From: Gemmata massiliana
Lineage (GTDB): Bacteria > Planctomycetota > Planctomycetia > Gemmatales > Gemmataceae
Reading direction: 5' to 3'
Assembly: GCA_000531095.1 (NCBI GenBank)
Contig: HG799468.1
Location: 52,060-116,059, forward strand
Length of the DNA: 64,000 nt
Positions 1-64,000 of the stretch are shown here, one piece after another (positions within the stretch are counted from its first letter, which is position 1; each line of letters starts with the position of its first letter). Made by a program: the position numbers and the translations under genes. Under the pieces are notes generated by a model. The model saw nothing but the letters and a program-made list of their open reading frames with translations, was not told where the DNA came from and did no database searches.

Positions 1-1
1 A

Positions 2-1783
2 GTCCAATCCGCCCTCGATGCCCTTTTGGGCGCTGGCGACGGCGCCGGGGCAGAAGTGCCGAAGGACGGCAAACCCGTCCCGATCAACTGGAAGCGCACC
101 CACACCATTTACGCCACCGCCAGCGACCTTCACGAACTGTTCGTCCAACTGACCCTGCTCATCAACGCCGCGACCGACAACGAAATGGCCCGCCCGAACG
201 AGACCATCAAGGAGCTCCAACTCAAAATGCGCGCCCACTTCAAGGAGTTGCTGGTCGGCGCGACCGACCGCGAACGGATCGAAATCGAGCGCGCGACCCG
301 AACGATGGCGGAGATCGATGCGATCGTCAAAGACATCCAAAGTCTGTCCCACGAGAATTCCAACAGCCGTTCGGCCGAGATGGTGCTCGGCCCCTCCCGC
401 GACGCCGCCAACGCCGGGAACGCGGCACTGGTGAAAGTGATCGAGAGCCTCGTGCAGCGCATGAGCACCGACAAGCAAGCCGCCGAGCAACTGTACCAGA
501 CCAGCAAGTGGTGGGTGGTCGGCGGCTCGGCGATCGGCATTTCACTCAGCCTGGTACTGGCCGTGTGGATCAGCCGGTCGATGACCCGGTCACTCGGTCA
601 GTGCGCCGAGCTTTTCAACGGGGTCGCCAAAGGGGATCTCACCTGCCGAATGAATCTCGACCAGAAAGACGAGATCGGCCAACTCGCCCGGGCGATGGAC
701 GAGGTGAGCGAGACGCTTCACAAGGTCGTCGGTCAGATCCGCGGCGTGTCGCAGGCGATATCGGCGTCCTCCGACGATCTGTCGCGCGTTTCACACGGGC
801 TGTTGACGCAGAGCGAGGAGATGAGCGTGCAAGCGGTCTCGGTGGCCAGCGGCACAGAACAAATGGCGACCAACATCACCACGATGGCCGCCACCGCCGA
901 AGAGATGAGCGTTAACATGTCGTCGATCTCGTCGGCGAGCGAAGAAATCAGCGTCAACGTCGGCACCATCGCGCAGGCCGCCGACGACACCGCGAGGAAC
1001 GTCGAAGCCGTGAACTCGGCCATTGATGGTATCACCCGGGCGTTTCAAACCATCGCGGGCGACGCCCGAGAGGGCGCCCACGTTACGGACCGGGCGCGCC
1101 AAATGGCCGCCCGCGCGACGGAGACGATGAACGCCCTCGACACTTCGGCCAGCGAGATCAACAAGGTGACCGAGGTGATCAAAATGATCGCCTTGCAAAC
1201 GAACCTGCTGGCCCTGAACGCCACGATCGAGGCGACTTCGGCCGGGGAAGCGGGTAAGGGCTTCGCTGTGGTGGCCGGCGAAATCAAGGAACTGGCGGGC
1301 CAGAGCGCCCGCGCGGCGGAAGAGATCGCCCGGAAAATCGAGGGCATTCAGGGGAGCACCCGCGACGCGGTCAAGGTGATCGACGGGGTGGCCCAGACCA
1401 TCGATACCATCAACTCCTCGGCCGGGCGCATTTCTGAGGCCGTGGCCAATCAGACGCAGGTCGCACAGAATATCTTTAACAACGTCGGGGAGGCCAGCCG
1501 CCGCGTGGCGAACATCGCGAAGTCGATCGCCGAAGTCTCCAAGGGGGCGACCGACATGTCGCGCAACACCAGCGAGGCTTCAAAGGGGGCCACCGACGTG
1601 TCGCGCAACAGTACCGAGGCGGCCCGGGCGGCCGAGCAGGTCGCGGCCAACATCCACGACGTCAGCCAGGCGACCAAAGAAAGTACGGCCGGCGCGTCCA
1701 AGGTCAACCAGTCCGCCAAGGACCTGCACAACATTGCCGCCGAACTCACCAAGGCCGTCGGTCAGTTCCGGTTGGAGAAGTGA
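2..1783 (+). CDS. Methyl-accepting chemotaxis protein (5' truncated by window edge)
   Basis: Inner-membrane chemoreceptor that signals to CheA/CheW. The reading frame is open to the first base of the window, so the true start lies upstream; the TTG at 26 is not a convincing start. The visible part has an N-terminal sensory segment, a transmembrane helix about 165-185 residues in (WWVVGGSAIGISLSL region), a HAMP linker (FNGVAKGDLTCRM...DEIGQLARAMDEV) and a long methyl-accepting coiled coil. The highly conserved signalling hairpin is present (ALQTNLLALNATIEA, then GKGFAVVAGEIKELA). Near the C-terminus an 11-residue unit (SKGATDMSRNT / SKGATDVSRNS) is tandemly repeated. cheB follows 1 bp after the stop, so this is the 5' part of a che operon. 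Confidence 0.95.
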   Translation, partial: VQSALDALLGAGDGAGAEVPKDGKPVPINWKRTHTIYATASDLHELFVQLTLLINAATDNEMARPNETIKELQLKMRAHFKELLVGATDRERIEIERATRTMAEIDAIVKDIQSLSHENSNSRSAEMVLGPSRDAANAGNAALVKVIESLVQRMSTDKQAAEQLYQTSKWWVVGGSAIGISLSLVLAVWISRSMTRSLGQCAELFNGVAKGDLTCRMNLDQKDEIGQLARAMDEVSETLHKVVGQIRGVSQAISASSDDLSRVSHGLLTQSEEMSVQAVSVASGTEQMATNITTMAATAEEMSVNMSSISSASEEISVNVGTIAQAADDTARNVEAVNSAIDGITRAFQTIAGDAREGAHVTDRARQMAARATETMNALDTSASEINKVTEVIKMIALQTNLLALNATIEATSAGEAGKGFAVVAGEIKELAGQSARAAEEIARKIEGIQGSTRDAVKVIDGVAQTIDTINSSAGRISEAVANQTQVAQNIFNNVGEASRRVANIAKSIAEVSKGATDMSRNTSEASKGATDVSRNSTEAARAAEQVAANIHDVSQATKESTAGASKVNQSAKDLHNIAAELTKAVGQFRLEK

Positions 1784-1784
1784 G

Positions 1785-2855
1785 ATGAACCTCCCGGTCC
1801 GGGTGCTGATCGTCGATGACTCGCGCATCTACCGCGCGGCCATCGAAGAAGCACTGGCCGGGCAGGACGGTATCGTCGTCTGTGGGTCGGTTTGGAGCGG
1901 CCCCAAAGCGCTGGATCACATTCGCGCCCAGCCACCGGACCTAGTCACCCTCGACGTCGAAATGCCGGGCATGAACGGTCTGGACGCGCTGCAAGCGATC
2001 CAGGCGTTCAACGCCACCCGGCCGGGCCAACCGGAAGTCGGCGTCGTTATGGTCAGCGCCTACACCAGCCGGGGCGCCGAAGCGACCCTTCAAGCGCTGC
2101 AAGCCGGGGCGTTCGATTTCATCGAGAAGCCCAAGGAAGCGAGCCACGCACAGAACGTGCTGTCGCTCCGACAGCAGTTGACGGACAAGATTCGCGCGTT
2201 TCAGCAGCGTTACCGCCGGAACGGACCGCAACCGGTCGCAGCGCCCCCTCGACCCGCGGCGTCTCCGCGGCGCGCGGTGCGGGCCGTCGTTGCTGCGGTC
2301 TCGACGGGGGGGCCACGGGCCTTGTCGCAGTTGGTCGCCGAGTTGAGTCCGCAACTCGATCAGCCGGTGTTCATCGTGCAGCACATCCCACCGGAATTTA
2401 CGAAGCCGCTGGCCGAGAGCCTGGCCCGGCAGTCGGGCCGGCGCGTCGTTGAAGCCGCTCAAGGCGACTTGGTGCAGCCGCGCACGATCTACATTGCACC
2501 AGGCGGCCAGCACATGCTGCTGCGAACGGTTCGCGAGGGCGTGCACATCGTACTCAACCGGCAACCGCCGGAGAACGGGTTCCGCCCCTCCGCCAACGTG
2601 CTGTTCCGCTCGGCGCCTCTCGCTTACGGCGGCGACGTCGTCGCGGTCGTGCTCACGGGCATGGGCAGCGACGGGAGCGAGGGGATCGAGCCGATCAAGC
2701 GGGCGGGCGGTCTGATTCTCGCTCAGGACGAGGGGTCCAGCGTCGTCTGGGGCATGCCGGGCAGCGCCGTGGCAACCGGGCACGTGGACGAGGTACTGCC
2801 ACTGCATCAGATCGCGACGCGCATCAATTCTCTTTGCCAAAAGCGGTCGTTCTGA
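1785..2855 (+). CDS. cheB: CheB protein-glutamate methylesterase/glutaminase
   Basis: Demethylates and deamidates chemoreceptors during adaptation. About 356 aa: an N-terminal receiver (VLIVDDSR; phospho-Asp in LVTLDVEMPGMNG; Lys in FIEKPKE), a Pro/Ala-rich linker (PVAAPPRPAASPRRA), then the methylesterase domain with the catalytic Ser motif (AVSTGGPRAL), the His motif (IVQHIPPEF) and the Asp motif (GMGSDGSEG). I chose ATG 1785, one base after the MCP stop (TGAgATG), because it places the start right before the receiver's first strand; an in-frame ATG at 1734 would overlap the MCP by 50 bp. cheR follows 1 bp after the stop. Confidence 0.96.
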   Translation: MNLPVRVLIVDDSRIYRAAIEEALAGQDGIVVCGSVWSGPKALDHIRAQPPDLVTLDVEMPGMNGLDALQAIQAFNATRPGQPEVGVVMVSAYTSRGAEATLQALQAGAFDFIEKPKEASHAQNVLSLRQQLTDKIRAFQQRYRRNGPQPVAAPPRPAASPRRAVRAVVAAVSTGGPRALSQLVAELSPQLDQPVFIVQHIPPEFTKPLAESLARQSGRRVVEAAQGDLVQPRTIYIAPGGQHMLLRTVREGVHIVLNRQPPENGFRPSANVLFRSAPLAYGGDVVAVVLTGMGSDGSEGIEPIKRAGGLILAQDEGSSVVWGMPGSAVATGHVDEVLPLHQIATRINSLCQKRSF

Positions 2856-2856
2856 C

Positions 2857-3719
2857 ATGTTGCCCTTGCCGCAGGTCACGTTTGATCGGCTCGCCCAACT
2901 CATTCACGGGTTGTGCGGTCTGGTGCTTACCAACGACAAAACGTACCTGATCCATCACCGCTTGGAACCCATCGTCACCCAGTCCGGCCTGCGCGACTAC
3001 GACGAACTGTGCGACCGGCTCCGCTCCCCGACCCTGTCGCCCCTTCACGAACAGGTCATCGAAGCGATCACGACGCACGAAACCTCCTTCTTTCGCGACA
3101 GTCAATCATTTGAGGCGCTGCGGCAAGTCCTTTTGCCCGAACTGATCGAGGCGGCGGGGCAGCGGAAACGGGCGCTGGGGGTCCGCCCGCACGGTCGGAT
3201 CTGGTGCGCGGGCGCCTCGACCGGTGAGGAGGCCTACAGTGTGGCCATGTTGCTCGACGAACTGGTCCAGAGCCGACCGCGCCGCGACCTCGACCTCGGT
3301 GACTTCGGCTTCCTGGCCACCGACATTTCCCCCGGCGTTTTGGACGTGGCCCGCGCCGGCGTCTACAACGCGCGCGACGTCGCCCGGGTCCGCCCCCGTA
3401 CCTGCGCCGCTACTTCAAGCAGCAACTCGACAACTGGCAAGTCGTTGATCCGCTGCGCCGCCTCATCGACTTTCGCCGCGCTAACCTGCTGGACGGCGCG
3501 GCGAGCGCGGGTCCGTTCGACCTCATCCTGTGCCGCAACGTACTGATCTACTTCGATGAACCGACCCGGCGCCGCGTCTGCCGTCGGTTTCACGCGGTGC
3601 TGCGCCCGGGTGGGGCGCTGGTGCTCGGGGCGGCGGAGAACCTTTACGGTGCTTCCGAGGGCTTCACTTCGGAACAGCACGGGGCCGCGTTCTTCTACCG
3701 CAAGGGCGCGTCGGAGTGA
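2857..3719 (+). CDS. cheR: CheR chemoreceptor methyltransferase, broken by a 1-base frameshift
   Basis: SAM-dependent methyltransferase that methylates MCP glutamates. The first frame gives the CheR N-terminal domain (THETSFFRD) and SAM-binding motif (WCAGASTGEEAYSVAM) up to about 3388. The protein then continues in the next frame (PYLRRYFKQQLDNW..., LILCRNVLIYFDE, LRPGGALVLGAAENLY) to the TGA at 3717-3719. One extra G in the GGG at 3386-3388 gives ARGPPPYLRRYF, matching the usual CheR 'RGLP..L.RYF' motif and restoring a full-length protein. Read as annotated, the first frame stops at 3546 with a nonsense tail. All core motifs are intact on both sides, so a homopolymer sequencing error is more likely than decay. 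Confidence 0.88.
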
Positions 3720-3998
3720 TCGCGTTTTGCAATCAGAACCAGTTGGGTGAACCGGTGCGAAGTTCTCCGGCGCGTTCTCGCCGAACCGCCCCAGCAGGTT
3801 CCGCCGGGTGGAATTGCCCAACTGTCCCATATGCCTCAAAACCACCGTGCTTTCGAGTTATCACCTGCGATTTTTCGGGCTTTTTCGCACATGTGGGACA
3901 GTCTCGTACTCCGCGCCCTCATGCCCTCTGCGGTGAAACGTTTTCTGCAACGAGGCCTCTGGTTGGTAAGCTCTGTACCCGGCACGGAGTACATCCGG

Positions 3999-4251
3999 AC
4001 CGAAGCCGAATGGATCGCGTGTGGGGGTCCGGAGCCGGTGCTCCGGACCCTCGGGGAGGGAGAGCCACCGGTCCCGGCTGTTCCTGTGCGCGTGCTGCCG
4101 GTGCGCCGAGGCGGCGCTCACGAGCTTCTGGAACCGGGCCGAACTGAACACGGCCGAGCGGCTCGCGGACGGACTCGTTTCGGACCCGGAGCACCGGGAG
4201 GCCGTGCACCACGTCGGTGGACCGCGCTCGGGTGGACCGGGGCGGAACTAG
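3999..4251 (+). pseudogene. Relic of the Gemmata 'MTEAEWL' paralogue family
   Basis: Two frames together resemble the N-terminus of an abundant Gemmata family of unknown function that usually begins 'MTEAEWLACTDPxPML..L.GKASDRKLRLFACACCRR...'. Here TEAEWIACGGPEPVLRTLGEG reads in one frame from 3999, and from about 4057 the next frame gives SRLFLCACCRCAEAAL...ELNTAERLADGLVSDPEHREAV, ending at TAG 4249-4251. The start codon is lost (ATC CGG where ATG is expected) and at least one frameshift separates the halves. The family resemblance is from memory. The rest of the usual protein is absent. Confidence 0.6.
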
Positions 4252-4393
4252 GGCTTTACGGCCAGGGCTTCCAAGGTGATGCCGGTTGTCGTTGTGGTAT
4301 GACCGAGTCGGTTGTTACGTCGCGGGCCGGCAAGGGCGTTGGGATGCGTCCTCCGAGCTTCGATCCGTTCGTGAAGGCGGCCCGTTCTGCGTG

Positions 4394-4672
4394 ATGGTGC
4401 GCGCGACATTGGAGAGCCGGTTCGCGCCCCAGCGGCTCGACGAGTTGTTCCGACGAACCGCACGGCGCCAGCACACTCACGAGTTCCTGTTCGCGCAACG
4501 GGTCCAACTGATGACCGCGGCGGTACTGCGGCAACAGCCGTCCGTTCATGCCGCCTACAAGAACCCGGTGGCCCAGATCACCGTGTACGACCAAGCCGTG
4601 TACGACAAGCGGAACCACCTCGAGTTGGGCGCGTCCGAAGCCCTCGTTCGCGACTCCGCGCCGCACGTGCGG
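4394..4672 (+). pseudogene. N-terminal stub of an IS4-type transposase
   Basis: The reading frame from ATG 4394 gives RLDELFRRTARRQHTHEFLF, then QLMTAAVLRQQPSVHAAYK, then VYDKRNHLELGASEALVRDSA. This pattern ('ldaLFe..a.rQYtreLlFs..v.lM..vv...rPSvhaAY......vs..avYDKLn.lEp.vsaaLVR') is the N-terminus of IS4-family transposases common in planctomycetes. The similarity fades after about 4672, the DDE catalytic region is missing and no terminal repeats were found. It is a dead fragment in a region of other relics. The family assignment rests on recalled motifs, not a search. Confidence 0.55.
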
Positions 4673-4972
4673 CGCGGGGTTCCGGAGCGCGGTGGTCGAT
4701 ATAACTGCCACAACCGGGCTCGAGTCGCCCGGGCCGGCGTTTCGTCGGTGAGCCGCGCGCCAGTGGGTGACGACGATCGTGGGCGCTCCGGGTCGCGACG
4801 GGCGCCCGGCCGGAACACATCTACCCGGAGAAGACGAGGCCACTGGTTGCGGCCGAGGAAGTGTTAATCGCTCACATCTGCTCGGTCGAGGTCGAAGCGG
4901 TTGCCTAGCTCGATGCCGCAGCGGCCCGCGCGGACGAACCGAACGCGGCATCGACCGCGTAGCACGTTCCGA

Positions 4973-5443
4973 TTACTCGCCGGGTGCAAGTATCGAGGCG
5001 ACAGGTTCCTGGCCCGTGGGCGCGGAAGCAGGGCCAGTTAACTTCAGACCTGTGGTACCCGTGCGCGGAGAATGGGCGGCCGCAAGAGCCGGCTTCAAGC
5101 CCTTGAGAATGCTCGGTTTGTTCAGGACCTCGGCGCACCCGAAATCGAGCAGCGCGGCCGTACTGTAACGGCCCCCGTCGCCGTTCACGAAGACGCACGG
5201 CAGGTCCGGGTCGCGCTCGCGCAGCGCGGCGAGCGTCTCGGGGCCGTCCATCTCCCTCATCTGGACGCTCAGCACCGCGAGCCCGACTTGCCCGCACAGC
5301 GCGCGGTGCCGCTCCACCGCGCGGGAACCGCTCTCTGCGGTGACCGGCACGCACCCGTGGTGCGCCACCATTGCCGCTAGCACCGCGAGAACCTCGGGCT
5401 CGTCGTCCACGATCAGAACTGTCGCGCCCAGGTGATCCGGCAC
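4973..5443 (-). CDS. Receiver-domain protein lacking the phospho-acceptor Asp
   Basis: A 156-aa single-domain protein with a CheY/receiver fold. The acidic pair is present (LIVDDEPEV, residues 10-18) and so is the conserved Lys (VLNKP), but the phosphorylation site, normally D in 'vlDvqMP.mdG', is Ser59 (LAVLSVQMREMDG). The protein therefore probably cannot be phosphorylated in the normal way and may be a pseudo-receiver. It ends in a Pro/Gly-rich tail with no output domain. The start is GTG at 5443, preceded by GGGGGA. It sits alone among relics, away from any histidine kinase in this window, so its partner is unknown. Confidence 0.75.
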   Translation of the reverse strand: MPDHLGATVLIVDDEPEVLAVLAAMVAHHGCVPVTAESGSRAVERHRALCGQVGLAVLSVQMREMDGPETLAALRERDPDLPCVFVNGDGGRYSTAALLDFGCAEVLNKPSILKGLKPALAAAHSPRTGTTGLKLTGPASAPTGQEPVASILAPGE

Positions 5444-6817
5444 GGCCGATCCCCCGACAGGGCGAATGTACTGGAAGTGTATTTCGTGTCAGATTACAAG
5501 ACTATTTATCGGCAGTGCAAATGAATTATTCCGAAAAGTGACGGGCCGGGTGAATGACTTTCCGGCCCGTTGCCTTCCCGTGGTGTCTACTATGGAGCGC
5601 GAAACCCTTTGGAGGAAATCCGAACAGAAAACAAGCACAAAAACCGAAGGGTCAGGGTAGACGGTCGCCCGTTCGAGTTTCGTATTTGTTTGTGTTTCGG
5701 ATTTTCCCCATTAAAGGGTGTGCTCGGACGTCGCTACATCGTCCTGCCGCAGAGCAATGAGGGGTCGCACGTGCGCGGGTGCTAGGGTGTGGACCTCACA
5801 CTAAGGAAGAAGCGGCACGATTGATTTGCGGGTGACGAGCACGGAAATTATTATTGGAACCCAATTAATTGCATTTAGATCATAATATCGCCACTGTGAA
5901 CTTCGACGAGGCGCTGGCGGCGGAAGCCGCACGGGAACGTCCCGCGCCTTGAGTGACGGACTGGACGGCGCGTTCCGCGGCGTAATCATCGTGAGTTTCA
6001 GCGGCTCGCCTCGCGGCAAGTAAAAACCGGCGCGACCTTAGCGGCCGGTCCCGCGCGGCTCCTTCGAGCGCCCCGGCGGCTGAGGTGTCCGGAACTCTTC
6101 CGACTATTGGTGCGGGAGTCGCGTGCGCCCTTATACGATACCGAAGTGACGGATGACTGCGAATACGAACAGGCTCACGGAGAGTGCCGCGTATAGCACT
6201 ACCCACCCGTCGGTGTGGTCGTCGTTACTCGTGTGAAGCATGTGGCGAGCCTTGTTGTCCCGTCCCGATGCGAGGTGGTGGGATGGGATGCGAACTGTGC
6301 TCGAAACGCGCGATCCGGTCAAGGCCAATTGCGGCCCGCGACGGGACCGGGGGGTGCGCCACTGATTTCCTGAGTTAGGTATCCGTCAGATTACTTTCGA
6401 GGCCAACTCGGGTTCTGTACCCACTTTCCCACGAGTTCGAGCACGGGTGCCACATCGGGCGCGTTCCATTTGACCGCTGACGAACGGGTGTGCGTGGAAT
6501 TTTGCTTGGCTCGTTGTTGGGAATTCATTGCACTCTCCGATACTGTTCTGAAGGACAACGTTCGCGCGCTGCGAATCCGCCACCGTTGAGACGGCTCGTC
6601 TTCACGCGCACCAACTGCTCAACGACGCCATTGCTCGGCGGGTGACGCGCGCCGAAAAAACGTCCGCTGGGTCCGAGGGTCCGCACGCCCGAGTGGGCCG
6701 GCCGAAAACGGCCCGACCCCAGCACGCGCGTGATGTTTGCGGACATTGAGGCGATTGAGACGTTCCGAGCCAATTGGCGTGCGTGGACCGACCGGTTGGG
6801 GATTGGTTCAAGCGGAA
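5444..6817. other. Gene-poor region
   Basis: About 1.4 kb with no convincing protein-coding gene apart from one possible 36-codon frame at 6131-6241. Parts of 5460-5900 are noticeably more AT-rich than the flanking sequence. Short open frames here show no family motifs and no consistent third-position GC. It lies between decayed genes and looks like degraded sequence. Confidence 0.5.
6131..6241 (-). CDS. Possible small single-pass membrane protein (36 aa)
   Basis: A 36-codon frame starting at ATG 6241: a short polar N-terminus (MLHTSNDDHTDG) followed by a strongly hydrophobic helix (WVVLYAALSVSLFVFAVI) and a basic end (RHFGIV). An AAGG lies about 9 nt upstream of the ATG. The organisation is that of a small single-span membrane protein, but there is no recognisable family and the setting is a degraded region. 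It could be a chance frame. Confidence 0.3.
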   Translation of the reverse strand: MLHTSNDDHTDGWVVLYAALSVSLFVFAVIRHFGIV

Positions 6818-6922
6818 CTGACCGTGTTGGGAGATGGTGCGGAGTGGATCTGGAACGCACCCGCGGCTCAATTCCCGGGTTGTCGGCAAGTCCTCAATGG
6901 GTTTCATGCGTTGGAACATTTG
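6818..6922 (+). pseudogene. ISKra4-like transposase fragment
   Basis: This reading frame gives LTVLGDGAEWIWNAPAAQFPG followed by CRQVLNGFHALEHLG. It closely follows the 'vvLGDGAeWIWnlaaehFPga.qvlD.fHAlEHL' block of ISKra4-family transposases, including the DGAEWIW motif around the first catalytic Asp. The Asp expected before 'fHA' is Asn here (LNGFHA). No longer frame or terminal repeats are visible. It abuts the broken end of the DinG relic on the other strand, so the IS may have truncated that gene. Confidence 0.6.
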
Positions 6923-6954
6923 GGGACCGCCGCCTGCCGCGTAGCGTCGAACTG

Positions 6955-7756
6955 CGCCACCGCGTCGCGAGGATACCCTTCTGCGTGCGCGCGGCGAGCA
7001 GTTGCCCGAGCAGGTATTCGACCCCGCCCTGCGACACCCCGATCCCGAGGTGGTCCGCGGCCACGTCTTCGAGCGTGTGCGCCTCGTCGAAGATAACCGC
7101 GTCGTACTCCGGGAGCACGCCGCCACCGATCGCCGGAGGGCCAGGTCCGCAAAGAACAGCGCGTGGTTCACGACCAGGATGTTCGCGCCGAACACGCGCT
7201 TCCGCGCCTGGAAGTAGAAGCAGTCCGCCTGGTGCGGGCACTTCCGCCCGAGACAGTTGCTGCTGTCGCTCTGCACGAGATCCCAGACCGGTTGGACTTA
7301 CTACCACCGATGGTCTGGCGCGACCACCGACCGATCTGCACGAGCTGATCGATCGCGCCCGGGGTGTCGAGCAGCGTACTGGCCTTGGATTGCGACACGC
7401 GGAGCCGGCGCAAACTGAGGTAGTTCCCGCGCCCTTCACCAGCACCGGCCGATAATCCCGGGCAGCACCGATTGGAGAAACGGAATGTCTTTGCGAATGA
7501 GCTGTTCTTGCAGGCTGATGGTGTGTGTCGAGATGACGACCTTGTAGTCCTTCCGCGCGCTCACGGCCCGGATCGCGGGAACGAGGTACGCGAAGGACTT
7601 ACCCACGCCGGTGCCCGCTTCCACGAGCAATTGACGCTTCTTGTCGAGCGCATCGGCCACCGCGTCGGCCATATCGAGTTGCTGGGGGCGCGACTCGAAC
7701 CCGGCAAACGTCTTCGCGATCAGCCCGTCCGGGCCGAGAACCTTACGTGCATCCAT
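6955..7756 (-). pseudogene. Decayed DinG-type ATP-dependent helicase (N-terminal part)
   Basis: Read on the minus strand across several frames, this reconstructs the N-terminal half of a DinG/XPD-like 5'-3' helicase. It shows Walker A (VEAGTGVGKSFAYLVPAIRA) and motif Ia (VVISTHTISLQEQLIRKDIP), then after a frame change RRLRVSQSKASTLLDTPGAIDQL. The Fe-S cluster cysteines follow (CLGRKCPHQADCFYFQARK) with VFGANILVVNHALFFADLALR, and in another frame Walker B (YDAVIFDEAHTLEDVAADHLG). At least three frame changes and the loss of the whole C-terminal helicase half show real decay rather than one sequencing slip. The break lies next to an IS fragment near 6920. Confidence 0.82.
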
Positions 7757-7825
7757 GCGGTGATTGTCGCTACAACGGGAAAACGTGTAGAGGCCGGTTA
7801 TTCAGTCGTTCGACATGGGGGCGCC

Positions 7826-8299
7826 TCACTCACCCACTTTGAATTCCTCATAAACGTACAGTGTGCCCGACCAGTCCGCGAACACGGACTCGATCAGCGC
7901 TCGCACTTTCTTCCACGACAGCCCACCGTAACCGGCTGCGATCCGGGGCATCGCCAGGGTCCAAATGCCGGCTTGGTCGGCGGCCGTGCGGAGCGCGCTG
8001 AGGGCTGTTTCCACAACGGGGTAAGTCGCGCCGCGCCCGGGGCGCGGTTGCGTGCCCATGTTGAACACCGCCGGTTTGCCAGGTTCTCGCCACAAGAATA
8101 CGTCCCCGAGCGCAAACTCAGCAGGCTTGGCTTTACACCGCCGACGGAACTCCTCGAACATCTCTGGATAGCGTTCCTTGAACCCGACCGCGATCCCGGC
8201 ACCCATCGATCCGGCACAGTTGCAGCCGTGTGCCAGAGCCTCCGCGTTCACGCGGTTCACGAACAGGTCGCCGGTCACGAATTCGATTGGCACGGCCAC
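7826..8299 (-). CDS. Macro-domain protein (ADP-ribose binding/hydrolase-like)
   Basis: A compact single macro domain of about 157 aa. It has the start strand (IEFVTGDLF), the adenine/ribose-binding segment (EALAHGCNCAGSMGAGIAVGFKERYPEMF), the middle strand (GDVFLWREPGKPAVFNMGTQ) and the phosphate loop (TLAMPRIAAGYGGLSWKKVRALI). Its closest look-alikes are Poa1/ALC1-like 'phosphatase' macro proteins that process ADP-ribose-1''-phosphate or ADP-ribosylated targets. The longer frame back to 8350 adds an unlikely N-terminus, so I prefer GTG 8299 (or GTG 8293), just before VPIEF. It is divergent from the membrane-protein gene at 8372. An ADP-ribosylglycohydrolase is also encoded in this window (36712-37680). 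Confidence 0.85.
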   Translation of the reverse strand: MAVPIEFVTGDLFVNRVNAEALAHGCNCAGSMGAGIAVGFKERYPEMFEEFRRRCKAKPAEFALGDVFLWREPGKPAVFNMGTQPRPGRGATYPVVETALSALRTAADQAGIWTLAMPRIAAGYGGLSWKKVRALIESVFADWSGTLYVYEEFKVGE

Positions 8300-8371
8300 G
8301 CCCTCTGTGTGAAATTTGTGAATGATCGCGGCACGACCGGCGGGACACAAAGTCAGCAGCGGAAATCACGA

Positions 8372-8992
8372 ATGCGGCCCCTCGAAACGTACCAAATTGT
8401 CTTGCCCGTAGTGATGTGCCTCGTCGTGGCGGCACTCGCGACGCGGGGCGTGCGCTACCAGTTCGCGCTACTCGGATTCGGCGCGATTGTGGGGTACGCG
8501 GTCCTGCAAGATCAGGTTTCCGCGCGACTGTGTCCGGAATACTTCACGGTGTTCCACAACCCCATTCCGGGTGTAACCGACCCGACGCTACTCGGCGTCT
8601 GTTGGGGGTTCCTGGGCGGTTGGTGGGGCGGCATATTGCTCGGGTACATCGCCGGTGTGGTCGCGACCATTGGCCCGCGCCCGCAACTCCACCCGCGCGA
8701 ACTCGTGCGCCCGCTGGCCGTCCTTGTTGCTGCGGTCACCGGCGCAACCGCCCTCACGGGTGCGAGCGTCTGGCGGCACGCGGACATGCTCGGCATAATG
8801 CTCGGCCCGAGCACGGCGGAACTGGTCCCGGTGAAACGACACAAGGCGCTACTGGTGGTCGCGTGTTACCACTTCGTCGCCTATGGCAGTACCACAATCG
8901 GCGGCGTGGCGGTGTGCGTCTGGATCGGGACCGAGCACCGGAAACGCGGGCACCAAGGAACAGGTTCATGTCTACCGAAACCGTCGCGCTGA
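8372..8992 (+). CDS. Conserved multi-pass membrane protein, function unknown
   Basis: 206 aa with about four hydrophobic helices (IVLPVVMCLVVAALA; FALLGFGAIVGYAVL; LLGVCWGFLGGWWGGILLGYIAGVVATI; and a C-terminal LLVVACYHFVAYG). The segment QDQVSARLCPEYFTVFHNPIPG followed by DPTLLGVCWGFLGGWWGG is a pattern I recall from a family of uncharacterised bacterial membrane proteins. The start is ATG 8372; the long open frame upstream of it runs antisense to the macro gene and is not coding. The 3' end overlaps the next gene by 25 bp, suggesting co-transcription. Confidence 0.8.
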   Translation: MRPLETYQIVLPVVMCLVVAALATRGVRYQFALLGFGAIVGYAVLQDQVSARLCPEYFTVFHNPIPGVTDPTLLGVCWGFLGGWWGGILLGYIAGVVATIGPRPQLHPRELVRPLAVLVAAVTGATALTGASVWRHADMLGIMLGPSTAELVPVKRHKALLVVACYHFVAYGSTTIGGVAVCVWIGTEHRKRGHQGTGSCLPKPSR

Positions 8993-9759
8993 TCGGACTC
9001 GATCGCGAAGAAGTGAACGACCTTAAGTCACGTGTCGCGTGCCGCATCGTTTCCTTCGACATGATGCCGAAAGTGCAGATCCGCGACCAACGGCTCTACC
9101 TCGCGCGGTTCGGCACCTGGGACTGGGCCGGGCCGGTTGATAAGGTCGTGTTCCACGGGATCTTCGAGAACGATTTGCCCGGGATCACCGCACTGGCGCT
9201 ATGGGGCGGGCCGTGCTTGCCGAGCGCGTCCGGGCTACTCGATTGCCGCCCGCGCATCGCGAACCTGGCCCGCGTCCGGAAGGTGTCGCGATTCGCCACC
9301 CTGCCCCGCTCCTACACCGACGCCGGAACGACCTTCAGCACAGACACGCTGTCCGTCGCAAAATGGGGCGAATGGCACTGTGGTGAGGGGAAAGAGTGCT
9401 TTGCCGAAACGTGGACCGCGAGCGCACCGTCGCTCATCGAGCCATTTTTGGACGGCGAAGCCGTGCGCGTGACGGCCATCGGCGACGTGCTTTTCCAACT
9501 CCGACTCGGTGGGGACAACTGGAAGAAATCCATTCACCACGCGACCGCGGCGTTCATGCCGTTGAATGAAGCACTTGCCGCGGATGTGTGCGCACTTCGA
9601 GATCATTTCGACCTCGCGGTGTGCGCGGCCGACTACATCGTTTCCCCCGACGGGACACCCAATCTGCTCGAACTGAATCACGTGCCCAACGTCACACAAT
9701 TCCCGGAAATTCGTGCCGTTTATCTCGATTTTACCGCGCACTGGATCGGTGGGCATTGA
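8968..9759 (+). CDS. ATP-grasp-like protein, substrate unknown
   Basis: 263 aa starting at ATG 8968 inside the end of the preceding gene. The C-terminal half has the hallmarks of a RimK-like ATP-grasp ligase: a strand-loop with acidic residues (SLIEPFLDGEAVRVTAIGDVLFQLRLGGDNWKKS) and the metal-binding end (CAADYIVSPDGTPNLLELNHVPNV, where E and N would bind Mg-ATP). The N-terminal half (ALIGLDREEVNDLKSRV) is unlike standard pre-ATP-grasp domains. No ligase partner or peptide substrate gene is obvious nearby. ATP-grasp is moderately sure; the reaction is unknown. Confidence 0.7.
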   Translation: MSTETVALIGLDREEVNDLKSRVACRIVSFDMMPKVQIRDQRLYLARFGTWDWAGPVDKVVFHGIFENDLPGITALALWGGPCLPSASGLLDCRPRIANLARVRKVSRFATLPRSYTDAGTTFSTDTLSVAKWGEWHCGEGKECFAETWTASAPSLIEPFLDGEAVRVTAIGDVLFQLRLGGDNWKKSIHHATAAFMPLNEALAADVCALRDHFDLAVCAADYIVSPDGTPNLLELNHVPNVTQFPEIRAVYLDFTAHWIGGH

Positions 9760-9839
9760 GGGGCGCAACCTGTCCGTAGAACGCCTCACCACTAAGATGT
9801 CAAGCGATTACTCAAATTTTGCAAAGGGGATTCGCTTCG

Positions 9840-10946
9840 ATGGCCACCACTTCGATTACGCGACTCTACGGACTCGGTCTCACGCCCGGTAAACTGCGCG
9901 GGCTGCAGCGCATCAGCAACGCGAACGGCACGCTGACGATGGTCGCCACCGACCAGAACAGCTCCATGATCTCGATGATGAAGAAGGCGACGAAGGAGGC
10001 CACCGGCGCCGACCGCGAGCCGACCTACGCCGAGATCGCGGACGCGAAGGTGATGCTGTCGCGCGCGCTCGCGCCGCACTGCTCGGGCCTGCTCGTGGAC
10101 GGGTTCTACGGCTACGCCAGCACCGTTTCCGCGTTCGCGGTGCCGCCCAGCACGGGGCTGCTCATCCGCGTCGAGAAGTCCGGGGCCGACAAGAACGCGG
10201 CCGGCGCGCCGTGCGGCGAGGTCGAGCCGGGCTGGAGCGTCGCGAAGATCAAGCGCTGCGGGGCCGACGCGGTGAAGCTGCTCGCGCAGTTCGAGCCGGA
10301 CGAACTCGACTCGGCCGAGCGCAACTTCGCGTTCACGCAGCAGATCTACGACGAGTGCATCAAGCACGACATCCTGTTCCTGTTGGAACCGCTGCACTTC
10401 GCGTACAAGATCAACGGCGTCGAGGAAGCGAAGGACAAGGTCGCGGCGCGCAAGGCCAAGACCGTCATCGACACCGCGAAGTACCTGAGCCGCTACTGCG
10501 ACATCTACAAAGCCGAGTTCCCCGGCACGTTCGGCGTCGAGTCGGACGCGCAACTGATGGACAACCTGAAGCGGCTCAACGACGTCTGTGTCAAGCCGTG
10601 GGTGCTCCTGTCCGCGGGCGTCGACTACGACAAGTACAAGAAGCAAGTTGAGATGGCGATGAAGGCCGGGGCCAGCGGCATCCTCGGCGGCCGGGCGTTC
10701 TGGAAGGAGTTCTTCACCTACGCTTCCCCGGCCGACCGCCAGAAGTTCGCCGAAACCGAGTGCGTGCGCCGCGTGCAGGAGACGGACGCGATCGTGAAGA
10801 GCGGCACGCCGTGGTTCGCGAAGTACGACCTCACGCTGGAAGAGTTGCACGGCATCCGCACGACGGACGGCTGGCACGCCCGCTACGGCGGTGGCACCGC
10901 CACCAAGGGCGCGAGCAGCCCGTCCGACCCCAACGCGGTGTATTGA
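9840..10946 (+). CDS. LacD-type tagatose-1,6-bisphosphate aldolase-like protein
   Basis: 368 aa class I aldolase of the LacD/DeoC-like TIM-barrel group, cleaving a ketose bisphosphate to dihydroxyacetone phosphate and glyceraldehyde 3-phosphate. Supporting segments: MVATDQNSSMISMM (N-terminal strand), LVDGFYGY, WSVAKIKRCGADAVKLLAQF (Schiff-base Lys region), FLLEPLHFAYKINGV, IYKAEFPG (second key Lys), WVLLSAGVDYDKYKKQVEMAM and AGASGILGGRAFWKE. I chose ATG 9840 with AAGGGGA about 9 nt upstream. It stands alone and ends just before a strong hairpin. The exact sugar substrate cannot be read from sequence; sulfofructose-phosphate aldolases have a similar fold. Confidence 0.85.
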   Translation: MATTSITRLYGLGLTPGKLRGLQRISNANGTLTMVATDQNSSMISMMKKATKEATGADREPTYAEIADAKVMLSRALAPHCSGLLVDGFYGYASTVSAFAVPPSTGLLIRVEKSGADKNAAGAPCGEVEPGWSVAKIKRCGADAVKLLAQFEPDELDSAERNFAFTQQIYDECIKHDILFLLEPLHFAYKINGVEEAKDKVAARKAKTVIDTAKYLSRYCDIYKAEFPGTFGVESDAQLMDNLKRLNDVCVKPWVLLSAGVDYDKYKKQVEMAMKAGASGILGGRAFWKEFFTYASPADRQKFAETECVRRVQETDAIVKSGTPWFAKYDLTLEELHGIRTTDGWHARYGGGTATKGASSPSDPNAVY

Positions 10947-10987
10947 TCCTCACTGCGCCAGAGATAACGTGGGCGCAGTAACGTGAG

Positions 10988-11044
10988 AACGCCCGGTTGG
11001 TTCGGAGAGCGACTGACGCTACTCCCCCGAACCAACCGGGCGTT
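10988..11044. terminator. Perfect 18-bp hairpin between convergent genes
   Basis: Arms 10988-11005 (AACGCCCGGTTGGTTCGG) and 11027-11044 are exact reverse complements with a 21-nt loop, followed by CGATTTTG. It lies between the aldolase gene (+) and the FG-GAP gene (-) and probably terminates both. Confidence 0.75.
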
Positions 11045-11082
11045 CGATTTTGTACCGCTAAGCCCTCGACGGCACTCAAACC

Positions 11083-12288
11083 TTACCCGACTGCGATCCC
11101 GCCCAGAATGTCCCAGGGCAGCGCGTAAGCGAGTTCGATCGGGGTCACGTCGATTCCACGGAACGCCCGCAGTTGCGGCGCTCCGCTGGTCAACCCGGTT
11201 GCCACGATGTCGGCGATCCCATCACGGTTCACGTCCGCCGTTGCAAGCCCGAAGCCCGAGTAACCCGACGACGGGTACGACTGGAAGCTCACGCGGGTCG
11301 AACCATCCGCACTAAACACCTTCACGTGCGATGTTCCCACAGCTTGCGTCACGACCTCGGATACACCGTCCCCGTTCACATCCGCCGCCGAGACTCGCAC
11401 GCCACCAGTGAATCCGTTGTACGCCTGGAAACTCGCCAACAGCTCCCGCGTTCGACCGGAGAGCACCTTCACGTGGCCATTCGCTGCTCCCGCCCCAGCG
11501 CCCGTGATGATATCCGCGAACCCATCACGGTTCACGTCCCCGGCGACAACCGATACGCCGCCCCGGAACGTACTGTCGAAGGTCAAGAAACTAGCGAGTT
11601 CCTCACCCTGCAAAAAAGTGCGTCCCGCAAGTTCGTTGTTCGGAGGGAAACTTATTACTGTGCCGTCGGCCCCAGCGTAAACCGATACCCCAGTCGGAAG
11701 CATGTGCGCGGTCACGTTAAACACCTTGACGTGACCGCCCGGAGCGCCCGCTCCGGCCCCGGTCACGATGTCCCCGAACCCGTCACCGTTTACGTCACCG
11801 ACCGCAACCGCGATCCCGCCGTTGAACCCCCGATACGCCAAGAAGTTTGCCAATTCCGCACCCGTCGCACCGTCGAACGCGCGCACGTGCGTGTCGCCAC
11901 CCGCGCCCGCGCCAACCACCAGGTCCGAGATCCCGTCACCGTTCACGTCGCCCGCCGCGACCGAGATTTCACCACGGAAACCCGCGAACGGCTCGACCCG
12001 CAGCACCTCCGCGCCGGTGCGCGAATCGATGAGCCGGGCCAGCGCAAGGCTCCCCGCCGGGCTACCGACCGCGATCACCGTCCGCGGGGTCCGTGGACCC
12101 GGCACCTGTGTGAGCGGCGCACCAACCTCGGGCGCGCTCTGGATCGTTTCGGGGGCGCCCAGGGAAGGCAGCAAAACCGGCACGCGATCGGGCGGTCCGA
12201 CGGCACTCAGATCCGCGGGCGTCAGGCGGTCTTCGAGAGTCTCGATCCCGAGGCGCGTCTTCAGCAGTGCTTGGTTGGAACGGGTCAA
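11083..12288 (-). CDS. FG-GAP/VCBS repeat surface protein
   Basis: 401 aa. It begins with basic residues and the motif LETLEDRLTPADL, a planctomycete-specific N-terminal signature of large exported proteins. It then folds as a beta-propeller of FG-GAP repeats: the calcium-binding unit 'GDVNGDGxxDxVxGAGAGxxxHVKVF' occurs six or seven times (DVNGDGISDLVVGAGAG, DVNGDGFGDIVTGAGAG, DVNRDGFADIITGAGAG, DVNGDGVSEVVTQAVG, DVNRDGIADIVATG). It is likely exported or cell-surface, with no enzymatic motif. It ends facing the hairpin at 10988-11044. Many planctomycetes carry dozens of paralogues. Confidence 0.9.
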   Translation of the reverse strand: MTRSNQALLKTRLGIETLEDRLTPADLSAVGPPDRVPVLLPSLGAPETIQSAPEVGAPLTQVPGPRTPRTVIAVGSPAGSLALARLIDSRTGAEVLRVEPFAGFRGEISVAAGDVNGDGISDLVVGAGAGGDTHVRAFDGATGAELANFLAYRGFNGGIAVAVGDVNGDGFGDIVTGAGAGAPGGHVKVFNVTAHMLPTGVSVYAGADGTVISFPPNNELAGRTFLQGEELASFLTFDSTFRGGVSVVAGDVNRDGFADIITGAGAGAANGHVKVLSGRTRELLASFQAYNGFTGGVRVSAADVNGDGVSEVVTQAVGTSHVKVFSADGSTRVSFQSYPSSGYSGFGLATADVNRDGIADIVATGLTSGAPQLRAFRGIDVTPIELAYALPWDILGGIAVG

Positions 12289-12531
12289 GGCAACCTCACT
12301 CGACTAACTAAGGGCTGGACGGAACGGCACCCGACGGCAAACGCGCTCCCCGGGCAATATCAGCCGCGCGTCTGTCTGTCCATTATCTCGCCACTTCTAA
12401 CGCTCGGATTTGGTGAATTTCAAGCAAACCATACGTACTCAAATAAAAACGAGGTCCACTCACTGCACTTACATTTGCCTGTGATTTGAGGAGACGCTCG
12501 TAAGCAGAAAACTTGCGCGGGCGCGAAACAG

Positions 12532-12569
12532 ATGGGCACCGTCACACTGAATGGGCACCGTCACACTGA
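12532..12569 (+). repeat. 19-bp perfect tandem duplication
   Basis: ATGGGCACCGTCACACTGA occurs twice head-to-tail (12532-12550 and 12551-12569). It is a local duplication of unknown significance; no transposase or matching inverted copy was seen nearby. Confidence 0.85.
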
Positions 12570-12808
12570 GCTGACGGCGCAAAAGATGTGATCGGAATTG
12601 CAGAGGCATTCACCCCCGGCGCGCGGGGCGATTGCCCTCAGTGCCGTGCACGTCGGCTACCGCGCGTGCTTCGAGCGCGACGTGAAACCGGCTCGCGCCC
12701 CCAGTCGATGAAGCGTCAGGTGGTACGCTCGGCTCGCGGCCACAAGGTACGGGCGCTTCGCGAGCGGCGCTGGGGCGCGTAACTGCCCCCAGGAGCCGTC
12801 CCCAGATT

Positions 12809-12895
12809 AGGGAGCGCCGTACTTGTCGTGGTGCTCCAGGACCGCACCCGCGCCGTATCGCTCGAACAGCGGGCACCAGTTCTTCCGGTTCTCGG
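12809..12895 (-). pseudogene. Possible metallophosphoesterase C-terminal relic
   Basis: One minus-strand frame reads ENRKNWCPLFERYGAGAVLEHH followed by DKYGAP and a stop. This resembles the 'W.PLFEkYgVDLVLsGHDH.Y' block of purple-acid/calcineurin-like phosphoesterases, with the GHDH metal motif degraded to EHHD. A different frame just upstream reads WPVLLVHVQPG, similar to the preceding strand of that family. The match is short and the gene is clearly not functional. Confidence 0.35.
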
Positions 12896-13523
12896 CCCCG
12901 GCTGCACGTGCACCAGAAGGACCGGCCAGGCATCCCGACGAAGCACCGGTCCGAGCCCCGCACCGCGTTGGCCTTGGCGGTCGAGTCAGGGTACCAAACG
13001 CGGATATGGTTGTTGACTATTGGCAAATAATCGTGAATCTGGTGACAGGACAAAAAGCAATCGGCACCAACCGTTCCCCGGCGCGCGAAGTGTGATTTCG
13101 CGTTCGCACGACCACCACGCTGGTACAGCCGGTAAGTTTTTGGCAAGGATTTTCCCATGTTCCGGCTATCAGACGCGATCGTCGGTCGGACTTACAGGGC
13201 GGATGTGTCCGAAAGCTCATTACCCTCCGCGACGAGCAAAAGGAAGGAACCCGTTTGGACGACTACAGCAGCAATCAGAACAAACACTGTACGAATGAAC
13301 GTCTTAATAAAGTGCGCCGGTTACTCGCCCTTTGATAGGGTGTGGGATCACCGGCTATCGAGGTGTGGTGCGGGACGGCGAATGGGGGCGAACGGCGAAA
13401 CCAACCCGTCTTACCAAACAGTTTGGGAAAATAGAACGCGGTACTGCATTCGCTAACACACAACAGTGGCAACAGATACTGAACTGAAATTATCTATTAG
13501 CTTTGTCAGACGCGCGATGAGTA

Positions 13524-14618
13524 ATGAGTAGCCCGCAACTCAACCCCGTCTCCCGCGCGCCGGGTACTCGGCGCCTCGGGGTGTCGACCGTTGCCGTGAT
13601 TCTGCTTGGCGCCGTTGCCTATTGGCAATGGGTGGGCGCCGCGGATCGGCGCGAGGACGCACTCCGACTCGCCAAGGAGGGGCGGTTGGCCGAGGCCGAA
13701 CCACTTCTCCAGGCGACCGTTGAGCGCGACGGGAACGACGCGGAGGTCGTTGCGGCTCTCGCGCTCGCGAAATTGGGCGGAACCGACGCCGGCGCAGCGG
13801 AACGGTATCTGTCCAAGTGGTGCGAGCTGCGACCCACCGAAGCGCGCCCGTTCCAACTGCGCATGGACTTGCGGCACCGGGTGGCACGAGGGTTGGCCCT
13901 CCAAGCCGATCGGCAGCGCGTAATGGAAACGGCACTCTCGGACGGGCGCCGGGCGCTGGAACTCGACCCGACCAACGACCCGGTCCGGCGCGAGGTCGCG
14001 TGGCTCGCGCTTCAGGTGGGGCGATTCTTCGATGCGGAAATCGAGTGCCGGCGGTGCCTCGCCGCTTCTCCGCGCGACGGCTGGTTGAACTACCTCTTGG
14101 CCAAAATCTGCCACGCACAGGGGAAACGCACCGACGCCGAAGCCGCCATCGATCCCGTTGTGCGGGCACGGCCGGATTTCGCCGAGGCGCTGGTACTCCG
14201 CGCCACGCTCTACTACGAATCCGAACAGCCCGACAGCGCCGTCGCCCTGCTGCGTCAAGCACTTGCGTTGAAAGAATGCCCCCGCCGCGAGTGCCTGTAC
14301 CGGCTCGGGCTCGCTCTGGCCGCAACCGGGCAGCCCGACGAGGCGAAGAAGGCACTGGCTGAAGTGGACCTGCTGAACCTGACGGGAGCGGTCGCGAACG
14401 ATTACTTTCCGAACAACCCGGCGATGCGGGTTCAAATCGCCGAAGCGATGCTCGGCGTCGGCCGACTGTCGGACGCGAACGCGGAACTCGATACGCTCCT
14501 CGCCGCGGACCCCAACTTCGCCCCGGCCCACCGCGTCAAGGCGGTCTATTACGACCGCGTGGGCCAACCCGCCCAGGCAGCCGAGCACCGCCGGCGAACC
14601 GCCCAGGACGCCCCATGA
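13524..14618 (+). CDS. Membrane-anchored TPR protein, first of a tandem pair
   Basis: 364 aa. An N-terminal anchor helix (VSTVAVILLGAVAYWQWVGAA) is followed by tetratricopeptide-like helical repeats (EDALRLAKEGRLAEAEPLLQATVERDGNDAEVVAAL...; DGRRALELDPTNDPVRREVAWLALQVGRFFDAEIECRRCL...; LVLRATLYYESEQPDSAVALLRQAL). It is likely periplasmic or on the outer face of the membrane, acting as a protein-protein scaffold. Its ATGA overlap with the next gene implies translational coupling to the ASPIC/UnbV protein, so the two probably work together. The same two-gene layout is repeated immediately downstream. Confidence 0.85.
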   Translation: MSSPQLNPVSRAPGTRRLGVSTVAVILLGAVAYWQWVGAADRREDALRLAKEGRLAEAEPLLQATVERDGNDAEVVAALALAKLGGTDAGAAERYLSKWCELRPTEARPFQLRMDLRHRVARGLALQADRQRVMETALSDGRRALELDPTNDPVRREVAWLALQVGRFFDAEIECRRCLAASPRDGWLNYLLAKICHAQGKRTDAEAAIDPVVRARPDFAEALVLRATLYYESEQPDSAVALLRQALALKECPRRECLYRLGLALAATGQPDEAKKALAEVDLLNLTGAVANDYFPNNPAMRVQIAEAMLGVGRLSDANAELDTLLAADPNFAPAHRVKAVYYDRVGQPAQAAEHRRRTAQDAP

Positions 14619-16354
14619 CTACTCCCCGCCGAATCGCGCTCGTGAGTGCCCTCGGAGCCGTGGTGCTGGCAGCGGGAGCATTCTTCTTTGCATCCCGAAA
14701 ACCGAATACAGACCCGACGCCCATTGGAACCGATCCTGGCCCCGAAGCCGGGGTGCCGTGGTTCGTGGACGTAACGCGGGACGCTGGCATCGATTTCATC
14801 CACTTCGACCCGACGACCGATGCGCACTTCATTCAAGAAACAATGGGCAGCGGGATCGGGTGGATCGACTACGACGCCGACGGGTGGCCCGATCTGTTCT
14901 GCATCCAGGACGCCCCGGTTCGCTCGTCCGGCAACCTGACCAGTAACCGCCTCTACCGCAACAACCGCGACGGCACGTTTGCCGATGTCACTGAGAAAGC
15001 CGGGCTCGTGCGTACCGGGTTCGGCCAGGGCTGCGCCGTTGGCGATTTCGACAATGACGGCTTTGACGATTTGGTCGTCACCTACATGGGCGGGTTGGTC
15101 CTGTACCGCAACAACGGAAACGGGACGTTCACGGACGTTACTGCGACCGCGCGGCTCACCAACCCTCACTGGGGAACGAGTTGCGCGTGGGGGGACATTG
15201 ATGGTGACGGGCGCCTCGATCTCTACGTCTGTAACTACGTTGAAGTCGATATCGACCATTACCCGCTCTGCGAACGGGACAAAAAGCTGTTCGTGTGTCC
15301 GCCGACGAGTTTCCCGCACGTTCGCCACCGCCTGTTCCGCAACAATGGCGACGGTACCTTCACAGACGTAACCGCTCCCTCCGGGATCGCGGACGCGCCT
15401 CCGGCTCCCGGTCTCGGGGTCGTCGCCGCGGACCTGGACGGCGACGGGCGCCTCGACCTCTACGTCGCGAACGACCTCAAAGCCCAATACCTGTTCCACA
15501 ACCAGGGAAACGGGCGGTTCGTTGAGAAGGGGCTGCTCTCCGGCGCCGGGTTGGGCGCGACCGGGCAACCCGTATCCGGCATGGGCGTGGAAGCATTCGA
15601 CGCGGACGGCACCGGGCGCCCGTCCCTGTTCGTCACCAATTTCTACAACCAACCGAACGTCCTGTTCCGCAACCGAGGCAGCATGCGGTTCTGGGAGGGA
15701 GCGGCCGAAACCGGGTTGGCCGGCCGCCGGGACCGGCTCGGGTTCGGTACCGTAGTGATCGACGCGAACCTGGACGGGCGCCCCGACTTGGCCGTCGCTA
15801 ACGGGCACCTTCACCGAGACGCCGAAGAAGTGTACCGCGCCCCGTATGCTCAACGCGCGCAACTGTTCGTTGGCACCGGCCCCGGATCGTACCGCGACGC
15901 ATCGGACCGAACCGGTCCGTATTTCCGCGAACCGCGCGTCGGGCGCGGGTTGGCGTGGGCGGATTTCGACAACGACGGCAAGCCGGACCTGGTGTTCAGT
16001 CACGTCGGCGGTTCCCCGACTCTACTCCACAACCGCACCGAAACAACCAACACGTGGCTCGGGCTGGAACTGGTCGGCGACGGCACACGCAGTAACCGGA
16101 ACGCGATCGGGGCGCGAATCGAAGTTCGGACCGCAAACGGGGCGCAGGTGCGGTTCGTGAACGGAGGGGGAAGTTACCTGTCGGCAAGCGAGCGCCGACA
16201 ACTGATTGGGCTAGGCGCGGATGAATCTGCACGAGTAACCGTGCGGTGGCCTTCCGGACGCGAGCAGGTGTGCCAGGACGTTCCCGGGCGCCGCTGGTGG
16301 CGAATCACCGAAGGAGCGGACAAACCCGTTCCACTGCCGATTGCCGGTCGCTAA
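14615..16354 (+). CDS. ASPIC/UnbV (CRTAC1-like) FG-GAP protein, first copy
   Basis: 579 aa. It has an N-terminal signal/anchor (LVSALGAVVLAAGAFFFAS), then VCBS/FG-GAP propeller repeats with calcium-binding loops (DYDADGWPDLF, DFDNDGFDDLVV, DIDGDGRLDLYV, DLDGDGRLDLYV, DFDNDGKPDLVF) and the paired phrase 'LYRNNGNGTFTDVT'. It ends in an ASPIC/UnbV domain (TWLGLELVGDGTRSNRNAIGARIEVRTANG, VTVRWPSGREQ). These are exported proteins of unknown biochemical role, abundant in planctomycetes and acidobacteria. Its start codon overlaps the stop of the TPR gene. Confidence 0.92.
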   Translation: MTTPRRIALVSALGAVVLAAGAFFFASRKPNTDPTPIGTDPGPEAGVPWFVDVTRDAGIDFIHFDPTTDAHFIQETMGSGIGWIDYDADGWPDLFCIQDAPVRSSGNLTSNRLYRNNRDGTFADVTEKAGLVRTGFGQGCAVGDFDNDGFDDLVVTYMGGLVLYRNNGNGTFTDVTATARLTNPHWGTSCAWGDIDGDGRLDLYVCNYVEVDIDHYPLCERDKKLFVCPPTSFPHVRHRLFRNNGDGTFTDVTAPSGIADAPPAPGLGVVAADLDGDGRLDLYVANDLKAQYLFHNQGNGRFVEKGLLSGAGLGATGQPVSGMGVEAFDADGTGRPSLFVTNFYNQPNVLFRNRGSMRFWEGAAETGLAGRRDRLGFGTVVIDANLDGRPDLAVANGHLHRDAEEVYRAPYAQRAQLFVGTGPGSYRDASDRTGPYFREPRVGRGLAWADFDNDGKPDLVFSHVGGSPTLLHNRTETTNTWLGLELVGDGTRSNRNAIGARIEVRTANGAQVRFVNGGGSYLSASERRQLIGLGADESARVTVRWPSGREQVCQDVPGRRWWRITEGADKPVPLPIAGR

Positions 16355-16559
16355 ATGCGGCTCGCAAACCACGCAACATCTCTCGGAACGTGTTGCTGAA
16401 AAATCCATCGCAATCACTCGCTCATACATGTAACCTGATCTCGTCAGGTTGTTGGTGGTGCCGGCGGGTATGGCGCTCCTCCTTCTGTGGCCGAGAGCAC
16501 GTGCGAGCCGCTCTGAACGAAGTGCATATCACGTTCGCACGCGCAGATGAGGTGGTCCC

Positions 16560-17870
16560 TTGAGCGCGATTGGAACAAAGGTCACGGCCCGGGTGAAACG
16601 GCACCCGCTACTGGCTCTCAGCGTGCTGCTCGGCGCGGTGGCGCTACTCTGCTGGGGGGGCTACCGCGGCGCGCGTTACTACGAAGCCCGCTCGCACTAC
16701 CAGTCGGCCCAGGAACTCGTCGAGCGGCACGATTGGAAGACCGCATTGGAACACTTGACCGAGGCCCAGCGCCTCGCGCCGAACGATCCCGTGCCCCATC
16801 TTCTCGCCGCGCGCGCCGAGCGCCGACTCGAACATCTCGATGTGGCCAAACGGCACCTGGACACCAGCGAGCGCCTACAAGGGAGAGAAACGCAAGCCAT
16901 TAAGATCGAACGCGCGCTGATCCGCATTCACGAAGGCGCCTTGGTCGAGGTGGAAGAGTTCCTACGCGGGTGCGTCCAACAGGACGACCCCAATTCGGTG
17001 GAAATCCTCGACATCCTCGCGGCCGGGCTCGAAATCAGCTACCGCGACGCCGAAGCCCAGCGGTGCCTGGACGATCTGCTCCGGCGCCAGCCCGACCACT
17101 TCGACGCGCTGGTACGGCGCGGGCGGACGGCCAAGAGCATGGGCTGGTTCGAGGACGCCGTCCTGTACTATGAAAAGGCCCTGGCCGTTCGCCCGGACGT
17201 GGACAGCGTGCGCCTGGCCCTGGCCGAGATCCAGGTGGTTCTCGGCCAGTTCGAGCGCGCAAGAGAGCACTTCGAGCGATTGCACGAACGGCAACCCAAG
17301 AACGCATCCGTCACTTTCGGACTGGCGCGCTGTGCGGCCGGTACCGGGGCGAACGAGCAAGCCCTTCAGTTGTTCAACCAGTTGCTCGCCGCGAACCCCA
17401 ACGACTGGATGGTGCTGACCGAGCGCGGCTGGCTGGCCGTGCAACTCAATCGGCCCCAGGACGGAGAGGCCGACTTGCGCCGGGCCGACGCGCTAGCCCC
17501 GCCCCACGTCCCTCCGACCCAACTCGTGAACTGCTTGCGCTTGCTCGGCAAAACAGACGAGGCGCGCAAGTACCAGGAAAAAGTCGACCGCATCCAAAGC
17601 GACAACAAGCGCGCCGCGGAACTCGGGGGGCTGATCCGCGAGAAGGCGCCCGACGACCCGGAGCCGCGATACGAATTGGGCCAGATCCTGCTCCGCCAGG
17701 GCAAGGCGCGGGACGCCGTCCACTGGTTCGAGACGGCCCTGGCCAAAGACCCCGCGCACCGCAAAACACACGAGGCGCTCGCCGAGTTCTACCAATCGGT
17801 GCGGGCCATCGACCGGGCCGAATACCACCGGCGCGCCCTCCAGGGGCTCCCCGCGACGGCTTCGCACTAG
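16560..17870 (+). CDS. Membrane-anchored TPR protein, second of the tandem pair
   Basis: 436 aa, starting at TTG 16560 with GAGGTGG about 5 nt upstream. A short basic N-terminus and anchor helix (PLLALSVLLGAVALLCWGGYRGA) are followed by about ten TPR-like units (ALEHLTEAQRLAPNDPVPHLLAARAERRLEHLDVAKRHLD; ALVRRGRTAKSMGWFEDAVLYYEKALAVRPDVDSVRLALAE; AVHWFETALAKDPAHRKTHEALAEFYQSV). It has the same architecture as the TPR gene at 13524 but is longer and divergent, so it looks like an old duplication. It is followed 40 bp later by the second ASPIC/UnbV gene. Confidence 0.87.
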   Translation: MSAIGTKVTARVKRHPLLALSVLLGAVALLCWGGYRGARYYEARSHYQSAQELVERHDWKTALEHLTEAQRLAPNDPVPHLLAARAERRLEHLDVAKRHLDTSERLQGRETQAIKIERALIRIHEGALVEVEEFLRGCVQQDDPNSVEILDILAAGLEISYRDAEAQRCLDDLLRRQPDHFDALVRRGRTAKSMGWFEDAVLYYEKALAVRPDVDSVRLALAEIQVVLGQFERAREHFERLHERQPKNASVTFGLARCAAGTGANEQALQLFNQLLAANPNDWMVLTERGWLAVQLNRPQDGEADLRRADALAPPHVPPTQLVNCLRLLGKTDEARKYQEKVDRIQSDNKRAAELGGLIREKAPDDPEPRYELGQILLRQGKARDAVHWFETALAKDPAHRKTHEALAEFYQSVRAIDRAEYHRRALQGLPATASH

Positions 17871-17910
17871 CGCAGCGTCGGAACGAAATACCGACTCAAG
17901 GAACGTATCG

Positions 17911-19790
17911 ATGCCCGGCAAGACAAAATGGGCGCTGATCGCCCTGATCCCCATTTCGGTCGGTTTGTTCCTACTGATACCGCGAAACGTCCCTCAACCC
18001 GTCGAAGAACAGCCCCCCGAGCGAGAAACGCCGCTCGCACCAGGTTACTTTGCGGACGTGACGCCCGGTTCGGGCATCGATTTCGTGCACCGCAACGGCG
18101 AAGAAGCCGAACTCGCCACGATTCTGGAATCGCTCGGCGGTGGCGTGGCACTGATCGACTTCGACGGGGACGGGTTGCAGGACGTCTTTCTCACCGGCGG
18201 CGGGTACTTCGACGGCCCCGATAAAAAGAGCATCAAGGGGCACCCGTGCAAACTGTACAAGAACCTGGGCGGCTTCAAGTTCCGGGACGCGACAGCCGAA
18301 GCGGGACTAGACCGGCTCGACGGCGGAGCGCCCTGGTTCTACACACACGGCGCGGCCGCGGCCGATTACGACAACGACGGCTGGCCGGACCTCCTCGTCA
18401 CCGGTTACGGGCGCCTGGCCCTCTTCCACAACGTGCCGGCCGACGGGAACCGGCGCCGATTCGTGGACGTCACGCGCTCGGCCGGGCTGACCGACTCGCT
18501 CTGGAGCACGAGCGCCGGGTGGGGCGATTTCGACGGCGACGGGTTCCCCGATCTCTACGTGTGCCATTACGTCAACTGGTCCTGGGCCAACAACCCGCCG
18601 TGCAAGGACTACCGCGACCAGACCCGGCCGGACGTGTGCGCGCCCAAAGTGTTCGAGGGCCAACCCCACCTGCTCTACCGGAACAACGGGAACGGCACCT
18701 TCGCGGACGTGAGCGCGGAAGCGGGGCTTCAAGTCCCTCGACCCGCGGACGCATACTCCAAACTGGCCCACCTCTCACCCGCGGCCCAGGCGCGACTGGA
18801 GCGAGCCGTGCGCGAGAAAGATTACGGCAAGGGTTTGGGCGTGCTCGTCACCGACCTGGACGACGACGGGCGCCCCGACATTTACGTCGCCAACGACACG
18901 TCGGGGAACTTCGTCTACCTGAACCGCGGACGCGGGCGGTTCGAGCAGATGGGTTCCGAGTGCGGGGCCGCACGCGACGCACTCGGCCGGGCGACCGGTA
19001 GTATGGGGGTCGATGCCGCGGACTACAACGGAACCGGGCGGTTATCACTGTTCGTTGCCAACTACCAGAACGAAACCCATGCGCTGTACCGGAACGAGGG
19101 TCGAGGACAGTTCGTCCACGCGAGCCAGGTGTCCGGGATCACGTCGCTCGGGTTGAACTTCGTCGGGTTCGGAACCGGGTTCCTCGATTTCGATCTCGAC
19201 GGCCACGAAGACCTCGTCATCAGCAACGGGCACGTGGTTCACTACCCACCCCCACCCGCCGACGTCAAACAAACGCCCGTGCTGCTCCGCAACGCCCGGC
19301 GCCCCGGTCAGAAGCCCCACGAGGTGCGCTTCGAGAACGTATCCCAAAAGGCGGGACCGTACTTCCAAGTGCGACATTTGGGGCGCGGAATCGCACTGGG
19401 CGACCTGGACAACCGCGGCCGAACGGATGTCGTGCTGAACCCCACGAACACACCGGTCGCGGTCCTGCGGAACCAGTTCGAGACGGACCACCACTGGCTG
19501 GGCATCCAATTAATTGGGCGCCCCTATCGCGACGCGGTCGGCGCCCGGTTGGAGTTGCAACTGGCCGACGGCGAAAAGCTCGTGCGTGCCGTCAAGGGAG
19601 GGGAAGTTACTTGTCGTCCGGCGACCGGCGAACCCTCTTCGGCCTCGGGTCGCGTGCCAAGATCGACCGTCTGACGGTCCGGTGGCCCTCCGGGAAGTCC
19701 CAGAGTTGGGAGGGATTAGCCGCCGATCGTTACTGGACACTGACCGAGGGAGAGGAGAAGGCTCACACCACCCCAAATCCGGGGCACTAA
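17911..19790 (+). CDS. ASPIC/UnbV (CRTAC1-like) FG-GAP protein, second copy, with a 3' frameshift
   Basis: Paralogue of the gene at 14615: N-terminal anchor (WALIALIPISVGLFLLI), VCBS repeats (DFDGDGLQDVFL, DYDNDGWPDLLV, DFDGDGFPDLYV, DLDDDGRPDIYV, DFDLDGHEDLVI) and a C-terminal ASPIC/UnbV domain (HHWLGIQLIGRPYRDAVGARLELQLADG). The main frame stops at 19674 with a garbled end. One extra G in the run 19600-19603 gives GGGSYLSSGDRRTLFGLGS and then TVRWPSGKSQSWEGL, the canonical family ending, to TAA 19788-19790. The intact protein would be about 626 aa. This is the second homopolymer-type break in the window. Confidence 0.9.
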
Positions 19791-19797
19791 AAAATAC

Positions 19798-19832
19798 GGG
19801 ACTTTGTGGGGGCGCCTGGCCCACAAAGTCCC
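19798..19832. terminator. 13-bp hairpin terminator
   Basis: GGGACTTTGTGGG (19798-19810) pairs exactly with 19820-19832 across a 9-nt loop, 7 bp after the ASPIC gene stop and before the convergent lipoprotein gene. Terminator-like placement for both genes. Confidence 0.75.
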
Positions 19833-19877
19833 ACTCGCTGAGCGAACAGACAACACAGGTCAATGAGATGGTTTGGG

Positions 19878-20303
19878 TTAATCCCACGTCAATTTGAGAT
19901 CGCTCGTCGATTTCTCAATCGTCACTTCGACTTTCGACCGATCCCCGCTGTACTTGCCGAATAGCTCGCGCTGATCGGCTGACATCTTTGGTGTCGCTCC
20001 CGGAACGGTACCGGGCTTGCCCGCATCGGCCGCGGCGTTGTGCATGATGAACACCTTGTGTTTCCCGACCTGTGCCCCCTTCGTTTGGGGATCGTAAGTG
20101 AGCGTGAAATTGCCGTTCTGATCGGTTTCCCCCATACTCGGTCGACCCTTCTCGGGCACGAAATGGATGATCGCGTTCGTAACCGGTTGCCCCTTGTAGG
20201 TGAGCGTGCCGGACACAGAGACGATTCCGGAATTTCCGCACCCGGCGAGGAACAAGCACGCACTTAGCGCGAGTGCTGATGTCCCAATTAACGAGCGGAA
20301 CAT
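19878..20303 (-). CDS. Small planctomycete lipoprotein with a carboxypeptidase-regulatory-like domain
   Basis: 141 aa. It has a lipoprotein signal peptide ending in the lipobox LFLAGC, then one beta-sandwich domain: VSVSGTLTYKGQPVTNAIIHFVPEKG followed by GETDQNGNFTLTYDP and KHKVFIMHNAAAD. The 'V.G.VtykGkPv..a.v.F.p..g' pattern is a common planctomycete lipoprotein type, usually encoded next to DUF1559 proteins, as here. It starts at ATG 20303 with CGAGG upstream. It is probably anchored in a membrane, and its ligand is unknown. Confidence 0.85.
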   Translation of the reverse strand: MFRSLIGTSALALSACLFLAGCGNSGIVSVSGTLTYKGQPVTNAIIHFVPEKGRPSMGETDQNGNFTLTYDPQTKGAQVGKHKVFIMHNAAADAGKPGTVPGATPKMSADQRELFGKYSGDRSKVEVTIEKSTSDLKLTWD

Positions 20304-20429
20304 GTGCAACCTCGGAGGAGATGACGGGATGACGACCGCAAAAATGACGAATCGGAATGATGCGTACCCGTCCCCCCGACAGCATTTGTGGCCGCCGGTG
20401 TGGTACGGGTACAGAGCCGAGAACGAGGA

Positions 20430-21476
20430 TTACGGCGGGGAGACGACTTCGCCCCCGTTCCGGGTTCCCAATCCCAACCAAGTAGTGAGGTCGATGTTGT
20501 TCGGTACGAACGCCACGTGCCCGTCAACAAACAACACAACCACGCCGTTGGTGTGGGAACTGGTCGCCGCGCGGCTGTTCCCCTTGACCGACCAGTTCGG
20601 CGGTTGGGAACCGGTAATCAGCCCTTGGGACTGGTGGTGGACCCAGATGAACTCGTTGCACCCGCTGCCGTCGAAGCACCAGCTCTGGTTGGCCCAGTTC
20701 GCTTTTTCTCCGTAGTGCATGGTGTTACTCGTACCGTCGGTCACGTCGGCGATCTTAACGGTGCTGTTGATCCACCCCATCCCGTTGTACGCGGGGGCGC
20801 TGCTCCGTTCGGGGCAGCAGGTCTCGGAGAAGTTCGCCCGGCCCGAATCGTAGAACATCGCGTAATCTTTCATCGTGTTCTCGAACCCCATCTTCCCGCG
20901 AGGCGCCGACGGGCAGACGAACAGCTTCGGCATGTTGGTCGCAGCCAGGATGTTCGGGTTGGGCGAGCCGGCGCCCGGTAGCCCGGCCGGGATCACTGGT
21001 TGTCCGGGACCGCGGTCCGACCCCGGCGAACCCCAACCGGTGTCTTCCGGGACGTTCGGAGCGTAGGCCGGCACGTTAAAGTTGATGCTTTTGTAGAGGT
21101 TGTCACCTTCCACATACGGCAGAATGCGGGCCGCCCAACTGAAGGCCCCCCACGGGCAGCAACTGTTGTTCGGGTCGCTCCAACCGGACGCCCAGTTGCT
21201 GTTCGGGGTGGCCCCGACCCACGACCCGGGCGGCGCCCAGACCCCGGGCGGGAAGCTCCCAAGGGAGTCGTGGTGGTTGTGGGACGCGAGCCCGATCTGT
21301 TTCAGATTGTTCGTACACTTCATGCGCGCGGCGGCCTCGCGCACCTTCTGAACCGCGGGCAAGAGTAGCCCGATGAGGATCGCGATGATTGCGATCACTA
21401 CCAACAACTCGATCAACGTGAAGCCGCTCGCGGGCTTGTGTAGCCGGCGGGCTCGGGGGGAGAGAAAGGCGAGCAT
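20430..21476 (-). CDS. DUF1559 prepilin-like secreted protein (copy 1)
   Basis: 348 aa. A type IV-pilin-like N-terminus ([32 protein letters not shown], cleavage after G) is followed by the DUF1559 (SBP_bac_10-like) globular domain: [28 protein letters not shown], then CPSAPRG and TDGTSNTMHYGE. It ends with the H-X9-DG signature (SSHTNGVVVLFVDGHVAFV). Such proteins are processed like pseudopilins, exported, and massively expanded in planctomycetes; their role is unknown. I start it at ATG 21476 (CGAGG upstream); a longer frame to 21533 adds an improbable leader. Confidence 0.92.
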   Translation of the reverse strand: MLAFLSPRARRLHKPASGFTLIELLVVIAIIAILIGLLLPAVQKVREAAARMKCTNNLKQIGLASHNHHDSLGSFPPGVWAPPGSWVGATPNSNWASGWSDPNNSCCPWGAFSWAARILPYVEGDNLYKSINFNVPAYAPNVPEDTGWGSPGSDRGPGQPVIPAGLPGAGSPNPNILAATNMPKLFVCPSAPRGKMGFENTMKDYAMFYDSGRANFSETCCPERSSAPAYNGMGWINSTVKIADVTDGTSNTMHYGEKANWANQSWCFDGSGCNEFIWVHHQSQGLITGSQPPNWSVKGNSRAATSSHTNGVVVLFVDGHVAFVPNNIDLTTWLGLGTRNGGEVVSPP

Positions 21477-21985
21477 AATAGCCTCGTGGCGCAATGAGGA
21501 GAAGAGATGGCGCCGAAACACTGACCCCGACAAAAAAGTAAGGGTCAGTTAATCAGGAGACTACCTGACCGAGTCGCGTGCCGCAAGAGAATTTGGTGAA
21601 ATGCGAGAAACTCCATTGCCATTTAGGTGTTACGCGCCCTTAGTGGTGGATTGGGAAGCTAATGCGGGGGTGCGTCAGGTAGACTCGAACAGGTTCACGA
21701 ATGCTCGCGGTCTTGACTTCGACCCAACGGCCGCCCACTGCAAAGCAGTGGGTCTCGAATCGGGGAACGCGCGGGGCCAACCCGATGTGGTTCCACTGGG
21801 CGCGGGCCGTTTGGCACCGGCCCGCGCCCAGTGCACAGCTTGATCTCCCGGTCGTAGTGCTCGGTGGCCCGACTGAACTCGGCGAACTGCAACTGGGTCC
21901 GATCGGTCATCCCAGATCGTCGGTGGCCCAGTGCGCAGCGCCACCGCCTGGGGCGGCAATCCCGAGGACGGGGCGTGATTCGACC
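21477..21985. other. Intergenic between the two DUF1559 genes
   Basis: About 500 bp without a convincing gene. It holds a perfect 16-bp hairpin (21794-21833). A minus-strand open frame near 21910 begins MTDRTQLQFAEFSRATEHYDREIK, which looks protein-like for about 25 codons but then runs through the hairpin; it may be the 5' remnant of a lost gene. Confidence 0.4.
21794..21833. terminator. 16-bp GC-rich hairpin
   Basis: CACTGGGCGCGGGCCG (21794-21809) pairs perfectly with 21818-21833 over an 8-nt loop. It lies downstream of the minus-strand DUF1559 gene at 21986 and could terminate it. Confidence 0.6.
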
Positions 21986-22816
21986 TCACTCCGGGGGAAC
22001 GACGTACCCGTCGCGCCGGTCGCCCAGCGCGTCGAGCGCGCCCGGGGCCAGCCCGTACCGCAGGTGCCTGACGCTCCCGTCGCCGAACACCGCGTTCGCG
22101 CCGTTCGGGTGCGCGGAACCGAACTCGTAGTCCATTTCCTTGCGCTCGTCGCGCCCGAACGGGCGGGAGGTGACGGCGATGATGTCGTTGTCCCAGCCGT
22201 CCGTAAAACCCTGATCGTCGCACCAGTCGCCCGCGGCGTACCGGTCCGGGTGGAGCCGCTTCTCGCTGATGACCAGCGTGGTGCTCAACCCGTCGGTGGC
22301 GCTCGCGGTCGTGGTGCGCAACGGGTTCCGCACGATCACCCCGAAGTACGGACCGGTTTCTCCGACCGTACCCCCGGTGCCCGTTGCGGCGGCGTAGTCG
22401 CACCCCGCGCGCGGCCCGAGAGACTGAGTTACGATGGTCGGCCCGCGGCGCGACGGGCAAAAGTAAATCGGGACCGGGGTGATCGGCACGGCGGCCGGAC
22501 TCCGGTGCAGCGCGCCTTGCTCGATGAACGGCAGGAGTTGGAACGCCCACCCCGCGTTCTGGGCGGGCGGGGCCGCGGGAACCCCGTTGACGTAAGTCGG
22601 CGGGTCGGCAAAAGACGTCCCACCGGTCGGGAAGTAGCCCACCGCGTCGTGGTGGCTGTGTAACGCCAAACCGATCTGCTTGAGGTTGTTGGAGCACCTG
22701 ATCCGGCTCGCGGCTTCCCGGACCTTCTGCACCGCGGGCAGCAAGAGCCCGATCAGGACCGCAATGATGGCGATTACCACGAGCAGTTCAATGAGGGTAA
22801 AGGCCGTCCGGCGCAT
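21986..22816 (-). CDS. DUF1559 prepilin-like secreted protein (copy 2)
   Basis: 276 aa. It starts directly with the prepilin motif ([36 protein letters not shown]), then [50 protein letters not shown] and the C-terminal '[18 protein letters not shown]' signature. It is shorter than copy 1 and lacks that copy's middle insert. It is on the same strand as copy 1, 510 bp upstream of it. Probably exported through the pseudopilin route; function unknown. Confidence 0.92.
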
Positions 22817-22959
22817 TAGCGGTGCCCCTTGGAGACAGGTGCCGATCGGTCGGCGACAGGACCGCGAACCGCCCGAACCTACCCGGCACCTCTTCGCCCC
22901 ATACTAATTACTGCCATTCAAATGCGATAGTAATATCAGCGCCGGCATCGACCGGGTGG

Positions 22960-24384
22960 TCACGCCAGCACGTTTTTCACCACGGTGCCGTGAACGTCGG
23001 TGAGTCGGTAGTGTCGGCCCTGGTGCTTGTACGTCAGCTTCTCGTGGTCGATACCGAGCTGGTGTAGGAGCGTCGCCTGGAGGTCGTGGACGCTGACCGC
23101 GTCGGTCGCCGCGTTGTAGCCGAGTTCGTCCGTGGCCCCGAAGGTCGTGCCGCGCTTTACCCCGCCGCCGGCCATCCAGACCGTGAAGCACCGCGGGTGG
23201 TGGTCGCGCCCGTAGTCCGTGGCCGTGAGCTTGCCCTGCGAGTAGTTGGTGCGACCGAACTCGCCGCCCCACACCACCAGCGTGTCGTCGAGCATCCCTT
23301 TGCGCTTGAGGTCCGTGAGCAACCCGTAGCACGCCTGATCCACGTCCTTGCACTGTCGGCGGATCGCCCCGGGCAGGTTACCGTGCTGGTCCCAGCCGGG
23401 GTGATAGAGCTGGATGAACCGCACGTTCCGCTCCGCGAGCCGGCGGGCCAGCAGGCAGTTCGCCGCGAACGTGCCGGGCGTCTTTGCGTCCTCGCCGTAC
23501 AGCTCGAACGTCTCCCTCGGTTCTTTGCGCGTGTCGATCACGTCGGGCACGCTCGTTTGCATGCGGAACGCCATCTCGTACTGCGCGATGCGCCCGGATA
23601 CCTCCGGATCGCCGAGATCGTCAGCTTGGAGTTGCTGGAGTTCAGCCAGTCGATCGAGGGCGAGCTTTCGTCCGCCCTCTGTGACGCCCGGCGGGTTGTC
23701 GAGGTACAGCACCGGCGCGCCGCCGCTGCGGAATTGCACCCCCGCGTGGGCGCTCGGCAGGAACCCGTTGCCCCACAAGCGCGAGTACAGGGGCTGATCG
23801 ATGCGGTCCTTCGAGATAAGCACCACGAACGCGGGGAGGTTCGCGTTCGCGCTGCCCAGACCGTAACTGAGCCACGAACCCATGCTAGGCCGGCCCGCGA
23901 GCTGGTGCCCCGTCTGGAAAAACGTGATCGCGGGGTCGTGGTTGATGTGTTCCGTGTGAACCGACTTGATGAAACACAGTTCGTCGGCGACCTTCGCGGT
24001 CCACGGCAGCAGTTCACTCACGGTCGCTCCGCTCTGGCCGTGCTTCGCGAACTTGAAGACCGATCCGGCCATCGGCAGCGTGGCCTGGTGCGCGGTCATC
24101 CCGGTGACGCGCTGCCCCCCGCGAACCGAATCGGGCAAGTCCTGACCGTTAAGCTCGTTGAGTTTCGGTTTGTGGTCAAACAGGTCGAGCTGACTCGGCC
24201 CGCCGCTCATGAACAGGTAGATGATGCGCTTGGCCTTTGGCGCGTGGTGCGGCTTGTCGAGAACGCCCGCGAACGGGTCGGGCTTCTTCGCGTCCGCGGC
24301 GCGGAGCAACTCGGCGAAGGCGACGCCACCCAAACCCAGCGCGGACCGCGTGAGGAAGGATCGACGGTTAGGAAGAGAAAACAT
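22960..24384 (-). CDS. DUF1501 protein (first DUF1501/DUF1549-1553 pair)
   Basis: 474 aa alkaline-phosphatase/sulfatase-superfamily DUF1501 protein. The N-terminus carries a Tat-like signal (RRSFLTRSALGLGGVAFAELL). Conserved blocks: KRIIYLFMSGGPSQLDLFDHKP, CFIKSVHTEHINHDPAITFFQTG, RPSMGSWLSYGLGS, MAFRMQTSVPDVID, FIQLYHPGWDQHGNL, LVVWGGEFGRTNYSQG and GRDHHPRCFTVWMAGGG. The gene directly upstream encodes the DUF1549/DUF1553 cytochrome, the usual partner; the pair is a planctomycete hallmark thought to act on extracellular polymers. It is 29 bp downstream of its partner's stop, so co-transcription is expected. Confidence 0.93.
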   Translation of the reverse strand: MFSLPNRRSFLTRSALGLGGVAFAELLRAADAKKPDPFAGVLDKPHHAPKAKRIIYLFMSGGPSQLDLFDHKPKLNELNGQDLPDSVRGGQRVTGMTAHQATLPMAGSVFKFAKHGQSGATVSELLPWTAKVADELCFIKSVHTEHINHDPAITFFQTGHQLAGRPSMGSWLSYGLGSANANLPAFVVLISKDRIDQPLYSRLWGNGFLPSAHAGVQFRSGGAPVLYLDNPPGVTEGGRKLALDRLAELQQLQADDLGDPEVSGRIAQYEMAFRMQTSVPDVIDTRKEPRETFELYGEDAKTPGTFAANCLLARRLAERNVRFIQLYHPGWDQHGNLPGAIRRQCKDVDQACYGLLTDLKRKGMLDDTLVVWGGEFGRTNYSQGKLTATDYGRDHHPRCFTVWMAGGGVKRGTTFGATDELGYNAATDAVSVHDLQATLLHQLGIDHEKLTYKHQGRHYRLTDVHGTVVKNVLA

Positions 24385-24413
24385 GATCGGCTCCCAATAC
24401 CGCTCGTGTGTCG

Positions 24414-27400
24414 TTACCGGCGCATCACTGCTTCGTCGTGGTTGAACAGCACGTTCGCCAGCACCGTGGCGGCTGCGAGGTCCGCAACGGGTAGCATCAC
24501 GTCAACGGGCTTCTCCCCGACGCCGAGTAGCTTCTTCGCCGCGGTCGTGTCTTTCTCGAAGAGTGCCTTCTGCTCCGCGAACAGTTTCGCCAGAACCGCG
24601 CGCTCCTTGTCGCTCGGCGTGCGGCCCGTCACGAGGCGGAACGTCCACGCTGAGCGCTCCTCCGCAGTCGCCCCGCCCTCCTTCAGCGCCCGCTGACCGA
24701 CGAACCGCGCGGCCTCCACGAACTGGACGTCGTTGAGCAGCACGAGCGCCTGGAGCGGCGTACTCGTACTCTGCCGCTTCACGGAACAGACGCTCCGGTC
24801 GGCTGCGTCGAACGTCGTCATGGACGGAGGGGGCACGGTACGCTTCCAGAACGTGTACAGGCTGCGGCGGTACAAGTCGTCCCCCCTACTCTGCTCGTAA
24901 CGCGGCCGGCCCATCGCGATCTCCTCCCACAGTCCCGCGGGCTGGTACGGCCGGACGCTCGGTCCACCGAGTTTCTCCGCGAGTAGCCCGCTCGACGCGA
25001 GCGCCTGGTCGCGGAGCATTTCAGCCGTGAGCCGCTTCACCGGACCCCGCGCGAGTAGTTCGTTGTGCGGGTCGCGTGCCAGAACATCGGGCGCTGTTTT
25101 TGACGACTGGCAGTAGGTGGCCGACAGCGCCATCATTTTGAGGAGCCGCTTCTGGTCCCAACCGGTGCGGACGAACTCGCGGGCCAGCCAGTCGAGCAAT
25201 TCGGGATGCGTGGGGCGGGCACCCTGGGTACCGAAGTTGTCCGCGGTTTCGACCAGCCCGCGCCCGAACATCAGTTGCCACGAGCGGTTCACCGTGACGC
25301 GGGCCATGAGCGGGTTTTCAGGGTCCGTGAGCCACTTCGTCAGCCCAAGGCGGTTCCGCGGCGCGCCTTTTGGGAACGGCGGCAGTACCTTCGGCGTGTC
25401 CGCGGTCACCTTTTCGCCGAGGGAGTCGTAAGCCCCGCGCTTGAGGACGTGTGCGGGTTTCGGTACCGGCATCTCGTCCATCACCATGATTTCGGTGATC
25501 GGGTTGACGAACGCGGTGTACGCCTTCCGCGCCGCGCGAAGTTCTTCCGCGGCCTTCTTCGATGGCTCGTGAATCGCGGAAGCGAAATACTCGAAAAGGG
25601 CCTCGTCGCCCGGCTCGCTGATGATTTCGGCGGCCGTCAGAGCACGGTTGTAAACGCGGAACTCGTCAACCAGACCGCCCTTGAAGCCGTTGTCGCGGAA
25701 GCGGTAGCCGACCGCGAGGTTCGGTTCACCGCCGTAGGTGATGTCCTTGGTCAACTTGTCGCGGATCGCATCCACTTCGAGCGGTTTGCCGTCGAGGTAC
25801 AGCTTCACGCCGGCCGCGGTACTGGACCCGTCGTAGGTCGCGGTAATGTGCGCCCACGCGCCCGTGGGGATCGCGGTCTTGCTCCGCACCTTCAGCGAGT
25901 TGCCGGGCCACATATGGTGCAGCCCGAATGCGACTTTCCCGTCTTCCAACAGGAGTTCGTACCCGCGGCTGCCGGCGTCGATCGGCGCCTGGCTGTGGTG
26001 AACCAGCACCGCACGCGGTGTCGGTGCCGGTGCCCTCACCCAGAGGCTCAAGGTGAACGGATCGTCGCGGGTGAAGTGCCCGACGCCGGGGAACGTGAAC
26101 CCGTTTTCGCCGGTGAGTTCGACCGCTTGGCCGAACTTTCCGGGCGCCAGTTTCGGCCCCTCGACGGCGCTCCCCGGTGTCTTCGCGTCTGCCCCGTTCT
26201 CGACTTTACCGGCCTTGATGTCGTCGAACGAGTACGACCCGACCAGTCCCGGCACGTCGAGTTTCGCCGGGCGCTTCCACTTCGCGAACTCGGCCCGTGC
26301 GACCCCGCGAGCCTTCACCAGAGCGTCTCGTTTCGCTCCAACTGCGGCACGCAATTCGGCCAATTTCGTGTCCTGGGCCTCGGTGGTGAGCAGGAGGGCC
26401 GGTACCGGCGTGGCCGCGGTAAAGTAACTCGTCTGGCCGCTCTCGTCGATGTTCTGGAAGAACGCGAACAGCGAATAGTAGTCCTTTTGCGAGACGGGAT
26501 CGAACTTGTGGTCGTGGCACCGGCTGCACTCGAGCGTCAGTCCGAGGAACGCGGTTCCGAACGTGGTCGTGCGGTCGTTCACGTAGGCCACGCGGAACTC
26601 TTCTTCGACGATCCCGCCCTCCTCGTTCTGCATGTGCAACCGGTTGAACGCGGTCGCTAGGCGCTGGTCCTTGGTGGCATTGGGGAGCAGGTCGCCGGCG
26701 AGTTGCCAGGTGACAAAATCGTTGAACGGCAGGTTGCGGTTGTACGCGGAGATGACCCAGTCGCGGTACGGCCATACGGGGCGCGCGCGGTCCATCTGGT
26801 AGCCGTGCGTGTCGGCGAAGCGGGCGATATCGAGCCACTCGCCAGCCATCCGCTCGCCGTACCGGGGGGAGGCCAGGAGCCGGTCCACGACCTTCTCGTA
26901 AGCATTTGGCCCATCGTCCTTCAGAAAGGCGTCGAGCTCCGCGATGGTTGGAGGTAATCCGGTGAGGTCGAAGGTGACACGGCGCAGTAACCGCTCCTCG
27001 TCCGCAGGGGCCGCGGGGTTCAGGCCCTCGCGCGCGAGCCGGGACAGCACGAATGCGTCGATCGGGTTCGTGACCCGCTGCGGGTTCTTCAGCCCGATCG
27101 GGACTTCCGGTTTCGTCACCGGGTCGAAGGCCCAGTGCGTGGACCACTTCGCGCCCTGTTCCACCCAGCGCGTGAGCGCGTCGATCTGCTGGGCCGAGAG
27201 TTTCGTAATAACTTCGTATAGCATACATTATACGAAGTTAGGGTCGGTGCTCGTGATGCGCTCGACGAGAGAACTTTCCTTCGGCTTGCCGGGAACGATG
27301 ACGCCGCGATCAAAGGGCGAGGCTTTGTCATCGAGGCGGAGTTTCGCCTTGCGCGAGTTCGCGTCCGGGCCGTGGCACTGGAAGCAGTAGTCCGAGAGCA

Positions 27401-27500
27401 CCGGGAGCACGTCGCGACTGAAATCGACCGGGGTCGGCTCGGCCGCCTGAGCAACGGGGGCGAGTGCGAGCACCAGCACGAGACACGCGATTCGGAGCAT
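24414..27500 (-). CDS. DUF1549/DUF1553 cytochrome-c-like protein with LamG insert, interrupted by loxP sequence
   Basis: Normally one exported protein: signal peptide (IACLVLVLALAPVAQAA), a planctomycete cytochrome c module with heme motif CFQCH, DUF1549 (FDLTGLPPT, LLASPRYGERMAGEWLDIARFADTHG), a LamG/concanavalin-like insert (GLVGSYSFDD... LVDEFRVYNRALTAAEI), then DUF1553 (NRLGLTKWLTDPENPLMARVTVNRSWQLMFGRGLVETADNFG). The frame is interrupted at 27208-27240 by loxP bases that create an in-frame TAA (27228-27230) and replace the short stretch between SLVERITSTDP and KLSAQQIDALTRWVEQGA. That stretch normally carries the 'MPPP' heme-ligand motif. Both sides are in the same frame, so the real gene is probably intact. 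Start ATG 27500. Confidence 0.9.
27208..27240. other. Phage P1 loxP sequence (33/34 bases), probable library linker artefact
   Basis: Two 13-bp inverted arms (ATAACTTCGTATA and its complement, the second lacking its final base) flank the asymmetric 8-bp core GCATACAT, which is loxP read on the reverse strand. It lies inside a conserved coding sequence, replaces codons and introduces a stop. Circularising mate-pair/paired-end libraries use loxP linkers, so this is most likely unremoved linker and not a native site. Confidence 0.95.
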
Positions 27501-27589
27501 GGGGCATCCCGGCGGCACAACGGAGAGGGAGCGCGACGTTATTGTGCGGGCGTTCGGCGCGGGCGCGGACCTATCCGGCCCGCGCCCGC

Positions 27590-28990
27590 TCAGGCGAGAA
27601 TCTGGTCCACGACTTCGCCGTGAACGTCCGTTAGGCGGAAATCGCGCCCCGCGTGGCGGTAGGTGAGGCGCGTATGGTCCAGCCCCAGCAAGTGCAAAAT
27701 GGTGGCGTGCAGGTCATGGACGTGGACCTTGTCCTCTGCGGCGAAGTAGCCGTAGTCGTCGGTCGCGCCGTGCGAGAACCCGGCCTTTACGCCGCCGCCC
27801 GCGAGGAACATCGTGAACCCGTGCGGATTGTGGTCGCGCCCGTCCTTCCCCTGCGCGACCGGCGTGCGCCCGAACTCGCCGCCCCACACCACCAGCGTGT
27901 CCTTCAGCAGCCCGCGGCGATTGAGATCGGTGAGCAGCCCCGCGATCGGCTTGTCTACCTCGCGGGCGTTGGTCGTGTGGTCCTTCTTGAGGTTCTCGTG
28001 CTGGTCCCACTTGTAGCTGTGGGTACACTGCACGAACCGCACCCCGGCTTCCGCGAACCGGCGGGCCATCAGACACTGTCGGCCGAAGTTCTCCGTCACC
28101 TTATCGTCGATGCCGTACAGTTTGTGCGTCTCCGCGGACTCCTTCGACAGATCTTGCACCGCGGGAACCGTGTTCTGCATGCGGAACGCCATCTCGAACG
28201 ACTGGATGCGCCCCTCCGTGGCCGCGTCCGCCCCTGTCGCGCGCTCGCGGTCGAGGTCCGCGAGCAGATCGAGTTCCAACCGCTGTTGCCCGGGCGCCGT
28301 GGTGCCCCTCACGAACGGCACCGTCACCTGGCTCGCCGCGGTGCTGGCGTTCCCGAGCGGGGTGGCCTGGTACGCGGCCGGGAGGAACGCGGACGAATAG
28401 TTGTTCACCCCGCCGTGCGTGAGGGTGGGGCAAATCGTGACATAACCGGGCAGGTCGCGGTTCTCGGTGCCGAGGCCGTATGTGACCCAGGAACCCATGC
28501 TCGGCCGCACGAAGGTGTCCGAGCCGGTGTGGAGTTCGAGTAGAGCCCCGCCGTGCCGCGAGTTCGACCCGTGCATCGATTTGATGAAGCACAGGTCGTC
28601 CGCGCGCCCGGCGACGTGCGGGAACAGTTCCGACGCCCACGCCCCGCTCTGCCCGTACTGCTTGAACGCGAACGGCGACTTCAGCAGGTTCCCGGTCGCG
28701 CTCGACACGACCCGCGGTTTGGCGAACGGGAGCGGCTTGCCGTCGTCGGTCGCCAGCTTCGGTTTGTAGTCGAAGGTGTCGATCTGCGACGGGCCGCCGT
28801 GCATGAACAAAAAGATCACGCGCTTCGCCCGGGCCGCGAAGTGCGGTGCTTTCGGGGCGAGCGGGTCGCGTGCCCCCACCGCGCGGGGCGGAGGAGCTGG
28901 CTCAGAAGCCGAGAGCAGGTCGGTCAGTGCGAGCCACCCGAACCCGAGCGCGCTGGTCCGCAGAAGCTCGCGGCGGTTCCGTTGGAACAT
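27590..28990 (-). CDS. DUF1501 protein (second pair)
   Basis: 466 aa paralogue of the gene at 22960: Tat-like leader (RRELLRTSALGFGWLALTDLL), RVIFLFMHGGPSQIDTFDYKPKL, CFIKSMHGSNSRHGGALLELHTGS, RPSMGSWVTYGLGTENRDLPGY, MAFRMQNTVPAVQDLS, VQCTHSYKWDQHENL, VVWGGEFGRTPVAQGKDGRDHNPHGFTMFLAGGG. I start it at ATG 28990 (MFQRNRREL), 5 bp after the stop of its DUF1549/1553 partner; a longer frame back to 29053 overlaps that gene. The second pair probably acts with its own cytochrome partner on a different substrate. Confidence 0.93.
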   Translation of the reverse strand: MFQRNRRELLRTSALGFGWLALTDLLSASEPAPPPRAVGARDPLAPKAPHFAARAKRVIFLFMHGGPSQIDTFDYKPKLATDDGKPLPFAKPRVVSSATGNLLKSPFAFKQYGQSGAWASELFPHVAGRADDLCFIKSMHGSNSRHGGALLELHTGSDTFVRPSMGSWVTYGLGTENRDLPGYVTICPTLTHGGVNNYSSAFLPAAYQATPLGNASTAASQVTVPFVRGTTAPGQQRLELDLLADLDRERATGADAATEGRIQSFEMAFRMQNTVPAVQDLSKESAETHKLYGIDDKVTENFGRQCLMARRFAEAGVRFVQCTHSYKWDQHENLKKDHTTNAREVDKPIAGLLTDLNRRGLLKDTLVVWGGEFGRTPVAQGKDGRDHNPHGFTMFLAGGGVKAGFSHGATDDYGYFAAEDKVHVHDLHATILHLLGLDHTRLTYRHAGRDFRLTDVHGEVVDQILA

Positions 28991-28995
28991 CACGG

Positions 28996-31900
28996 TCACT
29001 CCACGAACACGAACTCGTTGGACGCCAGTAGGACGCGGCACAGCCCGCGCCACACCCGGAGCTGGCCCCCCTCAGTGGCTGGGCCGGCTGTTTCTTCTGA
29101 TTTTTGGAGGTACGCGAGCACCCGCGCCTCTTCTCGAGTGGTCGGGGGGCGACCGTATACCCGCCGGTAAGCCTCGTGAACGCGGGCCGCGTCGGTGCCC
29201 CGAACCGCCAGAACCACCTTCGCGAACGCTTCGGCGGCCTGGTCCGCCAGCGCGCTGTTGAGCATGAACAGCGATTGTGTTGGGATCGTGGTCGCGGTCC
29301 GCTGGCCGTTGGGGACCGACGGGTCGGGGAAGTCGAGCGTCTGGAATACGTCGTAAACGGCGCTACGGACGACCGGCAGATAGACAGAGCGCCGGGTGTG
29401 TGCATAGCCCTCGTAGTTGCGGTTCCCGGTGCCGGTAACGTACTGCCGCGGGGTCGCCTTCAAAAGCGTACCGCCGACCGTCCGGTCGAGCAACCCAGAG
29501 ACAGCGAGCATACCGTCTCGCACTTCTTCCGCGTCCAATCGGCGCCGGGTGAAGTGCGAGAGCAGCTTGTTGTCCGGGTCTTTCTGGAGCGCTGCGGGTT
29601 CCGCTTGGGAACTCATTCGGTACGCGGCCGAGGTGACGATGAGCCGGTGCATGTGCTTGACGGACCACTTCGCCCCGACGAATTCCGCCGCGAGCCAGTC
29701 GAGCAGTTCGGGGTGCGTGGGGCGGTCGCCGAGCCGACCGAAGTTATCCGTCGAACGCACCAGTCCGGCCCCGAAGTGCCCGGCCCAGATGCGGTTCACC
29801 ATGACCCGCGCGGTGAGCGGGTGATCGGGGCGCGTGAGCCAATCCGCGAGTTCCCGGCGCCCGCTCCGGTCGGTGCCGAGTGGTAGCGGGGTACCTCCGG
29901 CCATGATTTGGGGGAACCGACGCGGGGCGGCCGCGCCGAGTGTGGTGTGGTTCCCTCGAAGGTGGACGCGCAAATTCTCGCCCTTCATGTCTTCGACGGC
30001 CATAACCTCGTCCACCGGCGGCTTCGCCTTTTCGGTGGCGGCGAGTTTCTCCCGGAGGCGCTTGAGTTCGTCCGCGTGCGCGCCTTGGGTGTCCGCGTCC
30101 AGTTCGGGCGAGTCGCGGAACGGTCCGTCGACGGCCGTGACGAGCGCGTCGAGGTCCGCACCGGTCGGCGACTTGCCCTCGCGTTTCGCGATCACGTCCA
30201 CCCACTCGCGCAAGACCGAAGTTAATAGTTTCCGGTCTGCGGCAGCGCGCTCCACGGGCAGAGGGGCAGTGGCCACCTGTTCGGCCGTCATCGGGAGCAG
30301 GGCGAACTTGTCCAGGTGCGGGACCGGGCCGTTCCGCTCGAACCGAACGACCGCTTTGCCGGCAGGAAGCGTGACGACCGCTTCGGCCGCCCACGTCTGC
30401 GTGTCGGGGTTCCACGAACCGGTCTTCGTCCCGCACGCTTCGCCCGCGACGAGCCGGCCGTTGACCAGAATTCGCACCGGTCGGCGGTCCGCGGCCGCGT
30501 ATCGAACCGCGATCTGGTACGCCCCCTCTTTCGGAATGTCGAGGTCGTACTCCGCGTAGTTCGGGATCGGCCCTGCGTTAATGACGACGCCGATGCCCGC
30601 GCCGTACCCGTCCGTTAGTTTGAGGACGTTCCCGCGGGCGAACGCTTCCGACTCGACCAGCAGGGCGCCCGCGGGCGGGTTCTTGCCGGGGTCGGCCGCG
30701 ACGAGCTTCAGCGCCCCGCGCCGGCGGTACACCTCGACCGCTGCGACCGCGTACTCGGCCGCGTGCTTTTTCTCCTCCGTCAGTCGCGCGGCGGTCGTGG
30801 CCCGGGCGCGGGCCTCTGCCGCGCTCACTTTGGCGCGGGCCGCGGCCACTGCCTTCTCGTGGGTGGCGAGTGCCGCAATAGAACTAGCGGTCCCGATCGG
30901 GCGCTCGTTCCACGCGGCCACCACGGTGTGGTTCCGCATCGTCTTCGTCGAGTAGAAAATACCCGCCAAGCCGTAGTAGTCACTCGCGGTGATCGGGTCG
31001 AACTTGTGGTCGTGGCACCGGGCACAGCCGAGCGTGAGACCCATGAACGCCTGGCCGAGCGCGTCGAGCTGCTCGTCGATGATGTCCATCCGCATCTTGG
31101 CCGGGTCGTCCTCGGCGAGCATCTTCGGCCCGATGACGAGGAACCCGGTGGCAGTGAGCCGATCGGCGCGCTCGGCGTCGGTCCCACCGGGGACCAGGTC
31201 GCCGGCAATCTGATCGCGGACGAACTGGTCATACGGTTTGTCAGTGTTGAAGCTCTTGATGACCCAGTCGCGGTACCGCCAGGCGTTCACATACGCGAGG
31301 TTCTCGTCCATCCCGTTGCTGTCCGCGTACCGGGCCACGTCGAGCCACCGGCGCCCCCACTTCTCGCCGTAGGCCGGCGACGCGAGCAGGCGCGTGACCA
31401 CCTTCTCGTAAGCATCGGGCGCGGAGTCCTTCAGGAACGTGTCCACTTCTTCCGGTGTCGGCGGTAGCCCGGTCAGGTCGAACGTGACGCGCCGGAGCAG
31501 GACGCGCCTGTCGACGGGCGGCGCGAACGACAGCCCGGTGCCGCTCAACTTCGCGAGCAGGAATCGGTCGATTTCGTTTCGGATCTCGGATTTCGGCCCT
31601 CGGATTTCCGGCACGGAGGGGCGGCGCACCGGTTGGAACGCCCAGAACGCCTTTTCTTCCGACGTGAACGTCCGCTCCACAGTTTTGGGAGCCACGGTGG
31701 GCGCCCCGGAATCGGGCCACGGTGCCCCTGCCTGGACCCACTCTTTAATTGCAGCAATTTCCGCCACGGGGAGTTTCGCCTTCGGCGGCATCTTCAGTTC
31801 GCCGTCGTGCGCGAGCGTGCGAAGGAGCAACCCCTCGTCGGGCTTCCCGGGCACGAGGGCCGCGCCGCGCTCGCCGCCGGCGAGGAGCGCCGCGCGCGAA

Positions 31901-32070
31901 TCGACCCGCAGCCCGCCCTTTTGCTTCTCCGGGCCGTGGCACGCGACGCACTTCTCGACCAGTACCGGCCGCACTTTCTTCTCGAAGTGCGCGTCCGGCG
32001 GCGCGGCGAGCCCGGTCGCGTCAGAGCCGGCCAAGACGAAAGCCACGAACGCAAAGCGAAGCGTGGACAA
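28996..32070 (-). CDS. DUF1549/DUF1553 planctomycete cytochrome-c protein with CBM-like insert
   Basis: 1,024 aa. Signal peptide (LRFAFVAFVLAGSDATGLAA), PSC1-type cytochrome with heme motif CVACH and the distal ligand segment (LKMPPKAKLPVAEIAAIKEWVQAGAPWP), DUF1549 (FDLTGLPPTPEEVDTFL, LLASPAYGEKWGRRWLDVARYADSNG, GCARCHDHKFDPI). In the middle is a beta-sandwich module resembling CBM6-type carbohydrate binding (YAEYDLDIPKEGAYQIAVRYAAADRRPVRILVNGRLV... AVVRFERNG). DUF1553 ends the protein (ARVMVNRIWAGHFGAGLVRSTDNFG, SVYLPVVRSAVYDVFQTLDFPDPS). It is the first gene of a two-gene unit with the DUF1501 gene at 27590. Confidence 0.93.
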   Translation of the reverse strand: MSTLRFAFVAFVLAGSDATGLAAPPDAHFEKKVRPVLVEKCVACHGPEKQKGGLRVDSRAALLAGGERGAALVPGKPDEGLLLRTLAHDGELKMPPKAKLPVAEIAAIKEWVQAGAPWPDSGAPTVAPKTVERTFTSEEKAFWAFQPVRRPSVPEIRGPKSEIRNEIDRFLLAKLSGTGLSFAPPVDRRVLLRRVTFDLTGLPPTPEEVDTFLKDSAPDAYEKVVTRLLASPAYGEKWGRRWLDVARYADSNGMDENLAYVNAWRYRDWVIKSFNTDKPYDQFVRDQIAGDLVPGGTDAERADRLTATGFLVIGPKMLAEDDPAKMRMDIIDEQLDALGQAFMGLTLGCARCHDHKFDPITASDYYGLAGIFYSTKTMRNHTVVAAWNERPIGTASSIAALATHEKAVAAARAKVSAAEARARATTAARLTEEKKHAAEYAVAAVEVYRRRGALKLVAADPGKNPPAGALLVESEAFARGNVLKLTDGYGAGIGVVINAGPIPNYAEYDLDIPKEGAYQIAVRYAAADRRPVRILVNGRLVAGEACGTKTGSWNPDTQTWAAEAVVTLPAGKAVVRFERNGPVPHLDKFALLPMTAEQVATAPLPVERAAADRKLLTSVLREWVDVIAKREGKSPTGADLDALVTAVDGPFRDSPELDADTQGAHADELKRLREKLAATEKAKPPVDEVMAVEDMKGENLRVHLRGNHTTLGAAAPRRFPQIMAGGTPLPLGTDRSGRRELADWLTRPDHPLTARVMVNRIWAGHFGAGLVRSTDNFGRLGDRPTHPELLDWLAAEFVGAKWSVKHMHRLIVTSAAYRMSSQAEPAALQKDPDNKLLSHFTRRRLDAEEVRDGMLAVSGLLDRTVGGTLLKATPRQYVTGTGNRNYEGYAHTRRSVYLPVVRSAVYDVFQTLDFPDPSVPNGQRTATTIPTQSLFMLNSALADQAAEAFAKVVLAVRGTDAARVHEAYRRVYGRPPTTREEARVLAYLQKSEETAGPATEGGQLRVWRGLCRVLLASNEFVFVE

Positions 32071-32451
32071 GGGCCGTCTCCGAGCAGGTGGGGGTGGCGG
32101 GTGGGCAAGCGAGCAGTGGAATCAGTCTACCCGCGGGCGCGCCCGTTCAAAAGCCCCTATCCAGCAGTTCCTTGAGATGGAGACATGTTGAGTTCGTTAA
32201 TAGGTTTGGCAGAAGCCCGAGGGATTCTCAGACTTCTGCGAGCACGTGCCGGTCCCCGGTGAATCGGGCCGTGATACGCAGTTCGATCTGCGGCAATCGA
32301 CCTTCGTGAGCCCGAGCTCAGATTTCGTAGCCCGAGCGGTACCGCGGATCTCGGGATAACGCCGGTGCTGAAGTTGACGGGTACGTTACGGTCTAGATTC
32401 CGCTCGGCGACCGGCTGGAACGGTCCGTGCGGTGCTCGCGTTAGGTGCCGA
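32071..32451. other. Intergenic, nothing recognised
   Basis: 380 bp upstream of the cytochrome gene and downstream of the radical SAM fusion gene. No gene, hairpin with a T-tract, or known repeat was recognised. It presumably holds the promoter of the minus-strand DUF1549/DUF1501 unit. Confidence 0.4.
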
Positions 32452-34782
32452 CTACTGCGGGCGCGATTCGCCCGCGCCCGTGAGTTCAAGCAGTGGAAGG
32501 GCGTGCGAAGTGCGGCCGATCTCGATGCGGCTACTCGTCGTCTCCAGGTTCGCGTAACACGTCCCGTCTGCCATGAGGTTCCAACTCCGGCAGACGCCGT
32601 TCGCGCGCTCCCAAAACACGCTCGGTTCGGTGTACGCGGCAACGGTCAGTTCCTTCCCGCGCCAGTGGAACCGATAAACGGGCGAACCCCACGGCAGTTC
32701 GCTAACCTTCTCCGCGCCGTTGTTGTTGAGGAACTCGGTCACCAGACTCAACGGCACCTGCTGGTCCGCGGACCACGAGTTGTAGGCGCTGTCGTGATAA
32801 ACGGATTCGTTGCTGGCCGCGACGTAGAGTTCCTTGAAGCAGATCTCATCGCCGCCCGTTTCAACGACCCACGTTAAGTAATCCCGCAACGTGCGCTCGT
32901 CCGAAACGCCCGCTTTTTGCAGCACGCACACCCACCGGAGCGCCAACCCGGGCCACTCGTTGCGGTGCGCCTGCCACGCTTGCGCAACGCGCTCCGAGTG
33001 CGTTTCCAGGTGCATGATTTCGGCGTTGCGGTCGTGACTATGGCGCGAAAGAGCGAGCACCGTTAGCCCGTTCGCGTGGTAGTCGCGAAGAGTGCGTAAC
33101 CGGTCGGCCGAGTCCGCGTGCCCGAGTTTGTAGCCGTTAGTAATCATCACGATCTTGCGGAAGTGCTTCGCGCCGACACGCATGATTTCCAGCAATTTGT
33201 GATGAGCAAGTAATATCGGTTCGCCACCGCCGGTAATCACGAGGCGCTCCGCCCCTCGCGCACGACTCTCCGCGCACGCGGCTTCCAGGCGCGGTAGCAC
33301 GAGCCGGCCCTGGTCCTGCTCATCGGAAATCGACGAATGCGAGAAGCAGAAGTCGCACTTCGCCTGGCACGCACTGGCAATCGGCAGCACCGAGAGCGAG
33401 CGCGGGTTCACGTCACCCCAAGCGCAGAGGTTCCCGTTCAGTTCCAGTGACGTCGCGAGGGCGTCTTCGATGCGAAGTTCGGTCAGCGTGTCGTCCAAGA
33501 GCCGCTCAACGCGGACATAATTCTGCTCGATGTACTCACCCAACCCGGTGCGCGCGTTGGCGCGGAGTTCGTGACGCGCGACGCGCGTGTGAAGCACGAT
33601 CGCACGGTCGCGTGCGGTCGTCTTTTGGAGCAAGCGCCTCACCTTGGCGAACCCGATGTCGAGTTGATCGTTCGCGAGCAGGTAGAACCGCTCGGGGTAC
33701 GTGGATTCCGGGATGTTCGCCTTGCTGTAGGTGCGCGAATACTTGTCGTACCCGCGTGCGAAATTCGACAGCGCGGTGACATGATACCGGTCCACAACTT
33801 CGGTTTCCGCGCCCGCGTTGGTCTCGTGGAGGCACGAAACGATGGAGAGCGTGTTGCTCGTCCCGTACACGTCGCCCGGCACAGCCAGCACGCCGCGCTC
33901 CAGCAGTTCCGTTTGCGGCACGTTGACAACAGACAGATACCCCGATTCGGGCGGCATCCAGTTCGCGTCGAACGCACGAATGTTCGCCGCAAGCCGCTCC
34001 CACCGCGAGCGGAAAATCGAGCGCTGCGTTCGCGGGAAACGCCTGTACCGCGTGAGCAGCACCTTCGCTTGGTCCGATTCGCGTGTATCCGCGGAAGGTA
34101 GTGCGAAGCGCTCGGGAGCGACCACGAACCCGGACACGAGCGGCGCCAGATGGCTCTTCGACAGGGAGTAACAGACGATGACCTGGTTCGTGTCGATGAG
34201 TGGCTGAAGGCGTGCAGAGTTGGCGTAGTCGTAAACGCGGTCGATCACCAGAAGCCGGTTCGCGTCCGCGCTCAGCCACCGGAGCAGCACCGATATCTCG
34301 TGCTCGGTCAGGTCGCGGCCGAGCGGCGTGTGCGGGGCCGTGAGGAGCACGGTGTTCGTGCGGAAGGCACGTTCGATGTCAAATTCGGGGAGCGTCGGGT
34401 ACGTCTCGATTCGCGCCCCGGCCTTCTGCGCGATCATCAGATAGACCGGGTACACGTCCGCGGGCACCGAAATCACGCGATCGTTCAGCGGGCCGGCGAA
34501 AAGCTTGAAAAGCGAGTCACGCACGCCGACCGAGCGGAAACTGTGCGTGAACCAGACGTTGAGGTATTTGCGCCAGGCGTGTTCGAGTGTGATTTCCGGC
34601 GGAGATGTGAAATCGAAGTCGCGTGCGATGGCTTTGACGGGGTTCAAACATTCCAGTCGTAGTAACCCCGGTTGCCGCGCAAGGGCACCAGCAGCAAACG
34701 CCTTGAACGCCACGAACGCGGGGCTGACTTCGCGTGTGAGTTCGGACACGGTTGGCTCTTTCTGAAATGGGCTCGAACACAT
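32452..34782 (-). CDS. Fusion of a PLP-dependent aminotransferase domain and a radical SAM domain
   Basis: About 776 aa from ATG 34782 (GTG 34749 is an alternative). Residues ~60-330 look like a fold-type I aminotransferase: LLTAPHTPLG, the Asp-x-x-Tyr motif (LLVIDRVYDYAN) and the Schiff-base Lys motif (IVCYSLSKSHLAPLVSGFVVAPERFAL, Lys ~209). Residues ~460-720 are a radical SAM domain: cluster motif CQAKCDFCF (CX3CX2C, ~472-479), GGGEP (~518) and MITNGYKLG. A late Cys pair (GVCRSWNLMADGTCYAN) could mark a further cluster or metal site. A middle segment of about 130 aa is unassigned. I know no named enzyme with this order of domains. It is divergent from the deacetylase at 34980, with no clear biosynthetic partners nearby. 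Confidence 0.85.
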   Translation of the reverse strand: MCSSPFQKEPTVSELTREVSPAFVAFKAFAAGALARQPGLLRLECLNPVKAIARDFDFTSPPEITLEHAWRKYLNVWFTHSFRSVGVRDSLFKLFAGPLNDRVISVPADVYPVYLMIAQKAGARIETYPTLPEFDIERAFRTNTVLLTAPHTPLGRDLTEHEISVLLRWLSADANRLLVIDRVYDYANSARLQPLIDTNQVIVCYSLSKSHLAPLVSGFVVAPERFALPSADTRESDQAKVLLTRYRRFPRTQRSIFRSRWERLAANIRAFDANWMPPESGYLSVVNVPQTELLERGVLAVPGDVYGTSNTLSIVSCLHETNAGAETEVVDRYHVTALSNFARGYDKYSRTYSKANIPESTYPERFYLLANDQLDIGFAKVRRLLQKTTARDRAIVLHTRVARHELRANARTGLGEYIEQNYVRVERLLDDTLTELRIEDALATSLELNGNLCAWGDVNPRSLSVLPIASACQAKCDFCFSHSSISDEQDQGRLVLPRLEAACAESRARGAERLVITGGGEPILLAHHKLLEIMRVGAKHFRKIVMITNGYKLGHADSADRLRTLRDYHANGLTVLALSRHSHDRNAEIMHLETHSERVAQAWQAHRNEWPGLALRWVCVLQKAGVSDERTLRDYLTWVVETGGDEICFKELYVAASNESVYHDSAYNSWSADQQVPLSLVTEFLNNNGAEKVSELPWGSPVYRFHWRGKELTVAAYTEPSVFWERANGVCRSWNLMADGTCYANLETTSSRIEIGRTSHALPLLELTGAGESRPQ

Positions 34783-34979
34783 TCCGCACGAAATGACACG
34801 CCACCCCACTTGCGGGTTCGTGGTCACAGATAAGACGCGGCCCGTGGTACCGGGTTTCACGCCCTGCCCCAACACCAGCGCCGGAGCGAGACAAAGGCTC
34901 TGGCCCGCGGTTCCGCTTCGGGGTACCGTGGCAACTCTTCCGGCCACACGGCCGTTCTCCACCCCGCCTCGGTGCCCTC

Positions 34980-36707
34980 ATGCTGCGACACGCCGCCGTT
35001 CTCGTCACGTTACTCGTGTTCGCGACCACAGCCCTGACCCGCGAGCCGATCCCGGACCGGCTCGTCGTGCTGACGTTCGACGACGCGAGCAAGTCACACT
35101 ACACGGTCGCCCGACCGCTCCTGATGAAGCACAAGTTCGGCGCGACGTTCTTCGTGACAGAAGGGTGGGACTTCGCCACGAATCAAAAGGACTACATGAC
35201 CTGGGGCGAGATCGCGCAGTTGCACAAGGACGGCTTCGAGATCGGCAACCACACGATCGACCACAAGAGCGTGACCGATAAGACGATTCGCGACCTGCCG
35301 GCCCAAATTAAAGCCATTAACGCCCGCTGCAAGCAACACGGCATCCCACAGCCGGTCAGCTTCGCGTACCCGGGCAACGCGATCACAAAGGACGCGCTCC
35401 CGGTTCTGAAAGACCTCGGGATCAGGTTCGCGCGCCGCGGGGGCGCGCCCGAGCACCCGTACAAGGACGGGCGCGGGTTCGCCTACCAACCGGGACTCGA
35501 CCACCCGCTGCTCGTCCCCACCGCCGGCGACGCCCGCCCGAACTGGACGCTCGACGACCTCAAACTCGCCGTGGCGCAGGCCAAGCACGGCAAGATCGCG
35601 GTGCTGCAATTTCACGGCGTACCGGACACGGCCCACGATTGGGTGACCACGAAGAAAGAGCAGTTCGAGGCGTTCGTGAAGTACCTCGCGGACGAGAAGT
35701 TCACCGTCATCGCGATGCGCGATCTGGCGAAGTTCGTCGACCCCGAAGTCGCGCCGTCGGACCCGTTCGGGGTGATCGAGGACCGCAAGAAGCTCGTCGA
35801 AGCAAAACGCGACGGGAGCACCGGCCGCCCGACCAAAAGCGACGACGAACTCCGCTGTTGGTTGGACAACGCGCTGGTTCAGCACCGTTTCACCGCCACC
35901 GAAACGGGGGCCGCATTGGATCTCACCGCCGACGAAGTAACTGCGGCGGCCAAGCGCCTCGGCATCGACCCAGCAAAGCGTCCCGAGCGGAAGCCCGGCG
36001 ACGCGCTCGGGACGCTGCCGTACCCCGGTGGGCGCCACCCGCGCATCGGCTTCCGCGACGGTGCGATTCGCCCCCAGCGCGAAACAAAGGTGAGCGTGTT
36101 CGCACCGTGGAGCGACGGCGGCTACGCGGTCGCGGACGTGCCCGAAGCGGTGTGGTTCGAGCCGACACCGAAGAAGCCCGAACTGCTCTACCTCGCGCAC
36201 ACGCATGTGCCGACCACTTGGGACCGGCAGAAGATCGCGCTCGATCCCCTGGAATGGACCCGCAGCAAAGACGGGGCACTCGCGCTCGAGCGCCCGCTGC
36301 CGAACAAGGTCACGCTCGCGTCGAAAGTGGTGCCCGGCAAAGACGGGGTGCGAATGGAGTTTCGCGTTACGAACGGCACCGACCAAACGCTGACCGGATT
36401 GCGGGTGCAGATGTGCGTGATGCTCGCGGGGCTGACCGGGTTCGACAAGCAAACGAACGACAATAAGGTGTTCGCGCCCCCGTTCGCCGCGTGCAAGGAC
36501 GCCACTGGCAAGCGCTGGGTGATTACCGGCTGGGAGCGGTGCGGGCGCGCGTGGGGCAACGCACCGTGCCCGTGCCTGCACGCCGACCCGGTGGTGGAGG
36601 ACTGCCCGCCAGGGCAGACAAAAGCCGTCCGCGGGTGGCTGTCCTTCTACGAGGGCACGGACATCGACACCGAGTTGAAGCGTTTGAAGGCGGTCGCGTT
36701 CCCGTGA
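34980..36707 (+). CDS. Secreted polysaccharide deacetylase-family protein with extra C-terminal domain
   Basis: 575 aa. N-terminal signal (VLVTLLVFATTALT), then a NodB/CE4 domain: LVVLTFDDASKSHYTVARPLL (catalytic Asp pair), ATFFVTEGW, FEIGNHTIDHKSV (the H-x3-H metal ligands) and VSFAYPGNAI, with AVLQFHGVPD near the end. After about residue 265 comes a region not found in simple deacetylases: an RQ/helical linker (RCWLDNALVQHRFTATETGAALDLTADEVTAAAKRLGIDP) and a beta-rich domain of about 240 aa with several Cys (CGRAWGNAPCPCLHADPVVEDCPPGQ). It is probably exported and acts on N-acetylated glycans. The C-terminal domain function is unknown. Confidence 0.87.
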   Translation: MLRHAAVLVTLLVFATTALTREPIPDRLVVLTFDDASKSHYTVARPLLMKHKFGATFFVTEGWDFATNQKDYMTWGEIAQLHKDGFEIGNHTIDHKSVTDKTIRDLPAQIKAINARCKQHGIPQPVSFAYPGNAITKDALPVLKDLGIRFARRGGAPEHPYKDGRGFAYQPGLDHPLLVPTAGDARPNWTLDDLKLAVAQAKHGKIAVLQFHGVPDTAHDWVTTKKEQFEAFVKYLADEKFTVIAMRDLAKFVDPEVAPSDPFGVIEDRKKLVEAKRDGSTGRPTKSDDELRCWLDNALVQHRFTATETGAALDLTADEVTAAAKRLGIDPAKRPERKPGDALGTLPYPGGRHPRIGFRDGAIRPQRETKVSVFAPWSDGGYAVADVPEAVWFEPTPKKPELLYLAHTHVPTTWDRQKIALDPLEWTRSKDGALALERPLPNKVTLASKVVPGKDGVRMEFRVTNGTDQTLTGLRVQMCVMLAGLTGFDKQTNDNKVFAPPFAACKDATGKRWVITGWERCGRAWGNAPCPCLHADPVVEDCPPGQTKAVRGWLSFYEGTDIDTELKRLKAVAFP

Positions 36708-36711
36708 GTAG

Positions 36712-37680
36712 TCACGGAACCGTTGTCGCCCGCCGCTGCTCGTACCGAGTGGTCAGCTCTGCGGCCAACCGCGAGATGTGTGCCCTGCCCTTCGCGGGTC
36801 CGTCTTCGAGTTTCTCCAGCAAGCCCACTGGAATTGCACTTACGCCCGCGAACGCCCCGACCAGAGAACCAGCCATTGCCGCAACCGTGTCCGTGTCGTC
36901 GCCCAGACCGATTGCCCGAGCAATTGCCATCTCGAAGTCGCTCGGAGTAGCCGCAAAGCACGCGATCGCCGTAACGACCGAGCGGTGCGCGTGCAGCGTG
37001 CTCCCCAACCCCGACAGCGAATCACCCGGCTTCAACTTCGCGGCCATCGAAATGTGCCAGCGGAACTCTTCGGTGGTCGCGCGGGCAAGCAACTCGCGGT
37101 AGAATAGCTTGCGATTAAAGGTGGTCGTGTGCAGCGCCAGTGCGGTCGCGTGGGCGAGCACCTGTGCGCCCTCGATACCGAGCAGGTGCGCGTGTGTCGG
37201 CAGTGCGGAGAGCCGCGCCTGCTCTCTCAACTCGTCCACACTGTCTGCAAACAGCAACCCGACCGGGGCGACGCGCATCGCGGCTCCGTTACCGAACGAG
37301 CCGCCGGGGAAAATGTTCGACGCGAGTGTGCGGTAGTCTTCGCCGCGTGCCATTGCTTCGATGACGCGCCGCGCGCCCTGACCGTACCCGCGTTCCGGGT
37401 GATAGTTCTCCGCGAACGCCCGACACAGTCGCATTTCGTCAATGCGACCACACTCGACGAGCGTTTCCGCCACGCCGATCATCATTTCGGTGTCGTCGGT
37501 GTAAAAGAGTGCGTCGCCGGACGGGTTCGTGACGAGCTTATCGGGCGTGCCGAACTGGAAGAAGATGTCCGCGTGCGTCAGCCCCTCGTAGGGCGCGCCG
37601 ACCGCGTCCCCGACGGCCAAGCCGAGCAAGCACCCGGCGAAGCGGTCGGCGACAGAAGCGTGGCTCTCCCAGACTTTCAT
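36712..37680 (-). CDS. ADP-ribosylglycohydrolase family protein
   Basis: 322 aa ARH/DraG-type hydrolase that removes ADP-ribose from proteins or small molecules using two Mg2+. Diagnostic motifs: FAGCLLGLAVGDAVGAPYEG, the first metal motif FYTDDTEMMIGVAE, GSFGNGAAMRVAPVGLLF, and the second metal motif GLGDDTDTVAAMAGSLVGAFAG. All expected metal-binding Asp/Thr residues are present. It ends 5 bp from the convergent deacetylase gene and starts downstream of rpsT. Together with the macro-domain protein at 7826 it suggests active ADP-ribose signalling, but they are 30 kb apart and not an operon. Confidence 0.92.
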   Translation of the reverse strand: MKVWESHASVADRFAGCLLGLAVGDAVGAPYEGLTHADIFFQFGTPDKLVTNPSGDALFYTDDTEMMIGVAETLVECGRIDEMRLCRAFAENYHPERGYGQGARRVIEAMARGEDYRTLASNIFPGGSFGNGAAMRVAPVGLLFADSVDELREQARLSALPTHAHLLGIEGAQVLAHATALALHTTTFNRKLFYRELLARATTEEFRWHISMAAKLKPGDSLSGLGSTLHAHRSVVTAIACFAATPSDFEMAIARAIGLGDDTDTVAAMAGSLVGAFAGVSAIPVGLLEKLEDGPAKGRAHISRLAAELTTRYEQRRATTVP

Positions 37681-37701
37681 GACGGCGCACCAAAAGAAGC
37701 G

Positions 37702-37780
37702 AACGGCCGGCGCGAGCGGCTGGTGAGGGCGTTACGCATCTGCGCGAGCCCTTCTCACCAGCCGGCTCGCGCCGGCCGTT
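37702..37780. terminator. Long 26-bp inverted repeat
   Basis: Left arm 37702-37727 and right arm 37754-37780 are reverse complements apart from one extra C in the right arm. It lies between rpsT and the ADP-ribosylglycohydrolase gene. The right arm's end (GCCGGCTCGCGCCGGCCGTTCG) reappears with changes at 43930-43950, so it may be a dispersed palindromic element acting as a terminator. Confidence 0.65.
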
Positions 37781-37804
37781 CGCCAAACAGTGGGTCGCTC
37801 GCGC

Positions 37805-38092
37805 TTACTTCGCGGCCGGAGCGGGTTTGGTCGCGGCGGCGCGGAGGCGCTTCACGAGGCGCGACTTGAGCCGGGCGGCCTTGTTCTTGTGGATGTACCC
37901 CTTGGTCGCGGCGCGGTCGAGCATCGCCTGCGTCGACTTGACCTCGGTCGCCGACTTGGTCGCGTCGGTGCCGATGATGGCGGCGGCGACTTCCTTGCGC
38001 TGGCCCTTGAGTTTCTTGGCCGCGGCCCGGTTCTGGCGGCGGCGCTTTTCAGATTTGCGGAGGCGCTTCCACGCGCTGGCTGTGTGAGGCAT
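37805..38092 (-). CDS. rpsT: 30S ribosomal protein S20
   Basis: 95 aa, strongly basic, all helical: WKRLRKSEKRRRQNRAAAKKLKGQRKEV at the N-terminus and MLDRAATKGYIHKNKAARLKSRLVKRL toward the end, the classic S20 pattern. It binds 16S rRNA during 30S assembly. It has an Ala/Pro/Lys-rich tail. It follows tsf on the same strand, separated from it by a strong hairpin (38129-38170), so it may be transcribed on its own. Confidence 0.95.
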   Translation of the reverse strand: MPHTASAWKRLRKSEKRRRQNRAAAKKLKGQRKEVAAAIIGTDATKSATEVKSTQAMLDRAATKGYIHKNKAARLKSRLVKRLRAAATKPAPAAK

Positions 38093-38128
38093 GTCTCGTG
38101 TTACTCGCTAATCGGGTGATATTGGATC

Positions 38129-38170
38129 ACCCGTTCGGGCGCCCGTCATTATAACGGGCGCCGAACGGGT
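38129..38170 (-). terminator. Hairpin after tsf
   Basis: ACCCGTTCGGGCGCCCGT (38129-38146) pairs with 38154-38170 (one bulged G) over the loop CATTATA. A smaller overlapping hairpin (CGGGTGAT/ATCACCCG, 38113-38133) could compete with it. It is placed between tsf and rpsT. Confidence 0.65.
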
Positions 38171-38178
38171 ACGTGATT

Positions 38179-39036
38179 TTACAAGGCCACCGCGCCGACT
38201 TTGAAGCGAACGAACCGCACCGGTTCCAGACCGGCCTTCTTCAGTGCGGCGCCGACGCTCGTGTTCGGGTATTTGCCCGCGTTCGCCATCGGCTGTTCGC
38301 TCAGCACGATTTCGGACAGACGGGTGCGGAGCTTGCCCTCGGCGATCTTCTCCAAGATGTTCGCGGGCTTGCCGTTATTCTTCGGGTCGGCGTCCATGTC
38401 CGCCTTGACGAGGCCCTTTTCCTTTTCGACCACATCGGACGGAACGTCCGTGGTGATCGCATACGGCGGGTTCAGGGCCGCGATGTGAGCCGCCACGTCG
38501 CGGAGCAGTTCGTCGTTTGCCGCAGCGCCCTTGCACTCGAGCAGCACGCCGACGGTGCCGTCGTGGTGAACGTAGCCGCCGTAAACGCCGCCCTCGAGCC
38601 GCTGGAAGCGGTGCAGCACCATCTTCTCGCGGATCACGCCAACGACGTCGTTAATGCGGTCCTGGACGGTGCCCTTCCCGCCGAACGGTTCGACGAGCAG
38701 CGCGGGCGCGTCCGCGGCTTTGCTGCCCGCGGCGGCCTTCGCGAGGTCGTTGGCCAGCGCGATGAACTGGTCGCTCTTGGCCGACGGCGCGCTCTCGCAC
38801 CGCATTTCGACGATCGCGGCCACTTTCGCGGCGTTGTCGACGGACACCCCGATCCGCCCCTCGGCGGTCTCGTTGCCCTCGCGCTTCGCGGTCATCTTCG
38901 AGTTCTGCTTCTGCAGCCAGACAATTGCCGCGTCCATGTCCCCGGCGCTTTCGTCCAGCGCCTGCTTGCACAGGCCCATCGGCTGGTCGGTCCGGTCCCG
39001 GAGCTGCTTAACCATCAGCGGCGTTACGGCTGGCAT
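38179..39036 (-). CDS. tsf: Elongation factor Ts
   Basis: 285 aa nucleotide-exchange factor for EF-Tu. The N-terminal UBA-like domain has the family signature (VKQLRDRTDQPMGLCKQALDESAGDMDAAIVWLQKQ), followed by the dimerisation core (VSVDNAAKVAAIVEMRCESAP, FIALANDLAKAAA) and the region GVYGGYVHHDGTVGVLLECKG, then HIAALNPPYA. I start it at ATG 39036 (MPAVTPLMVKQL); the longer frame to 39087 adds an unlikely N-terminus. It follows rpsB by about 135 bp, the standard bacterial rpsB-tsf order. Confidence 0.95.
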   Translation of the reverse strand: MPAVTPLMVKQLRDRTDQPMGLCKQALDESAGDMDAAIVWLQKQNSKMTAKREGNETAEGRIGVSVDNAAKVAAIVEMRCESAPSAKSDQFIALANDLAKAAAGSKAADAPALLVEPFGGKGTVQDRINDVVGVIREKMVLHRFQRLEGGVYGGYVHHDGTVGVLLECKGAAANDELLRDVAAHIAALNPPYAITTDVPSDVVEKEKGLVKADMDADPKNNGKPANILEKIAEGKLRTRLSEIVLSEQPMANAGKYPNTSVGAALKKAGLEPVRFVRFKVGAVAL

Positions 39037-39171
39037 AACTCTCTCCCAAAGTTCCGAGTTGCAGGTTCTCAGTACCAAGTTATCCACGCGACCCGCGACC
39101 GTCCCGCCCTCTGAGCAAACAGGGGGCAGCGGAATTCGGGTAGCGTGGAGGGAACTAAGAACTCAATGTGT

Positions 39172-40062
39172 TTAGACGGCGCCGGCGGGAGCGGGGTTCG
39201 ACTCCGGAGCGGGCGGGGCCGGCGGCGCGGGCGGCTTCGGCTGCTGCACGCGGGTCTTCTGGATGCCCTGTTGTTCCGGCGGCAGCGCGGCGCGCCCTTC
39301 GAGGCAGGCGTCGGCGAGCTTCGCCAGAATCACCTCGATGGAGCGGATGCTGTCGTCGTTGCCGGGGATGGGCAGGTCGACCGGGTCCGGGTCGCTGTCG
39401 GTGTCGATGAGCGCGATGGTGGTGACCCCCATCCGCTTGGCTTCCTTCACCGCGATGTGTTCCTTGTTCGGGCCGACGATGACCAGCGCGTCGGGCGGCT
39501 TGATCATGTCGCGGATGCCCATCAGGTTGCGGCGGATCTTGAGCAGTTCGCGGCTCAAGGTCGAGATCATCTTCTTGGAGTGCGTGAGGATGTCCGCGGT
39601 GTCGGGCGCGAGGGCCGGGTCGAGCTTGCCCGCGTCGGTCATCAGCGAGGCGATGTGCGCGTTGAGGTCCACGCGGTTCGGGTTCTCCCCCTGGGGGAGC
39701 CACATGGCTTCGAGCTCTTGAAGGCGCTTCAGGCGGTTGCGGATCGTGCGGTAGTTCGTGAGAGTGCCACCGAGCCAGCGCTCGCTGACGAACGGCATCC
39801 CGCACCGGGACGCTTCCTTCTCGACGATTTCCTTGGCCTGGCGCTTCGTGCCGACGAACATCACCAGCCCACCGCGGGCCACCACCTGGTTCAGGTAGCG
39901 GTACGCACGCAGGAGGCCGCGGACGGTCTCGCGCAGGTCAATAATGTGAATCAGGTTCCGCTTGCCGTAGATGTACGGCCGCATCTTCGGGTTCCACCGG
40001 CTGGCCCGGTGCCCGTAATGGACGCCCGCTTCCAGAAGCACTTTCACGTCTACGAGAGCCAC
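39172..40062 (-). CDS. rpsB: 30S ribosomal protein S2
   Basis: 296 aa. Core S2 motifs: [101 protein letters not shown] and [29 protein letters not shown]. It ends in a Pro/Ala-rich tail. The start is GTG 40062, five bases after a perfect AAGGAG (40068-40073); a frame extending to 40128 lacks such support. It is the first gene of the rpsB-tsf unit. Confidence 0.95.
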
Positions 40063-40275
40063 GAGAACTCCTTCGAGGACACCGCACAGATCACGCACAT
40101 GTTTGGCATGACGAGGCACATCCCCCAACTGAGAAAAGATTCGCCCCCAACACGATTTCTGGGGCGGTTAATAGGTTCCAATATGCCCGAAATCACGGGC
40201 GCGGGAACCCAGAAGGTAGTAATATAATCCTCGGCGAAATATCGGCCAACCCAGTTCTCGGCTTTCTTCGTACCG

Positions 40276-41034
40276 ATGTTAGCGCAACGCGCTCGACCGA
40301 GGCTGATTCCCGTTCTGGACGTGATGAACGGGCACGTCGTCCGCGCACGCGGCGGGGTGCGCGAGAACTATCGCCCGATCGCGTGCCCCTTTTCCGGGAG
40401 CCGTGAACCCACGGACGTCGCCCAGGCCGTTCTGAAACTCGCAAACGCCAACGAGTTGTACATCGCGGACCTCGACGCGATCACCGAGAAGCGGTCCGTT
40501 TCCCGCGCCACACAGAACATCTTAAACCAGTGCCCCGTACCGACTTGGTTAGACGCCGGGATCGGGCGCACAGACGTTCTTGATTTCCCCGAAGCTCCCC
40601 ACCTCCGGCCCGTGGTCGGGTTTGAAACCTGCCACAAGCCCGAGATTCTTCTGGAAACACTCATCGAACCCCTGCGCCGACCGGTCGCATTTTCTCTCGA
40701 CCTCAAGGGCGGGCGATTGTTGGGCAACTGGCGCGCCTGGAAGCTGAAAAACGACCGAGATGTGATACCCCTAGCCCGGCGCGTGATCGAGATGGGCGTT
40801 CACGCGATCATCGTGCTCGATCTCGCCCGCGTGGGCACGGGTACGGGCACAGGCACGGAACCCCTGCTCCGCGCGATTCGCAACGAGTTCCCCGACATCG
40901 ATCTGATCGCCGGCGGGGGCGTTCGCACCTGGGCAGATGTGGATGCGCTGGGTGAAGCCGGTGCGACCGGTGTGTTGGTCGCGTCCGCTTTGTACGACGG
41001 GACGTTGAGTGGACACAATCAATCAGGTGAGTGA
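40276..41034 (+). CDS. HisA/HisF-like TIM-barrel protein
   Basis: 252 aa (beta/alpha)8 barrel related to HisA: LIPVLDVMNGHVVRARGG (catalytic-Asp strand of the HisA family), ELYIADLDAITEKRS (second Asp region), TWLDAGIGRTDV, AFSLDLKGGRLLG, HAIIVLDLARVGTGTGTG, and the phosphate loop DLIAGGGVRTWADVDALGEAGATGVLVASALYDG. It differs from true HisA in spacing and matches the 'HisA/F-related' group found in methanogens and in methylotrophs and planctomycetes with tetrahydromethanopterin C1 metabolism. No his genes are nearby. A role in that cofactor pathway is inference. Its 3' end overlaps the convergent gene by 12 bp. Confidence 0.8.
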   Translation: MLAQRARPRLIPVLDVMNGHVVRARGGVRENYRPIACPFSGSREPTDVAQAVLKLANANELYIADLDAITEKRSVSRATQNILNQCPVPTWLDAGIGRTDVLDFPEAPHLRPVVGFETCHKPEILLETLIEPLRRPVAFSLDLKGGRLLGNWRAWKLKNDRDVIPLARRVIEMGVHAIIVLDLARVGTGTGTGTEPLLRAIRNEFPDIDLIAGGGVRTWADVDALGEAGATGVLVASALYDGTLSGHNQSGE

Positions 41035-41325
41035 AACTTTGCCGTCGGGACCAACCCACGGATACCATACGACACGTTCGACGTCGTATTGTTTTGGAAT
41101 GTCCGCCTTCGCGTCATCCTCGTTACTGTGATCCGCGTCCTGCACAACGTTCCAGTGTTTGTTGCAAGTAAACCGGTACAACTGCCCGGGCGCGTACCGA
41201 CATACCGCGAACCCGTACACGAGGCGGTCGTCACCCTGAGCGCCGGGCAATTCACCAAACGGCACTTCACCCGCCCACGCCCACCACAGAACACGAGCGC
41301 CGTCGAGTACGGGTGGCGGGCTCAC
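41023..41325 (-). CDS. Small hypothetical protein coupled to a GNAT gene
   Basis: 100 aa from GTG 41325, whose GTGA overlaps the stop of the upstream acetyltransferase gene; AGGAG lies a few bases before it. Composition is protein-like: VLWWAWAGEVPFGELPGAQGDDRLVYGFAVCRY, LYRFTCNKHWNVVQDADHSNEDDAKADIPKQY, VVWYPWV. The pattern 'fTC...W.vvqD.dy.s.ed' resembles small uncharacterised bacterial proteins. No catalytic motif is visible. Translational coupling suggests a link with the acetyltransferase. Confidence 0.7.
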   Translation of the reverse strand: MSPPPVLDGARVLWWAWAGEVPFGELPGAQGDDRLVYGFAVCRYAPGQLYRFTCNKHWNVVQDADHSNEDDAKADIPKQYDVERVVWYPWVGPDGKVSLT

Positions 41326-41804
41326 CGCCCGTCTCCTGACGCGGCCAACTTCGTGAGGGCGTCGCCCGTGAGGCGGTAAACGGTCCACTCGTCCATCGGC
41401 TTCGCGCCGAGCGACTTGTAGAACTGGATCGACGGTTCATTCCAGTTCAGCACGGACCACTCGACGCGCGCGCAATCACGTTCCACCGCGAGCTTCGCCA
41501 GCGCACGCAGAAGCGCCTTACCGTGGCCCTTTCCGCGCGCTTCTGGAATGACGAACAGGTCTTCCAAGTAGATGCCGGGCTTCGCGCGGAACGTCGAGTA
41601 GTTGTGGAAGAACAGCGCGAACCCGACCACCGCCCCGGCATCCTCCACGAGCAGCACTTCCGCGAACTTCGTGGCGCCGAACAAGTGGCGGTGCAGGTCG
41701 GCCTCTTGAAGCATAACCGCGTGCGCGAGTTTCTCGTACTCCGCCAGCGCGCGGATGAGGTTCGCAATAACGGGCACGTCACCGGGAGTCGCGGAACGGA
41801 TCAT
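41322..41804 (-). CDS. GNAT N-acetyltransferase, diamine-acetyltransferase-like
   Basis: 160 aa GNAT fold: IRSATPGDVPVIANLIRALAEYEKL at the N-terminus, VGFALFFHNYSTFRAKPGIYLEDLFVIPEARGKGHGKALLRALA (motif A, acetyl-CoA pyrophosphate loop RGKGHG), then the motif B region VEWSVLNWNEPSIQFYKSLGAKPMDEWTVYRLTG. This C-terminal signature is typical of spermidine/spermine (SAT1-like) and thialysine acetyltransferases, so a polyamine or amino-acid amine is the likely acceptor. The small gene at 41023 is translationally coupled. Confidence 0.88.
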   Translation of the reverse strand: MIRSATPGDVPVIANLIRALAEYEKLAHAVMLQEADLHRHLFGATKFAEVLLVEDAGAVVGFALFFHNYSTFRAKPGIYLEDLFVIPEARGKGHGKALLRALAKLAVERDCARVEWSVLNWNEPSIQFYKSLGAKPMDEWTVYRLTGDALTKLAASGDGR

Positions 41805-42406
41805 GGGTTTCCTATTCTCTGGAATCGCAATATCGACCCTTAGATAATGGTTTTGACATCGTATCCGGCACCCGGGAGCGGTTGTATCCGCTTCGACTCA
41901 CTTCTGGTAAAGTGGCGCTCCGTTGAAACCTCAGTGGCGGCGAGAAACATCAGATTGTGGGCCGCTCTCGGAGACGGCCTCGCGCTCTCGTGAGGCATTG
42001 GATCGATCGCGAGGGGAAGTACCGCGCCGTCGCTTGTGCCGGGAGAATGCCGATTCGCCCTGTCAGCGCTGGTCGAACACGCGCCGGTGCTGCCTCCTTC
42101 TTCTTGCGGAACCTCGGAGCATCTGCCGCCGGCACCGTTTTTTGGGCCACTTGACCCGCGGCAGTTCCGAGGATCAGGTGGCTCGTGCCCCGAGGTCTTC
42201 CCAGCCGTATTTGGTGGTCGAACGTGTCGTCGGCCGGCATTCGGTCCCAGGCGACCGCCAGCTATGACTTACTCATAAGTTTCTGAAACGGCACCAACCC
42301 TCGTAGGGCGTTTATTTTCAAGCGACTCCGAGGGCGATTATCGCTTTCGAGTTGCTTGAGCAATAGCCGCGAACAGATCAAATTACACCTATACACTTCA
42401 ACTACT
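41805..42406. other. Intergenic, no intact gene
   Basis: 600 bp. The 41930-42250 part is GC-rich and protein-like in places but has no complete frame or recognised motif; from about 42280 the sequence turns AT-rich into the next gene. It may hold the remnant of a lost gene or a repeat. Confidence 0.4.
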
Positions 42407-42880
42407 ATGAAAATCACCGATAATATAATCCGAGAGATGATGGAGGATCCAGATGCAGCAACAGGAGTTGCGATACGTCGCCCGCGCGATTGGTATGGTC
42501 TCCTCCGGTCGCTAGAGGTTTTTATAGACGAGAAATGGTCTGGATCTCTAATTTGCAATGAGCGATTGGTATTCGATTTATCGCCCGGTGTGTACTCAAT
42601 TCAAGTCGCAATGGATTGGTCCTGCAGTAAGCCTCTCGAAATATTTATACGGGCAGGAGATTTGGTAGAACTTGAGGTCGGGATGAGGTGGCGTGGATTG
42701 GCGTGGGTTTTAAATATTCCGACAGGTTTAATAGCACCAAGGGGATTATTCAAAGTGTACGAGACCAACGCGCCACTACCAACCCGTTGGCCGAGAGTGG
42801 ACGAAGTTTGGGCTGTAATTGGGTGCGGACTGGTTTTTCTTGTACTTTGGTTAGCCAATTGGTTCGCTTCCGAATTTTGA
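42407..42880 (+). CDS. AT-rich hypothetical protein with PEGA-like domain and C-terminal membrane helix
   Basis: 157 aa from ATG 42407 (TTG 42356 is an upstream alternative). The middle part (LEVFIDEKWSGSLICNERLVFDLSPGVYSIQVAMDWSCSKPLEIFIRAGDLVELEV) has the logic of a small PEGA-like sandwich: 'v.iDg...g.l..ge...f.l.pG.y.i.v..dw..S..l.i....Gd...l'. It ends in a membrane helix (VWAVIGCGLVFLVLWLANWFA). Base composition is clearly lower in GC than the flanks and codon usage differs from neighbours, which suggests recent acquisition. Confidence 0.65.
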   Translation: MKITDNIIREMMEDPDAATGVAIRRPRDWYGLLRSLEVFIDEKWSGSLICNERLVFDLSPGVYSIQVAMDWSCSKPLEIFIRAGDLVELEVGMRWRGLAWVLNIPTGLIAPRGLFKVYETNAPLPTRWPRVDEVWAVIGCGLVFLVLWLANWFASEF

Positions 42881-43045
42881 TCTGCAGCGTGTCACTCGGC
42901 GCTCAGTTTACTCGTAATAGGGCAAGTGTACTACGAGTCCATGACGGGTGGTTTACCTTCGGGGTTGTTTTTCTCCCCCCCCCGAGGGTTTCAGCGATAA
43001 AATAAAGCGGCACACCGAAGCGTGCTCACGCCGCCGCTCGCATTC

Positions 43046-43912
43046 TCAAACCCCGAACACGAGTTGAGGTTTGAGTTGTCCGCGTTCGACGATGCCGATG
43101 CCCACCAGCCCCGTTTGGCCGTCGAGCACGGCCAGTTCCTCGCCCTCGGGCAGGGCATTGTTTTCAGGTAGTCGGATACGCCGACCGTGCCGCAGTCGAG
43201 CCACATCGTCTGCGTTCAGGGAAACGTGCTTCATCCCCGCGACCGCTTCCGCCATTGGGAGCAGTTTCACACTCGCGGGGTCCGCGTCCAGGCTCATCCC
43301 TTGTTCGACTCGGAACGGACCGACCCGCGTGCGCCGAAGTGTTTGCACCAGCCCACCGCACCCGAGCACGTCGCCGAGATCGCGTGCGATGGAGCGAATG
43401 TACGTCCCCTTCCCGCAATCCACTTCGACATCGAGATGCGGCCACGCGAAGCCCGTCACGCGGATCGCGTAGATCGATACCACGCGGGCGTTCAGCTTTG
43501 GCCCCAATCCCCGGCGCACCAGTTCGTGCGCGCGGACGCCGTCGAGTTTCAGCGCGGACACGGCCGGCGGAACCTGCTCCACGTTCCCGACGAACGCTGC
43601 GAGTGCTGCGTCGATCTGCTCGCGCGTGGGGACGGGCGCGTTCGGGGTTTCCGTGGCTTCGCCGTCCGCGTCGTCCGTGGTACTCGTCGCACCGAACCGG
43701 AATCGCGACGAATAACTCTTCCCCATCGCCTGAACGTAGTCCGCCAGGCGCGTCGCGGCACCGACGCACACCACGAGCACGCCCGTCGCGAGCGGGTCGA
43801 GCGTGCCGGTGTGCCCGATCTTCGTCTTCCGCGGGAACCAGCGCTGAACGCGGTTCACGGCGTCGCGCGAGGTCATTCCGCCCGGCTTATCGATCACCAA
43901 AAGACCGTTCAT
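43046..43912 (-). CDS. truB: tRNA pseudouridine-55 synthase TruB
   Basis: 288 aa. Makes pseudouridine 55 in the T-loop of tRNAs. Family motifs: GLLVIDKPGGMTSRDAVNRVQRWF, KIGHTGTLDPLATGVLVVCVGAATRL (with the catalytic Asp in GTLDPLATG), KSYSSRFRFGATSTTDDADGE, VPPAVSALKLDGVRAHELVRRG, VEVDCGKGTYIRSIARDLGDVLGCGG and LRRTRVGPFRVEQGM. I start it at ATG 43912, preferring it to the TTG two codons upstream. A PUA-like tail (LPMAEAVAGMKHVSLNADDVARLRHGRRI) completes it. Confidence 0.95.
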   Translation of the reverse strand: MNGLLVIDKPGGMTSRDAVNRVQRWFPRKTKIGHTGTLDPLATGVLVVCVGAATRLADYVQAMGKSYSSRFRFGATSTTDDADGEATETPNAPVPTREQIDAALAAFVGNVEQVPPAVSALKLDGVRAHELVRRGLGPKLNARVVSIYAIRVTGFAWPHLDVEVDCGKGTYIRSIARDLGDVLGCGGLVQTLRRTRVGPFRVEQGMSLDADPASVKLLPMAEAVAGMKHVSLNADDVARLRHGRRIRLPENNALPEGEELAVLDGQTGLVGIGIVERGQLKPQLVFGV

Positions 43913-43953
43913 GTTCAATCACCGACCGGCTCACACCGGCCGTTCGCCCAAAG

Positions 43954-44391
43954 TCATGCGTTCGGGTTATCGCCCAGAATGAGAGACACAATCACGAGGT
44001 CGGTGCGTTCGCGCCCGCCGATCCGATTCCAGAACGCGAGCCCGGCCGCGTTGTCCGCTTTCACCCAGAAGTTGATCTTCTCGATCCCTTCGGCCTTGAG
44101 TGCCGCAGCGCAGCGATCCACCAGTTCGCGCCCCAATCCCTGTTTGCGGTGGCTCTCCGATACCGCGACATGGTGCAAGTACCCACGGCGCCCGTCGTGC
44201 CCCGCGAGACTCACCCCGATTAGCGTGCCAGCTTTGTCGAGCGCGACGAAGCTGCATCCCGGATTGCGCCGGAGGTACTTCGCGAGCGCGGCCGGATTGT
44301 CCGCGTCGCGCAGCCCGATTCCGGCCAGCCCTTGCCAAAGGGCGAGGGCGGCAGGTATGTCTTCCTCGGTCATCGGACGAAGCGCCACCAT
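43954..44391 (-). CDS. GNAT N-acetyltransferase
   Basis: 145 aa GNAT-fold acetyltransferase: ALRPMTEEDIPAALALWQGLAGIGLRDAD at the N-terminus and GVSLAGHDGRRGYLHHVAVSESHRKQGLGRELVDRCAAALKAEGI (motif A with the acetyl-CoA loop RKQGLG), then INFWVKADNAAGLAFWNRIGGRERTDLVIVSL. The acceptor is unknown; the layout resembles YpeA-like acetyltransferases. The start at ATG 44391 is only 21 bp from the divergent lipid kinase start. It is immediately upstream of truB on the same strand. Confidence 0.87.
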   Translation of the reverse strand: MVALRPMTEEDIPAALALWQGLAGIGLRDADNPAALAKYLRRNPGCSFVALDKAGTLIGVSLAGHDGRRGYLHHVAVSESHRKQGLGRELVDRCAAALKAEGIEKINFWVKADNAAGLAFWNRIGGRERTDLVIVSLILGDNPNA

Positions 44392-44412
44392 CGTTGCGAC
44401 CCGCGAGGCCGG

Positions 44413-45339
44413 ATGCACGCCACCTGTGTGATTTACAACCCGGCCGCCGGTCGCGGAAGGGCCGAGCGCCTGTTAAAAGCGCTGCCGCCCGCACTGGCCG
44501 CGGGGGTCGAGTTGCGCCCCACCTCACGCGCCACTCACGCGATCGAACTCGCACGCGAAGCGGCCAATGAAGGTTTCGCGAAGGTGGTCGCGGCCGGGGG
44601 AGACGGCACCGTTCACGAGGTCGCCAACGGCATACTTCAAAGCGACCAGCGCGACACGATCTTCAGCGTCTGGCCGATCGGGTCCGCGAACGACTTCGCG
44701 TTCACGCTCGGTATGGACCGGTGGTGGGCACAGCGCGAACGAAATGCCCCCACAGAAACACTCGAAATTGACGTCGGCCGCGTGACGACCGCGAACCGCG
44801 TGGTCCACTTCGTGTGCAACCTGGGTGTCGGCTTCAACGGCATGGTAAACGGTGAAGCCCGTCACACGCGGTGGCTCAAAGGACTGCCGCTTTACGCCTG
44901 GGCGTTCCTCAAAGCACTGGTGAAGCACTTCGACCGACCGACGATGACGATCCGCTTCGATGAGCGCACTGTGACGACGCCCACACTCGCGCTATCGGTC
45001 CTTAATGGTCAGCGCGAAGGGAACTTCCCTCTGCGCCCGAACGCGAGCCTGACCGACGGTCTATTCGACTACATGCACGCGACGCGGCTCACGCGCATGC
45101 ATCTGCTCCGCTACCTGCCCGCAATGGCACGCGGGAAGCTCCCCGAGAACCACCGCCTCGTCGGACTCGGGCGCGCGGGGCGGATTGAGGTGTCGTGCGA
45201 AATCCCGCTCTGCGTCCACGCGGACGGTGAGTTCGTGTGCGTTCCGGATGAAGGGATCAAGGAAATTTCGTTAGAAGCGCTGCCGAAGCGTCTGCGCGTC
45301 GAGGTGTTCCCGCCCGCACTTTACGGTGGCCTGAAATAG
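44413..45339 (+). CDS. Diacylglycerol/lipid kinase (DagK/YegS family)
   Basis: 308 aa lipid kinase. ATCVIYNPAAGRGRAERLL is the N-terminal strand; VVAAGGDGTVHEVANGIL carries the GGDGT nucleotide-binding motif; VWPIGSANDFAFTLGM is the second conserved loop. LDVGRV-like IDVGRVTT, FVCNLGVGFNGMV, LNGQREGNFPLRPNASLTDGLFDYM and CVHADGEFVCVPD complete the pattern. It phosphorylates diacylglycerol or a related lipid at the inner membrane face. It ends before a clear terminator (45343-45365). Confidence 0.9.
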   Translation: MHATCVIYNPAAGRGRAERLLKALPPALAAGVELRPTSRATHAIELAREAANEGFAKVVAAGGDGTVHEVANGILQSDQRDTIFSVWPIGSANDFAFTLGMDRWWAQRERNAPTETLEIDVGRVTTANRVVHFVCNLGVGFNGMVNGEARHTRWLKGLPLYAWAFLKALVKHFDRPTMTIRFDERTVTTPTLALSVLNGQREGNFPLRPNASLTDGLFDYMHATRLTRMHLLRYLPAMARGKLPENHRLVGLGRAGRIEVSCEIPLCVHADGEFVCVPDEGIKEISLEALPKRLRVEVFPPALYGGLK

Positions 45340-45342
45340 AAA

Positions 45343-45365
45343 AACCCACCCTCAAAGGGTGGGTT
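45343..45365. terminator. 9-bp hairpin terminator
   Basis: AACCCACCC (45343-45351) pairs with GGGTGGGTT (45357-45365) over TCAAA, 3 bp after the lipid-kinase stop, and faces the convergent ArsR-type gene. Likely bidirectional. Confidence 0.8.
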
Positions 45366-45385
45366 CGAGGCCGCGCCGGGGGCCG

Positions 45386-45697
45386 TTAGTTGTGCGGGAT
45401 CTCGACCCGGCACCAGCCCAGATCGAGGTAGGTGCCCTTCGTGTTGTCGCTGCGGAATACCTTCGGGTGCAGCGAGTAAATAACGAACCGACCGTCCTTA
45501 ATATCTTCAACCAAACCCGCGAGCCGCAGAACGCCCAAGTGGTGCGACACATTCACGATCTCGACGTCAAGCGCCTTCGCGAGTTGTGTCACGTTCATCG
45601 ACCCGGTCCGAAGGCACTCGATGATCCGGATACGGTTCGGCTCCGCGAGGGCCTGGAGCATAGTGGCGCATTCTTCGGCTTGCTTCTTTTCAGTCAT
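45386..45697 (-). CDS. ArsR-family winged-helix repressor
   Basis: 103 aa from ATG 45697 (ATG 45703 also possible, but AAGGGG then sits too close). ArsR/SmtB fold: CATMLQALAEPNRIRIIECLRTGSMNVTQLAKALDVEIVNVSHHLGVLRLAGLVEDIKDGRFVIYSLHP. The recognition helix segment is VEIVNVSHHLGVLR. The classic ArsR metal site (CVC) on the recognition helix is absent, though Cys12, Cys27 and a C-terminal Cys remain. It may sense something other than metal or regulate itself. AT-rich palindromes lie just upstream of its start. Confidence 0.88.
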   Translation of the reverse strand: MTEKKQAEECATMLQALAEPNRIRIIECLRTGSMNVTQLAKALDVEIVNVSHHLGVLRLAGLVEDIKDGRFVIYSLHPKVFRSDNTKGTYLDLGWCRVEIPHN

Positions 45698-45756
45698 TGT
45701 CATGCCCCTTGCAGCACATTGAGGGAGGGAGTGGCACGGTCACCTCGGCGGAACTG

Positions 45757-45850
45757 AATACTCTGTCAGGATTTGCGGCGTCAATAACAGAGTTATTCAA
45801 TCATTGTATTTATACACCTAACCATGCCAAAAACAAGTCCGTGGTGGAAC
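45757..45850 (-). promoter_or_regulatory. AT-rich palindromes upstream of the ArsR gene
   Basis: In the AT-rich gap before the ArsR-type gene there is a perfect inverted repeat AATAAC-AGA-GTTATT (45783-45797), a partial partner CTCTGT (45761-45766), and the near-palindrome TGTATTTATACA (45805-45816). ArsR repressors usually bind such AT-rich dyads over their own promoters, so this is a candidate operator. Confidence 0.4.
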
Positions 45851-45872
45851 ATTCATGTATATACCACCGCAA

Positions 45873-46100
45873 TCACGGACCTTTACGCCCGCACCACGGG
45901 GCACCGCACGGAGGGCCGTCGCCGCGACAGTTTGTCGCAGCGCCACCCTCGGTTACGCGGCCCGGTGCGGGCAACCCAATGAGCTGGTCTAAGTCGGGAC
46001 TTTCGCACTTCGGACACGTCACCGTGGTGGCGACGCGCGACGACACGAGCGTCTCAAATGCGTGCGCGCAATTCCGGCAGGTGTATTCGTAAAGCGGCAT
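45873..46100 (-). CDS. FmdB-type small zinc-ribbon protein
   Basis: 75 aa from ATG 46100. It starts with the FmdB/regulatory-protein signature MPLYEYTCRNCAHAFETLVSSR, with zinc-binding CX2C pairs (CRNC and CPKC), then TVTCPKCESPDLDQLIGLP. The tail is Gly/Cys-rich (GPPCGAPWCGRKGP). The family is widespread and of unclear role, proposed to be regulatory. The upstream 14 residues of the open frame (MWAVATSSLKIEGF) are not part of the family. Confidence 0.88.
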   Translation of the reverse strand: MPLYEYTCRNCAHAFETLVSSRVATTVTCPKCESPDLDQLIGLPAPGRVTEGGAATNCRGDGPPCGAPWCGRKGP

Positions 46101-46192
46101 GAAACCCTCAATTTTCAAGCTAGACGTGGCGACGGCCCACATTCTTCAAACGGCGACGAACTTCGACCCAAAAAGTGTACGACCGAGCGCCG

Positions 46193-47098
46193 CTACTTTC
46201 GGCGTTTCTTATACAGTTCGCCCGCCCGGTAAAAAATCTCGCGCTCGTCGGGCGAGAGACTCTCCGGGCCGTATTTGGAAACTTTCTCCAGCACCGCGTC
46301 GAGTTTCGCTTCGAGCTGCTCGTCGGCCGGCCTCCGTGGTGGCGCCTCGACCACAGCGGCGACCGGCGCGGGCGCATCCTCGACGGGGGGCGCGATCACC
46401 CGGAGCTTCGGGCGGGCGCGCGTTTTCGGAGCCGCGGTGAACAGGTTGCTAAACCGCACCCCGCTCTGGAAGTAGATCAGCCCGAAAGCCGCCCCGCCCA
46501 AGTGCGCGAGGTACGCGATCCGCCCACCCCGCGGGTCCGCAGCGCCCAGTGCAAATAGCGCGTCGAAGCCAACGAACACGACCACCATCAACCAAACCGG
46601 CATCGGGATGAAGAAGTACAGGCGCACCTGCGCACGCGGGAAGTGAAACGCAAACAAGACGAGAGTAGCAGTTACCGCGCCACTCGCGCCGATGGCCTTC
46701 CCCACAGCGGTCAGCCCGACCAACTGCCCGCCGAGGTAGAACACGTTCGCGCCGACCGCGCTAAAGAGGTAGAACAGTACGAGTTCGCGCGACCCGCGAA
46801 CGGCTTCGAGGCTCGTACCGGCCCAATACAGGATGAGCATGTTGAAAAACAGGTGCCACAGGTCCGCGTGCAGGAACGCGCCCGTGAGGAGCCGCCACAC
46901 TTCACCGCGGAGGACCGCGTCGGTGTCGAACGCGCCGTATGCCACGAGCGGGCTCAGCGCACGCGGCCACCCCGTCATGATCTGGCCGAAGAACACGCCC
47001 ACCGTGATCGCGATCAGCCAGACGGTCGCCCCTTGCTGGCCGACCCGGTCCAGAAAACTGGGGCCTTCGCGATAATAATCACGGTCCTGAATGCCCAT
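46193..47098 (-). CDS. Rhomboid-family intramembrane serine protease
   Basis: 301 aa from ATG 47098. Six predicted membrane helices with rhomboid motifs: WRLLTGAFLHADLWHLFFNMLILYWAG (HxxxN), the catalytic Ser motif KAIGASGAVTATLVLFAFHF (GASG) and the catalytic His in IAYLAHLGGAAFGLIYF. After the membrane part there is a cytosolic Ala/Pro-rich tail of about 80 aa ending in a short helix (LDAVLEKVSKYGPESLSPDEREIFYRAGELYKKRRK), which resembles the 'DxxLdkisexGlesLt..E+..L' C-terminal domain common in planctomycete rhomboids. It cleaves transmembrane substrates; the target is unknown. Confidence 0.92.
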   Translation of the reverse strand: MGIQDRDYYREGPSFLDRVGQQGATVWLIAITVGVFFGQIMTGWPRALSPLVAYGAFDTDAVLRGEVWRLLTGAFLHADLWHLFFNMLILYWAGTSLEAVRGSRELVLFYLFSAVGANVFYLGGQLVGLTAVGKAIGASGAVTATLVLFAFHFPRAQVRLYFFIPMPVWLMVVVFVGFDALFALGAADPRGGRIAYLAHLGGAAFGLIYFQSGVRFSNLFTAAPKTRARPKLRVIAPPVEDAPAPVAAVVEAPPRRPADEQLEAKLDAVLEKVSKYGPESLSPDEREIFYRAGELYKKRRK

Positions 47099-47354
47099 GA
47101 GCCGCACCCCGCGCGCCGCACTGATTTCGAGTTCTAATACCTTACCAGACGGTACACGGAACGGGAACGAACCGCCACACAGTCCGTGCCGCGCCCGAAG
47201 CACCCGACAACTCGCTTGACTTTTTCCGTCGTATATTATCAAGCGCTATAACACTTCATTTCAATTCGATAAATTGTCCGTTTGCCTCAAACAGAGTACG
47301 CCAGCACGGAAGCCCAAGCGCCGGCACACGTGAGGTCGTGGCGCGTCGCACGCA

Positions 47355-47531
47355 GGTGAACCCCGCCCGCAAGGGCGGTGGGTGTTTAATCGTGGCCCCA
47401 CGTATGGGTAGGCATGTACGGGCACTCCCGCGCGTCACCCGCCGCCCTTGCGGGGGCACTCCGACCTCGGTCGACCGGTACTCCGCGTACTGTTGGCGCG
47501 TCACCCGCCGCCCTTGCGGGCGGGGTTCACC
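47355..47531. repeat. GC-rich interspersed repeats, one inverted
   Basis: Three copies of a ~25-30 bp element around CACCCGCCGCCCTTGCGGG: an inverted copy at 47355-47384, a shorter direct copy at 47432-47457, and a full copy at 47502-47531. The first and third match at 29 of 30 positions as reverse complements, so the segment could form a large stem. No gene lies between 47099 and 47738. Confidence 0.75.
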
Positions 47532-47738
47532 TCGATCTCGTTCGGCCCACGGTGCCCTCCTTCGGTCCGCTTCTTCCGCTCGCGATTGTAACTACTGTCC
47601 CAAGAGCGGGATGCCGAGCAATCCGTCTGTGGCGGTGACCCGTCTTAAGGGTATAATCCCCTGGTGGTGTTGCGCCCCGCAATGCGATCCGGCGATTAAT
47701 GGCCCTTTGGCAGCCCGGCGCTGCCCGGAGATCGATAC

Positions 47739-50700
47739 ATGGCCGCGGTTCTTGAGCAAGCCGAAGCCGCCGCGAAGAACGGCACGCGGGTCGACGAGCA
47801 GATCGCCCAGGCGACCAGCCGCATTCGCACCCACGACCTCACGTTCGGGGGGCTGGTTCTCGTCGCGTTCGTGCTGGTTTACGCCACCGCGATGATCCTG
47901 CTCGACAAGTACCTCGGGCTCGCCGAGTGGCTGCGCCAGGTCGCGTTCCTCGGGTTCCTGGCCGCGTGCGCGGGAATCGCCTACGCCACGATCCTCAGCC
48001 CGCTCCGCAAGAAGATCAACCCGCTGTACGCGGCCAAGCGAGTCGAAAGCACCATCGACGACGCCAAGAACAGCGTCACCGGGTACGTGGACGCCCAGCA
48101 ACAGGGCACGCTCAATGCCACCGTGAAGGCCGCGCTCGCGCACCGGGCCGCAAAGTCCGTGGCCGCGGCCGACGTGAACAAGGCCGTCGACCACCGCGGG
48201 CTACTCTACCTCGGCGGCACCTCGGTCGCGCTCTTCCTCACGCTCATCGTGCTGTTCTTCGTGTTCCGGCCGGCGCAGTTCTCCTCGCTCGTGGGGCGCA
48301 CGTTCGTCCCGTTCGGCTCCGGCGACATCGTCACGCGCACGCACATCGACGTCGTGAGGCCCGACCCGGCCGAAGCCACGATCACCACCGGTCAGCCGAT
48401 CGTGGTCGCGGTTCACGTGGGCGGGAAGATCCCCAGTGCGGACGGCCCCGAGCGCGTGCGCCTGATGATTCGGCACAATCAGGCCGATCCGAACTACACC
48501 GAACTCCCAATGGTGCAGGGAGATACCTCGCGGGACTTTGAACTCCGCGTGCCGGACCACCTCGTGCAGTACGGGTTCTGTACAAGGTCGCCGGCGGCGA
48601 TGACATAACGCCGAGTACAAGGTCACGGTGCGCACGCTGCCGCTGTTCACCGAGTTCCAGACCACTTACGAGTATCCGGCCTACCTGCGTCGCAAGACCG
48701 AAAACGCGACCGATCCGCAACTCCGTGCCCCACGCGGCACGACGGTCACGCTCGTCGGGCGCACCAACCGCGACGTGCGCGAAGGGGCGATGGTCGTCGA
48801 ACCGGGCGGCGTGCGCGTGCCTGGTACCCCCGTCGCCGACAAGCCCGACAGTTTGGCGTTCAAGCTCAAGCTCATGGAATCGGGCAGTTACAAGCTCAGC
48901 TTCAACGCGACCACCGGCGAGCACAGCACGGATTCGTTCCAATCCCGGATTCTCGTCGAAGCGGACAAGGCGCCGGAAATCGCCATCAACAAACCGGAAG
49001 AAGACGAAACCACCGCACCCACGAACGGGCAAATCGCGATCGACGGCAAGGTCGGCGACGACTTCGGCATCGACACGATCACGCTCAAAATGAAGATCGT
49101 GTCGCCGGTCGAGCGCCCGCTGCTCGACCGGCCGTACCTGAACGGTAAGGAGAAGTCGTTCCACCGCAAGAAAGACAACACTTGGCCTACCGACGTCGAC
49201 TACAAGGGTTCCGTCGACCTCGCGCAACTGAAGACGGACCCGACGAATCTCCCGCTCACGCTCACACCCGACATGGTGATCGAGTTCTGGCTCGAAGCCA
49301 CCGACAACTGCACCGAGCCGAAGCCGAACGTGGGGCGCTCGGTCGCGAAGCGCGTGCGCCTCACCCCACCGAAGGTCGAACCGCAGGACAAGCAGAAGCT
49401 CGACCAGGACAAGGCGAACCGCAAGGACGAAGAACAAAAGCACGACGCGCAGCAGGAACAGAAGCTCGACCAAGAAAACCGCGATCCGAAGAACGGCAAC
49501 AACGGCGGGCAGAACCAAAATCAACCTGACAAGAAGACCGAACCGAAGAACGGCAACAACGGCGAGGGGACCAAAGAAGGCCCCCCCGATCCGACGAAGA
49601 TGCCCCCGCCGAACAAGGACAAAGACAAGGGCGAGCCAAAGACCGACAACCCAATGGGCGGCGGGATGTCCGAGACGGGCAACCCGATGGGTAACCCCAC
49701 GCCGAAGGGCGGCATGAACGACCCGTCCCCGAAGCCAATGGGTTCCCCAGAACCGAACGGCACGAACACGCAGAACGGCACCCGGCCGGACAACCCCATG
49801 CCGGAAGCGCCTCCGCCCAAGTCGCCGGACGAGAAGTCCGTCCAGGACAAGGCTGACAAGCTCAACAACGCGATCGAGAAGGAGAAGCAGGAAGGCGGGT
49901 CCGGGAAATCGAACCCGAGCGCCAACGAGAACGAGCGCACCGATTCCGCACAACAGAAGAAGCAGCCGCCCGCGGGCGACATGGGCAACGCGACCGAGCC
50001 GAAGCCGGAGCCGAAACAGGGCGAAACGAAGAACCCGATGCAGGACAACGCTCCGGCAAGCGGGAAATCCGAAGGGAAGCTCGAAAAGCCGAGTAACCCC
50101 GCGGAGCCGAAGCCGGAACCGAAACAGGGCGAAACGAAGCCGGGCAACGACCCGATGAACAAACCGGGCCAGAAGAACAGCGCGCCGTCCGAAACGCGCG
50201 ACGAACCGGTCGGCGCACCGCCGGGCGTCGACAAGGAGCCCAAGCAGTCGCAACCGAACCCGAAAGACCCGAACAACCCCAAAGATCCGAGCCCAAAAGA
50301 CCCGGATCAAAAGCAAGACCCGAACTCGGGGTCCAGGGGTAAGTCCGCGTCCCAAAAGGACGACGGGCAACAGGGCGGCGTGTCGGATTCGTCCGATAAG
50401 AAAGACCCGGCCGCGGACGCGGGCAGCGGCCCCAAGCCGATGCGCGAACCCACTCGGGGTAGTGACAAACCTAATCAGCCCCAGAACCAACCCCAACCAG
50501 CGGGTGGAACGAAGTCCGAGAACAAGCAACCCGACGCGGGCGACGCGAAGTCGAACAAGGCTCCGGCCGCCGGTGAAAACAAAACCAAAGCTCCCGAAGA
50601 CATGATGCCCGGCGGGATGGGCACGCCCGAACCCAAGCCGGAGGGCGACGCGAACCAGTCGACGAAGCCCAACGGTACGGGCGCCGCCGAAACCAAATCG

Positions 50701-52518
50701 GCCGGCAACAAGAACGCGCCCATGAACGCCGGGAACTCGGGCGTCGACAAGGGCACGGACAAGCCACCGCCGCAAGAAGGCGCTCAGCCGAGCGGCGGGC
50801 GCGACCAGGAACCGCCCAAGCAAAAGGAACTCGACGACAACCAGCGCAAGGAACTGGAAGAAGCGGCGCGGAACCTCACCAGCCCGGACGAGAAGAAGAA
50901 GCAGGACGCGCGCAACAAGCTCGACAAGGCCATCGGTGAAGACAAGCGCAAGGAGATGGAGAAGTTGGCGAACGATCTCCAGTCGCCCGACGAGAACAAG
51001 CGCGCCGATGCCCAGCGCAAGCTCGATGAACTCAAGAAACAGGCCCAACAGCAAGCGGGCAAACAGAACGGCGAGAACAGCGGGAAGCCCGACGAAAAGC
51101 AAATGAAGGAACTGGAACAGGCCGCAAAAGACCTGAACAGCCCCGACAAGAACAAGCAACAGGAAGCGCGCGACAAGCTCGACAAGGCGATCGGCGAGGA
51201 CAAGCGCAAGGAACTCGAACAGGTCGCCAAGGATCTCCAATCGGGCGACAAGGACAAGCAACAGGCCGCGCAGAAGAAGATCGAAGAGGCCATGAAAAAC
51301 GCCAAGGGCGGCGATAAAGGCGATCCGAAGAACGCTCCCAAGTTCGACGAGAAGCAGATGAAGGAACTGGAGCAGGCCGCAAAGGATCTTGCCAGCCCGG
51401 ACAAGGGCAAGCAACAAGCCGCGCGGGAGAAACTCGACAAGGCCATCGGCGAAGACAAGCGCAAGGAGATGGAGAAGTTGGCGAACGATCTCCAGTCGCC
51501 CGACGAGAACAAGCGCGCCGATGCCCAGCGCAAGCTCGATGAACTCAAGAAACAGGCCCAACAGCAAGCGGGCAAACAGAACGGCGAAAACGGCGCGAAA
51601 CCCGACGAGAAGCAGATGAAGGAGATCGCCGACGCGATGAAGGATCTCCAGAGCGGCGACGAGCAGAAGAAACAGGCCGCACAGCAGAAACTCGACAAGA
51701 TGGTCGGCGAAAAGAACCGCAAGGACGTCGAGCAATTGATGAAGGATCTCCAGTCCGACAACAAGGAAACGCGCGAGGCCGCGGAGAAGAAACTCGATGA
51801 CCTGAAGAAGCAACTGGAGAAGCAGCAGGCCGGCAAGAACGGAAAGGACGGTAAAGGGAAGGAACCGTCGAAGGAAGAACTCGCGGACCTCATGAAGAAG
51901 GCGCAAGACCTTCAGTCGAAGGACAAGGATACGCGCGAGAAGGCCGAAAAAGACCTGGACGACAAACTCGGCAAGGAGAACCGCGAGAAGCTGCAAAAGG
52001 AACTAGAGGACAAGAAGCCGGGCGGCGATCCGCAACAGGACGAAAAGCTCAAGGAGCAACTGGAGCAGATGGCGAAGGAGCAGTCGAACCCGTCACACAC
52101 CCCGACGGCCCAAAACGGCCCCGGCTCCAGCCCCAAGCCGAAAGGCGCGATGGAAGAAGACCCGCAGAACCGCCTGAAAACCGCGGAACTCCGGCTCGAA
52201 GACTTCGAGAAGAAGCGCTACGACGAGGAGTTCCAGAAAAAGCAGGGGTTCACCCAAGCGGAGTACGAGAAGTTCCTGGATAACTACACGAAGCACGTGG
52301 AGAACCTGCGTAAAGAGGCGAACCAGCCGGCCGGTAACAAGCCGCCGCAACCCGGCTCCAGTGAACCGGGCGCCCCTATCCTCGGGGGCACCGGCAGCAA
52401 GGTCGCACCGGCCGCGAAATTAGACAGTTCCGGCACCGGTGGCGGCTCAACGGTCGCACCGCCCGGCTTCGAGGACTCGAAGAAGAAGTTCCAGAAGCTG
52501 ATCCAGGAGAAGAAGTGA
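47739..52518 (+). CDS. Giant repeat-rich membrane protein (about 1,593 aa), frameshifted twice
   Basis: The N-terminal part has two or three membrane helices (LTFGGLVLVAFVLVYATAMIL; VAFLGFLAACAGIAYATIL; LLYLGGTSVALFLTLIVLFFVF), resembling DUF4175-like planctomycete proteins. A beta-rich region follows (RPDPAEATITTGQPIVVAVHVGG...). The frame stops at 48608. Two single-base deletions (about 48575 and 48611) separate it from the rest; correcting both gives YGFLYKVAGGDDITPEYKVTVRTLPLF and runs to 52518. The remainder is a Pro/Lys/Asn/Gln-rich linker (~49380-50800), then charged helical repeats (LDKAIGEDKRKE, DLQSPDENKR), including a 155-bp near-identical DNA duplication, and a C-terminal helical end. 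Likely an envelope-spanning scaffold; function unknown. Confidence 0.85.
50920..51587 (+). repeat. 155-bp near-perfect direct repeat inside the giant gene
   Basis: 50920-51074 recurs at 51433-51587 (offset 513 bp = 171 codons) with a single visible mismatch (GGT versus GGC). It encodes LDKAIGEDKRKEMEKLAND and the following helical segment up to the QNGEN motif. Such identity among diverged neighbouring repeats indicates recent duplication or gene conversion. Confidence 0.9.
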
Positions 52519-52556
52519 TCGACGCGCGATTCGTAGGTCGGGCTGTGCCCGACGGT

Positions 52557-52665
52557 GCCGAACGCCCTCACAAGGTAACTGCGAGCGCCGCACCGGGCAC
52601 TGCCATCTGACTGGGAACGCGCCGCTCATCCGGTGATGGCGGTGCCGGTGAGTTCTTTGTTCGGC
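52557..52665 (+). other. attC-like recombination site 1
   Basis: The right arm has R' GTTCGGC (52659-52665) preceded by a short unpaired spacer and the L' arm GGCGGTGCCGGTGAG. The left arm pairs with it (GCACCGGGCACTGCCATC against GATGGCGGTGCCGGTGAG), with an extra G as an extrahelical base. The matching R'' is either GCCGAAC (52557-52563) or the GTAAC at 52575-52579, which sits at the right distance. The loop shares GGAACGCGCCGCTCATC with site 4. It follows the giant gene's stop. Confidence 0.55.
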
Positions 52666-52710
52666 GGCAGCGCGCACCCGACCCGGCGCGGCTTCGCACA
52701 ATAAAAAGGT

Positions 52711-52778
52711 GGCCCCCCGCAGCTCCCAGACGGGTACAAGCACGTTGGCTTGTACCCGTCTGGGAGCTGCGGGGGGCC
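52711..52778. repeat. Perfect 31-bp inverted repeat (6-nt loop)
   Basis: Left arm 52711-52741 and right arm 52748-52778 are exact reverse complements around ACGTTG; the outer end is GGCCCCCCGC. It lies between attC-like site 1 and the first cassette-like gene. It could be a very strong terminator for the giant gene or part of a mobile element. Confidence 0.85.
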
Positions 52779-52843
52779 TCGCACACTAAACACTGGTTCG
52801 GCGGGGACTTTCCGTCCGGCCCTTGTTGCACCGGAGGTCGGAG

Positions 52844-53533
52844 ATGCCGGATCTGACTTTTTCTCAGGAGCTTCTGAAGGCGGTGGTGGGTGGAGCGGTC
52901 CCCACGGCGGTGTTAGTATTCGGCGGGCGATGGTTGCTGGATAAGTACGACATCCGCAAGAAGCAACGTGAGCAGGAGATGGAGCTCGCGGTGAAAGAAC
53001 AGCTACAGGAAACCGAGGTCAACCGCAAGCGGCGCGAGCAGGAGATCGAACTGGTCCGCTTCGTTCGGCAGCGCCAGTACGAGGCACTTCAGGAACTCTA
53101 CACCCTGTTCGCGCGATACATGTCCTTCTACCGGTTAATCAATTCGCGTCACCTCGACCTGAAGGATTCGGCGTGCCGACTGAATTTGCTTGAGCAGATC
53201 GCGGAGGCCGAGGGGCGGGTCGATGCCGCGATTCTTCGGATTGCAAGCGAGTTCGCACACGAGGACTCCGCCCGACTCGGCGGATACCTCGCCGACATGC
53301 GGCAGTCGGTGCAGATCTGGAGAGAGCGCGTTTGCCAAGGGAGCGAGCTGCCGTTTGACAGTAGCGGGCAGGCGGACTACCTGCGGTTCAAGAAGGCGTT
53401 TAGCCAGACATGTACCTACCTGGCGAGCCTCATTTATCAACGACTCGAGCCGACATCTGTGAGCGTCGAGCAGGCGGCTACGATTCTGACCACGGTATTC
53501 GATAACGTGCATGAATGGCACGGACCCCATTGA
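52844..53533 (+). CDS. Cassette gene 1: membrane-anchored coiled-coil protein, unknown
   Basis: 229 aa from ATG 52844, with GGAGG 6 nt upstream. One N-terminal membrane helix (LLKAVVGGAVPTAVLVFGGRWLLD) is followed by a charged coiled coil (KKQREQEMELAVKEQLQETEVNRKRREQEIELVRFVRQRQYEALQEL) and a helical C-terminal domain (FARYMSFYRLINSRHLDL..., SAFL-like FKKAFSQTCTYLASLIYQRLEP). The stop codon lies only two bases before the attC-like hairpin of site 2, the compact layout typical of integron gene cassettes. No family was recognised. Confidence 0.8.
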   Translation: MPDLTFSQELLKAVVGGAVPTAVLVFGGRWLLDKYDIRKKQREQEMELAVKEQLQETEVNRKRREQEIELVRFVRQRQYEALQELYTLFARYMSFYRLINSRHLDLKDSACRLNLLEQIAEAEGRVDAAILRIASEFAHEDSARLGGYLADMRQSVQIWRERVCQGSELPFDSSGQADYLRFKKAFSQTCTYLASLIYQRLEPTSVSVEQAATILTTVFDNVHEWHGPH

Positions 53534-53535
53534 GC

Positions 53536-53631
53536 GCTGCCGAACCGGGCGCTGCACCGGACCGCTGTATAATTCGTGGTTTTTAGACCTTGTCGCTCAC
53601 ACCGCGGCCGGTGAGCTTTATGTTCGGCAGC
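53536..53631 (+). other. attC-like recombination site 2 (best preserved)
   Basis: Left arm: GCTGCCGAAC (53536-53545), 5-nt spacer CGGGC, then GCTGCACCGGACCGC. Right arm: GCGGCCGGTGAGC, 5-nt spacer TTTAT, then GTTCGGCAGC (53622-53631). The R boxes pair perfectly, the equal-length spacers are unpaired, and the L boxes pair if two left-arm bases (G and A) bulge out. That is the attC architecture (R-spacer-L, extrahelical bases on one strand, variable loop). R' is GTTCGGC, one base away from the consensus GTTRRRY. Confidence 0.7.
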
Positions 53632-53655
53632 GGCAGAACCCAAAGGTTACGCCCC

Positions 53656-54219
53656 GTGGCTAAAACGATGCACCCCTCAGCAACTGCGGAAGAGGTGTTC
53701 CGCATTGGCATCTGCTTTGAAAACACGGCTCGCCTCCTCTTCGAGTCGGTCGCGCCGATCGAACCCGCTCACGCCCCGGTAGTTCTCGCACCCGAAACCG
53801 AAATTGGTGCAGCACCTCCGTGGGTAGTACCATTCGTCGTCAACCTGTCGTTCGGCGTGGAACTCTACCTCAAGGCCATTATCTGGCACGAAACCAACAC
53901 CCCACAGAGCGGGCACCGGCTCGAGGAACTGTTCCACAAACTACAGCCCACAACCCAAAGCCGAATCGAACAGAACTACAACGCGCTAATTGCAAGCCCG
54001 AAATCGTCAATTGAAATAGAACTGGGCGCGGTAGACTTCCACACCGTCCTCAGAACTTGCAGTAACGCGTTCCCCGAATGGCGATATTCCTACGAGCGAA
54101 ACATGACCTGTGGGGTGGTACTGATTCAGCCAATCGCCCGCGCAGTTAGGGAGGCAATCATTGAACTCGTCTCTCCGTGGGAGTGTCATGTGGGCATCCT
54201 GTCCACACCTCCCGCATAG
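53656..54219 (+). CDS. Cassette gene 2: HEPN-like protein
   Basis: 187 aa from GTG 53656 (AAAGG 9 nt upstream; ATG 53668 alternative). All-helical. VPFVVNLSFGVELYLKAIIWHETNTPQSGHRLEELFHKLQPTTQSRIEQNYN matches the HEPN pattern '...A.E+yLKAL......GH.L..LF..L'. The C-terminal half has FPEWRYSYERN and a conserved-looking helix. HEPN proteins are often RNases or their partners in toxin-antitoxin and defence systems, but the R-x4-6-H catalytic motif is not clear here. It lies between attC-like sites 2 and 3. Confidence 0.72.
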   Translation: MAKTMHPSATAEEVFRIGICFENTARLLFESVAPIEPAHAPVVLAPETEIGAAPPWVVPFVVNLSFGVELYLKAIIWHETNTPQSGHRLEELFHKLQPTTQSRIEQNYNALIASPKSSIEIELGAVDFHTVLRTCSNAFPEWRYSYERNMTCGVVLIQPIARAVREAIIELVSPWECHVGILSTPPA

Positions 54220-54228
54220 ATGTCTCTT

Positions 54229-54324
54229 CGCCGGACCCGGCCACGTAGTCTGTTTCTCGGCGCTCGCCGGGTGTCCGTGTCGCGGAATGGTGTCGCGGCC
54301 GGGTCGGTGAGCTATTTGTTCGGC
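54229..54324 (+). other. attC-like recombination site 3 (left end degraded)
   Basis: The right arm is intact: GCGGCCGGGTCGGTGAGC, 5-nt spacer TATTT, R' GTTCGGC (54318-54324). The left arm pairs from about 54229 (CGCCGGACCCGGCCACG, one extra G), but the R'' box expected just upstream has lost its AAC. It lies directly after the HEPN-like gene. Confidence 0.5.
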
Positions 54325-54393
54325 GGGAAATCCCAAGGCAGGGCGAACCTTTGCACCCCGGGCTGTGTCAGTGGTAAAAAGAGGGTCATCTCG

Positions 54394-54783
54394 ATGTCGG
54401 AACACGACTACTTAGTTCGAACGCTCATCAACGACCTGTTCTTCTACGGATTTACTAACATTCAGGCCGATGTTGCCGGGTACGCCAAGCCGGGGGCGCT
54501 GGCCTGGGTGCCGACAGACGAGGATTTCATCCCGGATGTCACCGCCGTTGCCCCGGATGGCTCGTTCCACATCTTCGAGGTTGAGGCGACGAAGGAAGAG
54601 TTGGAGAAACTGCATACCCGTAAGCAACTCGCCACGTTCGGCACCTATGCCACGGAGAACAAAGACGTGTACGCTTGGCTGGTCTACCCGCGGCACCTGG
54701 AGTTTATCGCCAACATCGTCGCCCGCCGGATCAACTTCTTCATCTTGTCCGTTACCCGACCGACTCCGCAACTGCGGTGGTAG
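54394..54783 (+). CDS. Cassette gene 3: PD-(D/E)XK-like protein
   Basis: 129 aa from ATG 54394 with GAGGG upstream. The core FIPDVTAVAPDGSFHIFEVEATKEELEKLHTRKQLATFGTYATENKDVYAWLVYP fits a small PD-(D/E)XK nuclease-like fold: P-D, then E-x-E at the next strand, then a K/Q helix and a final strand with W/Y. The expected catalytic Lys is replaced by E/A (EVEAT), so activity is uncertain. Restriction-endonuclease-like proteins of this size are frequent cassette cargo. Confidence 0.68.
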   Translation: MSEHDYLVRTLINDLFFYGFTNIQADVAGYAKPGALAWVPTDEDFIPDVTAVAPDGSFHIFEVEATKEELEKLHTRKQLATFGTYATENKDVYAWLVYPRHLEFIANIVARRINFFILSVTRPTPQLRW

Positions 54784-54801
54784 CTGGCGGAGCAAAGTCA
54801 C

Positions 54802-54860
54802 GCCGAACCCGGCGCTGCTGACACCGCCGGCTGATTCGGAACGCGCCGCTCATCTCGGTA
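54802..54860 (+). other. attC-like site 4 (left half only)
   Basis: GCCGAAC (54802-54808), spacer CCGGC, then GCTGCTGACACCGCCGG match the left arms of the other sites, and the loop shares GGAACGCGCCGCTCATC with site 1. The right arm with GTTCGGC is missing, so the site is truncated, perhaps where the array was cut off. Confidence 0.5.
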
Positions 54861-54877
54861 ACACCGGAACTCGAGTC

Positions 54878-54913
54878 GGCCCCTCTCTTCGATCAGAAGC
54901 GAAGAGAGGGGCC
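54878..54913. terminator. 14-bp hairpin followed by T-rich tail
   Basis: GGCCCCTCTCTTCG (54878-54891) pairs with 54900-54913 over ATCAGAAG, followed by GGTTTGTTTGTTG. Rho-independent-type terminator downstream of the cassette genes and facing the convergent WD40 gene. Confidence 0.75.
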
Positions 54914-54971
54914 GGTTTGTTTGTTGAGCCGTGCCCTTGTCGCAAATGAGTACCACAACCGCTCAGAAGCT

Positions 54972-55955
54972 CTACAAATCAATGTCCCAGAGAACGACCT
55001 GTCCGACATCGCTTCCCGCGGCCATGAGCAAGCCGTCCGGACTGAACGCGACGGACCGCATCCGGCCGATGTCCCAGGAAAACGATCGTGCGAGGCCCCA
55101 TGTCGCGGTCTCGTACACGTTCACGGTCCGGTCGTTACTCGCGGCCGCGAGGTAGCGCCCCGTCTGGACGAACTCCAGCCCCGTGAAGTGCCCCCGCCCC
55201 GCTCCGCGGATCTTCTGCGGCTTGCGGCTAAGGTCGCGAGCGTTCCAAACCAACAACGACGGTCCGCCCCGAACGACAAGACTTGCTCCGTCCGGGGAAA
55301 ACAGGAGCTGGTCCACAGTCCGTCCGGGGATCGGGATCTTCCCGCGAACGGCGCCGGTGCCGGGGTCGCGGGTCACCAGTTCGTACACCTGGTCCCGGAC
55401 GGCAATACCGCTCTCAATGTCGTGAGTGACGAGAAGCTCTTCGGTCGGGGCACACGCGATTTGCGACGTGTATAAGCGACTCGCGGAAGGAGCGATTTCC
55501 CATTCCTCGGTCGGTACGCCCGCTGACGACTGTCGCCAGCGGACGAGTCGTCTCGTTTGCCAATTTGTTCTGTAACCATACCCGACGAACCATTCACCGG
55601 AAGGATGCGTTCCCAGAATGAACGAGTTCCCGCCACGAAGCCCCAACGAGATTATGCCCTCGCTCGTCAGGTCAACCGCAAAATATCGCGATGTGTGTTC
55701 GTCGGGGTAATCGTACCCGGTCCCGACATAGAGCCACCGACCCGCTGGGTTAACCGCGAACCCAGCAATCAGTTGGTCGGGAAACAGGTGCGAGACCGGG
55801 TTCGGTCCGCCGGCCAAGTCCCAGACGTCGATGCCCCGGTTGTCGGGTTTGTAGCGGAGGTCGGGAACGTTGCTCCCCGCCGCAAACAGTCGTCGACCGT
55901 CACGGGCGAAGGCGACCTGATCGACGACCCGCATCCGGCTGGTTAGGAACCGCAT
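54972..55955 (-). CDS. WD40 beta-propeller protein
   Basis: 327 aa. WD40-type repeats: AFARDGRRLFAAGSNVPDLR, FAVNPAGRWLYVGTG, LLFSPDGASLVVRGGPSLLVWNARDL, LEFVQTGRYLAAASNDRTVNVYETATW and VAFSPDGLLMAAGSDVGQVVLWDIDL. The typical 'GH...WD' signatures are partial, as in many Gemmata WD proteins. No kinase or other domain is fused. Probably a binding scaffold. Confidence 0.85.
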   Translation of the reverse strand: MRFLTSRMRVVDQVAFARDGRRLFAAGSNVPDLRYKPDNRGIDVWDLAGGPNPVSHLFPDQLIAGFAVNPAGRWLYVGTGYDYPDEHTSRYFAVDLTSEGIISLGLRGGNSFILGTHPSGEWFVGYGYRTNWQTRRLVRWRQSSAGVPTEEWEIAPSASRLYTSQIACAPTEELLVTHDIESGIAVRDQVYELVTRDPGTGAVRGKIPIPGRTVDQLLFSPDGASLVVRGGPSLLVWNARDLSRKPQKIRGAGRGHFTGLEFVQTGRYLAAASNDRTVNVYETATWGLARSFSWDIGRMRSVAFSPDGLLMAAGSDVGQVVLWDIDL

Positions 55956-56437
55956 TCGTCGTCCTCACTGACAACCACACAGGGTGGGCCCCGTCTGCAC
56001 CAAGAACCGGCCCGTCACAACCGAGTAAAGAAGCATTTCCGCTTGTAATTTGGTATTTTGTACACTATAATTAAGGTATGGCGTCCGGGCTCTGCGGTGT
56101 GCCTCCACCGCACCGTCCAAAATGGTAACCGATGTTAGCCGCCGGACGGGATTCCGGGAGTAACCCACACACGAAAAGCCGGAAAACCAAGTGTTTCGCT
56201 ACACGCGACCGGGAATAGGGGCGGTTTTGGCCCAGAATGTTAACAAATGTTAGCTACTGGATCTCACCCTAACGTTTTGAGGTGAACAGCACCGGAAGAG
56301 GTTAGCGACACAGCCCTTGCGAGTACCAACGTAACCGACCCGAAGCCCCCGGTCGCGACTCGTCCCGTGCGAGACGCGACCGGGGGCTTCTTCATACGTT
56401 GACAGAAATTTCTCCACCCGTTCGCCCGGGTTTCGTT
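55956..56437. other. Intergenic upstream of nadB
   Basis: About 480 bp without a gene. It includes an AT-rich patch around 56040, the repeated phrase AATGTTAACAAATGTTAGC near 56236-56254 (similar to CCGATGTTAGCC at 56130), and a strong hairpin (56342-56390) just before nadB. Confidence 0.45.
56342..56390. terminator. 16-bp hairpin before nadB
   Basis: GAAGCCCCCGGTCGCG (56342-56357) pairs with 56375-56390 across a 17-nt loop and is followed by TTCAT. It lies in the leader just upstream of nadB and could end an upstream transcript or affect nadB expression. Confidence 0.55.
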
Positions 56438-58057
56438 ATGTCCGCCGCGAATCGCTATCTCGTCTCCTTCGACGCACGCGACACGTTCCACCGATTCGCG
56501 GACGTGCTCATCATCGGCGCGGGAATCGCCGGGCTGCGTGCCGCACTCGAAGTACCCCCAGACCTCTCGGTACTCGTCGTCACGAAGGACCGCGTGACCG
56601 AGAGCAACAGTTCTTACGCTCAGGGCGGGATCGCGGGCGTGCGATCCCCCGAAGACACGTTCGAGAACCACGTCGAGGACACGCTCGTCGCGGGCGACGG
56701 ACTGTGCGACCGCGAGGTAGTGGAACTCGTGGTCCGCGAGGCGCCGCACCAGATCGAGAAGCTGATCGAGTTTGGCACGAAGTTCGACGAGGAAAACGGC
56801 CAACTCGCGCTCACCCGCGAGGGCGGCCACAGCCACCGGCGCATCGTCCACGCGCTCGGCGACTCGACCGGCTTCGAGATGATGCGCGCGACCATCGCTT
56901 ACGCGCGCACGCGGCCCAACATCCGCATCTGGGACGACACGTTCACCATCGACCTGCTCACGCACGAGGGCGCGTGCTGCGGGGCCGCGGTCGCGCGCAA
57001 CGGGATGGGCAAGTTCCTCATCTGGGCGAAGCAAGTGATTCTCGCATCCGGCGGGTGCGGGATGGTGTACCGCGAAACAACGAACCCGCCTGTCGCAACT
57101 GGTGACGGGATGGCCGCGGCGTACCGGGCCGGCGCGGAACTCCGAGACATGGAGTTCATGCAGTTCCACCCCACAGTGCTCTACGTCGCGGGTTCAGCGC
57201 GCTACCTCATCAGCGAGGCGGTGCGTGGTGAGGGTGCGTACTTACGGGACGTGAACGGCGAGCGCTTCATGCCCGCGAGCGACCCGCGTGCCGAACTCGC
57301 GCCGCGCGACGTGGTGGCCCGCGCCATCTTCCGCACGATGGAGAAGACGCAGCACCCGAACGTCTATCTCGACCTCGCGCACCTTGACCCCGCAATGGTT
57401 CTGAACCGGTTCCCCGGCATCAACCGCGTGTGCAAGAGCTTCGGGCTGGACATCACGAAGGACCGCATCCCGGTGCGTCCCGGCGCGCACTACATGGTCG
57501 GCGGTGTAAGCGTGGACCAGCACGGGCGCACGACGGTGCCGGGACTGTGGGCCGCGGGCGAAGTGACTTCCAGCGGGCTACACGGCGCGAACCGGCTCGC
57601 GTCGAACAGTCTCATCGAGGGTTTGGTTTACGGCACGCTCTGTGGGCGCGGCGCGGCGGACGCGATTCGCAAGATGCCACGCGACATGACCGCGTACCCG
57701 ATCCGATCCATAATTCCCCCCGCAGAAGAGGGCACGGGACTCGACACCGCGGACCTCGTGGCCTCGTTGCGGGCGCTAATGGTGCGGAAAATGGGAATCG
57801 TCCGCGAGCGCACGCGACTGCTCGAAGCCAAAGAAGATTTGCGGTTCTGGTGTCGGTACGCGCTCTCACGCGAGTTCGACGGAAAGGCCGGCTGGGAGCT
57901 TCAGAACCTGCTCACGATCGCGCGCCTGATGATCGCGTCGGCCCTCACGCGCGACGAATCACGCGGCACGCACTTCCGGAGCGACTTCCCCGCGCGCGAC
58001 GACCAGCGCTGGGGGCTGCGGCACGTCGCGTGCGAGCCGTTCGTCGCACTTTCTTGA
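56438..58057 (+). CDS. nadB: L-aspartate oxidase
   Basis: 539 aa FAD flavoenzyme of the succinate dehydrogenase/fumarate reductase group. It oxidises L-aspartate to iminoaspartate, the first step of de novo NAD synthesis. Motifs: FAD-binding DVLIIGAGIAGLRAALEV, SSYAQGGIAGV, GGHSHRRIVHALGDSTGFEMM, ASGGCGMVYRETTNPPVATGDGMAAAYRAGAELRDMEFMQFHPT, RYLISEAVRGEGAYLRD, HYMVGGVSVDQHGRTTVPGLWAAGEVTSSGLHGANRLASNSLIEGLVYG. I prefer ATG 56438 to the TTG at 56399. No nadA or nadC is visible in the window. Confidence 0.94.
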   Translation: MSAANRYLVSFDARDTFHRFADVLIIGAGIAGLRAALEVPPDLSVLVVTKDRVTESNSSYAQGGIAGVRSPEDTFENHVEDTLVAGDGLCDREVVELVVREAPHQIEKLIEFGTKFDEENGQLALTREGGHSHRRIVHALGDSTGFEMMRATIAYARTRPNIRIWDDTFTIDLLTHEGACCGAAVARNGMGKFLIWAKQVILASGGCGMVYRETTNPPVATGDGMAAAYRAGAELRDMEFMQFHPTVLYVAGSARYLISEAVRGEGAYLRDVNGERFMPASDPRAELAPRDVVARAIFRTMEKTQHPNVYLDLAHLDPAMVLNRFPGINRVCKSFGLDITKDRIPVRPGAHYMVGGVSVDQHGRTTVPGLWAAGEVTSSGLHGANRLASNSLIEGLVYGTLCGRGAADAIRKMPRDMTAYPIRSIIPPAEEGTGLDTADLVASLRALMVRKMGIVRERTRLLEAKEDLRFWCRYALSREFDGKAGWELQNLLTIARLMIASALTRDESRGTHFRSDFPARDDQRWGLRHVACEPFVALS

Positions 58058-58128
58058 AGACTCCGCAATCCGGCACGAGGGGCGCTCCGTCTGGTCTGTA
58101 TCGCCCGATTCACATCCGGGGATTCCCA

Positions 58129-58716
58129 ATGAAAGTGCTCGTACTCGCGGTCGCGGCCCTGCTCGTGCTCACGGCCGCGGTGTCCGCGGAAGACAAGAAG
58201 CCGGCCGGTCCCATCACCCTCACGCTGGTCGCGAAAACGGACAAATACAAGTTCGACGGCGGCGGCAAAACGGCCGACGAGTACAAGAAGGAACTGGAAG
58301 CGATCGCGAAGAAGCAGGCCGACGGCGAAGCGGTGCGCTCGCCCAAGCCCCCGGCAGTGGACCTCGTGCTCAAAATCACCAACACCTCGAAGGAAGAAGT
58401 CACGATTTACGTGGGCGGCGACTCGAACGTGTTTACGTTCGACCTGACCGGTGGCCCCGGAACCGTGGCGATGAACAGCGGGCTGGCGTTCACCGCCGAC
58501 TTCCGCCTACCCAATGCAGTGACTCTCGCCGCGGGCAAGTCGCACGAGATCCCGGTGAAGCAGCTCTCCGACGGCAGCCGCGGTTCGTCGCGTTTTGTGT
58601 ACTGGACCGGCCCGGGCGAATACAAGCTCTCGGCCAAGTACCAGCTCTCCGACAAGGATGGCGGAAAGGGCGCGGAACTAACCAGCGAACCGGTGAAGAT
58701 CACCGTCGAGAAGTAG
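58129..58716 (+). CDS. Secreted hypothetical protein
   Basis: 195 aa. Cleavable signal peptide (VLVLAVAALLVLTAAVSA), then a single beta-rich domain: ITLTLVAKTDKYKFDGGGKTADEYKKEL, VDLVLKITNTSKEEVTIYVGGDSNVFTFDLTGGPG, LAAGKSHEIPVKQLSDGSRGSSRFVYWTGPGEYKLSAKYQL. The pattern suggests an immunoglobulin-like intracellular-proteinase-inhibitor (BsuPI-like) or carbohydrate-associated fold. The start is ATG 58129; the longer open frame upstream of it is antisense-like read-through of nadB sequence. Ends before the large hairpin at 58783. Confidence 0.8.
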   Translation: MKVLVLAVAALLVLTAAVSAEDKKPAGPITLTLVAKTDKYKFDGGGKTADEYKKELEAIAKKQADGEAVRSPKPPAVDLVLKITNTSKEEVTIYVGGDSNVFTFDLTGGPGTVAMNSGLAFTADFRLPNAVTLAAGKSHEIPVKQLSDGSRGSSRFVYWTGPGEYKLSAKYQLSDKDGGKGAELTSEPVKITVEK

Positions 58717-58782
58717 CCCCCGGGTAGTGCAAAGAGAGTCTGTTTGCTAACGTGGAATGAGGTGCGGCGAGTGGCTCTATTT

Positions 58783-58852
58783 CCACCCGCTCGTTAACAC
58801 TCGCGGTTCGCCTGAGCCTCTTGGCGAACCGCAAGTGTTGACGAGCGGGTGG
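58783..58852. terminator. 30-bp near-perfect inverted repeat
   Basis: 58783-58812 pairs with 58823-58852 over a 10-nt loop, with two non-Watson-Crick positions out of 30. It lies between the secreted-protein gene and the Uma2 gene and probably terminates the former. Confidence 0.7.
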
Positions 58853-58955
58853 AGCAACTGCCCTTCAGAACAAGCACACTCGCTTTACTTTTTCGTTCGA
58901 CGGGTTAAGTCGCCCGGTGAACCTGGACGATTCTCGACTGACCAGGGGATCTCTG

Positions 58956-59519
58956 ATGAGCACGGTCGTTTCCCCGCGCGCGACACTCGACGATCTCATG
59001 CAGGTCGACGGCAAAGCCGAACTGATCAACGGAAGGATCGTTCGCATTATGCCCAGTGGTTTCTTGCCCGGCCGCGTCGCGCGCCGCATCACGCGGTCAC
59101 TGGAAGACTTCGTAGCGTCCGGCGGGCACGGAGAACCGATCGCCGATAACGTGGGATACGCCTTCGATCCGCCACTCCCTTCCGGGCGGCAAACGCTCTC
59201 GCCGGATTCGTCCTTCTACACGGGACCGCTCCCGACGAACCTAATGAGGTTCATTGACGGCTGCCCCGTGTTCGCGGTCGAGGTTCGGAGCGAGCACGAC
59301 TACGGTCCGAAGCCGGATCTGGAATACGCCGAGAAGCGAGCTGATTACTTTGCGGCCGGAACGCTCGTAGTGTGGGACGTCGATCCCGTAGCCGAGACGG
59401 TGACGGTTTACACTACTACCGCACCAACCACCCCGACCGTTTTCCACCGCGGCGACACCGCCGATGCCGAACCCGCGGTTACCGGTTGGTGTCTATCGGT
59501 GGACGCGATCTTCGCGTGA
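58956..59519 (+). CDS. Uma2-family (DUF820) PD-(D/E)XK endonuclease-like protein
   Basis: 187 aa from ATG 58956 (AGGGGA 7 nt upstream). Uma2 features: TLDDLMQVDGKAELINGRIVRIMPSG, RRITRSLEDFVASGGHGEPIADNVGYAF, LSPDSSFYTG (the SPD motif), VFAVEVRSEHDYG (E-x-x core strand), YAEKRADYFAAGTLVVWDVDP (helix and final strand). These are restriction-endonuclease-fold proteins expanded in cyanobacteria and planctomycetes, often as mobile or defence-associated genes. It is immediately upstream of the cimA leader promoter region. Confidence 0.88.
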   Translation: MSTVVSPRATLDDLMQVDGKAELINGRIVRIMPSGFLPGRVARRITRSLEDFVASGGHGEPIADNVGYAFDPPLPSGRQTLSPDSSFYTGPLPTNLMRFIDGCPVFAVEVRSEHDYGPKPDLEYAEKRADYFAAGTLVVWDVDPVAETVTVYTTTAPTTPTVFHRGDTADAEPAVTGWCLSVDAIFA

Positions 59520-59524
59520 CGCGC

Positions 59525-59552
59525 TTGACTCCGCCCGCGCGCGGTGTAACTT
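59525..59552 (+). promoter_or_regulatory. Candidate sigma-70-type promoter for the cimA leader
   Basis: TTGACT (59525-59530), a 16-bp spacer, and TAACTT (59547-59552). Transcription would start about 7 nt downstream, giving a short 5' untranslated leader before the leader peptide's GTG at 59580. It is the only such box near the leader. Confidence 0.5.
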
Positions 59553-59579
59553 TACATCGACATACAAGAGAACCGAACC

Positions 59580-59684
59580 GTGTTCACCCCACGCACCCGA
59601 ACCGCCGCGATCGCGATTCCCGCCGCGCCGGGCGTGCGCACCGTTGCCATTATTGCGACGGTCGTGGTTATTACCACCGGGTAA
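59580..59684 (+). CDS. Ile/Val-rich leader peptide (34 aa) of a cimA attenuator
   Basis: A 34-codon frame from GTG 59580 (AAGAG about 10 nt upstream) to TAA 59682-59684. The first part is Arg/Ala/Pro-rich; the end reads TVAIIATVVVITTG, with Ile ATT ATT ATT, Val GTT GTC GTG GTT and several Thr codons just before the stop, closely resembling the E. coli ilv leaders. The stop lies directly before the first base of the attenuator RNA segment at 59685. Its likely function is as a sensor of charged tRNA-Ile/Val, not as a product. Confidence 0.75.
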   Translation: MFTPRTRTAAIAIPAAPGVRTVAIIATVVVITTG

Positions 59685-59745
59685 CTTCGGGGTCGGTACT
59701 CTTGCCGCACGCACCCCGAAGCACCTGCTTCGGGGTTTTCTTTTT
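59685..59745 (+). promoter_or_regulatory. Transcription attenuator (mutually exclusive hairpins + terminator)
   Basis: Three 9-nt segments: CTTCGGGGT (59685-59693), ACCCCGAAG (59713-59721) and CTTCGGGGT (59728-59736). Segment 2 pairs with segment 3 as antiterminator; segment 3 pairs with segment 4 as a GC-rich terminator followed by TTTTCTTTTT (59736-59745). Because segment 2 begins right after the leader stop codon, a ribosome reaching the stop would block it and favour termination, while stalling at the Ile/Val codons would favour read-through into cimA. Confidence 0.8.
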
Positions 59746-59857
59746 GGGACGGGCGCTGCTCTCCCGCTGGTTTTGCCAGCGACCAACGGCACCCGAACCG
59801 AATCGCGTGAGCGTCGCCGGGTTCCGTAGCTAACGTCTCCAGCCAAGAGCCACAGTC

Positions 59858-61462
59858 ATGCGCGTCTCCATCTATGACACCACGCTCCGCGACGGGAGCC
59901 AGGGCGAGGGCGTGAACTTCTCCCTGCAAGACAAACTGCTACTCACGCGGCGGCTCGACGAGATCGGCGTGGACTACATCGAAGGCGGCTACCCGCTATC
60001 GAACCCGAAGGATTTTGAATACTTCCAGGCCGTGCGCGAGATCCCGCTCAAGCACGCGAAAGTGTGCGCGTTCGGGATGACGCGACGAAAAAACGCTCCG
60101 GCGGAAACGGACACCTGCCTGAAGGCCCTGCTCGACGCCAAAACGCCGGTCGTCACCATCGTCGGGAAGACGTGGGACTTCCACGTCACCGAGGTGCTCG
60201 GCACTTCGCTCGACGAGAATCTGCGTATGATCTCCGATTCCGTCGCGTTCTGCAAAAGCCAGGGGCGCGAGGTGTTCTACGACGCGGAGCACTTCTTCGA
60301 CGGTTACCGCGCGAACCCCGAATATGCACTGAAAACGCTCCAGGCTGCCGCGACCGCGGGCGCGAGCGTGGTGATCCTCTGCGACACCAACGGCGGCACG
60401 ATGCCCGAGCGGATCGCAGAAGTAGTTGGAGCCGCGAAGCGTGCGGTGCCGTGCGAGGTAGGCATCCACTGCCACAACGACTGCGAATTGGCGGTTGCGA
60501 ACTCGCTCGCCGCAGTGCGGGCCGGTGCGACTCAAGTTCAGGGCACGATGAACGGCATCGGCGAGCGCTGCGGGAACGTGGACCTGCTCAGCGTGATCGC
60601 GAACCTCGCGCTGAAATACAAGTACGACGTGCTGACACCCGGGAGCCTCGCGCGGCTCACGGAAACGTCGCGGTACGTCTACGAACTGGCGAACCTGAAC
60701 CACCGAGTGGGGCAGCCGTTCGTGGGCGCCAGCGCGTTCGCCCACAAGGGCGGGATGCACACCCACGCGGTCGCAAAAGACCCGACGACCTACGAGCACA
60801 TCACGCCCGAGGCCGTCGGCAACGAGCGCCGGATTCTGGTGTCCGAACTGTCGGGACAATCGACCATTCTGACCAAGACCGCGAAGTACGAGTTGAACCA
60901 CGACAAGGCACTGATGGCGAAGATCCTCAACGCGGTGCAGAACCTGGAGAACCAGGGGTACGAGTTCGAGGCGGCGGAGGCATCGTTCGACCTGCTGGTG
61001 CGCAAGGTCGCTAAAGAGCACAAGCCGTGGGAGGTCGATAAGAAATTGAAGCTCTACCAGCCGTGGTTCGAGCGGGTTACGTACCGCGTGAACATCGAGG
61101 CCCGTGAGAACAACACGCCGATCACGGAGGCCACGGTCCGACTGAAGATCGCGGGCCAGATCGAGCACACGGCGAGCGAGGGCGACGGCCCGGTCAACGC
61201 TCTCGACGGCGCGCTCCGCAAGGCGCTCGTGCGGTTCTATCCGCGCCTCAACGAGATGCAGTTGGTGGACTACAAGGTCCGCGTCGTGAACCCGCGTGCC
61301 GGTACCGCGGCTCGGGTGCGAGTGGTGATCGAATCGCGCGACGGTACGGACGTGTGGGGCACGGTGGGCGTGAGCGAGAACGTGATCGAGGCCAGTTGGC
61401 TCGCGCTGTGCGACGCGATCGAGTACAAGCTGTTCAAGGACGAGGAACGGCCCAAGCGGTAA
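59858..61462 (+). CDS. cimA: (R)-citramalate synthase
   Basis: 534 aa alpha-IPM/homocitrate synthase family enzyme that condenses pyruvate and acetyl-CoA to citramalate, the threonine-independent route to isoleucine. Motifs: VSIYDTTLRDGSQGEGV (catalytic Asp/Arg), YIEGGYPLSNP, VFYDAEHFFDGYRANPEYAL, VVILCDTNGGTMP, IHCHNDCELAVANSLAAVRAGATQVQGTMNGIGERCGN, FAHKGGMHTHAVAKDPTTYEHI and a C-terminal regulatory LeuA dimer domain (VNALDGALRKALVRFYP). The spacing of the GGY/AEHFFDG signature fits CimA rather than LeuA. Expression is probably governed by the attenuator at 59580-59745. valS follows 75 bp downstream. Confidence 0.93.
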   Translation: MRVSIYDTTLRDGSQGEGVNFSLQDKLLLTRRLDEIGVDYIEGGYPLSNPKDFEYFQAVREIPLKHAKVCAFGMTRRKNAPAETDTCLKALLDAKTPVVTIVGKTWDFHVTEVLGTSLDENLRMISDSVAFCKSQGREVFYDAEHFFDGYRANPEYALKTLQAAATAGASVVILCDTNGGTMPERIAEVVGAAKRAVPCEVGIHCHNDCELAVANSLAAVRAGATQVQGTMNGIGERCGNVDLLSVIANLALKYKYDVLTPGSLARLTETSRYVYELANLNHRVGQPFVGASAFAHKGGMHTHAVAKDPTTYEHITPEAVGNERRILVSELSGQSTILTKTAKYELNHDKALMAKILNAVQNLENQGYEFEAAEASFDLLVRKVAKEHKPWEVDKKLKLYQPWFERVTYRVNIEARENNTPITEATVRLKIAGQIEHTASEGDGPVNALDGALRKALVRFYPRLNEMQLVDYKVRVVNPRAGTAARVRVVIESRDGTDVWGTVGVSENVIEASWLALCDAIEYKLFKDEERPKR

Positions 61463-61536
61463 ACTCTTCCTCACCAAAACGATCCCGAAACACACCGGGA
61501 ACGGAACCCCGTTCCCGAGGCAGTTTAGGTAACGAC

Positions 61537-64000
61537 ATGGCGACCGAACTCCCGAAGGCATACGACTCGAAAGCGGCCCAGGAGAAGTGGCTCACGTTCT
61601 GGGAGGAACGCGGGTACTTCCACAGCAAGCCGGATTCGACCAAGAAGCCGTTCACCATCGTGATCCCGCCGCCGAACGTGACCGGCGCGCTTCACATGGG
61701 GCACGCGCTCAACAACACGCTCCAGGACGTGCTGATCCGCTGGCGCCGGATGCAGGGCTACAACGCCCTCTGGATGCCCGGCACGGACCACGCCGGTATC
61801 GCCACGCAATCCGTGGTGGAGCGGCTCGTGTTCACACAGGAGAAGAAGACCCGGCACGACCTCGGCCGCGACGAATTGGTGAAGCGTATTTGGGAGTGGA
61901 AGGACAAGTACGAGACGCGCATCCTCGGCCAGCTCCGCGAAATCGGTGCGAGCTGCGACTGGAGCCGGACGCGGTTCACGCTCGATCCGGTGTGCGCCCG
62001 GGCCGTGCGCGAGACGTTCTTCCGCATGTTCCGCGACGGCTACATCTACCGCGGCAAGCGGTTGGTGAACTGGGACACGCACCTGCAAACGTCCGTGGCC
62101 GACGATGAAACGTACACCGAGGACACCAAGAGCGGGTTCTGGACGTTCAAGTACCCGGTGATCGACGGGGACCAACTGACAGGTGAGTTTCTCTCGTTCA
62201 GCACTACACGGCCTGAGACCATGTTGGGAGATACCGCACTGTGTGTACATCCCAGTGATGCTCGGTACAAGCATCTTGTCGGGAAGTGGGCGGGTGTGCC
62301 GCTCACGAACCGGAAGGTACCCATCATCGCGGACGGCATTCTCGCAGACCCGGAACTCGGTACGGGTTGCGTGAAGGTGACGCCAGCGCACGACCCGAAC
62401 GACTACGCGTGCTGGCAACGGAATCAATTCATCCAGATGATCAACATCCTGAATCCTGACGGCACGATCAACGAAAACGGCGGTGAATACAAGGGCATGG
62501 ACCGCTACAAGGCCCGCGAAGCCGTGACGAAGAAGATGGAGGAACTCGGCCTCTACGTGGAGAAGGCCGACCGCATCGTGCCATTGAAGTTCAGCGACCG
62601 CAGCAAGACGCCGATCGAGCCGCTGCTGTCGGACCAGTGGTTCGTGAAGATGGCGGATCGCGACGACGGCAAGCCCGGTCTCGCGCAAATGACAATGGAC
62701 GCGGTGACCGACAGCCGCGTGAAATTCTTCCCGGAGCGCTACGCGCGCTCGTACCTCGACTGGTTGGGCGAGAAACGCGATTGGTGTATCAGCCGTCAAC
62801 TGTGGTGGGGCCACCGCATCCCAATTTGGAGTCGACCCAACAACGATGAAATGGGCGAGCCGACCAAATACATGTCACGAATTCAGGCTCTCGAATCTGA
62901 ATTCCCTAGCAAAATCGCGCACCAAGGTGGAATTTCGATTCTTCCGCCAAGTGAGGATCACGCAGCTATCCACAGTCCAAGAACACTCGTCGCGATTGCC
63001 CCAGGTGCAACTGACATCGAACAGGAAGTAGAACAATTGGGTTTTGTGCAAGACCCGGACGTACTCGATACGTGGTTCTCGTCCGCGCTGTGGCCGCACT
63101 CGACGCTCGGCTGGCCCGGGCCGGCGCTGCCCGAAGAGAAGCCGAATCGCGTGGCGCCCGATTGGGAAAAGGACCGCTACTACTACCCCACATCGGTGCT
63201 GGTGACCAACCGCGACATCATCACGCTGTGGGTGGCGCGGATGGTGCTGACGGGGTTGTACAACCTGAACGAGATTCCGTTCAGCCATGTGTACATCCAC
63301 CCGAAGGTGATGGACGGGTTCGGCGAGGGCATGAGCAAGACGAAGGGCAACGGGGTGGACCCGCTCGACATCATTGACCGCTACGGCACCGACGCGATGC
63401 GCTACGGCATGGTGAAACTCGCCACCGAGACGCAGGATTCGCGGTTGCCGGTGTCAAACGTGTGTCCGCACTGCGGCAAAGAAGTGCCGGTGAAGCAAGA
63501 GCACATGTACATGCGGACCAAGAAGCTCAACTGCCCGGAGTGCAAGCAGCCGTTCCGCCCGGGCGGGCCGTGGCCGATGGATGACGCGGAACTGAAGACC
63601 GCGAAACAGGGCTCCGACCGCTTCGAGGAGGGCCGGAACTTCGCCAACAAGATGTGGAACGCGACACGGTTCCTCCTCATGAACCTGGAGGGCTACGCGC
63701 CCGACGCGGTGAAGTTGGACGAACTGCCCACGGAAGACAAGTGGCTGCTCTCACGGCTCGCGACCACCACGAAGGCCGTGACGTCGGCATTGGAGGGCTA
63801 CCACTTCAGCGACGTGGCCCGGCTCCTCTATGACTTCGTGTGGAGCGAGTTCTGCGACTGGTACATCGAGATGTCGAAGGGGCGCCTGAAAGACGCCACC
63901 GCCCGCCCGCTCGCGCAGCGCGTGCTCGCCGGGGTGCTTGATGGCATCCTGCGTCTGGTGCAACCGGTGATGCCGTTCGTGGCGGAATCGCTGTGGCAGG
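61537..64000 (+). CDS. valS: Valyl-tRNA synthetase (3' truncated by window edge)
   Basis: Class I synthetase charging tRNA-Val; 821 codons visible and the frame is open to the window end. PPPNVTGALHMGHAL carries the HIGH motif (His53-His56), GTDHAGIATQ and the editing domain (FSTTRPETMLGDTALCVHPSD, GTGCVKVTPAHDPNDY) follow. The KMSKS-type loop is GEGMSKTKGNGVDPLD (599-603), with Gly where Lys is usual. An unusual cysteine cluster (VCPHCGK... LNCPECKQ, residues 643-669) sits after the KMSKS loop. Residues ~432-505, before QDPDVLDTWFSSALWP, are encoded by distinctly AT-richer sequence. AGG lies about 9 nt before ATG 61537. Confidence 0.95.
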   Translation, partial: MATELPKAYDSKAAQEKWLTFWEERGYFHSKPDSTKKPFTIVIPPPNVTGALHMGHALNNTLQDVLIRWRRMQGYNALWMPGTDHAGIATQSVVERLVFTQEKKTRHDLGRDELVKRIWEWKDKYETRILGQLREIGASCDWSRTRFTLDPVCARAVRETFFRMFRDGYIYRGKRLVNWDTHLQTSVADDETYTEDTKSGFWTFKYPVIDGDQLTGEFLSFSTTRPETMLGDTALCVHPSDARYKHLVGKWAGVPLTNRKVPIIADGILADPELGTGCVKVTPAHDPNDYACWQRNQFIQMINILNPDGTINENGGEYKGMDRYKAREAVTKKMEELGLYVEKADRIVPLKFSDRSKTPIEPLLSDQWFVKMADRDDGKPGLAQMTMDAVTDSRVKFFPERYARSYLDWLGEKRDWCISRQLWWGHRIPIWSRPNNDEMGEPTKYMSRIQALESEFPSKIAHQGGISILPPSEDHAAIHSPRTLVAIAPGATDIEQEVEQLGFVQDPDVLDTWFSSALWPHSTLGWPGPALPEEKPNRVAPDWEKDRYYYPTSVLVTNRDIITLWVARMVLTGLYNLNEIPFSHVYIHPKVMDGFGEGMSKTKGNGVDPLDIIDRYGTDAMRYGMVKLATETQDSRLPVSNVCPHCGKEVPVKQEHMYMRTKKLNCPECKQPFRPGGPWPMDDAELKTAKQGSDRFEEGRNFANKMWNATRFLLMNLEGYAPDAVKLDELPTEDKWLLSRLATTTKAVTSALEGYHFSDVARLLYDFVWSEFCDWYIEMSKGRLKDATARPLAQRVLAGVLDGILRLVQPVMPFVAESLWQ

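What the first reader, a model, noticed from the sequence alone, without database searches (positions are those of the whole stretch)
32452..34782. Aminotransferase-radical SAM fusion enzyme
One ~776-aa chain joins a fold-type I PLP domain (Asp-x-x-Tyr and SLSKSHL Lys motif) to a radical SAM domain (CX3CX2C, GGGEP) with further late cysteines. PLP plus radical chemistry in one chain (as in lysine 2,3-aminomutase, but there in one active site) is rare; here two separate domains suggest sequential modification of one substrate, perhaps an amino acid or peptide. Both sets of key residues appear intact.
Basis: partly seen in the sequence, partly recalled or inferred. Interest (0 to 1): 0.78.

Follow-up and report, generated by a model that had tools for sequence, protein, structure and literature searches.

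The report
Fused aminotransferase–radical SAM enzyme, NAD-linked
A planctomycete gene really does weld a vitamin-B6-type enzyme to a radical-forming enzyme, and its unfused relatives in other bacteria are partner genes switched with the cell's NAD supply by a shared DNA operator, which points to an undescribed NAD-linked pathway whose chemistry is still unknown.

Summary
One intact minus-strand gene (34782/34749 to 32452) joins a fold-type I PLP domain to a radical SAM (rSAM) domain. It is not a misassembly: full-length fusions occur in five other Gemmataceae genomes and both halves are under purifying selection. Outside Gemmataceae the halves are separate, translationally coupled genes in the order rSAM–AT, opposite to the fusion. 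A methyltransferase often follows.

The unfused genes belong to an NAD-controlled set. Nine loci lie beside NAD-salvage or ADP-ribose genes (NrtR, NadV, NadM, NadE, KptA, NADAR, PARG, DraG). A palindrome TAGTGT-N7-ACACTA, between -35 and -10 hexamers, lies upstream of rSAM–AT in planctomycetes, an acidobacterium and a gammaproteobacterium, and upstream of NrtR or NAD operons in G332, G491 and G794. The Gemmata fusions lack NrtR and the box, so their link is by homology.

The rSAM core resembles viperin and MoaA and should carry one cluster; the late cysteines are not conserved. The PLP half keeps Lys, Asp and Tyr but lacks Asn194, Arg266 and Arg386 equivalents. Best model: rSAM makes a carbonyl on a nucleotide-like substrate, the PLP enzyme aminates it, the methyltransferase methylates it. 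Substrate and chemistry are inferred.

The parts
32452..34782 (-). AT-rSAM fusion gene, longest ATG reading (776 aa plus stop); the GTG at 34749 is the likelier start (765 aa)
   Evidence: start inferred from the first available start of orthologue L071 and an AAAGAG upstream
33814..34749 (-). Fold-type I PLP (class I/II aminotransferase-like) domain, residues 12-323
   Evidence: Pfam PF00155 E 1.1e-9; VIA-align Z 22-24 to class I/II aminotransferases over residues 1-323
34519..34527 (-). G86-V87-R88 of the SxGVR loop; G86 and R88 invariant
34231..34242 (-). D181-x-x-Y184, PLP N1 Asp and O3' Tyr equivalents
   Evidence: invariant in 18 homologues; aligned to D-x-x-Y of solved aminotransferases
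34156..34167 (-). S206-x-x-K209, PLP Schiff-base lysine
   Evidence: invariant in 18 homologues; aligned to SxSK of solved aminotransferases
33430..33792 (-). rSAM N-terminal extension, residues 331-451, invariant LSN and YxxxYxK; no Pfam match
   Evidence: confidently folded but its fold was barely tested
32506..33429 (-). radical SAM core plus degenerate C-terminal twitch/SPASM-like part, residues 452-759
   Evidence: Pfam PF04055; Z 19 to viperin-like, 18.8 to MoaA, 21 to GDGT-MAS
33346..33369 (-). C472-x3-C476-x2-C479, [4Fe-4S]/SAM cluster motif
   Evidence: invariant in 22 homologues
33217..33231 (-). GGGEP SAM-binding motif, residues 518-522
   Evidence: invariant
32926..32928 (-). C619, invariant barrel cysteine
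   Evidence: lies in a strand of the model
32839..32841 (-). C648, invariant barrel cysteine of the CFKELYV motif
   Evidence: lies in a strand of the model

Best explanation
The gene is the fused form of a two-enzyme module (rSAM enzyme plus fold-type I PLP enzyme, often with a SAM-dependent methyltransferase) that elsewhere belongs to the NrtR, ADP-ribose-sensing NAD+ regulon. Shown: the architecture, the intact rSAM motif and PLP Lys/Asp/Tyr, the translational coupling of the unfused genes, the methyltransferase linkage, NAD/ADP-ribose neighbours, and the shared operator in several phyla. Inferred: (1) the rSAM domain abstracts a hydrogen from a nucleotide-type substrate derived from NAD+ or ADP-ribose and leaves a carbonyl by dehydration or oxidation; (2) the PLP domain converts that carbonyl to an amine; (3) in species that have it, the methyltransferase N-methylates the amine. 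Fusion in Gemmataceae holds the first two steps together. In the regulon species the module would be switched on when NAD+ is broken down and ADP-ribose rises.
For: Both domains real, conserved and under purifying selection. Unfused relatives are rSAM-AT pairs with ATGA/GTGA overlaps (14/14), with a methyltransferase next in about half. NAD/ADP-ribose neighbours in 9 of 22 unfused loci: NrtR (L004-L007), NadV plus NadM-Nudix (L008, L012, L087), NadE plus NadM (L003), KptA, NADAR, PARG, DraG, macro, DUF4291. Operator TAGTGT-N7-ACACTA exact at -27 to -102 of rSAM in L004, L074-L077 and L088 (also L046), and before NAD/NrtR genes in L091 (same genome as L074), L092 and L097 (same genome as L088, in front of nrtR-nadA); at most 0.005 expected per locus, none in 600,929 bp of other loci. 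It sits inside TTGAC(A/T)-N17-TATnnT hexamers. A characterised NrtR box has the same N7 palindrome geometry and is released by ADP-ribose (PMC6800001). The rSAM core is closest among nucleotide enzymes to viperin and MoaA. The methyltransferase's best NCBIfam match is the daptide methyltransferase (93.7 bits, under the 175 cut-off), whose family, from my own knowledge, N-methylates an amine made by a PLP enzyme.
Against: No substrate or product is known. The PLP half lacks the Asn194, Arg266 and Arg386 equivalents, so it may not be an aminotransferase. The Gemmata fusion genomes tested have no NrtR and no operator, and the DraG gene near the window fusion is not linked to it: orthologues occur in six genus members without the fusion, and G026 has the fusion without it. 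Six unfused loci show neither NAD neighbours nor an operator. rSAM resemblance to viperin and MoaA is a fold-level match shared with peptide maturases such as SuiB (Z 19.1) and the lipid enzyme GDGT-MAS (Z 21.4).
Confidence: 0.4

Rival explanations
1. The PLP half is not a transaminase but a lyase, decarboxylase or cyclase-type fold-type I enzyme that works before or after the rSAM step on the same molecule.
For: Arg386, Arg266 and Asn194 equivalents are missing while Lys, Asp and Tyr stay. Weak profile matches include GntC cyclodehydratase, capreomycidine synthase VioD and CobD decarboxylase; GntC is among the structural matches (Z 22.5).
Against: Top structural matches are ordinary aminotransferases, tied in Z. 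A following methyltransferase fits a newly made amine.
Confidence: 0.3
2. It is a viperin-like antiviral module: the rSAM-AT(-MT) enzymes make a modified nucleotide that blocks phage replication, induced when phage or defence enzymes break down NAD+.
For: Weak pVip matches (E 1.9e-9), viperin-like core, control by an ADP-ribose-sensing repressor, conflict-type neighbours NADAR, DraG and KptA (compare PMC9503650), sparse patchy spread.
Against: Score far below the NCBIfam viperin cut-off (36.6 of 180 bits); a phage contig also carries the pair (L086); no known defence gene was recognised beside the Gemmata fusions.
Confidence: 0.15
3. A peptide- or protein-modifying pair (RiPP-like or residue modification), as the first reader thought possible.
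For: The rSAM core also resembles SuiB, anSME and EpeE; the methyltransferase is nearest the daptide type.
Against: No conserved auxiliary-cluster cysteines; no room for a precursor gene in L002 and L003, where neighbours overlap or abut; NAD regulon context.
Confidence: 0.13
4. Artefact: two genes joined by misassembly or a decaying pseudogene.
For: The window does contain an assembly artefact, a loxP sequence about 5 kb away.
Against: Same fusion in six genomes of three genera, no internal stops within the coding part, dN/dS well below 1.
Confidence: 0.01

Closest known systems
Viperin / prokaryotic viperin (pVip) and MoaA, nucleotide-acting radical SAM enzymes
   Same: CX3CX2C motif, barrel fold, best structural matches with known nucleotide substrates (Foldseek 1.7e-10 MoaA, 5e-9 viperin; Z 18.8-19.4)
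   Different: Only 25-37 bits to the family models, far below cut-offs; extra N-terminal domain; no MoaA auxiliary-cluster cysteines; partnered with a PLP enzyme
Class I/II (fold-type I) aminotransferases, PF00155
   Same: Fold (Z 22-24), Lys, DxxY, PxxPxG and PGxxFG-like framework
   Different: Asn194, Arg266 and Arg386 equivalents missing; an invariant SxGVR arginine instead; forms its own family
NrtR (Nudix-related) NAD regulon
   Same: NrtR genes beside or sharing a palindromic operator with rSAM-AT; N7 palindrome geometry as in the mycobacterial NrtR box (PMC6800001)
   Different: I found no description of rSAM-AT genes as members; operator sequence differs from the mycobacterial and streptococcal ones; binding not tested
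NAD+/ADP-ribose and ARG-centred conflict systems (Viruses 2022, PMC9503650)
   Same: Share DraG, NADAR, Macro, Nudix regulators, phosphatases, planctomycete hosts
   Different: A text search of that paper found no radical SAM enzyme and no aminotransferase
Sequential oxidation-transamination-methylation pathways (puromycin Pur10/Pur4/Pur5; daptides), from own knowledge
   Same: Same logic: carbonyl, then amine, then N-methyl
   Different: Oxidation there is not by a radical SAM enzyme; analogy only

Membership tests
Radical SAM superfamily (PF04055) | CX3CX2C plus barrel and GGE-type SAM motif, score over the curated cut-off | tested here: met
   32.2 bits against 29.5; motifs invariant; fold
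Viperin (NF038283 / pVip) | Score over the equivalog cut-off | tested here: not met
   36.6 bits against 180
MoaA (TIGR02666) | Score over the equivalog cut-off | tested here: not met
   27.4 bits against 284
MoaA (TIGR02666) | C-terminal three-cysteine auxiliary cluster | tested here: not met
   only C619 and C648 are invariant outside the rSAM motif; C731 and C742 vary
SPASM/twitch radical SAM enzymes | Conserved auxiliary-cluster cysteines | tested here: not met
   late cysteines not conserved in 22 homologues
Class I/II aminotransferases (PF00155) | Fold and curated score | tested here: met
   38.4 bits against 19.7; Z 22-24; the stand-alone homologue L006 scores 17.1, below cut-off
Class I/II aminotransferases (PF00155) | Lys258, Asp222, Tyr225 equivalents | tested here: met
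   K209, D181, Y184 invariant
Class I/II aminotransferases (PF00155) | Asn194, Arg266, Arg386 equivalents | tested here: not met
   NPxNPxG is xPxxPxG; the Arg of SK...GxRxG is absent in profile alignments; no Arg in the strand after PGxxFG; Arg386 inferred from position
Class I/II aminotransferases (PF00155) | Transaminase activity | not testable with these tools
   needs enzyme assay
NrtR regulon | Shared operator upstream of rSAM-AT and of NrtR/NAD operons in the same genome | tested here: met
   G332 (L074 and L091) and G794 (L088 and L097)
NrtR regulon | Operator or NrtR in the window's own genome | tested here: not met
   no NrtR_WHD match in G000, G009, G026, G094; no box near the fusion
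NrtR regulon | NrtR binding and ADP-ribose release | not testable with these tools
   needs gel shift or reporter assay
Lysine 2,3-aminomutase type (rSAM and PLP in one site) | PLP bound by the rSAM polypeptide in one active site | tested here: not met
   PLP lysine and rSAM cluster lie in separate domains that are separate genes in most relatives

The most novel reading that the evidence does not exclude
An undescribed ADP-ribose-responsive pathway in which a viperin/MoaA-like radical SAM enzyme, a divergent PLP enzyme and a methyltransferase remodel an NAD+-derived nucleotide into an amino (methylamino) nucleotide, acting as a signal, a salvage intermediate or an antiviral; the Gemmata gene is its fused, bifunctional form.
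Probability: 0.25. Interest if true: 0.88.

Novelty: new variant of a known kind. Interest (0 to 1): 0.64.

Why it matters
Radical SAM and PLP enzymes are often found in natural-product pathways, but I know of none in the NAD+ regulon. If the regulon membership holds, cells respond to NAD+ breakdown with a radical-plus-PLP pathway that I found described nowhere, alongside NAD salvage and ADP-ribose clean-up. The question becomes testable at once: the operator, the regulator and a one-polypeptide version of the enzyme pair are all in hand.

Tried and rejected
Misassembly or pseudogene: rejected. DraG in the window (36712-37680) as a functional partner: it looked promising because L070 has it next to the fusion, but co-occurrence fails. 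KptA as a phyletic partner: present in 13 of 15 rSAM-AT genomes and in 6 of 6 fusion genomes against 34 of 89 other Gemmataceae, but 17 of 19 genus members have it regardless, so no independent support there. Phage origin: no match with the fusion in phage genomes or viral contigs; with the rSAM profile one 465-kb viral contig carries rSAM plus AT. Known defence family: only sub-threshold pVip hits. An auxiliary Fe-S cluster from the late cysteines: rejected. Literature searches found no description of the rSAM-AT(-MT) module, but the library holds only open-licence papers; the 2012 NADAR paper is not held and I did not find the original NrtR regulon paper there, so prior mention cannot be excluded.

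Full report
Observation. The gene lies on the minus strand, 34782 to 32452, 776 codons; the conserved reading starts more probably at the GTG at 34749. Pfam finds Aminotran_1_2 (residues 101-313, E 1.1e-9) and Radical_SAM (468-586, E 1.5e-7), both above the curated cut-offs. The genome is a Gemmataceae-type planctomycete of 9.27 Mb (lineage inferred from gene content, names are not given by the tool). Full-length fusions occur in G009, G011, G026, G094 and G089 at 95, 87, 71, 59 and 56% identity, form one clade for both halves, and show dN/dS well below 1 in both halves, about 0.13-0.17 in most comparisons. It is a real, selected fusion.

Unfused relatives. A scan of 84,980 species genomes gave homologues in Verrucomicrobiota, Pseudomonadota, Acidobacteriota and Myxococcota. 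Plasmids of Embleya (Actinomycetota) carry them too, as do a planctomycete genus g41 ('Gimesia-like' is my guess), genome G794 from the class of Andreprevotia and relatives of Ralstonia. In all of these the halves are separate genes in the order rSAM then AT, so the fusion order (AT-rSAM) needed a rearrangement, not just loss of a stop. In 14 of 14 loci inspected the AT start overlaps the rSAM stop as ATGA or GTGA. A methyltransferase follows in about half. The family is sparse: 6 of 95 genomes of the window's family, 5 unfused pairs among 392 sampled planctomycetes, 2 of 321, 1 of 289 and 3 of 349 in other samples.

Active sites. Over 22 rSAM sequences the three cluster cysteines, GGGEP, and C619 and C648 (fusion numbering) are invariant. 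The later C731 and C742 are not, so an auxiliary cluster is unlikely. AlphaFold2 gives pLDDT 89.6 for this half and 87.2 for the whole. Its core matches GDGT-MAS (Z 21.4), viperin-like enzymes (19.4), SuiB (19.1) and MoaA (18.8), with MoaA first and viperin close behind by Foldseek. About 120 residues in front of the core (331-451) match no Pfam family. Over 18 PLP-domain sequences K209, D181, Y184, S206, G86 and R88 are invariant, but the positions of Asn194, Arg266 and Arg386 of aspartate aminotransferase are not kept (Arg386 judged by its place after the PGxxFG-like motif). The fold is clearly class I/II (Z 22-24). The usual alpha-carboxylate anchor is therefore missing, which argues against an ordinary amino-acid transaminase.

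Context. Nine of 22 unfused loci lie beside NAD or ADP-ribose genes. L002: NADAR, DUF4291, two DraG, DUF1152, KptA. L003: NadE, NadM-Nudix, DUF4291, KptA, macro. L004: NrtR. L005: NrtR and a weak DraG match. L006: NrtR, PARG, KptA, DraG, a DSP phosphatase. L007: NrtR, PARG, NADAR. L008, L012 and L087: NadM-Nudix and NadV. In G332 and G491, whose rSAM-AT operons stand apart, the same kind of cluster exists elsewhere in the genome: NADAR, KptA, an isochorismatase-family (nicotinamidase-like) gene, DraG, NrtR, NadE and NAPRT in G332; DraG, PARG, NrtR, DraG, KptA, phosphatase and NadV in G491.

Regulon. Upstream of the rSAM-AT operon in L074, L075, L076, L077, L004 and L088 there is an exact palindrome TAGTGT-N7-ACACTA (and in the short locus L046 as well), 27 to 102 bases before the rSAM start. 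The same box stands before the NAPRT-NadE-NrtR cluster of G332 (L091), before NrtR in G491 (L092), and 52 bases before nrtR-nadA in G794 (L097; the nadA name is from reading the sequence). Near matches (one or two mismatches) precede the NrtR operon of L007 and the rSAM gene of L009. Shuffles expect at most 0.005 exact boxes per locus, and 600,929 bases of other loci hold none. The box fills the spacer of TTGACA-N17-TATTAT in L088 and TTGACT-N17-TATCGT in L074, the place of a repressor operator. NrtR of Mycobacterium binds a palindrome with the same seven-base spacer and is released by ADP-ribose (PMC6800001). So rSAM-AT belongs to an NrtR-type regulon in at least three phyla, by sequence evidence; binding was not tested.

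Limits for the window. The fusion genomes tested have no NrtR and no box near the fusion. The nearby DraG gene (36712-37680) is not a partner by co-occurrence. The NAD link of the Gemmata protein therefore rests on homology.

Mechanism. Best guess: carbonyl formation by the rSAM domain on an NAD- or ADP-ribose-derived nucleotide, amination by the PLP domain, N-methylation by the methyltransferase where present. The methyltransferase's nearest named family is the daptide methyltransferase, below its cut-off. None of the chemistry is shown. The main rival is a PLP lyase or cyclase step in place of transamination.

Novelty. I found no description of this module in the open-licence library. A text search of PMC9503650, the broadest survey of NAD-ADP-ribose systems I found there, gave no radical SAM enzyme and no aminotransferase. 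Because key subscription papers were not readable, novelty is stated with reserve.

Noticed in passing
window 27208-27241: A loxP sequence (one mismatch to ATAACTTCGTATA-N8-TATACGAAGTTAT) lies where a DUF1549-type gene is split into two ORFs (24414-27224 and 27228-27518, minus strand); most likely a sequencing-library linker left in the assembly.
   Followed up: yes
window 36712-37680: ADP-ribosylglycohydrolase (DraG family, E 7.8e-63) near rpsB/tsf-like genes; has orthologues in genus members without the fusion.
   Followed up: yes
L086:9983-12219: A 465-kb viral contig carries an adjacent rSAM-AT pair with a GTGA overlap, and a class I lysyl-tRNA synthetase nearby.
   Followed up: partly
L002:4143-4481, L003:5628-5957: A 113-aa protein with no Pfam or NCBIfam match sits next to DUF4291 in two phyla, with KptA in the same loci.
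   Followed up: no
L091:8378-15505: A compact NAD/ADP-ribose cluster (NADAR, KptA, isochorismatase-like, DraG, NrtR, NadE, NAPRT) with a TAGTGT-N7-ACACTA box in planctomycete G332.
   Followed up: partly
L013 (Minicystis rosea), L010 (Pleionea): Very divergent rSAM-AT pairs on long branches; the Pleionea AT is short (288 aa) and may have changed function.
   Followed up: no
BFVD UPI001E6AD6B5, UPI001CE4C174: Two unnamed viral proteins are the best structural matches of the rSAM half among viral models (E 3e-11, 1e-9); not identified.
   Followed up: no
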